Shown here piece by piece: positions 1 through 39,110 of a stretch of DNA of 39,110 nucleotides (position 1 is the first letter of the stretch; each line of letters starts with the position of its first letter). The notes under the pieces are model-generated. The model had not been told where the DNA came from, searched no databases, and saw only the letters and a program-made list of their open reading frames with translations. Location of the stretch: positions 29,295-68,404 of the forward strand of contig JADMJT010000001.1 of assembly GCA_018781585.1 (NCBI GenBank). Direction: 5' to 3'. The DNA comes from Burkholderiales bacterium (GTDB taxonomy: Bacteria > Pseudomonadota > Gammaproteobacteria > Burkholderiales > Thiobacteraceae). A program made the translations under genes and the position numbers.

Positions 1-1
1 G

Positions 2-52
2 TGCGAATACAGCCCGGTGATGAGTCGCGTTCCGGCCAGCGTTGCGGGATAA
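2..52 (+). CDS. possible 3' end of an upstream gene
   Basis: Frame 2 at the left edge is open from the window start to a TAA at 50-52 and reads CEYSPVMSRVPASVAG. It could be the C-terminus of a gene that lies mostly outside the window. Sixteen codons are too few to identify a family, and the next 20 bases lead straight into a tandem repeat. This is a weak call. Confidence 0.2.
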   Translation, partial: CEYSPVMSRVPASVAG

Positions 53-71
53 ATGGAAAAGCGGTTAACCG

Positions 72-195
72 CGGAGTACACGGAGTACACGGAGTACACG
101 GAGGGCACGGAAGGCACGGAAGGCACGGAGTTTTAAAGTAATGTTTTTTACCCCTCAAGGGGGTATTGAAAATAACCTCTGTGTACTCCGTGGTG
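72..195. repeat. 9-bp tandem array with inverted partner arm (CACGGAG-type repeat)
   Basis: Bases 72-130 hold about 6.6 head-to-tail copies of a 9-bp unit: three CGGAGTACA, one CGGAGGGCA, two CGGAAGGCA, then CGGAG. The opposite orientation of the same motif appears at 175-195 (CTCTGTGTACTCCGTGGTGA). Between them a small hairpin TACCCC-TCAAG-GGGGTA lies at 149-165. The whole block could fold as one long stem. A second copy of the family is at 35269-35347 and a diverged relative at 29757-29860. It lies downstream of the gene that ends at 213. Confidence 0.8.
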
Positions 196-212
196 AAAAA
201 ATAATTGCAGGC

Positions 213-1046
213 TTAAGCAAACAAGCTCACCGGCAAGGGCAATGCACCGCGCGCCTCGTCGCGGCTGAGATGCTTCAAATGCCCAGTGCGTTCCGGGCAC
301 GCAAAATCCGCGCGCCAGCAGGGCGCTTCTCCCACCAGCAAGCGGTTGATCTGCGGCAGGCGTGCCGCAGTCTCGGTGACGTAATAATCAAAGCGCCGTG
401 TCAGATGCCGATCCAGGCTCGCCGCGCCAACATACAGCATGCGGTGTGCGCGGCTCCCATATAAAAAGGCCGTCGCATGCCGCAAATAAACCAGTGCACG
501 CTCGGCTTCCGCGATATCGCAATCAAACTCGGCTGTGATGTATTGGGCAAGTATTGCATGGTGATCTCGCAGCAAACGTGGCGGCATCGCGAACAGATGA
601 TGCGCAATGTGTGCATCCATCGCCCACTCGGACATCGCATGCGTGACCATGGGTAACTTCAACCACATGCGCTCATGCGCCGGGACGAAGTGATTGTGGG
701 CGATGATGTCAACGAACAAGTGGCTGGCATAGCCCAATGCGATGGCGCGCGCCTCGTCGCTCTCGGCACGCGCCAGCAGACCCGCGGCCTGCTCCCAGTG
801 GTGGGAATCCTCGAAGGCTTCGGTTTTCGCACTGCGCCCCACCAGCGCAAGATCGGGCAGGCAGGAGCCGGCCAGCACCAGATGCGGCAAACGCTTCGCC
901 GCCGCGCGCAAACGCGGATCCAATAAGGGTACCGCCCACAACAGCAACTGCGAAAAATACAGATGCGTGGCCAACCCCCAGGCAAGCGCTTCCGCGCTGT
1001 GGAGTAGCAGGGGAATCAAAATAAACAGCCAGGGTCTTTGACGCAT
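213..1046 (-). CDS. zinc-dependent phospholipase C-like protein
   Basis: A 277-residue protein that fits the zinc-dependent phospholipase C family (PF00882 type). It has a hydrophobic N-terminal stretch of about 20 residues ending in ALAWG, consistent with a signal peptide. In this family a Trp near the mature N-terminus and spaced His/Asp residues bind zinc. Candidate ligands seen here are the early TH, PDLALVG, DSHHW and the SHLFVDIIAHNHF segment around residues 107-120. The substrate cannot be deduced; many bacterial members are uncharacterised. It is divergent from the kinase at 1171 and stands alone on its strand. The start is the ATG at 1046, which places the signal peptide at the very N-terminus. 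Confidence 0.7.
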   Translation of the reverse strand: MRQRPWLFILIPLLLHSAEALAWGLATHLYFSQLLLWAVPLLDPRLRAAAKRLPHLVLAGSCLPDLALVGRSAKTEAFEDSHHWEQAAGLLARAESDEARAIALGYASHLFVDIIAHNHFVPAHERMWLKLPMVTHAMSEWAMDAHIAHHLFAMPPRLLRDHHAILAQYITAEFDCDIAEAERALVYLRHATAFLYGSRAHRMLYVGAASLDRHLTRRFDYYVTETAARLPQINRLLVGEAPCWRADFACPERTGHLKHLSRDEARGALPLPVSLFA

Positions 1047-1170
1047 GGCCGCACTCTAAATCGCAAATACGAAGCCGGCGTTGCAGTTAGGTGATCTTTC
1101 TATGACAAGGCATGCGTTAAATACGTTAAACTTTAACGATTCATTACGTTTTCAATTCAGGGGGAAATGC

Positions 1171-2103
1171 ATGCGCACGCTGATTTGCGGATCGCTCGCC
1201 TACGACACCATTATGGTGTTCCGCGATCAATTCAAGAACCATATCCTGCCGGATAAAATTCAAATCCTGAATGTATCGTTCCTGGTGCCGGATATGCGGC
1301 GTGAATTCGGCGGCTGCGCCGGCAATATCGCGTTCAATCTCAATCTTTTGGGCGGGCAACCGGTGATCATGGCCACGGTGGGGGATGATTTTGGCCCCTA
1401 TGCTTCGCGCCTCGCGCGTTTGGGTTTGGAATCAACGCATGTGCGATCAATTGGCGATACCTTTACCGCGCAAGCCTTCATCACCACGGATCTGGACGAT
1501 AATCAGATCACCGCCTTCCACCCCGGCGCGATGAATTATTCCCATGAGAATAGCGTCACTGATGCGCAAGGCATCCGGCTGGGCATCATCGCCCCCGATG
1601 GCCGCGATGGCATGTTGGAACATGCGCGCCAGTTTCATGAAGCGGGTATCCCTTTTGTGTTCGATCCGGGCCAAGGATTACCGATGTTTAATGGAGAAGC
1701 GTTGCGGCAGTTTGTCGAATTGGCGGACTATGTGGCGCTCAACGACTACGAAGCGCAACTGATACAAGACCGTACCGGCCAAACCCTGGCGGAACTTTCC
1801 AAGCGGGTGAAGGCCTTAATTGTGACCCTGGGTGCCAACGGTTCCGCTATCTATATTGATGGTAAACCGATCGATATCGCCCCCGTTAAAGCTAAGCAGG
1901 TGGTTGATCCGACCGGTTGTGGCGATGCTTACCGCAGTGGATTGCTGTATGGCATCGTAAACGACTTCGATTGGCCCACGACCGGCAAACTGGCCAGTGT
2001 CATGGGTGCACTGAAAGTTGCGCAGCGCGGCGCACAAAACCACGGCCTGCCGCCCGGCGAACTATCGCATCAGCTCCAAACAGAATTCGGCATCACCCTT
2101 TAA
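1171..2103 (+). CDS. PfkB-family kinase (adenosine kinase-like)
   Basis: A 310-residue ribokinase/PfkB fold kinase that should phosphorylate a sugar or nucleoside with ATP. The N-terminus GSLAYDTIM and the glycine-rich FGGCAGNIAFNL are the substrate-side signature. DPTGCGDAYRSG near residue 248 is the C-terminal PfkB signature carrying the catalytic Asp and anion hole; the usual GAGD is GCGD here. The subfamily with LPDKI..LNVSFLVPDMRREFGGCAGN is generally annotated as adenosine kinase, so the substrate is inferred. The ATG at 1171 follows AGGGGGA; an upstream in-frame TTG at 1081 is rejected. The lipoprotein gene follows 17 bp downstream. Confidence 0.8.
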   Translation: MRTLICGSLAYDTIMVFRDQFKNHILPDKIQILNVSFLVPDMRREFGGCAGNIAFNLNLLGGQPVIMATVGDDFGPYASRLARLGLESTHVRSIGDTFTAQAFITTDLDDNQITAFHPGAMNYSHENSVTDAQGIRLGIIAPDGRDGMLEHARQFHEAGIPFVFDPGQGLPMFNGEALRQFVELADYVALNDYEAQLIQDRTGQTLAELSKRVKALIVTLGANGSAIYIDGKPIDIAPVKAKQVVDPTGCGDAYRSGLLYGIVNDFDWPTTGKLASVMGALKVAQRGAQNHGLPPGELSHQLQTEFGITL

Positions 2104-2120
2104 CTATGGAGAAGAAGATC

Positions 2121-2582
2121 ATGCAAACCCTCACCCAACTCGGACTCGCCGCCGTATTGTTCGCCAGCGTATTCCTCGCCGGCTGCCCCGCCAGCACCTC
2201 GGGCGGCGCCTATAGCCGCGAGCAGGCGCGCACCCCGCAAGAAGTACAAATGGGCGTGGTAGAAAGCGTGCGCGAAGTGCAAATCGAAGGCACCAAGACG
2301 CCGATCGGCCCAGCGGCCGGCGCGGTAGTCGGCGGAGTGGCAGGCAGCAGCGTCGGACGCGGTAAAGGCAGCACCATCGGCACCGTCATCGGCGCCGTTG
2401 CCGGTGGACTAGCCGGCGGGGCCCTTGAAGAAGGGGTTACTCGCTCTAAAGGTTTGGAAATCACCGTCAAACTAGATAACGGTAAGTTTATCGCCGTTAC
2501 CCAAGCGGCGGACGAAGTGTTCCGTCCCGGTGAGCGTATCCGGGTGCTGACCGGCGGCGGCGTTACCCGCGTCACGCATTAA
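2121..2582 (+). CDS. glycine-zipper 2TM outer-membrane lipoprotein (SlyB-like)
   Basis: A 153-residue lipoprotein. The N-terminus is a signal peptide ending in a lipobox (FLAGC), so Cys is the predicted lipidated residue near position 25. The middle carries two Gly-rich helices (GPAAGAVVGGVAGSSVGRGKG and GTVIGAVAGGLAGGALEE) typical of the glycine-zipper 2TM domain of SlyB and related proteins. The C-terminus (KLDNGKFIAVTQ..FRPGERIRVLTG) is the small beta domain seen in the same family. Likely role is envelope integrity; this is inferred from the family. The start at 2121 is preferred over 2106 because GGAG at 2108-2111 is 9 bp upstream. Tag follows 9 bp later. Confidence 0.85.
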   Translation: MQTLTQLGLAAVLFASVFLAGCPASTSGGAYSREQARTPQEVQMGVVESVREVQIEGTKTPIGPAAGAVVGGVAGSSVGRGKGSTIGTVIGAVAGGLAGGALEEGVTRSKGLEITVKLDNGKFIAVTQAADEVFRPGERIRVLTGGGVTRVTH

Positions 2583-2591
2583 TCTCCTCGC

Positions 2592-3191
2592 ATGCAAGCA
2601 GCGGTTCGCTGCGAATGGTGCGGCAGCGATCCGCTCTATGTCGCGTATCACGACCAAGAGTGGGGCGTGCCGTCACACGACGATGCGCACCTATTCGAAA
2701 TGCTGATTCTGGAAGGCCAGCAAGCGGGGTTAAGCTGGATCACCATTCTCAAAAAGCGTGAAAATTTTCGTGAAGCCTTGGACAGCTTCGATCCCGAGCG
2801 CATCGCGCGCTTTACGCCAGCGCACATCGAAAAACTCATGGGCAACGCCGGTATTATCCGCAACCGACTCAAGCTCAATGCAGCGGTAAAAAACGCGCGC
2901 GCCTACCTGGCCGCACAGGAAGCATTCGGCGGCTTCGACCGCTACGTCTGGTCTTTCGTCAACGGCCAACCGATTCAACACAACCTGCAGTCCTTGGCGC
3001 AACTCCCCGCCACTTCGCCCGAAGCCGACGCCATGAGCCGCGCGCTCAAGCAGCGCGGGTTTACCTTTGTCGGTCCAACCATCTGCTATGCCTTCATGCA
3101 GGCGGTGGGGATGGTCAATGATCATGTGTGTGCGTGTGATCGTTACGCTGCGATTTGTGCCCTGGGGAATAGTCCAGTCCAAGTTCCATAG
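2592..3191 (+). CDS. tag: DNA-3-methyladenine glycosylase I
   Basis: A 199-residue Tag, the constitutive base-excision glycosylase that removes 3-methyladenine from alkylated DNA. It aligns through its length with the E. coli enzyme: RCEWC..DPLYVAYHDQEWGVP at the start, then LFEMLILEGQQAGLSW containing the catalytic-pocket Glu, ILKKRENFREA and a C-terminal NDHVCAC. The zinc snap of the family uses an N-terminal Cys and His (C7 and H20 here) and C-terminal His and Cys in the NDHVCAC segment, all present. It is closely spaced behind the lipoprotein gene and may be co-transcribed. No clear ribosome-binding site is seen before the ATG. Confidence 0.95.
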   Translation: MQAAVRCEWCGSDPLYVAYHDQEWGVPSHDDAHLFEMLILEGQQAGLSWITILKKRENFREALDSFDPERIARFTPAHIEKLMGNAGIIRNRLKLNAAVKNARAYLAAQEAFGGFDRYVWSFVNGQPIQHNLQSLAQLPATSPEADAMSRALKQRGFTFVGPTICYAFMQAVGMVNDHVCACDRYAAICALGNSPVQVP

Positions 3192-3224
3192 GCAGCAGAA
3201 ACCTAAGCGCGCTAATATCCGCCT

Positions 3225-4475
3225 ATGAACGAAAAGATCGACGTCGCCGAGCTGCAAACCGGCATGTTCGTGGCCGAGCTGGATCGGCCATGGCTGGACA
3301 CGCCCTTTCTGTTCCAGGGCTTTCTCATTGAGACCGACGATGAGATCGCGCAATTGCGCCACTATTGTCAACATGTCTTGATTGACCCCCTGCGCAGCAT
3401 CGGGTGGGACGCCTGGCACGACACCCGCGAACGCAAAGAGGCGCTACGCCGCCTGGAGATGGCCCCCTTGCCGCTTTCGCTTGCAGAAGCACGCCTGGGA
3501 GGCCACCTTAATCGCTACCCTGACCTCGTCCAGCTTGAAGAAGAACTGCCCCGCGCCAAGCAAATCCACCATCAAGCGGAGCAGGCAGTGCAACAATTGT
3601 TCGAGGAGCTTCAGCAGCATGGAACCACCAACCTTGAACGGGCGCACGAGGTGATGGACGGTATGGTGGAAAGCATTATTAGCAACCCGGATGCGCTCGC
3701 CTTGCTAAGCCGCGTGAAGCGTGCCAGCACCTATGTGTATGCGCGCTCGGTCAGTGTCGCCATCAATATGCTGTTGTTCGGGCGCCATCTGGGTTTTCCG
3801 CGTGACCATATGCATCTTCTGGGTGCAGCCGGACTCTTGCTTGACGTTGGCACAGCCAAAATACCATCCGGTATTTTGAGCAAGAATGGCCGGCTCACCA
3901 CTGATGAATATGAAACCATTAAGCATCACATCCCCTTCGGCCTCGAGATGCTGCGCGAATCCAAGGGCGTATCGGAAAAACTGCTCAACATCGTCGCCTG
4001 CCATCATGAACGAGAAGATGGCAGCGGCTATCCGCATGGCCTGCGCGGCGCGCAAATTGGCGTACCGGGGAAAATGGCCGCCATCGTAGATTGCTATGAC
4101 GCGCTCACCAGCGAGCGGCCTTACGCGCGATCCTTCTCGCCTTATGAAGCGCTCCAGCATTTGTATGATTGGCGCCATCATTTGTTTCACACAGAACTGG
4201 TCGAGCAATTTGTTCAGTGTTTGGGAATTTATCCGGTCGGCAGCCTGGTGGAATTAAATTCGGGCGAAGTGGCCGTGGTATTGGCGCACAATCGGGTGCG
4301 GCGTTTGAAACCGCGCGTATTGGTGATTTTAGATGCGGCAAAACAACCCTACGGCGCACCGGTGCCCTTGGATTTGCTCACCGCGCCGAAGCGCGCGGGC
4401 GACCAATCCTACGAAATCGCCCGCGCGCTCGAGCATGGCATGTACGGCATCGATCCACGTGACTATTACCTATAG
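3225..4475 (+). CDS. DUF3391 / HD-GYP protein with altered HD pair
   Basis: A 416-residue cytoplasmic protein. Residues 1-130 match the DUF3391 module often placed before HD-GYP domains; about 150-360 is HD-GYP. Conserved parts are KIPSGILSKNGRLT, HHEREDGSGYP (260-270, GYP present) and DALTSERPY (292-300). HD-GYP enzymes hydrolyse c-di-GMP using a bimetal or trimetal centre. The usual HDIGK is LDVGT here, so the metal-binding His is Leu206 while Asp207 remains, and the usual lysine is missing. The upstream helix residue that is often His or Glu is Arg in this reading. Activity may be reduced or lost; it could be a c-di-GMP sensor. The EAL gene starts 10 bp after it, suggesting an operon. A TAATAT box lies just upstream of the start. 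Confidence 0.85.
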   Translation: MNEKIDVAELQTGMFVAELDRPWLDTPFLFQGFLIETDDEIAQLRHYCQHVLIDPLRSIGWDAWHDTRERKEALRRLEMAPLPLSLAEARLGGHLNRYPDLVQLEEELPRAKQIHHQAEQAVQQLFEELQQHGTTNLERAHEVMDGMVESIISNPDALALLSRVKRASTYVYARSVSVAINMLLFGRHLGFPRDHMHLLGAAGLLLDVGTAKIPSGILSKNGRLTTDEYETIKHHIPFGLEMLRESKGVSEKLLNIVACHHEREDGSGYPHGLRGAQIGVPGKMAAIVDCYDALTSERPYARSFSPYEALQHLYDWRHHLFHTELVEQFVQCLGIYPVGSLVELNSGEVAVVLAHNRVRRLKPRVLVILDAAKQPYGAPVPLDLLTAPKRAGDQSYEIARALEHGMYGIDPRDYYL

Positions 4476-4485
4476 AAAATCCCGC

Positions 4486-5760
4486 ATGCCCTTGATCCCG
4501 AATCACCTGATTTGCCTGGACGCCCTGGACGAGGCATTGCGAGAAGCGGCGGCCCAATCACGTCCCCTGGGCATTTGCCTACTCTGGCTCGATAGCGTTT
4601 ATCGCATCGATGCACTCTTCGGTTACCGTGCGGGCGACACGGTATGCGCCCAATCCCTGACGCACCTAAAAAGTATCCTCAAGGAAGCGGATCAAGTTTT
4701 TCGTGTCGGGCGCAGCGAGATAGCCTGCCTGCTACCCACCCTTTCGAATGAGACGCAAGCGGTGTTGGCCGCCCACAAAATCATCCGCACCCTTGGCAGC
4801 CAGCTCACGCTTGATCAATACTCGGTGCACAGCGAACCCTACGTGGGCGTCGCGCTGTTCCCGGCCCACGGTCAGGGCGCGGACACCCTGCTCCAACGCG
4901 CCAGCAGTGCGCTGCGCGAAGCGCGAATCAGAAAGGAACCCGTTTTTATTTACAGCAACGAAGCCGATACGGCAACGCAGTTACAGTTGCAGCTACAAAC
5001 TGATCTACGCCACGCGCTGGACGAAAATGTGCTCACCCTGAATCATCAACCCCAAACTGATTTACGAACTGGACGCGTGGTAGGCGTGGAGGCGCTGAGC
5101 CGGTGGCATTCGCCCCTCCGCGGCGCAGTATCACCCGCGATCTTCATCCCGGCCGCAGAAGCGGCGGGTTTGATGCACCGCCTCACCGTACGGGTCTTGA
5201 ACATGGCGCTGCGCGAGCTTCAAGAGTTGCAGCCCGCTGCTCAGGATCTGTCCATCAGCATCAATCTTTCCGCCCACGATTTGATCCAAGCCGAGCTGCC
5301 GGCGTTGCTCACGCAGGCGCTCAGCACCTGGGGCGTACCGCCTGAGCAAGTGGTGATGGAAATTACTGAAACCGCCATCATGGATGACCAGCGCGCCCGG
5401 GCGACCACGCTGGAACGTCTAAAAGAGATCGGCGTGCAATTGGCGATTGACGACTTCGGCACCGGCTATTCCTCGCTGGCGCGGCTCAAGTATTTGCCGG
5501 TGGACGAACTAAAAATAGACGTCAGCTTCATTCGGCATATGTTGCACGACATCCGCGACGAAAATATCGTGCGCTCGATCATTGATCTGGCGCATCACCT
5601 CAAGCTGCGCGTGGTAGCTGAAGGCGTGGAGGACGATGCTACGTTGCAACGTTTGATCGACATGGGTTGCGATGTAGCCCAAGGTTATTTTTTGAGCCCC
5701 CCACTGCCGTTAGAACAATGTCGATCCTGGCTAATAAAATCCGGCCTCGACTATCGATAA
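4486..5760 (+). CDS. degenerate GGDEF / intact EAL c-di-GMP phosphodiesterase
   Basis: A 424-residue cytoplasmic protein with no membrane segments. Residues about 25-165 are a GGDEF fold whose active motif is degraded (VGRSEIACLL at 74-83 instead of GGDEF), so cyclase activity is not expected; it may be regulatory. Residues about 170-420 form an EAL domain with the full catalytic set visible: VEALSRW (E202), N260, E292 in EITET, DDFGTGYSS (D322, D323), K343, E379 in AEGVE and Q399. It should therefore hydrolyse c-di-GMP to pGpG. The ATG at 4486 is 10 bp after the HD-GYP stop, and two turnover-type proteins in tandem suggest local lowering of c-di-GMP. An upstream extension of the frame into the HD-GYP gene was rejected. 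Confidence 0.88.
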   Translation: MPLIPNHLICLDALDEALREAAAQSRPLGICLLWLDSVYRIDALFGYRAGDTVCAQSLTHLKSILKEADQVFRVGRSEIACLLPTLSNETQAVLAAHKIIRTLGSQLTLDQYSVHSEPYVGVALFPAHGQGADTLLQRASSALREARIRKEPVFIYSNEADTATQLQLQLQTDLRHALDENVLTLNHQPQTDLRTGRVVGVEALSRWHSPLRGAVSPAIFIPAAEAAGLMHRLTVRVLNMALRELQELQPAAQDLSISINLSAHDLIQAELPALLTQALSTWGVPPEQVVMEITETAIMDDQRARATTLERLKEIGVQLAIDDFGTGYSSLARLKYLPVDELKIDVSFIRHMLHDIRDENIVRSIIDLAHHLKLRVVAEGVEDDATLQRLIDMGCDVAQGYFLSPPLPLEQCRSWLIKSGLDYR

Positions 5761-5826
5761 TTTTATATTGCATGATTGGGGCACTTATTGGCGCCTCAGG
5801 CAATACTGAATCCCCCCTTTGCCGCA

Positions 5827-5880
5827 CCGTCATCAAACCGTCATCGATATGTCATTTCGCTGCCACCCTTTCTCCGTAAT
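5827..5880 (+). promoter_or_regulatory. Pho box array and promoter upstream of olsBA
   Basis: Four 7-bp half-sites recur with an exact 11-bp period: CCGTCAT (5827-5833), CCGTCAT (5838-5844), ATGTCAT (5849-5855) and CTGCCAC (5860-5866), each separated by 4 bp. The PhoB consensus is CTGTCAT-N4-CTGTCAT, so this reads as two tandem Pho boxes on the coding strand. A -10-like CGTAAT lies at 5875-5880, at the distance expected when the Pho box replaces the -35 element. PhoB activation in phosphate starvation is inferred from this spacing. Confidence 0.75.
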
Positions 5881-5912
5881 GTGCCCTCGTCTAAACCACG
5901 ATGAGGATCATC

Positions 5913-6668
5913 ATGCTAAGAGAAGACTATCACCTGCTGGTCGAGCGAAAAGCGCCGCGTCTGACTGTCTCGTTCGCACAAAGCGAGGAGCAGGTGCGCG
6001 AAGCTCAGCGCCTGCGCTATCAAGTGTTTTGTGAGGAAATGGGAGCGCAGATCAATACGCTGGAGCCGGGCATTGATAGGGATATTTTCGATCCCTATTG
6101 CGAACATTTACTGGTGCGTGACCATGATACCTTGGAAGTCGTCGGCACCTACCGCGTGCTGAATCCGGCGCAAGCGCGTAAGATTGGCAGTTATTATGCG
6201 GAAACGGAATTTGATCTCACTCGCCTCTCGCATCTGAGTGATCGCATGGTGGAAGTAGGGCGCTCCTGCGTCCATCCCGCGTACCGCAACGGCGCAACCA
6301 TCGCGCTACTTTGGTCGGGTGTATTAAATTACATGCGGCAACACGGCTACGATTACCTGATCGGCTGCGCCAGTATTGGCATGGCCGATGGCGGGCACAC
6401 CGCAGCCAGTATCTACCGCCGCTTGAGCCTGGAACATATGAGCCCGATTGAATGGCGGGTATTCCCGCGCAATGGGCTCTCACTGGATGCGCTGGACAGC
6501 ACCATGAACGCGCCGCTGCCGCCTTTGATTAAGGGCTATATGCGCCTGGGTTGCTATGTCTGCGGCGAGCCAGCGTGGGATCCACATTTCAACACCGCGG
6601 ATCTGCTGGTGATGCTGCCGATGTCGCTCATCGATCAACGTTATGCGAGGCATTTTTTCGAACGCTAG
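5913..6668 (+). CDS. olsB: L-ornithine N-alpha-acyltransferase (first step of ornithine lipid synthesis)
   Basis: A 251-residue GNAT-fold acyltransferase of the OlsB type, which transfers a 3-hydroxyacyl chain from acyl-ACP to the alpha-amino group of ornithine to make lyso-ornithine lipid. Visible family features are EEQVREAQRLRYQVFCEEMGA near the N-terminus, VVGTYRVL, and MVEVGRSCVHPAYRNGATIALLW, the acyl donor site region. No membrane helix is obvious, as expected for a peripheral enzyme. The ATG at 5913 has GAGG 6 bp upstream; an in-frame ATG at 5901 lacks a binding site. The acyltransferase olsA follows 74 bp later, which makes the pathway assignment stronger. Pho boxes upstream suggest induction when phosphate is scarce. 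Confidence 0.85.
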   Translation: MLREDYHLLVERKAPRLTVSFAQSEEQVREAQRLRYQVFCEEMGAQINTLEPGIDRDIFDPYCEHLLVRDHDTLEVVGTYRVLNPAQARKIGSYYAETEFDLTRLSHLSDRMVEVGRSCVHPAYRNGATIALLWSGVLNYMRQHGYDYLIGCASIGMADGGHTAASIYRRLSLEHMSPIEWRVFPRNGLSLDALDSTMNAPLPPLIKGYMRLGCYVCGEPAWDPHFNTADLLVMLPMSLIDQRYARHFFER

Positions 6669-6739
6669 TGTAGTGTTTCATTCTAAACGGTGCTTTCAGA
6701 GCCCCCCAAAAACGCCATGACCGCAATGAAACACTACAC
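6668..6739. repeat. intercistronic 15-bp inverted repeat between olsB and olsA
   Basis: GTGTAGTGTTTCATT at 6668-6682 is repeated as an exact inverse at 6725-6739, with a 42-base loop. The left arm begins on the last base of the olsB stop codon and the right arm ends 3 bp before the olsA ATG, so it fills the intergenic space. No T-run follows, so it is not a standard terminator. It may stabilise or partition the mRNA, or be a small palindromic insertion. Confidence 0.8.
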
Positions 6740-6742
6740 CCG

Positions 6743-7609
6743 ATGATAGAAACACCGACCCCTGGCGCAATTCAGCTGCTGCGCATATTTCGCTTGGTTT
6801 TGCATCTGCTGCAAGGGGTAGTAACAGCGGGCACGTTGCTGCGCTTTGCCCGCGAGCCGCTGCGCAGCCGCATCATTCGTGCTTGGGCCGCCAAACTGCT
6901 GGTCATTCTCAATATTGAAGCCCGCGTGCAAGGCAATGTACCCACGCTGGCTACCCGTGGTGTCATGTTTGTCTCGAATCATGTTTCGTGGATGGATGTT
7001 TGGCTGCTGCAGTCCGTGCGCCCAGTGCGCTTTATCTCCAAAGCCGACGTGCGCAGCTGGCCCGTGGTGGGCTATTTGGCGCAAGCAGGCGGCACCTTGT
7101 TCATCCAGCGCGAGAAGCGCCACCACACCGCCGCCATTGTGGGGCAAGCGGAAGCGGTGTTGACACAAGGCGACTGCCTCGCCTTGTTCCCGGAAGGCAC
7201 CACCACCAACGGGTTACGGCTGCGCGCCTTTCACCCTTCGCTATTTCAAGTCGCGGTCGACCAAGGCAGCGCCATTACATTGGTGACGATCCGCTATGTA
7301 TTCGAAGATGGGCGGATCGACACCGCCCCCGCCTATGCTGACGAAATCACCATGCCCGAGTCGATGCGCGCCATCTTGGCGCGGCGCAAAATTATTGCGG
7401 AAGTAAATTATTTCGATATGATAGACGCGCGCGGAAAAACTCGGCGCGCACTCGCCTTGGAAGCCGAAGCCGCTATCGCAACTGCCTTGAACTTGCCAAT
7501 CCCGCACAAGACGTCTGGAAAACCTGCCGGTCTTCCAGCCGCAGCGCCGATAACTGCCCTCCCCACAGACAGCCCGTATCCAGCGCCACATGACGGCTCC
7601 CTACATTGA
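6743..7609 (+). CDS. olsA: lyso-ornithine lipid / 1-acylglycerol-3-phosphate acyltransferase
   Basis: A 288-residue PlsC-type acyltransferase. The catalytic HX4D box is NHVSWMD near residue 80, followed by the substrate motif [11 protein letters not shown] around 150. A hydrophobic segment near residues 10-35 anchors it to the inner membrane. In operon with olsB it most likely O-acylates lyso-ornithine lipid; PlsC activity on lysophosphatidate is the alternative, since OlsA enzymes can do both. The last 45 codons (Pro/Ala-rich tail) overlap the 3' end of apaH on the other strand by 137 bp and are not part of the usual acyltransferase core. Family members are commonly 240-270 residues, so this tail is an extension. 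Confidence 0.83.
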
Positions 7610-8300
7610 GCCCGAGCGCTGACCAATGGCCGCATACGATGTTCGCGTTTGCGCTTTTGCGCCCAGACACCTCGTACCAAGGGAGTGTGCCTTTGGGCCG
7701 CGTCTCGGGCGACCCCTTATGATTAAAATCCATCACGCCCGCTGGACTGCACACACGCAGCCGCGTCATGGCATTGGTGATGACACGCAGCCGGTCGATG
7801 CCGGTTAAGCTGTCATCCCAACGATCCGGCTGGTTGCCATACATGTGCTTGAGAAAATCGCGATAGTTTGCGCCTGAGAGCGCCGTCTCGACCTCCGCCC
7901 CGAGCTGTACCGCCTGTTCCACCGTCCACTGCGGCAGCAAGCCGGCATGCACCAGCACCCAATCGCCTTCTGCATAAATCATGCGCTGGCAGCGCAGCCA
8001 ATCGATCAACTCATCGCGATCAGGTGCGGCCAGCAACTCGTCCAAGGTGTCATTGCGATGCGGCGGAACATGCCCCTCCGCTACGGCGAGGAAATGTAAA
8101 TCATGATTGCCGAGCACGGTTACCGCCCGGCCCCCCAAGCTCATCGCCCAACGCAACACCTCGACCGAATCCGGCCCGCGATTGATCAGATCGCCCACCA
8201 ACCACAAGCGATCTTGGGCCGGGTCAAACTGGATTTTTTCAAGCAATAAATTCAGCGCTTCGAAGCAGCCTTGAATATCGCCAATGGCGTAGGTGGACAT
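7473..8300 (-). CDS. apaH: symmetrical bis(5'-nucleosyl)-tetraphosphatase
   Basis: A 275-residue ApaH, close to the E. coli length. It hydrolyses Ap4A to two ADP and can also act on Np4-capped RNA 5' ends. The metallophosphoesterase motifs are all present: GDIQGC at residues 7-12, [29 protein letters not shown] and a late CGHWSALG. The C-terminal [19 protein letters not shown] is characteristic of ApaH. The end of the gene is convergent with and overlaps olsA by 137 bp; both C-termini have open frames, and the ApaH one is conserved in type, so the overlap is likely an extension of olsA. The dispersed palindrome at 8379-8440 lies upstream of the start. Confidence 0.95.
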
Positions 8301-8378
8301 GATTTTTTGATCTTTGTACGGGTAAGGCTATTTTACCGAGCTTAGCGTGATGGCGACAGGTTACCTTGACGAACGCAT

Positions 8379-8440
8379 GGTAGGGGTCGGGCATGCCCGA
8401 CCCGATTTCGATATCGGACGAGGCATGCCTCGCCCCTACC
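8379..8440. repeat. 62-bp dispersed palindromic repeat, copy 1
   Basis: The element is bounded by GGTAGGGG and CCCCTACC and contains two inner palindromes, TCGGGCATGCCCGA and CGAGGCATGCCTCG. A near-identical element is at 38954-39013. It sits between the divergent apaH and rep genes. It is a REP-like structure; no coding potential is assigned. Confidence 0.85.
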
Positions 8441-8486
8441 AATGTTCGACAGGTCAATCAGCGCACCCCCATGTTAAAATCGCCCA

Positions 8487-10544
8487 GTGTCCCAGCAACA
8501 AGCCAGCAAAACCCTCACCTCGCCTTTCCATGGATTGAATGCCGAGCAGCGCGCCGCGGTCAAGCACCTCGATGGCCCGCTGTTGGTGCTCGCCGGGGCG
8601 GGCAGCGGCAAGACGCGCGTCATCACGCACAAGATCGCTTATCTCATCAGCGAATGCGGCTTCCAGCCCGCCAATATCGCCGCGATTACTTTTACCAATA
8701 AAGCCGCACGTGAGATGCGCGAGCGGGTGACAAAGCTGCTCCCGGGGAAATCCAGCAAGGGGCTGACGGTCACCACGTTTCATTCCCTGGGCATGCAGAT
8801 CCTGCGCCAAGAAGCCAAACTCATCGGCTACAAAGCCCAGTTCTCCATTCTCGATGCCGCCGATAGCTTGCATGTGCTGTCCGACATCATGAAGACCACC
8901 GACAAGGCTGAATTAAAACGCGTACAAGGCCGCATCTCGCGCTGGAAAAACGACATGATCGCGCCCGAATTTGCGGCGATGAATGCGGAAAATGCAGCCG
9001 AGCACGCCAGCGCGAAACTCTATCAACGCTACCAGGACACGCTGCGCGCCTATCAGGCGTTTGACTTTGACGATCTGATCCGCGTACCGGTGGAGTTGCT
9101 GGAACGCGAAGCGGACGCCCGCAGCAAGTGGCAAGACAAGCTGCGCTATCTCTTGGTCGACGAATATCAGGACACCAATAGCTGCCAATATCGCCTGCTC
9201 AAGCAACTCGCCGGCCCACGCGCCGCGTTTACCGCCGTGGGCGACGACGATCAATCCATCTACGCCTGGCGCGGCGCCAATGTGGAAAACCTGCGCCTGC
9301 TGCGCGACGAATTCCCGCGCCTGGAAGTAATCAAGCTGGAGCAAAATTACCGCTCCACCGTGCGCATTCTGGAATCCGCCAACCATCTCATCGCACACAA
9401 CCCCAAGCTGTTCGAGAAAAAACTCTGGAGCGAGCTGGGCTACGGCGACCCAATTCAAGTCATCGCTTGCAAGGACGACGCGGAAGAAGCCGAGAACATC
9501 GTGCGCCGCATCATGGCGCAGCGCTTTGAGAAGCGTGGCAAGTGGTCGGATTACGCCATCCTGTATCGCGGCAACCATCAAGCGCGCATTTTCGAAGAAA
9601 AGCTGCGCGCGGAGCACATCCCCTATTTGCTCTCCGGCGGGCAATCCTTTTTCGAACGCACGGAGATCAAGGACATCATCGCTTACTTGCGGCTGATCCT
9701 GAATTCGGACGACGATCCGGCTTTCATCCGCGCCATCACCACACCGAAAAAAGGCATCGGCGCGCAGACCTTGGAAAAACTCGGCGGCTATGCCGCCAGC
9801 CGCAACCTGAGCCTCTTCGCCGCCGTATTTGAAGCGGGGTTTGTGTCGCAAGTGCAAGCCAAGCAGCTCGACGCACTGACCGAGTTTTGCACGTTCATCA
9901 ACAACATCGAATACCGCGCCGCGCGTGAACCGGCGGGCGAGGTGTTAAAAGACATGCTGCGCGCCATCGGCTATGAGCTGTATCTCTTCGACGGCGATGA
10001 AGAGCGCCTCGCCAAAGCGCGCTGGGAAAACGTCACCCAATTCACCGACTGGCTCGCGCGCAAAGGTGAGGAAGATGAAAAAACCCTGCTCGAACTCGCG
10101 CAGACCGTTGCACTCATCGCGATGATTAACAACGAGGAAGAAGACACCGACGCAGTGCGCCTCTCCACCCTGCACGCCGCGAAAGGCTTGGAATTCCCGC
10201 ACGTTTTCTTGGTCGGCGCGGAAGAAGGCATCCTGCCCCACCGCGAAAGCATCGAGCGCGCAGCCTCCCCTACGGGGGACAACGGCCAGGTGGAAGAAGA
10301 GCGGCGCTTGATGTATGTCGCCGTCACCCGCGCGCAGCAAACCTTCACAGTCAGCTACTGCGAAAAACGCAAACGCGCGCGCGAATTACAAAGTTGCGAG
10401 CCCTCGCGCTTTATCGTGGAGCTGGGCAGCGAACACGTACGCAACCACACCGCCGCGCAAGACCCCGTCGCCGCGAAAAAAGACGGCAATGCGCGGCTGG
10501 CGCAATTGAAAACGATGCTGGCAACGAAGACGCCGGAGGAGTAA
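8487..10544 (+). CDS. rep: ATP-dependent DNA helicase Rep
   Basis: A 685-residue superfamily 1A 3'-5' helicase. Motifs seen in order: LNAEQRAAVKHLDGP (Q motif), Walker A AGAGSGKT at 36-43, TFTNKAAREMRERV (Ia), LLVDEYQDTN (Walker B), GDDDQSIYAWRGA (III), LEQNYRSTVRIL (IV), LSTLHAAKGLEFPHVFLVG (V) and MYVAVTRAQQ (VI). The length and N-terminal sequence favour Rep over UvrD or PcrA. Rep helps forks pass protein roadblocks. The start is a GTG at 8487 without a clear Shine-Dalgarno; a TTAAAAT box ends only 7 bases before it, so the mRNA leader could be very short. The dehydrogenase gene follows 5 bp later. Confidence 0.93.
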   Translation: MSQQQASKTLTSPFHGLNAEQRAAVKHLDGPLLVLAGAGSGKTRVITHKIAYLISECGFQPANIAAITFTNKAAREMRERVTKLLPGKSSKGLTVTTFHSLGMQILRQEAKLIGYKAQFSILDAADSLHVLSDIMKTTDKAELKRVQGRISRWKNDMIAPEFAAMNAENAAEHASAKLYQRYQDTLRAYQAFDFDDLIRVPVELLEREADARSKWQDKLRYLLVDEYQDTNSCQYRLLKQLAGPRAAFTAVGDDDQSIYAWRGANVENLRLLRDEFPRLEVIKLEQNYRSTVRILESANHLIAHNPKLFEKKLWSELGYGDPIQVIACKDDAEEAENIVRRIMAQRFEKRGKWSDYAILYRGNHQARIFEEKLRAEHIPYLLSGGQSFFERTEIKDIIAYLRLILNSDDDPAFIRAITTPKKGIGAQTLEKLGGYAASRNLSLFAAVFEAGFVSQVQAKQLDALTEFCTFINNIEYRAAREPAGEVLKDMLRAIGYELYLFDGDEERLAKARWENVTQFTDWLARKGEEDEKTLLELAQTVALIAMINNEEEDTDAVRLSTLHAAKGLEFPHVFLVGAEEGILPHRESIERAASPTGDNGQVEEERRLMYVAVTRAQQTFTVSYCEKRKRARELQSCEPSRFIVELGSEHVRNHTAAQDPVAAKKDGNARLAQLKTMLATKTPEE

Positions 10545-10549
10545 TCCCC

Positions 10550-12160
10550 ATGCTGCGTTTAACTGAAATCCATCTTCCGCTGAACCATGCCGAATCTGAT
10601 CTGCCTGCTGCGATTCTCATTCGGCTGAAAATTGACGCGGATGCGCTGATCAGTTATACGATCTTTCGCCGCAGTTTTGACGCGCGAAAAAAACATGCGA
10701 TTAAGGTGACGTACTCGCTGGATGTCGCGATCAAGGATGAGGAACAAGTCCTCCAACGCCTGCAGGGCGAGCCGCATATCGTGATCACGCCCGATACTGA
10801 ATACCACTTCGTTGCACACGCCCCGAGCGGGCTCACTTCGCGCCCAGTAGTAATCGGGTCGGGGCCATGCGGCTTGTTTGCCGCGTTGATTCTGGCGCAA
10901 ATGGGTTTCCGTCCTATTATTTTGGAGCGGGGAAAATCTGTGCGTGAGCGCACCAAGGATACCTTCGGCCTATGGCGTGGCCGCACTCTCGATCCCGAAT
11001 CGAATGTGCAATTTGGCGAGGGTGGCGCGGGTACATTCTCAGATGGCAAGCTGCACAGCCAGATCAAAGACCCGCATCATTATGGCCGTAAGGTGTTGCT
11101 GGAATTTGTGAAGGCCGATGCGCCGCCGGAAATCCTGTATGTAAGCAAGCCGCATATCGGCACCTTTCGGCTGGTGAAAGTGGTGGAAAACATGCGCGCG
11201 ACGATTTGCGCGCTTGGCGGCGAATTTCGGTTCCAAAGCAAAGTAGCGGATATCGATATCGACCAAGGCCAGGTGCGCGGTGTGGTGCTGGCCAGCGGTG
11301 AGCGCATCGCCACCGAGCAGGTGGTGCTGGCAGTCGGCCACAGCGCACGCGATACCTTCCAGATACTGTATGCGCGCGGCGTGTATGTGGAGGCCAAACC
11401 TTTTTCCATTGGCTTTCGCATCGAGCATCCGCAATCGATGATCGATGTTTGCCGCTTTGGTGCTAACGCGGGCAACCCCATACTGGGTGCCGCCGATTAC
11501 AAGCTGGTCTACCACGCCAGCAATGGGCGCTCGGTCTATAGTTTCTGCATGTGCCCGGGCGGCACGGTGGTGGCGGCCACCTCGGAGCCAGGGCGGGTCG
11601 TGACCAACGGCATGAGCCAGTATTCGCGCAACGAGCGCAACGCCAATAGCGGCATCGTGGTGGGCGTCACGCCAGCAGATTATCCGGGCTCACCCTTGGC
11701 AGGGATCGATTTTCAACGCCAGTGGGAGTCGCGCGCATTTGAATTGGGCGGGGGCAATTACGATGCGCCGGGACAACTCGTGGGGGATTTTCTGGCCCAT
11801 CGCCCCTCTACCGTCTTGGGCTCGGTCATCCCTTCCTACCTACCTGGCGTGCATTTGGGCGAGCTCGATTCAGCCTTGCCGAATTATGCGATCGAGGCGA
11901 TTCGCGAAGCGCTCCCCGCCTTCGACAAACAAATCAAAGGTTTTGCCATGCGGGATGCCGTACTAACCGGGGTCGAGACGCGCACCTCATCGCCGATCCG
12001 CATCAAACGCAACGCGCATTTCCAGAGCATCAATACCCAAGGGTTGTATCCGGCTGGAGAGGGTGCGGGCTATGCGGGTGGGATTCTTTCCGCGGCGGTG
12101 GATGGCATTAAGGTGGCGGAAGCGCTTGCCTTGAGCATGCTGGGAAAAGCCAGCCGCTAG
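10550..12160 (+). CDS. NAD(P)/FAD-dependent dehydrogenase (COG2509 type)
   Basis: A 536-residue flavoprotein of the uncharacterised FAD-dependent dehydrogenase family. The dinucleotide-binding motif VIGSGPCGLFAAL is at about 101-113, preceded by a roughly 90-residue N-terminal domain (RRSFDARKKHAIKVTYSLDV) that is typical of this family. Other conserved pieces are NVQFGEGGAGTFSDGKL, SYLPGVHLGEL and the C-terminal LYPAGEGAGYAGGILSAAVDGIKVAEA, a second FAD contact. The substrate is unknown. GGAGGA at 10535-10540, inside the last rep codons, is the ribosome-binding site for the ATG at 10550, so it is coupled to rep. It ends 15 bp from the convergent MFS gene. Confidence 0.85.
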   Translation: MLRLTEIHLPLNHAESDLPAAILIRLKIDADALISYTIFRRSFDARKKHAIKVTYSLDVAIKDEEQVLQRLQGEPHIVITPDTEYHFVAHAPSGLTSRPVVIGSGPCGLFAALILAQMGFRPIILERGKSVRERTKDTFGLWRGRTLDPESNVQFGEGGAGTFSDGKLHSQIKDPHHYGRKVLLEFVKADAPPEILYVSKPHIGTFRLVKVVENMRATICALGGEFRFQSKVADIDIDQGQVRGVVLASGERIATEQVVLAVGHSARDTFQILYARGVYVEAKPFSIGFRIEHPQSMIDVCRFGANAGNPILGAADYKLVYHASNGRSVYSFCMCPGGTVVAATSEPGRVVTNGMSQYSRNERNANSGIVVGVTPADYPGSPLAGIDFQRQWESRAFELGGGNYDAPGQLVGDFLAHRPSTVLGSVIPSYLPGVHLGELDSALPNYAIEAIREALPAFDKQIKGFAMRDAVLTGVETRTSSPIRIKRNAHFQSINTQGLYPAGEGAGYAGGILSAAVDGIKVAEALALSMLGKASR

Positions 12161-12175
12161 CGCGGGTTACCTGCT

Positions 12176-13474
12176 TCACGCAGCGTGAATGTAACGGCAA
12201 TACGTCTCGCGCACGCGCAGGCTGCCGAATAAGCCAATCACGACGCACGCCAGAAAAATCAGCATGCCGGTCTGATAGGTATCCGCAGCATGCGCCGATT
12301 GCGCGCGATCAATCGCCCAGCCCACCAGCGGTTGCAAAATGCCCGTGCCGAGAAATGCGCCGGTGTTGGCGACGCTGGTCGCCATGCCGGAGAGCGCGTG
12401 CGGGTTCACTTCCTTCACGCACGCCCAGCTCAGGGTGAAGCTGGCGGCGCCCAGCCCCATGAGCAGGAACAGCACATAGCTCGCAGCGCCCGCTAGCGGC
12501 AGCGCCAACACCAGCGGCAGCCAGCACAGCAGATACAACAAGCCCGTGCCGATCAGTACCGGACGGCGGCGGCCGATACGATCGGACACGGCGCCGACGG
12601 TCAGGGCGCCCAATGCAAATCCCGCGAGCAGGAGGCTGGTGTGCTGGGTCGCGATGTCGCGCGACATGCCATGCACAGCTTGCAGGTACGGCACCGCCCA
12701 CAAGCCGGCAAAGGCGAAGAAGCTGCCGGCATAGCCAAACGTGACCCAAAAGCCGGGCCAACTCGCACGATTTTTGATGACCGTGAGCAGTCCATCAAGC
12801 CAGTGGCCAAGATGCGGGGGATGCGCGGTTTGGCCTTCCAATTCGCGCAAGCTGGGCAGGCCGGCTTGGCCCGGATGGTCGCGCACAAAAATCCAGGACA
12901 GCGCGGCAAGCACGATCGTCAGGCCGCCGATGAACGCGAAAACACTGCGCCAGGAAACGTAGCGCAATAACTCGGCGAGCGGCACGGTCGCCAGCACCGA
13001 ACCGACATTACCGAGCAGAATCGCGAAGCCGACGATGGTGCCGAAGTGGCGATCATGGAACCAAGCGGCATTGAGCTTGAGCATAGCGATGAAGGTCACC
13101 GATACACCGAGCCCAACCAGCGTGCGGCCCACCGCCGCAGCGCCGAGCGTATCGGCATAGCCAAACAAGATTGCCCCCACCCCAGCCACGAGGCCGCCCA
13201 AGGTGAGAATGCGGCGAGGCCCGAGCGTATCGACCAAAATACCGGTCGGAATCTGCATGATCGTATATACGTAGAAATACGTCGCGGCGAGGCCGCCGAG
13301 CGCGGCAGCGCTGGCATGAAAGGCCAATTGCAGATCGCCAGCAATCGTGGCCGGTGCTACGCGGTGAAAGTATGAAATCACATAGGCCAACACCACGAGC
13401 AGGAAAGTCGTCCAGCGCAGATTGCGCATACGTGCATGGTGTGATTTATTTTTCATGGGTTCGGCGCTCATCAT
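12176..13474 (-). CDS. MFS transporter
   Basis: A 432-residue major facilitator protein with about 12 membrane segments. The first helix (FLLVVLAYVISYFHRVAPATI) and the motif GILVDTLGPRRIL between helices 2 and 3 are typical of the MFS (the D-x-G-R-R loop A pattern). The loop AVSDRIGRRRPVL in the second half repeats it. Similar sequences are often labelled sugar-phosphate or organic-acid permeases; the substrate cannot be read from the sequence. The ATG at 13474 directly abuts the T-run of the cytochrome terminator, so the in-frame ATG at 13456 or 13429 may be the true start and the gene may need read-through or a promoter not recognised here. Confidence 0.85.
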   Translation of the reverse strand: MMSAEPMKNKSHHARMRNLRWTTFLLVVLAYVISYFHRVAPATIAGDLQLAFHASAAALGGLAATYFYVYTIMQIPTGILVDTLGPRRILTLGGLVAGVGAILFGYADTLGAAAVGRTLVGLGVSVTFIAMLKLNAAWFHDRHFGTIVGFAILLGNVGSVLATVPLAELLRYVSWRSVFAFIGGLTIVLAALSWIFVRDHPGQAGLPSLRELEGQTAHPPHLGHWLDGLLTVIKNRASWPGFWVTFGYAGSFFAFAGLWAVPYLQAVHGMSRDIATQHTSLLLAGFALGALTVGAVSDRIGRRRPVLIGTGLLYLLCWLPLVLALPLAGAASYVLFLLMGLGAASFTLSWACVKEVNPHALSGMATSVANTGAFLGTGILQPLVGWAIDRAQSAHAADTYQTGMLIFLACVVIGLFGSLRVRETYCRYIHAA

Positions 13475-13508
13475 AAAAAAAGGCGCGGTGGTATTCCGCG
13501 CCTTTTTT
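13475..13508 (-). terminator. intrinsic terminator after the cytochrome c gene
   Basis: GGCGCGG (13482-13488) pairs with CCGCGCC (13496-13502) around a 7-base loop, flanked by A7 at 13475-13481 and T6 at 13503-13508. It reads as a terminator on both strands and lies 18 bp beyond the cytochrome stop. The transporter start codon is immediately downstream. Confidence 0.9.
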
Positions 13509-13526
13509 CGCTAAAACGCTACCTGT

Positions 13527-14018
13527 CTATTTCGACTTGAAGCTCGCACCGCCCGAATTGGCCATATAAGCCACGACACGCGACATCTCAATATCCGACA
13601 AATCGGGGTTGCCGCCACGCGGGGGCATCGCGCGAATACCATTGGTGGCGTTCTTCACCAAGGTATCGAAGCCTTGCGCATTACGCTTGCCCCAATCGCC
13701 TTTGTTGCCATACTTCGGCGCGCCCAGCGCACCGGAACCATGGCAACTGGCACAGACTTCGGTATACACCGCTTCACCGGTCTTCTCGACACGCGGCGCA
13801 TTGGGGTCAATCGCTTTCACCTCGCCAAAGGGCTTGATGCGTTCTTTAACCGCTGCATCCGCCATGCGCGGATCATCTTTATCCACATGCCCCGCCTGGA
13901 TGGAGAGCACCAGTTGCACGATCAATATGATCGCGATCACCGGCGCTGCAAACACGCCCACTGCCGCGGCGAGAATCATCATCGGGGAAGTTTTGCTGCT
14001 CCCTTGTTGTTCACTCAT
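13527..14018 (-). CDS. membrane-anchored cytochrome c (c5-like)
   Basis: A 163-residue class I c-type cytochrome. Residues about 12-40 form one uncleaved N-terminal membrane anchor (ILAAAVGVFAAPVIAIILIVQLVL). The haem attachment site CASCH is at 89-93, and the likely axial Met is M133 in RAMPPRGG, the pattern of cytochrome c5 and related proteins. It would sit on the periplasmic face of the inner membrane and shuttle electrons, probably to a terminal oxidase; the partner is unknown. A promoter reading TTGGTC-17-TATAAT is at 14061-14089 on the minus strand, and a terminator follows the gene, so it forms its own transcription unit. Confidence 0.9.
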   Translation of the reverse strand: MSEQQGSSKTSPMMILAAAVGVFAAPVIAIILIVQLVLSIQAGHVDKDDPRMADAAVKERIKPFGEVKAIDPNAPRVEKTGEAVYTEVCASCHGSGALGAPKYGNKGDWGKRNAQGFDTLVKNATNGIRAMPPRGGNPDLSDIEMSRVVAYMANSGGASFKSK

Positions 14019-14060
14019 GGTGTTGCCCTATCCTGTGTAGTTTGTCGCTAAAAGCCTGGG

Positions 14061-14089
14061 ATTATACTGAATTCTGCTGAGGCGACCAA
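14061..14089 (-). promoter_or_regulatory. sigma70-type promoter of the cytochrome c gene
   Basis: On the minus strand TTGGTC (14084-14089) and a perfect TATAAT (14061-14066) are 17 bp apart, 43 bp before the ATG at 14018. The GGATAGGG between them and the start would be the ribosome-binding site. Confidence 0.6.
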
Positions 14090-14120
14090 GCCACGCATGG
14101 AGTCGCACCGCAAATCCGGC

Positions 14121-14126
14121 TATACT
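14121..14126 (+). promoter_or_regulatory. -10 box of the tRNA-Arg gene
   Basis: TATACT lies 12 bp before the tRNA 5' end, a suitable -10 for a short-leader tRNA transcript. No good -35 is seen at 17 bp (TGGAGT only). Confidence 0.5.
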
Positions 14127-14137
14127 TTGCGCCTCTC

Positions 14138-14214
14138 GCGCCCGTAGCTCAGCTGGATAGAGTACTGCCCTCCGAAGGCAGGGGTCGGACGTTCGAATCG
14201 TCTCGGGCGCGCCA
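14138..14214 (+). tRNA. tRNA-Arg (anticodon CCG)
   Basis: A complete cloverleaf can be drawn by hand. The acceptor stem pairs GCGCCCG (14138-14144) with CGGGCGC (14204-14210). The D stem is GCTC/GAGT. The anticodon stem CTGCC/GGCAG encloses the loop CTCCGAA, giving anticodon CCG for the CGG codon. The T loop TTCGAAT is standard. Discriminator G is at 14211 and CCA (14212-14214) is encoded. The 3' half is the target of an integrated element: a partial copy appears at 15543-15571. Confidence 0.95.
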
Positions 14215-14383
14215 TCTTTTCAATGGGTTACGAACTCACCCTACCCAGCGGGTGGGGTCTGTGACCATTCTGTGACTTCAGAACGATATCTTTTCGATCG
14301 CCACCAGTGGCCGTCATGCCATATGCGCATTCATCACCGTTAAAAATTTCCCTCCTCTCAAAATCGTATGCAACGAACGTTTG

Positions 14384-14743
14384 CTACGCCGCTAAAATCT
14401 CGAATTCTGTTGCCTTGGCAACTGGGCGCACCGTTTTATTTTCCCGGTTGAGTTCCACAAATCCGTAACCCGCCAAGGTTTTCAGAGTTCGCGACAAATT
14501 GCTGGGCTTCCTCCCTGTCGCTTCGGCCAAGTCCTTTAGTGACTCAGGCTTTGTGTCCTGAATCACATGCAGCAGCGCGCGGTTTTCATCGCTCAAAACT
14601 TCAGCCACCGATTTGATAGAGGTAAACCAGATTTTGGGTTCACCACGTTTCGGCTTGTATTCGCCACGAGCAATCGCCAAAGCCCGTTCCCGAATTTTCT
14701 TTTGCGACATAATGCCAATCGTCACGGCTTTCATTGCATTCAT
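14384..14743 (-). CDS. tumA: TumA-type antitoxin, helix-turn-helix protein
   Basis: A 119-residue protein with a winged helix-turn-helix in its C-terminal half (SLKDLAEATGRKPSNLSRTLKTLAGYGFVEL, about residues 69-99), like the HVO_A0114/MarR-like DNA-binding antitoxins. Its ATG overlaps the stop of the upstream toxin frame by 4 bp (ATGA), giving translational coupling. Toxin first, antitoxin second matches TumE-TumA modules. It should bind the toxin and repress the operon. It is intact while the toxin is broken, so it may now act only as a free regulator. A start at the internal ATG four codons in is possible. The gene symbol is assigned by family resemblance and context. Confidence 0.7.
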   Translation of the reverse strand: MNAMKAVTIGIMSQKKIRERALAIARGEYKPKRGEPKIWFTSIKSVAEVLSDENRALLHVIQDTKPESLKDLAEATGRKPSNLSRTLKTLAGYGFVELNRENKTVRPVAKATEFEILAA

Positions 14744-15128
14744 CCTTTTCTATGTGCCTCAAGGGCACGATCCACGTCCGTAAAAAAATCCTTTAGCAAC
14801 TGGTATGCGTCCACGAATTCATAGGGCACACCCTTATCTCGTGCATGGCGGTGCTTGTGGTCATATTCCACGCGCCAACCGGCATATTTCCCCTTCTTGG
14901 CGTGCTTCACCGAATGCGCGTTGTCGTATCCCATAATCCGATACCGTAGGGCTCATGCAGCGACAAGCTGTATTTGATGCCATGCGGCCTACCCACTGTC
15001 GATTCTTGTACCGCCGCCTCGATCTTTACCCAGTACCCGCCATCTTGGTCAATGATGTAGCCATCTAAATCGAGCAAGGCATCCAAGCCAGTATCCCTGG
15101 CGTCAGGGGTTGTCTTTTTGATTATCAT
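14740..15128 (-). pseudogene. tumE: TumE-family (DUF6516) toxin, frameshifted
   Basis: Two overlapping frames add up to one TumE/DUF6516-like protein of about 129 residues. The first part (from 15128) reads DALLDLDGYIIDQDGGYWVK and ends in SLHEPYG, then runs out of frame to a stop at 14907. The second part picks up as RIMGYDNAHSVKHAKKGKY and continues to EYDHKHRHARDKGVPYEF and AYQLLKDFF. The join lies near 14938-14948 and is explained by loss of one base; the full span of 389 bp is one short of a multiple of three. The family acts as a toxin, reported as RNase-like. Either a true inactivation or a sequencing error. Confidence 0.72.
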
Positions 15129-15137
15129 CTGATGATA
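15123..15137. promoter_or_regulatory. palindrome over the tumE start codon
   Basis: TATCATC-T-GATGATA is a perfect 7-bp inverted repeat with a one-base centre, covering the toxin start codon at 15126-15128. Toxin-antitoxin operons are usually repressed by the antitoxin at such sites, so this is a candidate TumA operator. Confidence 0.45.
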
Positions 15138-15542
15138 GGTATAGGCGGGGCCAGATAGCTTGGCAAGCTTTGCTTATTGAGTCTTTCCTTCTTGCAACAT
15201 TTTTCAATACAACCAATGAACGCCACATCCTGCTTTGTTAACTAAACCTCAGCCCTCAGCAAGGGGGACGGATGAAGATCAGACGTGGTTCGGAAAACGC
15301 CCAGACTTTTCGAATAGCAGGCTACGGGGCACAAAATTTGTGCAATTCGAAAAATGAAATGATGTGACACTTCGATCTAGACACGTTGCTGATTGGGGTA
15401 GGAAGTAGTTAAAGAAGTAGTTAAATGTGTCACACCCTCGAAATTGCAAGTAAACTGTTTCTTAACGGTTTTCCGATTAACAACGGTCAATATTCGCTAG
15501 ACTACGATTAAACCGCTCACAGCATACACACGGTTTTTTTGG
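15138..15542. other. gene-free segment with clustered palindromes and direct repeats
   Basis: No convincing gene is seen in these 405 bp. Structured sites are: a 15-bp palindrome GCACAAA-A-TTTGTGC at 15329-15343; an inverted pair TGTGACAC (15363-15370) and GTGTCACA (15427-15434); and a tandem direct repeat of GAAGTAGTTAAA at 15402-15425. Such clusters are common near integrase or excisionase attachment regions or plasmid-type origins, but no matching protein is present here. Confidence 0.6.
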
Positions 15543-15571
15543 CCTCCGAAGGCAAATCGTCTCGGGCGCGC
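15543..15571. repeat. partial tRNA-Arg copy, distal attachment-site scar
   Basis: CCTCCGAAGGCA (15543-15554) equals tRNA bases 14169-14180 and the next 17 bases (15555-15571) equal 14196-14212. All 29 bases match, but the 15 bases between them in the tRNA (variable loop and half of the T arm, 14181-14195) are missing. This marks the far end of the integrated remnant. Confidence 0.85.
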
Positions 15572-15587
15572 GAGTCAACCTTTTTGC

Positions 15588-16013
15588 TTACTTCCCGCCA
15601 CCCGTTAAGTCTTGTACATCGGGCACTTGGAAAGTCCCCTGCAGGTTCAGCAGTTTATCGCGGTGCTCCCGCGCGAGCTTTTGAAGCATTTTTTCGCCCG
15701 CCGAGGTGAGGTGCACTTCCACCTCGCGCCGGTCTACCTTGCCTTGCGCTCGATAGACCAGCCCTAGCTTTTCACAGCGCGACACCAGCGATACGACGCC
15801 ATGGTGATGGGACTGTAACCGTTCCGAGAGCTCGCCGATGGTCGCCCATTCCCGGCCCGGATAACCCTTCAAATGAAGCATCAGCAGATACTGAAGATGG
15901 GTAACGCCATATTGGTGGGTGAGCTCCTCGCTAAACCGTATAAAACGCCGTAATTGGTAGCGAAAGTTGGAGAGTGTTTCGAATTCCTGCTTGGTAAGGG
16001 TGCCCTTGCTCAT
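15588..16013 (-). CDS. MarR-family transcriptional regulator
   Basis: A 141-residue winged-helix regulator. It shows the MarR layout: N-terminal dimer helices (FRYQLRRFIRFSEELTHQYGVTHLQYLLML), the recognition helix region IGELSERLQSHHHGVVSLVSRCEKLGLV around residues 58-85, the wing with the family DRR pattern (GKVDRREVEVHLT) and a C-terminal helix. It is divergent from a DsrC-like gene and a strong palindrome lies between them, so it probably controls that gene and itself. The ligand is unknown; a sulfur species is a guess from the neighbour. No Cys is present, so a thiol-based redox switch like OhrR is not supported. Confidence 0.88.
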   Translation of the reverse strand: MSKGTLTKQEFETLSNFRYQLRRFIRFSEELTHQYGVTHLQYLLMLHLKGYPGREWATIGELSERLQSHHHGVVSLVSRCEKLGLVYRAQGKVDRREVEVHLTSAGEKMLQKLAREHRDKLLNLQGTFQVPDVQDLTGGGK

Positions 16014-16055
16014 GTTTTGATGCTACCCATAGTGAGTATCTTTCGCCTACCGCTA

Positions 16056-16090
16056 TTGCACCGCCCAAATATATCACGTTATGATATATT
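16056..16090 (+). promoter_or_regulatory. dsrC-like gene promoter with overlapping palindromic operator
   Basis: AATATATCA (16068-16076) and TGATATATT (16082-16090) are exact 9-bp inverted arms with a 5-bp centre CGTTA. A promoter TTGCAC (16056-16061), 18 bp, TATGAT (16080-16085) directs transcription to the DsrC-like gene; its -10 lies within the palindrome. A repressor bound there would block the polymerase. The divergent MarR is the natural candidate. Confidence 0.7.
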
Positions 16091-16132
16091 AATCCCATAG
16101 CCGTTTGGCTTACTTTTTTCGTGGAGGTGTTA

Positions 16133-16459
16133 ATGGAAACGTCTTTTCCCTTGCCGACCCTGGATGCGGAAGGCTACTTGGTGGAGCCGCAGGATTGGGG
16201 CCCAGCGCTCGCGGAAGAATTTGCCCGTCAGGAAAATATCCAACTCAGCGAAGATCACTGGGATGTGATCCACTTTATGCGCGACTATTACGAAGAGCAT
16301 CAAGTCATTCCCGATGCGCGCTTCGCCATCAAGCACCTGTCGACACGGCTGGGAGCGGTGGCGCGCAATCGATTATTCGAGCTGTTTCCCTATGGCTACG
16401 TCAAACAGGCATGCAGGATCGCCGGTATGAAACGGCCCCGTGCGTGGAGCACGGGTTGA
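16133..16459 (+). CDS. DsrC/TusE-family sulfur-relay-like protein lacking the C-terminal Cys
   Basis: A 108-residue DsrC/TusE fold protein: DAEGYLVEPQDWGPALAEEFARQENI, HWDVIHFMRDYYEEHQVIP and LFPYGYVKQACRIAGMKRP. In DsrC two Cys in the flexible C-terminal arm carry sulfur; TusE keeps only the last one. Here the inner Cys (KQACRIAG) is present but the penultimate-position Cys is replaced by an RAWSTG ending. It may therefore be a regulatory or carrier variant rather than a true TusE. The ATG at 16133 follows GGAGG by 6 bp; a GTG at 16121 is rejected. A perfect 7-bp hairpin (CCCGTGC/GCACGGG) lies in the last codons without a T-run. The gene is convergent with hslU. Confidence 0.87.
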   Translation: METSFPLPTLDAEGYLVEPQDWGPALAEEFARQENIQLSEDHWDVIHFMRDYYEEHQVIPDARFAIKHLSTRLGAVARNRLFELFPYGYVKQACRIAGMKRPRAWSTG

Positions 16460-16485
16460 GTTGATGCGGCATCGCGTTGCAGCCT

Positions 16486-17826
16486 TTAAAGCACGTACCG
16501 CGCTAAATCCTCGCTCTTTGCCAACGCTTGCAGTTTGCCGTTCACATACGCGGCATCGATGGTGATGGTTGCGCCGCTTTGCTTGTCCGCTTCAAACGCA
16601 AGCTCTTCCAATAGCTTTTCGATCACGGTGTAGAGCCTGCGCGCGCCGATGTTTTCGGTGCGCTCGTTGACCTCAAAAGCAATTTCGGCCATGCGTTGGA
16701 TACCGTCGTCGGTGAATTCCAAATGCACGCCCTCGGTGGCCAGCAGCGCTTGGTATTGGCGGGTGAGGCAGGCGTCGGTGCTGGTCAATATGCGTGCGAA
16801 ATCTTCAACCGTGAGCGAATTGAGTTCGACCCGGATCGGAAACCGGCCCTGCAGCTCGGGAATCAGGTCCGATGGCTTAGCGAGATGAAAGGCGCCGCTG
16901 CCGATGAACAGGATGTGATCGGTTTTGACCATGCCGTATTTGGTGCTGACCGTCGTGCCTTCGACCAGCGGCAGCAAATCACGCTGCACGCCTTGACGCG
17001 ATACCTCCGCGCCGCCGGTTTCACCGCGGCTAGTGATTTTATCGATCTCGTCGAGGAATACGATGCCGTTCTGCTCGACGTTTTTCACCGCGTCAAGCTT
17101 AAGGTCTTCCTCGTTCACCATCTTCAGCGCTTCTTCTTCGGTAAGCAGCTTGAAGGCTTCGCGCACGGTGAGTTTGCGCTGCTTCTTACGGCTGCCGCCG
17201 AGATTTTGGAACATGCCTTGTAGCTGCGCGGTCATATCTTCCATGCCGGGTGGGGCGAAAATTTCCATATGCGCGCTCGCAGCGCTCACTTCGATTTCGA
17301 TTTCCTTGTCGTCAAGCTTACCCTCGCGCAGCATTTTGCGAAATTTCTGCCGTGTAACGCTCTCTTCTGGCTTAAGCTCGGGTTCCTCGCCGAACCCGAA
17401 ACCGTCCTCGCGCGCCGATGGCAACAGCGCATCGAGCACACGCTCTTCGGCCATCTCTTCGGCGCGGAATTGAACCTGCTGAGTCGCCTGCTCGCGCGCT
17501 TGTTTCACCGCCATCTCGACCAGATCACGGATAATCGTATCCACGTCGCGCCCGACGTAACCGACTTCAGTGAATTTGGTTGCTTCAATCTTGATGAAGG
17601 GCGCATCGGCCAGCCGCGCCAAGCGGCGCGCGATCTCAGTTTTACCCACGCCGGTCGGACCGATCATGAGGATATTTTTGGGGGTGATTTCCTGGCGCAG
17701 CGGCTGCTCAACTTGTGCGCGCCGCCAGCGGTTGCGCAGCGCAATGGCCACCGCGCGCTTCGCTGCATCTTGGCCGACAATGTGTTTGTCCAATTCGTGG
17801 ACGATTTCTTTTGGGGTCATCTGCAT
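16486..17826 (-). CDS. hslU: HslU ATPase subunit of the HslUV protease
   Basis: A 446-residue AAA+ unfoldase of the ClpX/HslU type. It starts with [33 protein letters not shown], the HslU signature. Walker A is GPTGVGKT at 56-63, Walker B is IVFLDEIDK, and the sensor/arginine region and [11 protein letters not shown] follow. The C-terminus LARYVL resembles the tail that docks into HslV. It unfolds substrates for HslV in the cytoplasm. It lies 27 bp after hslV in the same orientation. No separate promoter is visible and no sigma32 consensus was recognised before hslV. Confidence 0.97.
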
Positions 17827-17853
17827 AGTGTTGGCGTGACGTGTGTGGGCACT

Positions 17854-18390
17854 TTACTCAAGCACTTCAATGACGTGATTATGGTTAGTGTAGATGCACA
17901 AATCGGCGGCAATGGTGAGCGCTTGCTTGATAATTTCAGGCGGCGTCATTTCCGTGTGTTCAAGCAAAGCGCGCGCTGCGCTTTGGGCATAAGGGCCGCC
18001 GCTGCCAATCGCAATCAGGCCATCCTCCGGCTCCAGCACATCGCCGTTGCCCGTGAGGATAAGCGAGGTTTCGTGATCCGCTACGGCCAGCATGGCTTCC
18101 AAGCGGCGTAGGATGCGATCGGTGCGCCAATCCTTGGCCAACTCGACCGCGGAACGCACCAGATGGCCTTGATGCTTTTCCAGCTTGGCTTCAAAACGTT
18201 CGAACAGGGTAAACGCATCGGCCGTGCCGCCGGCAAACCCAGCGAGAATTTTATCGTGAAACAAGCGGCGCACTTTGCGTGCCGTGGCCTTAACCACAAT
18301 ATTACCCAAGGTCACTTGGCCGTCGCCGCCCAACGCGACGTGATTGCCGCGCCGAACGGAAAGAATAGTCGTACCGCGAAATTGCTCCAT
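17854..18390 (-). CDS. hslV: HslV peptidase subunit
   Basis: A 178-residue Thr-peptidase with proteasome-beta fold. The start is taken as the ATG at 18390, giving MEQFRG before TTILSVRR. The first Thr (residue 7 here) corresponds to the catalytic N-terminal Thr of mature E. coli HslV, so a six-residue leader would have to be removed; this leader type is common in betaproteobacteria. [38 protein letters not shown] and [16 protein letters not shown] are all family-typical. A TTG-started extension from 18405 is unlikely. The upstream STAS gene ends 29 bp before it. Confidence 0.96.
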
Positions 18391-18419
18391 GAGGGAATCC
18401 AACAAAAATTGAAAGTGAA

Positions 18420-19613
18420 CTAGCGGGATTTCTTGCGAATAATGGTGGCGTACTCGGTGACCCCCATGACATCGAACAACGCATGGATCATGCCATTCGC
18501 ACCACTGATCACGACCTGCTTGCCGCGTTGATTCAAATTCACGAGGGTGCCGATAAAGGCGCCCACGGTCACGAAATCAACTCGCGTCGCATTCGACATA
18601 TCGATGTGAATCTCAGTGCGGTTTTCGGCATGGCGCTCGAGATCGCGTAATTTATGGCCGCTATCGCTCGACAGCACCCCTTCGATGATGAAGCATTCTA
18701 CTTCGAGCATAGGCTCTTGCACTTCCATATCGCTGGCGCCTGCGGTCTGCACGGTTTCCGGCAAAGCCTCCCAGGATGGCGGAGAAAGCTCGAATGTCAC
18801 CGCGTAATCGATCGCCGCATCTTCAAATTCATTCTGCAAACTGAGAATTTGATACAGCTCGAATAATAAGGCCCAGTAACGCATTTCCTGGCGCGCGGTG
18901 CCATCTAGTTGGCCTTTAATGATTTGTACGAATTCCTTGGCGCCGGCCACGCTAATGCGTTTTTCGCCGCGCCGAATCGAATGCAATACCGCTGCCAGCC
19001 GCGCGGCGGTTTCCGCATCAATCGCGCTGGCGGAGACCATATCCAATTTCACGCCGCCTTCTGCCTCGGCCAGGCTCGGCAAGCGGTCAATGTCCGCAAG
19101 CTGCGCGGGGCCAATTTCGCCTTTCAGTTGTACTCCGCTTGCCATGCCGCGCTTGGGTTGCAGCTTTGCGGTCATGGTGGCCGCGCGCGCGCCTTCCCAC
19201 ACGGGTGCAGAGCGCTCGTACTTGACGATAAATTCCATCGATAGTTCGTCAAATTGTTGCTTCATACCCAATAGTTGATACAAATCGAACAGCAGCAACC
19301 AAGGATGCAGATCGCGCGCCTCGGCATTTTCCTTGATGAAATGCAGCAAGGTGGAAATCGCCTCTGTCACGCGCTCATTGGCGTAGAGGATGGCAGCTTC
19401 TTCCACTGCGGAATGCGACTCGGCCGTCGCGCTCGCCCCATCAAACGATAACGCATCGAATTCCACCCTCTCCATTTCAGCAGAGGGGGAAGGGGGCGCT
19501 GATGCAGGCGCCTGGGTCGCAGGACCGCCCGCAGGGGGCTTGGGCGCGACCGGTCTAGGCGGCGTCAGCGTCTGGGGCTCTTCGCCCTTGCGTTTAAAAA
19601 AAGAAAATACCAC
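18420..19613 (-). CDS. protein with tandem helical and STAS-like units
   Basis: A 397-residue cytoplasmic protein with no recognised name. After a Pro/Ala-rich linker (to about 50), residues 71-140 form a helical unit ([22 protein letters not shown]), 160-235 a STAS-like unit ([23 protein letters not shown]), 236-282 a second helical unit ([20 protein letters not shown]) and 304-393 a clearer STAS domain ([27 protein letters not shown]). The two halves align, showing internal duplication. STAS domains are anti-sigma antagonists or lipid/protein interaction modules. Serine in the DMS position of the second unit could be a phosphorylation site. Placement upstream of hslVU suggests but does not prove a role in stress control. 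Confidence 0.75.
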
Positions 19614-19759
19614 GTGGTCTCGGGGTGAGGTTGAATCGAGAATTAAACCATTAACCTGGGGGATGGGCGCTACTTGTTTGCGTCCATCAGCATTTCATTC
19701 CACGATACTCATCATAAAGGCAATACGCACCCCCTTCAAGCATTCGCGCGGGCCAAAAG

Positions 19760-19786
19760 AAAAAGGCGGCATGAAGCCGCCTTTTT
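19760..19786 (-). terminator. intrinsic terminator after rpmE
   Basis: GGCGGC (19765-19770) pairs with GCCGCC (19776-19781) around ATGAA, with A5 before and T5 after, so it works in either direction. It is 15 bp beyond the rpmE stop. The rest of the 188-bp gap to the STAS gene has no other feature recognised. Confidence 0.88.
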
Positions 19787-19801
19787 CCGAAAATACCAAG
19801 C

Positions 19802-20005
19802 TTATTTTTTCGCGTATTTTTGCCGAAATTTTTCCACGCGACCGGCAGTATCCAGGATCTTTTGCTTGCCTGTGTAGAACGGGTGGCACTGCGAGCATAC
19901 CTCGATGTTCAAGTTGCGGCCCATGGTAGAGCCCGTCTTGAATGTGTTGCCGCAGCTGCAAGTCACGGAAATTTCAGCGTATTCCGGGTGAGTTTCGGGT
20001 TTCAT
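19802..20005 (-). CDS. rpmE: 50S ribosomal protein L31, zinc-binding form
   Basis: A 67-residue L31. Cys16 and Cys18 (TCSCGN) and Cys37 and Cys40 (VCSQC) form the zinc site, so this is the C+ form that is exchanged for a Cys-free paralogue when zinc is scarce in organisms that have both. [22 protein letters not shown] is the L31 signature. AAGGA lies 8 bp before the ATG. A promoter is proposed at 20060-20088 and a terminator follows. Confidence 0.96.
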
Positions 20006-20059
20006 AACCTAATCCTTAACAGGGTGCCCACGCCGACAGGGCGGGGCAGAAAGGGCGCT

Positions 20060-20088
20060 ATTATCCCTAATAACACCGGCCTATGCAA
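20060..20088 (-). promoter_or_regulatory. candidate rpmE promoter
   Basis: On the minus strand TTGCAT (20083-20088) and GATAAT (20060-20065) are separated by 17 bp, 54 bp before the rpmE ATG. The -35 match is partial. Confidence 0.4.
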
Positions 20089-20094
20089 GCAGCC

Positions 20095-21354
20095 TTAGCC
20101 GCGCCGCATGGAATCGAAAAATTCCGCGTTGTTTTTGGTCGCGCGCAGTTTGTCGTGTAAAAACTCCATCGCTTCCAGATCGTCCATCGGATATAACACT
20201 TTGCGCAGCACCCAGATTTTTTGCAGCACGTCCGGTTTGATCAGCAATTCCTCGCGCCGGGTACCCGAGCGGTTAACGTTGATCGCGGGGTAGAGCCGCT
20301 TCTCGGCCATGCGCCGGTCGAGATGAATCTCCATATTGCCGGTGCCTTTGAATTCTTCGTAGATCACGTCATCCATGCGCGAACCGGTATCGACCAGCGC
20401 GGTGGCAATAATGGTGAGCGAGCCGCCTTCCTCGATATTGCGCGCCGCGCCGAAGAAGCGCTTGGGGCGTTGCAAGGCATTGGCATCCACACCGCCGGTC
20501 AGCACCTTACCCGAAGCCGGGACGACGGTATTGTAGGCGCGCGCCAAGCGGGTGATGGAATCCAGCAGAATCACCACGTCTTTTTTGTGCTCGACCAGAC
20601 GCTTGGCTTTCTCCAATACCATTTCGGCCACTTGCACATGGCGCGTGGCAGGCTCATCGAACGTCGACGCCACCACTTCACCGCGCACCGTACGCGTCAT
20701 TTCGGTCACTTCTTCCGGACGCTCATCGATCAACAGCACGATCATGACCACATCCGGATGATTGGCGGTAATGGCGTGTGCGATGTGTTGCAGCATGACC
20801 GTCTTGCCGGACTTGGGCGAGGCCACGAGCAAACCGCGCTGGCCCTTGCCGATGGGCGCGATCATATCGATCACGCGACTGGTCAGGTTTTCTTCGGCGT
20901 TGATATCGCGTTCGAGTTTGAGTGGTTTGGTCGGAAATAAGGGGGTTAAATTTTCAAACAGAATTTTGTTCTTAGCGTTCTCCGGCGACTCGCCGTTGAC
21001 CGTGTCCACCTTAACCAGCGCGAAATAACGCTCACCGTCCTTGGGCGTGCGGATCTCGCCTTCGATCGTATCGCCGGTATGCAAGTTAAAGCGGCGAATC
21101 TGGCTCGGGCTAACATAGATATCGTCCGGCCCGGCAAGGTAAGAAGTATCGGGCGAACGCAGGAAGCCGAAGCCGTCTTGCAGCACTTCCAGCGTGCCTT
21201 CGCCGTGGATGCTCTCACCTTTGCGCGCTTGGTTCTTCAGTAGTGCGAAGATAAGGTCTTGTTTTCTAAGGCGACTTGCGCCCTCAACTTCGTGCGTGAC
21301 GGCCATGTCCACCAGCTCTTGGACGTGGAGTTGTTTGAGATCGGATAAATGCAT
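20095..21354 (-). CDS. rho: transcription termination factor Rho
   Basis: A 419-residue Rho, exactly the E. coli length, so the ATG at 21354 ([18 protein letters not shown]) is the start and an upstream in-frame 27-residue extension is rejected. The RNA-binding domain includes [29 protein letters not shown]. The ATPase domain has Walker A ASPKSGKT, the Q-loop/R-loop region and [16 protein letters not shown] (Walker B). The C-terminus [18 protein letters not shown] is typical. It is a hexameric RNA translocase that ends transcription. The 143-bp leader after trxA is extremely C-rich and G-poor, suggesting autoregulation. Confidence 0.98.
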
Positions 21355-21360
21355 AGACCT

Positions 21361-21408
21361 ATGGTGTCGTGTGAGGTGGAAAAATTTGGTTGGGAAGGTG
21401 GTGCGGGG
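21361..21408 (-). promoter_or_regulatory. rut-like C-rich, G-poor leader of rho
   Basis: Over these 48 bases the rho transcript would carry 24 C and only 2 G. Such a C>G bubble is the main property of Rho utilisation sites. It lies directly before the rho start codon, preceded by a GC-rich hairpin (CCGGG/CCCGG). E. coli rho is autoregulated by termination in its leader, so the same is inferred here. Confidence 0.55.
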
Positions 21409-21497
21409 CCCGGGGGATTCCCGGTATTTGAACAAGGCCCGTTAGATTTCGTTATCGGGCGCTTGCTCAGGAAACTTTAGATCCTAGCGTAGCCAGT

Positions 21498-21824
21498 TCA
21501 AACGTTGCTGTCAATAAACGCCGTCAACTGCGATTTCGACAGGGCGCCGACCTTGGTTGCCTCGACATTGCCGTTCTTGAATATCATCAAGGTCGGGATG
21601 CCGCGAATGCCATATTTGGGGGGGGTTTGCTGGTTTTCATCGATATTCAGCTTAGCGACCTTGATCTTGCCGGCGTATTCCTGTGCGACTTCATCCAAAA
21701 TCGGCGCAATCATTTTGCACGGGCCGCACCAATCTGCCCAGTAGTCCACCAGGACAGGCATCGCGGATTGCAGCACTTCTTGCTCAAACGAGTCGTCGGA
21801 TACGTAATGAATGTGTTCGCTCAT
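21498..21824 (-). CDS. trxA: thioredoxin
   Basis: A 108-residue thioredoxin with the active site WCGPC (Trp32, Cys33, Cys36) in the standard context [20 protein letters not shown], and cis-Pro in RGIPTLMIF. It reduces protein disulfides in the cytoplasm using thioredoxin reductase. The ATG at 21824 gives the normal length; an upstream in-frame extension of 37 residues is unlike the family. It precedes rho in the same direction, a pairing common in proteobacteria, with a 143-bp leader between. Confidence 0.97.
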
Positions 21825-22161
21825 GGGGTCCTCATACTTAAATCCCGCTTGAAAAAGCGGTAGGGAATTGAAACAAAAAGAGTTTTTGTTTTTTACGCGG
21901 AAAAGTGGTTCTATCCTAACCAAAAAATTAGGCAATGGGAAGCACTGAAACGGTCATGGCAATAGCCACTCCAGAAAATGAAACTTGTCATGACCGTTTC
22001 CCTCTCTCCTAGCTCCCTCCCGCAAGCGGGAGAGAGGGACATAGGCTCGCTACGCGAGTTTCGCGTTTAGCGGGGAAACAGAATCGCTTTTGTTCGCGCC
22101 CGCCCGAGGCTAAAATTGCGCGACACTCATTCTTGAACAAAACAACCTTAAAAGGCACAGC
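21825..22161. other. divergent trxA/fdxA intergenic region
   Basis: This 337-bp gap separates trxA (minus) and fdxA (plus). Most of it is occupied by a dispersed repeat at 21947-22068. An AT-only stem-loop AACAAAAA-GAG-TTTTTGTT is at about 21869-21888 and is too weak to call a terminator. A TAAAAT box lies about 50 bp before fdxA and could be its -10; no firm promoter for trxA is recognised. Confidence 0.6.
21947..22068. repeat. dispersed palindromic repeat (CTCCCGCAAGCGGGAG type), copy 1
   Basis: GAAACGGTCATG (21947-21958) is inverted as CATGACCGTTTC (21989-22000), followed by a hairpin CTCCCGC-AA-GCGGGAG and GCTCGCTACGCGAG. From 21989 to about 22064 it matches, in reverse orientation, the element at 38010-38084 with few differences. 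This CTCTCCCGC..GCGGGAGAG core is a known type of dispersed repeat in proteobacteria. Confidence 0.8.
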
Positions 22162-22485
22162 ATGACCTACGTCGTTACCGAATCCTGTATCAAATGCAAA
22201 TACACCGATTGCGTGGATGTTTGCCCGGTGGACTGCTTCCATGAAGGCCCGAATTTTCTGGTGATCGATCCGGACGAATGCATCGACTGTACCTTGTGCG
22301 TGGCGGAGTGCCCGGTCGAAGCGATATTTGCCGAGGATGACGTGCCTGAAGATCAACGCGCCTTTACCGCCCTCAACGCCGAATTAGCCAAAACCTGGAA
22401 GGTCATTATTGAACGCAAGGAAAGTCCCGCCGATGCGGATGAGTGGGCCAAGGTAAAAGACAAACGCGCCCTGCTCGAACGCTAG
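22162..22485 (+). CDS. fdxA: 7Fe-8S ferredoxin
   Basis: A 107-residue ferredoxin of the Azotobacter FdI type. By alignment the [3Fe-4S] ligands are C9, C17 and C50 and the [4Fe-4S] ligands are C21, C40, C43 and C46. The sequences [20 protein letters not shown] and [19 protein letters not shown] are nearly invariant in the family, and the C-terminal extension ([21 protein letters not shown]) is the usual one. It is a low-potential electron carrier; its partner here is not known. AAAGG lies before the ATG. The AddB-type gene, which also has a Cys cluster, starts 16 bp downstream. Confidence 0.96.
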
Positions 22486-22501
22486 ACCCCTTTGCGGCGC
22501 G

Positions 22502-25228
22502 ATGCCAGCCATCCTCACCTGCCGCTTTCCTGAAACCGATTTACTGCACGGTGCGGCGCAGGCACTGATTGAAGCCGAGCAAACTCGATTGCCGGATTTA
22601 AGCGGCATCACGGTGTTGTTGCCCAACATGCATGCCGCGCCCGCCCTGGCTCGCGCGCTGGGCCAAGCGGCGGGGTTGCCCACCCTGCTGTTGCCCACTT
22701 TGACCACCCTGCCGCAACTAGCGAAGCTTGCGTCACTGCCGCAGCCCACTGTCTCAGATAGCGAGCGTCAAAGCCTGCTGTATGGCGCGCTGCGCGCACG
22801 CAAATGGTTTCGCGATGCCACGCTGTTGTGGCCGCTCACCGGCGAGTTGCTGAAATTATTCGACGATCTCACGCTCAACCAAATTCGCCTGCCCGATTCC
22901 CACGACGATTTTTTGCGTCAGTTGGAAACAGCCTATGCCGCCACTGCCGGCGCATCGCTGCAATTCGAAGCGCGCTTGGCACATGAACTATGGCATGCGC
23001 TGCGCCACGACTTAGGCGCGCGGCTGGATGCCGCCAGCACTTACGCCTTACAGCTCGGCCAGCTTGCACAAGGCGCTGCCGCGCCCTTGTATGGTTTAGG
23101 CCTCACCGATCTCGCACCGATCGAGCACGACTTTCTGATAGCTTATGCCGAACGGGCGCGAGTCACCCTGTTCGCATCCGGCACCCTCGCGCAGGACACA
23201 TCAAGCAGCGGCGCATTGCTGCAGGCGGCGTGGGGGGGGCAGGATTCAGAAAACCCGGTACCGCTGTATGAACGGGCGGCGGCGCTGCGCGCGACCGTTC
23301 CAGCCAGCCCTATCGCTGACAAGCTCAAGCTATTCGGCGCGCAATCGCTGGAAGAAGAAGCGCTCGCCGCCGCGACCCAAGTGCGGCTGTGGCTCACTGA
23401 AGGTAAGCGCGACATCGCCATCGTCGCGCAGGATCGTCTCGCCGCACGCCGCTTACGCGCGCTGCTGGAGCGCCACGCGATTTACGTCAAGGATGAAACC
23501 GGCTGGACATTCTCCACCACCGCCGCCAGCGCGCTCATCATGCGCTGGCTGGATCTGGTGGCGGACGACTTCTATTACCAGGATCTGCTGGATTTTCTCA
23601 AGTCTCCGCTGGTATTAAGCCAGATGCCGCGCGAAGAAAGACGCGAAGCGGTGTCCGCCTTAGAGTTACTGATCCGAGAACATAATGTCGTGTCGCGCTT
23701 GGCGCATTATCTCGACCTGGTGCGCAGCAACGATGCCTTGGCGTGCGTTCCCTTACTCGAAGCCCTGCATGCGGCGCGTGCCGGCTGGCAGACGCGACGC
23801 GCCCAGCCGCTGCGCGATTGGCTCAAGCTGCTGACCAATACTCTGTCGCAGCTCGGCATGCTGGAGCCGCTGGCGCGCGATCTCGCCGGCGGACAACTAC
23901 TGGACATGCTCGCGCACACGGAGCGCGAGTTGGAAACGGCGTCGGAAATGTTTCGCTTTGCCGAATGGCGCCACTGGTTGAATCAATGCTTTGAGCGCGC
24001 CACTTTTCTCGATACCGGCATCGATAGCACTATCGTCTTCACCCATCTGCCGGCGACACGTTTGCGCACCTTCGACGCCACCCTGCTCTTGGGCTGTGAT
24101 GCACGTCACTTGCCGTCACCGCCTGCCGCGACGGTGTTTTTTAATCAATCGGTGCGCGCCAGTTTAAAATTGCCCACCTGGCGCGATGCGTGGCTGATCG
24201 AGCAAAGCGATGTGGCAGGACTGCTCGCGCGTTCGGGTGCGGTGTTGGCGACTTGGCAAGCCTTTCAACAAAGCGAGCCGAATCTATTAAGCCCTTTGTT
24301 CGAGTTGCTCGAAACCTGCCACCGCCAGGCATATCACTTAAACCTGCGCGATACGCGACTGCGCGCATTGTTGTGCAACGCGCCACTCGCGTCTGACTTA
24401 GCCCTAACACCGCCCGCGCCGCGCTTAACGGCCGCGACCATCCCCCAGGAAATTTCTGCCAGCGCCTATGGCAGCTTGATGACTTGCCCCTATCAATATT
24501 TCGCGCGCCATGTATTGCGATTAAATGAACTCGACGATGTACAGCTCACGCTGGAAAAACGCGATCTAGGCACGCTCGTGCATCGCATCCTGCATAAATT
24601 TCACCATGAGCATCCGACACTCGCTGATGAAACAGACGCCCACTGGGAAGCGAAACTGCACGAGATTGGCCAACACGTTTTCGCGCCGCTATTGCGTATC
24701 AATTATCTCAGCCGCGCTTGGCTTAGCGCATGGGAAAAGTTGATCCCCGCCTATGTGGCCTGGCAGCGCTCACACGAGGCGCGAGGCTGGCAGTGGCACA
24801 GCGGCGAAGCACGCGAACGCCTGCTGCTGCCGCTGGAAAATGGCGCATTCTTAACGCTCAAAGGCACGCTCGACCGCCTAGATGAAGGCGGCAACGGGCG
24901 TACCGTGATTGACTACAAAATGAAATCCAAAGCCACTCTAAAAAAACAATTGCTATCACCCGGCGAGGATGTGCAGCTACCCGTGTATGCGCTGCTATCG
25001 GGCGATCGCACCACCGCGGCAGCCTACTTGAGCTTGGATCGGGCAAGCGTAGAAGCGGTCACACTGGAAGGCGACATCAACGCGCTCGCGGTGGACGTGG
25101 CACAACGCTTGCAAGCGCTATTCGATGACTTGCACACGGGTGCGGGCCTACCCGCGCAGGGCACGGAGGCCGCCTGCGCGCAGTGTGAAATGGAAGGCGT
25201 GTGTCGGCGCGGTTATTGGAACACATGA
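22502..25228 (+). CDS. addB: AddB-type helicase-like/PD-(D/E)XK nuclease subunit
   Basis: A 908-residue protein. The N-terminal two thirds look like an inactivated helicase fold, as in AddB; no good Walker A is seen at the start (TVLLPNMHAAPALARAL). The C-terminal third is a PD-(D/E)XK nuclease: GTLVHRILHKFH, LKGTLDRLDE and VIDYKMKS supply His, Asp and Asp-x-Lys. Four Cys, one in SLMTCPYQYFARH and C892, C895 and C901 in CAQCEMEGVC, match the AddB iron-sulfur staple. It should join the gene product of 25225 to process double-strand breaks. Its stop overlaps that start by 4 bp (ATGA). It starts 16 bp after fdxA. Confidence 0.87.
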   Translation: MPAILTCRFPETDLLHGAAQALIEAEQTRLPDLSGITVLLPNMHAAPALARALGQAAGLPTLLLPTLTTLPQLAKLASLPQPTVSDSERQSLLYGALRARKWFRDATLLWPLTGELLKLFDDLTLNQIRLPDSHDDFLRQLETAYAATAGASLQFEARLAHELWHALRHDLGARLDAASTYALQLGQLAQGAAAPLYGLGLTDLAPIEHDFLIAYAERARVTLFASGTLAQDTSSSGALLQAAWGGQDSENPVPLYERAAALRATVPASPIADKLKLFGAQSLEEEALAAATQVRLWLTEGKRDIAIVAQDRLAARRLRALLERHAIYVKDETGWTFSTTAASALIMRWLDLVADDFYYQDLLDFLKSPLVLSQMPREERREAVSALELLIREHNVVSRLAHYLDLVRSNDALACVPLLEALHAARAGWQTRRAQPLRDWLKLLTNTLSQLGMLEPLARDLAGGQLLDMLAHTERELETASEMFRFAEWRHWLNQCFERATFLDTGIDSTIVFTHLPATRLRTFDATLLLGCDARHLPSPPAATVFFNQSVRASLKLPTWRDAWLIEQSDVAGLLARSGAVLATWQAFQQSEPNLLSPLFELLETCHRQAYHLNLRDTRLRALLCNAPLASDLALTPPAPRLTAATIPQEISASAYGSLMTCPYQYFARHVLRLNELDDVQLTLEKRDLGTLVHRILHKFHHEHPTLADETDAHWEAKLHEIGQHVFAPLLRINYLSRAWLSAWEKLIPAYVAWQRSHEARGWQWHSGEARERLLLPLENGAFLTLKGTLDRLDEGGNGRTVIDYKMKSKATLKKQLLSPGEDVQLPVYALLSGDRTTAAAYLSLDRASVEAVTLEGDINALAVDVAQRLQALFDDLHTGAGLPAQGTEAACAQCEMEGVCRRGYWNT

Positions 25229-28200
25229 ATAACGCCACCATTCCCTCCTTAGTGCGCGACGCCCTCGACCCAAAACGCAGCGTGGTGGTGGAAGCCTGCG
25301 CCGGCAGCGGCAAAACTTGGCTCCTAGTGTCGCGCATCATCCGGCTATTGATTGATGGCGCAGACCCATCGGAAATCCTCGCCATCACCTACACGCGAAA
25401 GGCGGCGCAAGAGATGCAAGCGCGGCTCAACGATTGGCTGCGCGAGTTGACCATAGCACCCGAGGAAACAGTGCGTGCGTTTCTTCGCCAGCGCGCGCTG
25501 AGCGATGCAGAAATCACCCGCGCCCTGCCCCGTGTGCGCGGGCTGTTCGAATTGGCGCTAACCAGTCGGCCGGCGCTGACCATCAATACCTTTCACGGCT
25601 GGTTCCTCGATTTATTGCAGCGCGCGCCGCTCAATGCCGGTGCTGCCGGCAATGTGGCGCTGCTCGAGCAAACCTCGCCGCTGATCGAGGAAGCCTGGCA
25701 AGGCTTGGCCGAGCAATTGCTTGACGCGCCCGACTCCCCCATCGCGCACGCCTTGAACAATTTATTCCGCGACTATGGGCTCGCCAGCACCCGCAATGTG
25801 CTGCAACGCTTCATCGCCAAGCGCGCGGAATGGTGGCGCTATACGCGCGACCAAGCCGATCCGGTGGCATTCACACTGGATCAGCTTCAAGAAGAATTTG
25901 GCGTGGCATTCGATGAGCCGGTTTTAGAACCGCTGTTCGCGGATGAATTGCTGATCGCGTCCTTGGAGAAATTTGCTGGGCTGTTGGAAAAGAACGGCAC
26001 CGATGCCGATCTCTCACATGCCGCGATGATTCGAGCAGGGCTAATCGCGTCCGATCTGCCACGCCGTTTCACAACGATTTGCCGCGCATTTTTCAAGCTG
26101 GATGGCGAACCCTACGCGCGCAAAACCAGCAAGGCGCGCGCAGCGCGGCTGCAAGCAGACGAAGAACAGTACGCTAAACTGAACGATCGTCTCACCACAC
26201 GATTGAATCACGCCAAAACCACGCTGACCGAACAACGCGCCTTGCGTTTCAACCGCGATGCGCTGCGCTGCGGCGAAGCGCTGCTCGCACACTATCAGCG
26301 CTTAAAGGATGCACGTGGCGTGCTCGATTTCACTGACATCGAATATCGTACCCACACCCTGCTCACCGAAGACGACCACGCCGCCTATATGCAATATAAG
26401 TTGGATGCGCGCTATAAACACATCCTGCTCGACGAGTTTCAAGACACCAATCCCTTACAGTGGCAAATCCTGAAGAGTTGGTTCGATGCCGCCGTGGGGG
26501 CTGAACGCACGCCGCATGTGTTTGTCGTCGGCGACCCGAAGCAATCGATCTACCGCTTTCGCGGCGCGGATGCGCGGCTGTTCGATCTGGCCAAACAAGA
26601 CTTGGGTGAACATTTCGGCGCGCGCCATCTGACGCAGGATGCCTCGTGGCGCAACGCGCAACCGATACTCGATGTGGTGAACCGTTTATTTTCAGCGGAG
26701 CCCGCCTTCACCCCTTTCCAGCCGCATCATGCACACCAATCCACGCTGCCCGGCCAAGTGTGGTTGTTGCCGCTCGAAGCGAAAGCAGAGGCTACAGAAA
26801 TCACGCAGATCGACTTGCGCAACCCGCTCACCACGCCACTTGCAGACAGCGCAGAATCCGCGCACCAGCGCGAAGCGGAGCGCATCGCCACCAGCATTCA
26901 AGCCATCGTCGGCCAGTGGGCGATTCACGAAAAAGGCACACGCCGCGCCGCCGAATACCGCGACATCATGCTGCTCACGCGCATGCGCACACATTTGCGC
27001 GTGTACGAAGATGCCCTGAAGCGCGCCGGCATTCCTTTTCTCACCTCGCGCCGTGGCGGCCTGCTCGAAACACTGGAAGCGCGCGATCTGAGCGCTTTGC
27101 TGGAATTTTTGGTGCTGCCCTATGCCGATCTCAAACTGGCGCAAGTGTTGCGCTCGCCGCTGTTTAGCGCGACCGACGATGATCTGCTGGCCTTGGCGCT
27201 AGCGGGTGAAGGGCCGTGGTGGCGTCGGCTCAATTTCTTGCTTGCATCCGGCACCGCGTCCGAGACGCTCACCCGCGCGCATAGCCTGCTCGATAACTGG
27301 CGGCGCGCCTCCGACCAATTGCCGGTGCATGATTTGCTCGACCGCATCTATCACCAAGGCGACGTGCTGGCGCGTTATCGGCGCGCCAGCCCTGCCGCCA
27401 TGGCCGATTCGGTACAAGCCAATCTGCTGAGCTATCTCGAACTCTCCCTCACGCTGGAAGGCGGGCGCTATCCGAGCCTGCCCAAATTCATCGACGAATT
27501 GGCCGTGCTGCGCCGTGCGCGCGACGAAGAAGCGCCGGACGAGGGCCAAGTGGCCGATGCGGAAAACGCCGTGCACATCTACACCGTGCACGGCGCCAAA
27601 GGCCTGGAGCGGCCGATCGTGTGGCTGGTCGATGCGCATCGCGTCACCCCCGCCAAGGATGCCTATAGCGCGCTGGTGGATTGGGCGCCGGGAGACGCAG
27701 CACCCGCGCATTTCTCCCTCACCAGCACGCAAGAAGAACGCGGCCAAGCGCGCGCGCCCCACTTCATGCGCGAAGCGGAATTATTGCAACGCGAAGAACT
27801 CAATTTGCTCTACGTCGCCATGACCCGCGCACAGCAATATCTCATTATCAGCGGATCGGAAACCAAGAAATCCCAGCACCCAAGCTGGTATGCGCGGCTC
27901 GCCGGCGTGATGGAACCGAATAGCGATCTCACGCCGCCGGATCAAGCGCCACTCGTCGCGTCATCCACTGCCGACATAGCGCCGCCTATTTCTATCGATG
28001 CCGCACAAACCCTGCCGGAAACCGGCCCTGCCTGCGGTCAACGCGCACATACCATCGAAACCCCCGCCATGCGCCACGGCACCCTGCTGCATCGCCTGCT
28101 GGAACAGCTCGCCCCACCCGCCCCCGCAAAAGACAAAACGCGCTTGCGTCAAGAATGGGCCATCGCAGAAGACAGCTTCGAGACTTTATGGCGCGAGGCG

Positions 28201-28527
28201 CAAACTATTCTCGGCGCACCTCCTCTGGCCCGTTTCTTCGACCCCGCCCACTATCGCCGCGCCTGGAACGAACTGCCCTTCCTCACCGCGAACGGCGACT
28301 TTCTGCGCATCGACCGCCTGGTGGAATTCGAACACGAAATTTGGGTGCTGGATTACAAGAGCACGGAAACCGCGACCGAAGCGACACTCACGCAAGCCGC
28401 GAAACCGCATCGTACGCAACTTCAAAATTATTTGACCGCGATGCAGGCGCTTTTTCCAGGCAAACAAATGAAGGGCGGGGTAATATTCAAAGGTGGGCTG
28501 TTGTTTGAAATAAGCGGCCCAGCCTGA
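25225..28527 (+). CDS. addA: AddA-type UvrD-like helicase/nuclease
   Basis: A 1100-residue SF1 helicase fused to a nuclease. Walker A is ACAGSGKT at 24-31, then AITYTRKAAQEM, INTFHGWF, LLDEFQDTNPLQW, GDPKQSIYRFRGAD, YTVHGAKGLERPIVWL and LLYVAMTRAQQY. The C-terminal nuclease domain has GTLLHRLLEQL, LRIDRLVEF and VLDYKST with the catalytic His, Asp and Asp-x-Lys. With AddB it would resect DNA ends for RecA. The ATG at 25225 overlaps the addB stop, so a frame start at 25201 is not needed. No RecBCD genes are in the window. Chi specificity cannot be read from sequence. Confidence 0.92.
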   Translation: MNNATIPSLVRDALDPKRSVVVEACAGSGKTWLLVSRIIRLLIDGADPSEILAITYTRKAAQEMQARLNDWLRELTIAPEETVRAFLRQRALSDAEITRALPRVRGLFELALTSRPALTINTFHGWFLDLLQRAPLNAGAAGNVALLEQTSPLIEEAWQGLAEQLLDAPDSPIAHALNNLFRDYGLASTRNVLQRFIAKRAEWWRYTRDQADPVAFTLDQLQEEFGVAFDEPVLEPLFADELLIASLEKFAGLLEKNGTDADLSHAAMIRAGLIASDLPRRFTTICRAFFKLDGEPYARKTSKARAARLQADEEQYAKLNDRLTTRLNHAKTTLTEQRALRFNRDALRCGEALLAHYQRLKDARGVLDFTDIEYRTHTLLTEDDHAAYMQYKLDARYKHILLDEFQDTNPLQWQILKSWFDAAVGAERTPHVFVVGDPKQSIYRFRGADARLFDLAKQDLGEHFGARHLTQDASWRNAQPILDVVNRLFSAEPAFTPFQPHHAHQSTLPGQVWLLPLEAKAEATEITQIDLRNPLTTPLADSAESAHQREAERIATSIQAIVGQWAIHEKGTRRAAEYRDIMLLTRMRTHLRVYEDALKRAGIPFLTSRRGGLLETLEARDLSALLEFLVLPYADLKLAQVLRSPLFSATDDDLLALALAGEGPWWRRLNFLLASGTASETLTRAHSLLDNWRRASDQLPVHDLLDRIYHQGDVLARYRRASPAAMADSVQANLLSYLELSLTLEGGRYPSLPKFIDELAVLRRARDEEAPDEGQVADAENAVHIYTVHGAKGLERPIVWLVDAHRVTPAKDAYSALVDWAPGDAAPAHFSLTSTQEERGQARAPHFMREAELLQREELNLLYVAMTRAQQYLIISGSETKKSQHPSWYARLAGVMEPNSDLTPPDQAPLVASSTADIAPPISIDAAQTLPETGPACGQRAHTIETPAMRHGTLLHRLLEQLAPPAPAKDKTRLRQEWAIAEDSFETLWREAQTILGAPPLARFFDPAHYRRAWNELPFLTANGDFLRIDRLVEFEHEIWVLDYKSTETATEATLTQAAKPHRTQLQNYLTAMQALFPGKQMKGGVIFKGGLLFEISGPA

Positions 28528-28583
28528 ATATAGGCGCATCGATATTTGTTTCACCCGAGCCCAATAACCTTCCAGGAGCAGAC

Positions 28584-28817
28584 ATGATCTTCACGCCCGA
28601 CCTCGTAGCAGAGCTGGAAATCCTCGCACGCTATGACTTATCCACGATAGGGGAAGGCATTAAGGTGCACAAAACGGCGGAGCCGAGTGTGATCGCCGCC
28701 ACGCAGCGCTTGTTTGACAAGGGTGTGATTTCACTTAGCGACGGCGGGTATCTGACCCACCTGGGCTTGGGCGTGGCCGAGCACGTGCAGGCGCTGATCA
28801 CCATCATGAAAAAGTAA
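28584..28817 (+). CDS. small conserved protein, TIGR02647 family
   Basis: A 77-residue protein matching the TIGR02647 family of unknown function: TPDLVAELEILARYDLSTIGEGIKVH at the start and DGGYLTHLGLGVAEHVQAL near the end. The pattern of short helices suggests a winged-helix-like fold but DNA binding is not shown. A strong ribosome-binding site AGGAG lies 5-6 bp before the ATG. The DUF1415 gene starts on the last base of its stop codon, so the two are co-translated. Confidence 0.85.
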   Translation: MIFTPDLVAELEILARYDLSTIGEGIKVHKTAEPSVIAATQRLFDKGVISLSDGGYLTHLGLGVAEHVQALITIMKK

Positions 28818-29380
28818 TGGCGACAGAAGGCGCAACCGCGACGACGGATGAAATCGTCGCCGCGACGCAAACCTGGTTAGAAACAGCAGTCATCGGCCTG
28901 AACCTGTGCCCCTTCGCCAAGGCCGTGCATGTACATCAGCAGGTTCGATATTGCGTGAGCAACGCGCAATCCACAGCAGAATTATTGGAAGACCTCGCCA
29001 AGGAACTGCGCGCTTTACACGCGGCAGACCCGAATGAATGCGAGACCACGCTGTTGATTCACCCTTATGTACTGACGGATTTTATCGAGTACAGCCTTTT
29101 TCTGCGCACCGCCGAGGCGGTCATCTCCAAGCTGGGATTCGCGGCAGAATTTCAACTCGCAAGCTTCCATCCTCAATACCAATTCAACGATGCGGGGCCG
29201 GACGATATCGAGAACTACACCAACCGCTCGCCCTATCCCACGCTGCATCTCTTGCGCGAATCGAGCATCGCGCGCGCAGTCGCCGCCTTCCCCGATGCGG
29301 CCGCTATCTATGAGAAAAATAGGGAGACTTTGCGCCGGCTTGGGCATGCCGGGTGGCAACGCTTGTGGCGGGACATGTAA
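28817..29380 (+). CDS. DUF1415 family protein
   Basis: A 187-residue protein of the DUF1415 family, whose function is unknown. Characteristic pieces are TWLETAVIGLNLCPFAKAV near the N-terminus, ETTLLIHPYVLTDF, FHPQYQF and NYTNRSPYPTLHLLRE. It appears cytoplasmic with no membrane segment. The NLCPFAK motif has one conserved Cys that could be reactive; this is only a guess. The start overlaps the previous stop by 1 bp. A double-hairpin repeat directly follows the stop codon. Confidence 0.85.
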   Translation: MATEGATATTDEIVAATQTWLETAVIGLNLCPFAKAVHVHQQVRYCVSNAQSTAELLEDLAKELRALHAADPNECETTLLIHPYVLTDFIEYSLFLRTAEAVISKLGFAAEFQLASFHPQYQFNDAGPDDIENYTNRSPYPTLHLLRESSIARAVAAFPDAAAIYEKNRETLRRLGHAGWQRLWRDM

Positions 29381-29421
29381 CGCCGGCATCCTGCCGGCAT
29401 GCAAGCAGGATGCTTGCGCTA
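29381..29421. repeat. REP-like double hairpin between convergent genes
   Basis: Two adjacent perfect 7-bp hairpins: GCCGGCA-TCC-TGCCGGC (29382-29398) and GCAAGCA-GGA-TGCTTGC (29401-29417). The element fills the space between the DUF1415 stop and the convergent DUF2069 stop. It may block read-through in both directions although no T-run is present. This kind of unit is usually dispersed; a single copy is in this window. Confidence 0.8.
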
Positions 29422-29748
29422 CGAACGACTATTCCGCGCATAGAAAATCGCACACAGATAAAACACTACGGCGAGCAGCACTTCAGCGCCCGCAAGCCAG
29501 GCAGCGATGCCGCGCTCGGCATAGGCCCGCACGACACCCTCGGTGAAATACAGCAGAATCAACATCGACGACCACTGATAGGTGTAGCGCTTGCCGCGTA
29601 AAATCCCAAACAACGGCAACAGCAGCGGCACGATCTTTAGAACCAGAATCGTGCGCGAGGTCGGCGCCAGCCACGCCTCCCATGCCAGCGTAAGAAAAAT
29701 CAGGGCAATCAGACTGGCGATACAACCGTAGTGCAACCAGCGCAGCAT
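29419..29748 (-). CDS. DUF2069 membrane protein
   Basis: A 109-residue inner-membrane protein of the DUF2069 family with about four hydrophobic helices: CIASLIALIFLTLAWEAWL, a second around ILVLKIVPLLLPLFGIL, WSSMLILLYFTEGVVRAY and AEVLLAVVFYLCAIFY. The GKRYTYQWSSMLILLYFTEG stretch is the family signature. The role is unknown. The ATG at 29748 is preferred; an in-frame GTG at 29781 would add 11 residues encoded by an intergenic repeat. No clear ribosome-binding site is visible for either. Confidence 0.8.
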   Translation of the reverse strand: MLRWLHYGCIASLIALIFLTLAWEAWLAPTSRTILVLKIVPLLLPLFGILRGKRYTYQWSSMLILLYFTEGVVRAYAERGIAAWLAGAEVLLAVVFYLCAIFYARNSRS

Positions 29749-29756
29749 ACGACTAG

Positions 29757-29860
29757 GCGCCACGGATGGAAACGGAGACACGCGGATAAAATCTAAAATG
29801 AAATGGCGTGCAGTGCTTATCTGTGGTCATCCGTGTTCATCCCTAGTTAGATTTTTCTTG
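29757..29860. repeat. inverted intergenic repeat (CACGGATG/CATCCGTG type)
   Basis: CACGGATG (29761-29768) is inverted as CATCCGTG (29828-29835), and AAAATCTAA (29788-29796) is inverted as TTAGATTTT just after. The design resembles the arrays at 72-195 and 35269-35347: short CGGA-rich units in opposite orientation around an AT-rich centre. It lies between DUF2069 and the HugZ-like gene. Confidence 0.65.
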
Positions 29861-29865
29861 GATCT

Positions 29866-30570
29866 TTAGTTGCCGCGCGCCAGCGCCACCAAGCGCTCGC
29901 GCGCGGCATTTGCATCGGCGACAAAACCATCGAACTCGATGCGCTGCAATCGCTCCCCGAGCCGCAAATCGAAACCATCGTAATCCAAACCGATCATCGC
30001 GATCGCACCGGCATTCACCCCATGATCGCGGCCTGCGTACACAGCAAGCGCATCGGCGTGACCGGTATTCATGTGCGCAAGGATTGATTCCTCCACATCG
30101 GTCAATTGGCTGGCGAGGGCGAGAAAATCCGTCGGGCTGACCCAGCGCGCTTGGGCGAAGCCGGCAATAGAGCGGATGTGATGCGGTTCGATGCGGTAAA
30201 ACGCGAAATCGAGTGCGAGCAACGGCTCCGCTTCGGGAAAATAGCGCAAGTATCGGGCGCGGATATGGTGCGTATCGTCAGGACCGATCAGTTTCGCCTC
30301 GCCCAGCAGCGCCAAACGCGGCAGGGATTGCGTCTGGCTGCCTGCATCGTGCACGGCCAGGCTGACCCTCGGCGCTTGGTGAATATTGTACGTGTGTTCG
30401 GCCAGCGCGCTGATCAAGATCACCAGCCGCCCTTGATGGTCGGTCACATAATCCACGAACGAGCCGTAGGGGTAGCCGGGATATTTTTGCGACGTAGTGG
30501 AGAGCGCACCGTAATGGTGGCGACGTAGTAGGCGGCGGGCTTCTTGGCCGGGAGTCAACTCGACGGGCAT
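29866..30570 (-). CDS. HugZ-like haem utilisation protein (PNPOx fold plus DUF2470)
   Basis: A 234-residue protein with an N-terminal pyridoxamine-phosphate-oxidase-like split barrel (HYGALSTTSQKYPGYPYGSFVDY, LISALAEHTYNI) and a C-terminal DUF2470 unit (EESILAHMNTGHADALAVYAG). This combination is found in HugZ/HutZ haem-degrading proteins and in related proteins of unknown role. DUF2470 His residues bind haem in HugZ; the HMNTGHADA motif has the two His. No haem transport genes are next to it, so haem use is inferred. The ATG at 30570 follows GAGGT by 10 bp; the in-frame TTG at 30579 is too close to it. Confidence 0.8.
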   Translation of the reverse strand: MPVELTPGQEARRLLRRHHYGALSTTSQKYPGYPYGSFVDYVTDHQGRLVILISALAEHTYNIHQAPRVSLAVHDAGSQTQSLPRLALLGEAKLIGPDDTHHIRARYLRYFPEAEPLLALDFAFYRIEPHHIRSIAGFAQARWVSPTDFLALASQLTDVEESILAHMNTGHADALAVYAGRDHGVNAGAIAMIGLDYDGFDLRLGERLQRIEFDGFVADANAARERLVALARGN

Positions 30571-30657
30571 GATGCGCAATACCTCGTTTCAACGATGCGC
30601 AAGTATAACAGTCAGCGCCTTGACATCGCCAAGAGGCGGGTGCTAGCTTGCCCGACC

Positions 30658-31890
30658 ATGAACGCCACCTTACCGAATTCACGCAAACTACTTGGCTTCC
30701 TACGATTTGTCGCTTACCGATTCGCGGATGACCGCTGCGCACAAATCGCCTCTAGCCTCACCTTCACGACGCTGCTCTCGCTGATTCCCCTGATCACGGT
30801 GATGGTGACCGTGTTCGCGGCTTTTCCCGTCTTCACTGATCTAATGACGCAGATCAAAATATTTATGCTGATGAATATGGTGCCGGAAGTAGCGGGCAAG
30901 GTCATCACCGTGTACATGACGCAATTCTCATCCGAAGCAGCCAAGCTGACCATGCTCGGCATCGCAGGGTTGACGATTACCGCACTGTTGCTCATCTATA
31001 CCATCGACCATGCTTTTAATGTCATCTGGCGCGTGCGTAAACCACGCACGATGTTGCAGCGTTTCCTCACTTATTGGGCGGTACTCACGATCGGTCCGAT
31101 TATTCTGGGCGCAAGTTTGTCGGTGACTTATTATATCGTCAGCTTTTCGCTGGGTTATGTAAGCAATATCCCGCTGCTGGGGCAGACCGCATTCAAGCTG
31201 CTGCCGGTCGCGCTCATGTCGCTGGCGTTCACCTTGCTCTATTTAGCGGTGCCCAACCGCTATGTGCCGTGGAAGCATGCGCTAGTGGGCGGCGTTTTTG
31301 CCGGCATCGCATTCGAATTGATGAAGCGCGTGTTTGCCTGGTACATCACTTCTTTTCCAACCTATACCTTGGTCTATGGTGCATTCGCCACGTTCCCGAT
31401 CTTTTTATTGTGGATTTATTTTTCCTGGCTGGTGATCCTGCTGGGCGCAGTGATTGCCGCCACCCTCTCGCATTGGCGCGGCGGCACTTGGCAACTCGCA
31501 CGTGCGCCGGGCTGGCAGTTCGAGGACGCGCTGCGCCTATTGCAAGCCCTCGCAAGTGCGCAACGTGCGGGCCATAGCGTCAAGCTGGCTTGGCTCAGCC
31601 AGCACGTCGATTTGGGTTTGGAAGAGATGGAAGCGTTGCTCGAGCGGCTGGTGCAAGCGAATTTCGTGCGCCGCGTGAATAAGGATGCTTGGCTGCTGTC
31701 ACGCGCACCGCAGGATATTTCTACCGCGGACGTGTTCCGCCTGTTTGTATTCGATGCCGAATCGAAAAGCGCAGCCGGCGATGCCTATCAAACGCTGCTC
31801 GGTCAGCTCGGGGCGCAACATCGCGCCACCCTTACGCCAACCCTGGCGGACTTATTGGCCACGCCAGCTCCGCTAGCTAAAGAAGAATAA
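30658..31890 (+). CDS. YihY family inner-membrane protein
   Basis: A 410-residue protein of the YihY/virulence factor BrkB family (once called RNase BN, a name now considered wrong). The first 280 residues contain about six membrane helices and the family motif ASSLTFTTLLSLIPLITVM; another conserved area is VYGAFATFPIFLLWIYFSWLVILLGA. After about 290 a soluble C-terminal part (LAWLSQHVDLGLEEMEALLERLV) resembles a winged helix. Function is unknown. The ATG at 30658 gives the normal N-terminus. The final 18 bp overlap the convergent PilZ-like gene. Confidence 0.88.
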   Translation: MNATLPNSRKLLGFLRFVAYRFADDRCAQIASSLTFTTLLSLIPLITVMVTVFAAFPVFTDLMTQIKIFMLMNMVPEVAGKVITVYMTQFSSEAAKLTMLGIAGLTITALLLIYTIDHAFNVIWRVRKPRTMLQRFLTYWAVLTIGPIILGASLSVTYYIVSFSLGYVSNIPLLGQTAFKLLPVALMSLAFTLLYLAVPNRYVPWKHALVGGVFAGIAFELMKRVFAWYITSFPTYTLVYGAFATFPIFLLWIYFSWLVILLGAVIAATLSHWRGGTWQLARAPGWQFEDALRLLQALASAQRAGHSVKLAWLSQHVDLGLEEMEALLERLVQANFVRRVNKDAWLLSRAPQDISTADVFRLFVFDAESKSAAGDAYQTLLGQLGAQHRATLTPTLADLLATPAPLAKEE

Positions 31891-33456
31891 ATCCAAACTA
31901 TCAGTCTGCTCGATCAAGCGCGTGGCTCGCACTGCACGCGTTGCGCCCTGGCTTTTCATCTCAAATTCACGCATTGGTTGAAAACTGCCGCGCGCCGCCA
32001 CCATACGGGCCGCTTGATCCAGCGCCGGTACGGGGGGCAGCAGTAAGGCCGGCTGGAACAGGACGTCAGGCGCGGCTATCACTGGCTTGATCACGACCGC
32101 TTCCGCTTGTGGCGCGAGCATCTGCGCCCCCAGTTCCAGCTGATTGTCGGTGCTAGATTGCATCCAGCGCACGATCGCCACGCCCAAACCCGCGGTGTCT
32201 TTTGGCCCCAAACCAATGATGTCACCCACCTTGATTTTGGATACGCTGGTCGGATCTTTGGCCAAAGCCACACCGCCCGCACTTTCGTTCAATACCTGCC
32301 AGTTGGCGCAATTGTAAGTCTGGTAACTGCCCGTCGCCTGCATTGGGTCGGATACTTGCAGGGTGATCATCACGTCAGGGTCGGTGTCTGGCGCGCCCGG
32401 CAGCGCTTCCTGGCTCAAAGCATGGAAAAGCGAAGTAATACCACTGCAAATAAACAGATCGGCTTGCGCCGCCGTGCGATTGAATACGCGCTTCGGCGCA
32501 ATGCCCCATTGCTTGATCAAGCGTTTGAGCATCTCACGATAACTCGGCTGCTTCGCTGCTTCGGGTAGACCGAGCTTTTTCGGCGACGTGCCCGTATCCA
32601 AATCCTGTACATGCTGGTGCAAGGTGCGCGCTAACGGAATGGTGTTGAGAATAATGTCGGTGCGCGCATCGGTGACGCCGGCATGGTGCGCCAGCGCTTT
32701 GGGCGGTTTGTCGCCATCGAGTCGCGCCAAAAACAAACCATGCGTATTTTCCGCCGTACCCAAGGACTGCAACATGGCCTGGTGCCCAAACCGCGCAAGG
32801 TAGGCTTTCACCTCCGCCAACTGCCCTTGCTGCAAGCGATAGGGATCGGCCAGCGCAATTAACAGCACTTGCTTGAAAAAGTGATTAACCGAGGCTTTAC
32901 TGTCCTCGACAATCGCCTGCTCGTGCAGATTTTGCCGCGCCGCATACCAATAGAGCTGATTTAACTCAAACCACACGCCCGCCGGTGTCGGGCGATAGGT
33001 TTCGTAATAGACATCCAACATCGCGCCCAGTAGTTCAATCGACCGCGCAATCGCCAGCGGTGCGAGCTTATTGGCGCCAAAATTGATACGCCGCGCGCTT
33101 AAATCTAGCAATGCCCGTTTATATCCATTGGCTAATTCGGTGAAGAGTTCACCTAAGAGGTTAGCAGCCTGCTTATGTTTTTCATTCAAGGGAAGCGGCT
33201 TGCCCGCATACAACTGCTGTAGCGCGGGCGCCAATATTTGAGTGCTCGCGCGGTACATATCCAGCAATTTGATGCGTGTATCCTCCGCCAGCTTGATGCT
33301 GTTTAAAGCGGCAATCGCATCCGTGAGTTTGCGCCCGGCATCTAGACTATTCGCGAGCGGCAATCCATCCAGCCACTCTTTAACTTGTTTGGGCCGGGTT
33401 TCCACCGATGCAGGGGGAACCGTTTGGTACTCAGATACGGATAATTGGATGTCCAT
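31873..33456 (-). CDS. large uncharacterised protein with PilZ-like C-terminal region
   Basis: A 527-residue cytoplasmic protein, not firmly recognised. The first 330 residues are mostly helical. Residues about 385-460 have the look of a PilZ-type beta barrel: YNCANWQVLNESAGGVALAK, VGDIIGL and GVAIVRWMQ. A clear RxxxR motif, needed for c-di-GMP binding in canonical PilZ domains, is not seen, so ligand binding is uncertain. Given the HD-GYP and EAL genes elsewhere in the window a c-di-GMP link is attractive but unproven. The ATG at 33456 is chosen over an adjacent GTG. It stands between yihY (convergent, overlapping) and the zinc cluster. Confidence 0.5.
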   Translation of the reverse strand: MDIQLSVSEYQTVPPASVETRPKQVKEWLDGLPLANSLDAGRKLTDAIAALNSIKLAEDTRIKLLDMYRASTQILAPALQQLYAGKPLPLNEKHKQAANLLGELFTELANGYKRALLDLSARRINFGANKLAPLAIARSIELLGAMLDVYYETYRPTPAGVWFELNQLYWYAARQNLHEQAIVEDSKASVNHFFKQVLLIALADPYRLQQGQLAEVKAYLARFGHQAMLQSLGTAENTHGLFLARLDGDKPPKALAHHAGVTDARTDIILNTIPLARTLHQHVQDLDTGTSPKKLGLPEAAKQPSYREMLKRLIKQWGIAPKRVFNRTAAQADLFICSGITSLFHALSQEALPGAPDTDPDVMITLQVSDPMQATGSYQTYNCANWQVLNESAGGVALAKDPTSVSKIKVGDIIGLGPKDTAGLGVAIVRWMQSSTDNQLELGAQMLAPQAEAVVIKPVIAAPDVLFQPALLLPPVPALDQAARMVAARGSFQPMREFEMKSQGATRAVRATRLIEQTDSLDLFFFS

Positions 33457-33579
33457 CACGGTGTGACCGGTCCCCTTGAATAGCTTGCGATTCTAGGAAC
33501 ATTGCCACGGTTTGTAAAATGTTCTTTACCGGAGGATTAGCCGATGATGCAGTAGCGCTGCTTGCGGCGCATGCAGCGC

Positions 33580-34350
33580 TTATGCTGACGATTCATTCAT
33601 TCGACGCGGCCCCAGCCCATATACCCCTAAGCCGACCACCACCATCGCCCAGACGATCACCGCACCGGCAGGCAAATCCCACACCGCCGCGGCGAACAAG
33701 CCCAGCGCATACGCCAACACGCCGTTCAAATAGGCCATGCCGAGCCGTTTTGGCGCCGCGTAGTGCCGTGTCGCCATGGCCGGCACGATGAGGCTGGCGA
33801 ATACCAAGTAAATGCCCACCAATTGCACCGAGACGGTCACCGCGCACGCAAATAGTATGTAAAAACCGATCCGTCCGAGCCGTTCGCGTAACGTGAACCA
33901 GAGCAAGGCCACGACCATCGACACCAACGCCGCGAGCGGCAATTGGTCAAGATTCACCCACAGAATTTGCCCCACCAACAAATCCTTCAAGTGCTCGCCG
34001 CCATGCGGGTTATGCGCAAGCAACAACACGCCGCCGGTCGCCGCCAACACGAACACCACGCCGATCAGCGCCTCTTGCACCTCCGGCCAACGGCGGTCGG
34101 CATAGGCGAGCAACAGGCTACCCAAGAGCGCGGCGGATACGGCAGACAGCTGCACGCCGATGCCATGCGGCTCGAGCCCAAGCACCTGCGCGCCGATTAC
34201 GCCCAGCCCGGCGATCTGCGCGATCGCCAGATCGATGAACACGATGCCGCGATTAAGCACTTGAATCCCCAGCGGCACATGCGTCGCCAGCACCAATAAT
34301 CCGGCCAGCAGCGCCGGCAGGAGAATGCTCCACTCGATGTGCGCGATCAT
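33580..34350 (-). CDS. znuB: zinc/manganese ABC transporter permease
   Basis: A 256-residue membrane protein with about eight helices, of the ZnuB/MntB ABC-3 permease family. Motifs seen: GIQVLNRGIVFIDLAIAQIAGLGVI near the N-terminus and the conserved LVGIYLVFASLIVPAMATRHY in the second half. It would form the channel for metal delivered by the binding protein encoded just upstream. The ATG at 34350 overlaps that gene's stop by 4 bp (ATGA) and has GGAG 8 bp upstream. No ATP-binding subunit gene is found beside it in the window. Metal choice (Zn or Mn) is inferred from the cluster. Confidence 0.88.
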   Translation of the reverse strand: MIAHIEWSILLPALLAGLLVLATHVPLGIQVLNRGIVFIDLAIAQIAGLGVIGAQVLGLEPHGIGVQLSAVSAALLGSLLLAYADRRWPEVQEALIGVVFVLAATGGVLLLAHNPHGGEHLKDLLVGQILWVNLDQLPLAALVSMVVALLWFTLRERLGRIGFYILFACAVTVSVQLVGIYLVFASLIVPAMATRHYAAPKRLGMAYLNGVLAYALGLFAAAVWDLPAGAVIVWAMVVVGLGVYGLGPRRMNESSA

Positions 34351-35246
34351 CCCGGGATCTCCGATGTGAGTCGACGAATCAAGTCATCGAAAAAACTGGT
34401 TAAGTCGCGCGCCTGTTCCGAGCCACCCACGGTTGCGGGCAGGGGCACGACGGGAATCTTCGCGCGCTCGGCCAACCAGTGTGCGGCATGATCATCCTGG
34501 AACGTCGTGCGCAACACCAGCTTCGCCGGCTGGCGCTTAAGCCCCTCCAGCAAGGCCGATAGATGGGCCGGTGTCGGCTCCAAACCCGGCTTCGGTTCCA
34601 GCATGCCGACCTCGCGCATCCCCAGCCACTGGATCAGATAACTGAAATGCTTGTGGTGCACGATGACCGGCACGCCTTTGAGGCGCACGGCTTGGGTTTC
34701 CCATTTTGCGATCGCTTTCTGCCAACGTTCGGTAAAGGCTTTGTAGCGCGCTTCATACTGCGGCGCAGCACTCGGATCGAGTTGATTCAGCCGCATGAAT
34801 AAGGCATCCGCCACCCGCTTGATATTGCGCGGATCAGTCTGAATATGCGGGTTGCCGCCGGCATGCACATCGCCGTCGGCACGATCCAGTTGCTTGGGCG
34901 CCTCCAAGCGCACCACCGCCGACACCGCTTCGAAATAACCGGGGCGACCCGGCAGAATTTTCGGGTTCGCGGCCTGGCGCAGCACCTGCGGCAGCCAGCC
35001 GGTTTCCAATTCGCCGCCGGTACACACCAAGAGATCGGCGCTGCGCGCCTTGGCAATCAAACTCGGGCGCGCCTCGATGTGATGCACGTCCTGCATGCCG
35101 GTGGTCGCGCTGTACACGCGCACCTGCTCACCGCCCAATTCCTGCGCCAGCGCCGCCCACTCCGGCTCGCAGGCAAAAACATTCAGCGCGGCCTGGGCGG
35201 GTGCGTGCATAAAAAATACTAACAATCCGAATAAATAATTTCGCAT
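34347..35246 (-). CDS. znuA: zinc/manganese ABC transporter substrate-binding protein
   Basis: A 299-residue periplasmic cluster A-I metal-binding protein. A signal peptide ends near APAQAALNV. Likely metal ligands are His in QDVHHIEARPS, His in HAGGNPHIQTDP, and His in VIVHHKHFSYLIQWLGM, with a late acidic residue. The long His-rich loop of E. coli ZnuA is absent; only a short DGDVHAGG segment is present, so Zn or Mn are both possible. The ATG at 35246 places the signal peptide at the N-terminus; an upstream in-frame extension of 38 residues is encoded by the intergenic repeat (HHGVHRVHGG) and is rejected. It overlaps the permease gene. Confidence 0.87.
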   Translation of the reverse strand: MRNYLFGLLVFFMHAPAQAALNVFACEPEWAALAQELGGEQVRVYSATTGMQDVHHIEARPSLIAKARSADLLVCTGGELETGWLPQVLRQAANPKILPGRPGYFEAVSAVVRLEAPKQLDRADGDVHAGGNPHIQTDPRNIKRVADALFMRLNQLDPSAAPQYEARYKAFTERWQKAIAKWETQAVRLKGVPVIVHHKHFSYLIQWLGMREVGMLEPKPGLEPTPAHLSALLEGLKRQPAKLVLRTTFQDDHAAHWLAERAKIPVVPLPATVGGSEQARDLTSFFDDLIRRLTSEIPG

Positions 35247-35268
35247 TTTGGCCTCACGAAAAAGTCTT

Positions 35269-35347
35269 TTCACCACGGAGGACACGGAGGGCGCGGAGTA
35301 AACCTTATACCTGTTACCTCCGTGTACTCTGTGTACTCCGTGGTGAA
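35269..35347. repeat. CACGGAG-type inverted repeat, copy 2
   Basis: TTCACCACGGAG (35269-35280) is exactly inverted as CTCCGTGGTGAA (35336-35347). Inside are CGGAGGACA/CGGAGGGCG units on the left and CTCCGTGTACTCTGTGTA units on the right. It is the same family as 72-195. It sits between the porin stop and the binding protein start, so it is transcribed if the cluster is an operon. Confidence 0.85.
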
Positions 35348-35356
35348 GATTTGTTT

Positions 35357-36709
35357 TCAAAATTTATGCGCCCCGTGCGCGCCCAGACTCATCACGTATT
35401 GCAGCATGAGCTGATTGTCCGTCTGGCCCAAGCGCGACACATCGCGCGCAATTTGCAGGCGCCAGCGGCTGAACTCGGACGATGAATAATCCAGCATCAG
35501 CGTGCTGCGCGCCGGGTTGTGCGCTGCCAACACCGGTAAATTGGCCGGATTGATCGCGCTACCGAGATTGAGCGAGCCATGCTCCAACCGGTCATAGCGC
35601 GCACCGACGCGCCAGCGCGGTTGGAATTGATACACGGCTTGCGCATACCCGCCGCTTTGCTGGGATCGGTAAATATCAGTGACCGGCGCGCTGGTGTTGT
35701 AGGTGAGCTCACCACGCTCGCTACGCCGATAATATTCGGTCTGGAATTTAAAGTTGGTTTGCCGGGCGTTGCCTTCCGGCGCCCACTTCCACACAAAATC
35801 GGCGAGCCACAAACCGGAACGACCGCTGAAGCTATTGGTGATCTCACCCTCTTTAAACTCGCGCGCCTGCGGACGGTTGTGCAGAAAAGACAATCCGCCG
35901 CGCCAGCTATGGCTCGCGCCCACATCCCCCCCGGCATGCGCGAATGCCGCATAACTGCCGAGGCCATTCTGGTTGCGCTCGGAACCGGGAAAGCGATGGC
36001 CACGCCCCACTTCCACACCCAACTCCAGAAAGGTCTCGGTCGGCGCCAGCCATTTCAGCTGCACGCCATCATGACTGTATTGCTTGCCCAGAAATGCTTT
36101 CTGCGCCAGCGGCGCATCGACGAAATCCCAGGCATGGGCGTGCTGTTCGTTGGTGTAGCCGATGCCGGAAAAGAAGCGTCCGGCTTTCAAGGTTAAGCCC
36201 TTGGGCAAGGCCAGGCTTTGGATCGCCGCCTCTTCCACCGCCACCGCATTATCCGGGTCGAGTGCGAGCGTGAAATCGCCACGCCAATAGGGATCGATAT
36301 TCGCGCTCATCACCAGCTCCGATTCGGCCAGGCTGAAGCTGCGCTTGGGTGGCCCCACCTCGCCGCCGCTGGGAATGAAACCCGTGATCTGATAGGTATC
36401 CGGGTCGCGCTGCAAATTCGCATAGGTGCCGGAAAGAATCAGCGACATGGCCGGATTGAATCCACTGGCCGATGCTACCGTGGGTGGGCTCAATATTTGG
36501 GCTTCGGTAGCGCGCGTTTCCACTGACTGCGCTTTAGATTCGGTCTCAGCTAAGCGCTTCTCCAAGGCGGTGATGCGCGACTCATACGCATCGCGCATGT
36601 TCCGAATTTCGGTGCGTATATTATCTAAATCTTGATTACTGGCCGCTCGCAGCGGCTGAGCATGAAGCGCGGCGGCAAACGCGCACGCACTCAAGGTATA
36701 ACGCAACAT
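35357..36709 (-). CDS. outer-membrane porin-like protein of the metal cluster
   Basis: A 450-residue exported protein. After a signal peptide ending near PLRAAS, residues 25-70 form a coiled coil (NIRTEIRNMRDAYESRITALEKRLAETESKAQSVE), then alternating hydrophobic strands typical of a beta barrel continue to a C-terminal Phe (GAHGAHKF), the outer-membrane insertion signal. The internal pattern (LTLKAGRFFSGIGYTNEQHAHAWDFVD) resembles porins found beside metal uptake genes. A role in letting zinc or a zinc complex through the outer membrane is inferred from position only. GAGG precedes the ATG by about 6-7 bp. It starts 71 bp after the small Cys/His protein. Confidence 0.78.
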   Translation of the reverse strand: MLRYTLSACAFAAALHAQPLRAASNQDLDNIRTEIRNMRDAYESRITALEKRLAETESKAQSVETRATEAQILSPPTVASASGFNPAMSLILSGTYANLQRDPDTYQITGFIPSGGEVGPPKRSFSLAESELVMSANIDPYWRGDFTLALDPDNAVAVEEAAIQSLALPKGLTLKAGRFFSGIGYTNEQHAHAWDFVDAPLAQKAFLGKQYSHDGVQLKWLAPTETFLELGVEVGRGHRFPGSERNQNGLGSYAAFAHAGGDVGASHSWRGGLSFLHNRPQAREFKEGEITNSFSGRSGLWLADFVWKWAPEGNARQTNFKFQTEYYRRSERGELTYNTSAPVTDIYRSQQSGGYAQAVYQFQPRWRVGARYDRLEHGSLNLGSAINPANLPVLAAHNPARSTLMLDYSSSEFSRWRLQIARDVSRLGQTDNQLMLQYVMSLGAHGAHKF

Positions 36710-36718
36710 AGTGAACCT

Positions 36719-36787
36719 CGCTTAAGCAAAAACGATAAAGCTTCGACGGCCTGGATCAGGCGGCGAAGTCGGATAGTGGCTTAAGCG
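36719..36787 (-). other. intercistronic hairpin flanked by CTTAAG palindromes
   Basis: CGCTTAAGC (36719-36727) and GCTTAAGCG (36779-36787) bracket an imperfect stem with arms CTTCG and CGAAG around a GC-rich core at 36740-36767. On the transcript the stem is followed by a T-rich stretch CTTTATCGTTTTT, so it may be a partial terminator or attenuator between the small protein gene and the porin gene. Confidence 0.4.
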
Positions 36788-37104
36788 AGAACGGGAGGGG
36801 CGCGGGATTGGTAAGGTTGGTGCAGCGCCGGCAGCGCTGCGGGAGCATCGAACTGACCCAGTGCATTCGCCAGTTGCGGCAAAGCGAAGGGGAGCGGCGT
36901 GGCGGGCGCCGCCGCGCCGGTATGGGCAAAGGCCACGCATTTTGCGCATTGCTCCGAATGCGGGAGCTGTTGATCTTGCTGCGAATTCGTCGGGGACGTG
37001 ATGTGCGAAACCCCATGCCACAGCGCGCCTTGCTGCGCGAACAGCAGGGCGAATGCAAGGAGCAAATTGTAGAAGGAGCGTTTCAGCATAGTGTGGCTGG
37101 GCAT
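36781..37104 (-). CDS. small exported His/Cys protein of the metal cluster
   Basis: A 107-residue protein that may be exported. A hydrophobic segment (YNLLLAFALLFAQQGALWHG, about residues 12-31) is a signal peptide or anchor. It is followed by a likely metal-binding stretch with His and a CxxC (HSEQCAKCVAFAH, about residues 50-62). The Pro/Ala-rich C-terminus has no clear fold. It resembles small DUF2946-like proteins next to metal transport genes; the family assignment is tentative. An in-frame ATG at 37092 is an alternative start. It lies 24 bp after xerC and 71 bp before the porin gene, same strand. Confidence 0.6.
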   Translation of the reverse strand: MPSHTMLKRSFYNLLLAFALLFAQQGALWHGVSHITSPTNSQQDQQLPHSEQCAKCVAFAHTGAAAPATPLPFALPQLANALGQFDAPAALPALHQPYQSRAPPVLA

Positions 37105-37128
37105 GGTATCAGCCGCTCACGCGGCAAA

Positions 37129-38094
37129 TCAAGCCTTCTTCTTCGCCCGTGGGTGCGCTGCGTCATACACCTTGGCCAAGTGCTGCCAGTCGAGATGGGT
37201 GTACATCTGGGTGGTGGAGATGTTGGCGTGGCCGAGCATCTCCTGCACCGCGCGCAGGTCGCCGCTGGATTGCAGCAGGTGCGAGGCGAAGGAATGGCGC
37301 AGCATGTGCGGATGCACATGCACGTCCAGCCCCAGCTTCTTGGCCCAGAAGCCGACGCGCAATTGCACCGCGCGCGGGGAAAGCGGGCGGCCTGTACGGT
37401 TGAGAAAAAGATGCAACTCCTCTGGCCGCGCGATCTCAGCCCGCTGCGCCAGCCACTTTTGCAGGGCTTGCAAGGCGAATTGCCCGACCGGCACCACGCG
37501 CGTTTTCGCGCCCTTGCCGGTGACGCGCAACTCAGCCTGTTGGAAATCCACATCGCCCAGTTTGAGCCCAGTCAACTCCGCCAAACGCAGACCGGAGGAA
37601 TAAAACAACTCCAGGATCGCGGCATCGCGCACCGCGAGCGGACCGGAATCGTCGGTGCCGACCAGGCGCGTTGCCACATCGGGCGAGAGCGCATCGGGTA
37701 ATTTCTTTTCATGTTTAGGGGCTTTGAGGCCCATGCAAGGATTGTGAGTGTAGCCGTGGTCGCGCGCCAGGTAGCGGTAAAACGTGCGCCAGGCGGAGAG
37801 CATGCGCGCCAGGGTTTTACCACTTAGGCCGCGCCCGTGCAGTTGCGCCACGAAGCGGCGCATTTGGTGGATTTGCAAATCGCCGAGCGGTAGCGCTTGG
37901 GCCAGATCAAGCAGCGTAGTGACGTCGCGTTGGTAATTAACGCAAGTAAGCGGTGAAAGCCGCCGCTCGTGCGCAAGATGAGAGACAAAACCCGCGAGCA
38001 GCCTATTATGAAACTCGCGCAGCGAGTCTGCGTCCCGCTCTCCCGCTTGCGGGAGAGCGCTAGGAGAGAGGGGAGCGGTCATGGCGAAATTCAT
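37129..38094 (-). CDS. xerC: tyrosine recombinase XerC with repeat-derived N-terminus
   Basis: A 321-residue tyrosine recombinase that resolves chromosome dimers with XerD at dif. Catalytic residues are all seen: R170 (SGLRLAEL), K194 (TGKGAKTRVV), H263 and R266 (HPHMLRHSFA), H289 (LGHANIS) and Y298 (TQMYTH). The conserved N-terminal domain begins near residue 31 (RLLAGFVSHLAHERRLSPLT). Residues about 5-29 (TAPLSPSALPQAGERDADSL) are encoded by a dispersed repeat, and no ATG, GTG or TTG exists between the repeat and the conserved part, so the repeat must supply the start (ATG at 38094 or 38082). E. coli XerC is 298 residues. It follows the DUF484 gene by 33 bp. Confidence 0.95.
   Translation of the reverse strand: MNFAMTAPLSPSALPQAGERDADSLREFHNRLLAGFVSHLAHERRLSPLTCVNYQRDVTTLLDLAQALPLGDLQIHQMRRFVAQLHGRGLSGKTLARMLSAWRTFYRYLARDHGYTHNPCMGLKAPKHEKKLPDALSPDVATRLVGTDDSGPLAVRDAAILELFYSSGLRLAELTGLKLGDVDFQQAELRVTGKGAKTRVVPVGQFALQALQKWLAQRAEIARPEELHLFLNRTGRPLSPRAVQLRVGFWAKKLGLDVHVHPHMLRHSFASHLLQSSGDLRAVQEMLGHANISTTQMYTHLDWQHLAKVYDAAHPRAKKKA
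38010..38084. repeat. dispersed palindromic repeat (CTCCCGCAAGCGGGAG type), copy 2, inside xerC
   Basis: This 75-bp stretch matches the reverse of 21989-22064 with few changes: AAACTCGCG, the AGCGAG segment, CTCTCCCGCTTGCGGGAGA, GCTAGGAGAGAG and CGGTCATG in the same order. It encodes the first part of XerC. Confidence 0.85.
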
Positions 38095-38127
38095 TCGCCG
38101 GATTGGTTATTTTCATCACCATTGGAT

Positions 38128-38802
38128 TCAGCCTTGGTCAAATTCATGCGCGAGCGCACGATCAAGCGCCACGCTGACCAGTTCGCCCAAGCGCTTAAGA
38201 TAGAGGGTGCCCATGCCTTGATAGAAGCGCCCAGCATCTTCGCTGGCCAGCACCAGCATGCCAAACGTGCGGCTAGAACGTAGAGACACCATCGCGAATG
38301 ACTTCAAGCGTCCGCCCTCTTCGCCAAACCAACTGCCGGTTTCATACAGCGCGTGCGGGCCACAGGAAGGATGGGAGAGGCCTTCCGCGTACATGCGCAA
38401 CTCATTACTGGTCGGGGTGAATTCGGGGCGCTCGGATACCGGCATCTCGCCGCGCCAAAGACGCAGACCAATATGCGGCACCGCAAAATCCTCACGCAGA
38501 TTGAAATAAACCGCTTGCAGCAGCGTATCCAGATTGGCCGCCATCAATAGCGCCAGGCTGAAGCGATGCACGCGTTCGCCCAGGGCGTCGTTTTCTTCGC
38601 CGAATTTGATCAATTCACGCAGCTTGGATTCGAGCAGCGCGTTTTTTTCGCGCAGGGCGGCGACTTGGTACTCGGAAAGGGAAATGGCTTTTTCGTCATG
38701 CAGATTGGGTAGCTTGAGATCGAGCAACACGCCGATGTGCTGCTCGAAAAAATCCGGCTGATCTTTGAGGTACCGTACAACGTCTTCCGCTTCGATTTTC
38801 AT
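38128..38802 (-). CDS. DUF484 family protein
   Basis: A 224-residue cytoplasmic protein of the DUF484 family that commonly sits before xerC. The N-terminus EDVVRYLKDQPDFFEQHIGVLLDLKLP is the family mark, residues about 45-85 form a coiled coil (LREKNALLESKLRELIKFG), and the rest is a GAF-like domain (SFAMVSLRSSRTFGMLVLAS). Its role is unknown. GGGAG lies about 6 bp before the ATG at 38802; an in-frame upstream extension of 20 residues has no support. The usual dapF gene is not upstream here. Confidence 0.92.
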   Translation of the reverse strand: MKIEAEDVVRYLKDQPDFFEQHIGVLLDLKLPNLHDEKAISLSEYQVAALREKNALLESKLRELIKFGEENDALGERVHRFSLALLMAANLDTLLQAVYFNLREDFAVPHIGLRLWRGEMPVSERPEFTPTSNELRMYAEGLSHPSCGPHALYETGSWFGEEGGRLKSFAMVSLRSSRTFGMLVLASEDAGRFYQGMGTLYLKRLGELVSVALDRALAHEFDQG

Positions 38803-38953
38803 TCTGCTCCCTTCGCAGGTTTTTGTGCGAAAAGTATAACTGGAATCAGGGTGGGATGACACATTACAAGGCGATGATGGCTTCGAAATAGGCCTCAGGC
38901 CCGAAGGCGCTCATTTCATAAATGATGACAAATTTACCTCACGAAGAAATAGT

Positions 38954-39013
38954 GTAGGGGTCGGGCATGCCCGACCCGATATTACCATCGGGCGAGGCAT
39001 GCCTCGCCCCTAC
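38954..39013. repeat. 60-bp dispersed palindromic repeat, copy 2
   Basis: The element is bounded by GTAGGGG and CCCCTAC and holds the same inner palindromes as 8379-8440 (TCGGGCATGCCCGA and CGAGGCATGCCTCG); only the short centre differs. It lies between the end of the partial right-edge gene and the DUF484 start. The remaining 38803-38953 shows no gene. Confidence 0.85.
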
Positions 39014-39018
39014 CGCCT

Positions 39019-39110
39019 CTAGGCAAAACGTCGGCGCAGATACTGGATGATGTCATCCGATTCATACATCCACTGACTGTTGCCTTGCGCATCCGTGATT
39101 CTGAGACAGG
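39019..39110 (-). CDS. partial glutaredoxin/GST N-terminal-domain protein (C-terminal end)
   Basis: The minus strand is open from the window edge to a TAG at 39019-39021 and reads LRITDAQGNSQWMYESDDIIQYLRRRFA at the end. The MYESDDIIQYL ending is typical of glutaredoxin-like or GST N-terminal thioredoxin folds, where this part contacts glutathione. The active-site region is outside the window. Confidence 0.7.
   Translation of the reverse strand, partial: CLRITDAQGNSQWMYESDDIIQYLRRRFA

Follow-up and report, generated by a model that had tools for sequence, protein, structure and literature searches.

A predicted PhoB-activated promoter upstream of an olsB homologue in a Burkholderiales genome

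Does the ladder of short repeats ahead of an olsB-like gene mark a promoter through which phosphate limitation controls ornithine-lipid synthesis, and would such control extend to the olsA-like gene that follows? We addressed this question in a 39,110-bp stretch of a Burkholderiales genome, the whole of which is hereafter called the window. The features on which the argument rests are the following:

5827-5866, + strand: Pho-box array of four 7-bp half-sites, seen in the sequence (32.2 bits as a four-site array)
5877-5882, + strand: -10 element TAATGT, starting 10 bp past the last half-site, in the register common to phoB and pstS
5901-5906, + strand: probable Shine-Dalgarno region of olsB (ATGAGG / GAGGA), from the sequence; AGGATCATCATG is conserved in relatives
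5913-6668, + strand: olsB homologue, ornithine N-acyltransferase-like (PF13444, 132 bits; best NCBIfam match OlsB)
6669-6738 (limits approximate), no strand assigned: inverted-repeat element between olsB and olsA, with arms TGTAGTGTTTCATT / AATGAAACACTACA
6743-7609, + strand: olsA homologue, lyso-ornithine-lipid O-acyltransferase-like (PF01553, 76.6 bits)

The gene pair and the half-site array

The longest olsB open reading frame starts at 5901, and its product (5901-6668) carries an Acetyltransf_5 domain. Translation probably begins at the ATG at 5913, because the position of 5901 is not occupied by an ATG in a relative (G006), and an AGGA lies just 5' of 5913. The domain is of the GNAT type and scores far above its cut-off of 22.4 bits. 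Two NCBIfam equivalog models for OlsB are the best for this protein by more than 100 bits, with scores that lie below their cut-offs (178.7 versus 320 and 174.8 versus 350). We treat the 5913-6668 product as homologous to OlsB and not as an established member of the family, with ornithine N-acylation as its predicted activity. The adjoining gene, adjacent to olsB in congeners as well, encodes a PlsC-type acyltransferase domain, and its OlsA equivalog scores (118.9 and 111.9, NCBIfam) are likewise below the cut-off of 300.

On the other side of olsB, two genes separate it from tag, one of the HD-GYP and one of the GGDEF-EAL type (window 3225-5760). In three relatives (G001, G008 and G009) tag directly adjoins olsB, and the two c-di-GMP genes have therefore been gained or lost at this spot.

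The array opens with two copies of CCGTCAT (5827-5833 and 5838-5844), followed by ATGTCAT (5849-5855) and CTGCCAC (5860-5866), all on the + strand, which is that of olsB. The half-site starts are 11 bp apart, and the 4-bp spacers read CAAA, CGAT and TTCG. The first-pass annotation had described four half-sites with an exact 11-bp period on the coding strand 5' of olsB, and each part of that description is present in the sequence, as tandem CTGTCAT-like 7-bp half-sites with 4-bp spacing.

Could the repeat be a product of chance, or a feature without regulatory function? Scanning the window with the plain E. coli consensus dimer (at most 3 mismatches) leaves some room for this: it gives 5 matches versus 1.92 expected, a count reached in 7 of 100 shuffles, so that the enrichment is marginal and the dimer on its own is weak information. 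It is the ladder of sites, not the consensus dimer, that decisively settles the reality of the array. A 3-site pattern with at most 2 mismatches occurs at five places in the whole 2.84-Mb assembly: two overlapping places form the olsB array (the better with one mismatch), one is a phoB promoter (C134:24745-24773, 70 bp 5' of the phoB gene), and two are internal to open reading frames. The reversed control of this pattern occurs at 2 places genome-wide.

For a quantitative measure, we derived a half-site matrix by expectation-maximisation, seeded with the E. coli consensus, from 59 phoB and pstS upstream regions of this and related genomes. The phoB1 promoter was inside the training set; olsB, which was left out of training, and phoB2 and ppk1 were outside it. 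The olsB array scores 26.4 bits as three sites with this matrix, and the fourth site brings it to the value listed above. Within the window, 3-site matches of 11-bp period above 14 bits come from the array only (26.4 and 23.3), the best unrelated one having 13.8 bits, and no other period between 7 and 16 gives more than 20.0 bits. The scan with a PhoB matrix that had been called for beforehand thus leaves the array as the sole strong 3-site match in the window.

Conservation and promoter geometry

The first-pass annotation had staked its reading on conservation of the sites upstream of orthologous olsB genes. Of 41 genomes, 30 (among them that of the window) have olsB at E ≤ 0.001. Clear orthologues number 28; they span 21 families of one order and are drawn from a sample of one genome per species whose members are phylogenetically non-independent. 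A 3-site array with p < 0.01 relative to shuffled copies of the respective sequence (p-values bounded by 300 shuffles) precedes olsB in 23 of the 28, again counting the window's own, so the reading came through this comparison. The window's own family is positive throughout (8 of 8 genomes), as are 15 of the 20 others, and the carriers include a Betaproteobacteria MAG of the same genus (G003), Candidatus Nitrotoga and Rubrivivax albus. The coding strand scores above the other strand in 27 of 28 orthologues, and the window's array is the top scorer among all 28 upstream regions. The matrix scan detects no significant 3-site array 5' of olsB in the remaining 5 of 28 orthologues; the upstream regions of olsB in Acidithiobacillus and other gammaproteobacteria are mostly without a box in this register.

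The position of the -10 element is equally regular. A TANNNT lies exactly 10 bp 3' of the half-site pair in 20/28 olsB, 25/30 pstS and 27/30 phoB upstream regions; the remaining gaps between 4 and 19 each account for 0 to 3 upstream regions. The window follows this pattern, with a -10 element at the fixed Pho-promoter distance and the box taking the place of a -35 element. A -10 had been proposed here before, as CGTAAT (5875-5880): the element is indeed present, but that reading takes the same element two bases early, and the register favors TAATGT. A joint motif of box and -10, scanned over both window strands, scores 14.5 at this site versus 7.7 for the next best.

Retention in 23 of 28 orthologues, strand bias and fixed -10 spacing all speak against the chance or non-regulatory reading. 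A chance repeat is contradicted by the conservation, and we give this explanation next to no weight.

PhoB and the reach of the promoter

Both cognate regulators are encoded in the genome, with two PhoB proteins above the TIGR02154 cut-off (363.6 and 361.7 versus 296.2 bits) and one PhoR above that of TIGR02966 (454.4 versus 334.2 bits). PstB is also present, and PstS is of the TIGR02136 type (332.7 versus 206.6 bits); as a TIGR00975 type it scores weakly. The DNA-binding domains of both PhoB proteins align over their length with 1gxp, the structure of E. coli PhoB on DNA; RTVDVHIRRLR is identical in both and in 1gxp, and the recognition helix matches. The gene phoB1 is followed by phoR, and phoB2 lies near ppk1. 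Boxes of 2-3 sites, again separated by 10 bp from the -10, precede phoB1, phoB2, ppk1 and pstS.

The PhoB paralogues map to C134:24001-24675 and C120:16469-17143 of the window's genome (G000), each with its own Pho box, and two congeners (G005 and G007) also have two PhoB paralogues. The box of ppk1, which encodes polyphosphate kinase, lies at C120:10910-10938 of the same genome with a 10-bp gap to TATTTT, and overlaps what is probably the start of a divergently oriented gene.

A different OmpR/PhoB-family regulator might use the tandem array in place of PhoB. Response regulators are numerous in the genome (66 receiver-domain matches), and related regulators such as PhoP of M. tuberculosis also bind 7-bp direct repeats with 4-bp spacers (PMC4832192). 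However, when about 110 kb of the genome is scanned with the matrix derived from phoB and pstS, matches of at least 20 bits fall only 5' of olsB (two overlapping), phoB1, phoB2 and ppk1, and the -10 of olsB sits in exactly the register seen at phoB and pstS. We consider the involvement of another such regulator very unlikely.

PhoB control of olsB is itself very likely, because the array is conserved, the -10 register is shared and PhoB, PhoR and Pst are encoded with the same type of promoter; the earlier PhoB reading of this promoter draws support from each of these. With high confidence, we predict that 5827-5882 is a PhoB-activated promoter that makes ornithine lipid at low phosphate via olsB and probably olsA. 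Under phosphate limitation, phosphorylated PhoB would bind the four half-sites head-to-tail, with the downstream pair (5849-5866) standing in for a -35 element. PhoB on this pair would recruit RNA polymerase to the -10 TAATGT, and transcription would start about 7 bp past it, near 5889 as judged from the usual -10 spacing. The transcript would cover olsB and probably olsA, allowing phosphorus-free ornithine lipid to be produced when phosphate is scarce. The phosphate response, the binding of PhoB and activation by it, the reach of the transcript, the lipid that is made and its replacement role in the membrane are all steps that we infer. Several points weigh against a PhoB promoter: the 5 orthologues without a significant array, the position of OlsB and OlsA below the equivalog cut-offs, and the constitutive formation of ornithine lipids in Burkholderia s.s., some of which have predicted Pho boxes (PMC7814305). 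Such constitutive formation despite boxes means that a Pho box is no proof of tight phosphate control.

How far the predicted control extends depends on the junction between the two genes. In the window, olsB and olsA are 74 bp apart and the gap holds the inverted repeat, whose hairpin is strong (-24.5 kcal/mol, z -3.84). In the five other genomes of the genus that have olsB, olsA overlaps it or starts about 2-12 bp away, and the element is absent from the junction in congeners. Because the inverted repeat separates here two genes that are adjacent in congeners, co-control or co-transcription of olsA with olsB is probable but less certain than control of olsB. The alternative is that PhoB controls olsB alone, with olsA expressed mainly from elsewhere or dampened by the inverted repeat, so that there is no single phosphate operon. 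The hairpin fits this view, as does A. baumannii, where olsB is phosphate-controlled and olsA is not (PMC11828411). In Candidatus Nitrotoga, olsA lies 5' of olsB on the same strand with the box between them, and the box tracks olsB. On the other hand, the genes overlap or nearly abut in the five other genomes, and the insert leaves only a 74-bp gap. No U-tract follows the 6669-6738 hairpin, and the element is therefore not a typical terminator. We regard control of olsB alone as possible but doubtful. The first-pass annotation had placed olsBA as an operon under PhoB: for olsB this is supported by the conservation and the shared -10 register, while the operon part needs the caveat of the intervening repeat.

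The arrangement with olsA 5' of olsB and a Pho box between them is found both in Candidatus Nitrotoga and in a Nitrosomonadales MAG (L042-L046); in these loci the box therefore follows olsB, not the gene pair. The inserted element itself is MITE-like, with arms TGTAGTGTTTCAC/T... and an interior of variable length, and one copy split the olsB-olsA junction. Partial copies are dispersed in the genome, and copies lie at C134:4009-4277, C78:9900-9963 and C77:7132-7316 of G000. Related element sequence occurs near phoB in G007, and probably in G005 too. A more elaborate scheme, in which the two PhoB paralogues read the four-site olsB promoter in a graded way and the insertion uncoupled olsA, giving separate control of lyso-ornithine lipid and of ornithine lipid, seems to us improbable.

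Relation to known Pho-controlled ornithine-lipid genes

If olsB is PhoB-controlled as predicted, PhoB-controlled ornithine-lipid synthesis, which has been reported by prediction for Burkholderia s.l., would hold for the majority of the families sampled in this betaproteobacterial order, Candidatus Nitrotoga included. The promoter model, a half-site ladder followed after 10 bp by the -10, may also serve to predict which lipid genes of uncultured bacteria are under phosphate control.

The principle of PhoB-linked ornithine lipids is already known in other proteobacteria, and the window is a particularly clean case of it. The closest parallel is found in Burkholderia s.l., which are Betaproteobacteria with the same gene and a Pho box 5' of it: boxes were predicted 5' of olsB in 21 and, with a refined matrix, 43 of 43 genomes, and in P. 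xenovorans ornithine lipids replace PE at 0 or 0.02 mM phosphate, reported there as data not shown (PMC7814305). That work is a PSSM prediction, whereas here we describe a four-half-site ladder with a fixed -10 register across 21 families. In Acinetobacter baumannii, olsB likewise has a Pho box upstream and is induced by phosphate limitation, and aminolipids are PhoR-dependent (PMC11828411); its olsA is at another locus and outside phosphate control, whereas that of the window is directly 3' of olsB. Agrobacterium tumefaciens and Sinorhizobium meliloti share the OlsBA pathway and a Pho box 5' of olsB (putative in A. tumefaciens), and their ornithine lipid increases at low phosphate in a PhoB-linked manner (reviewed in PMC3972451). 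Unlike the window's genome, these are Alphaproteobacteria, and olsA and olsB of A. tumefaciens are non-adjacent (atu0355 and atu0344). Pho box promoters of E. coli (consensus CTGTCATNNNNCTGTCAT, as quoted in PMC11828411) have the same 7+4 direct repeat, 11-bp period and placement of the box over the -35 region, whereas the window has four half-sites, of which the first two are CCGTCAT. To these systems the present analysis adds the wide occurrence within the order and the precise geometry of the promoter.
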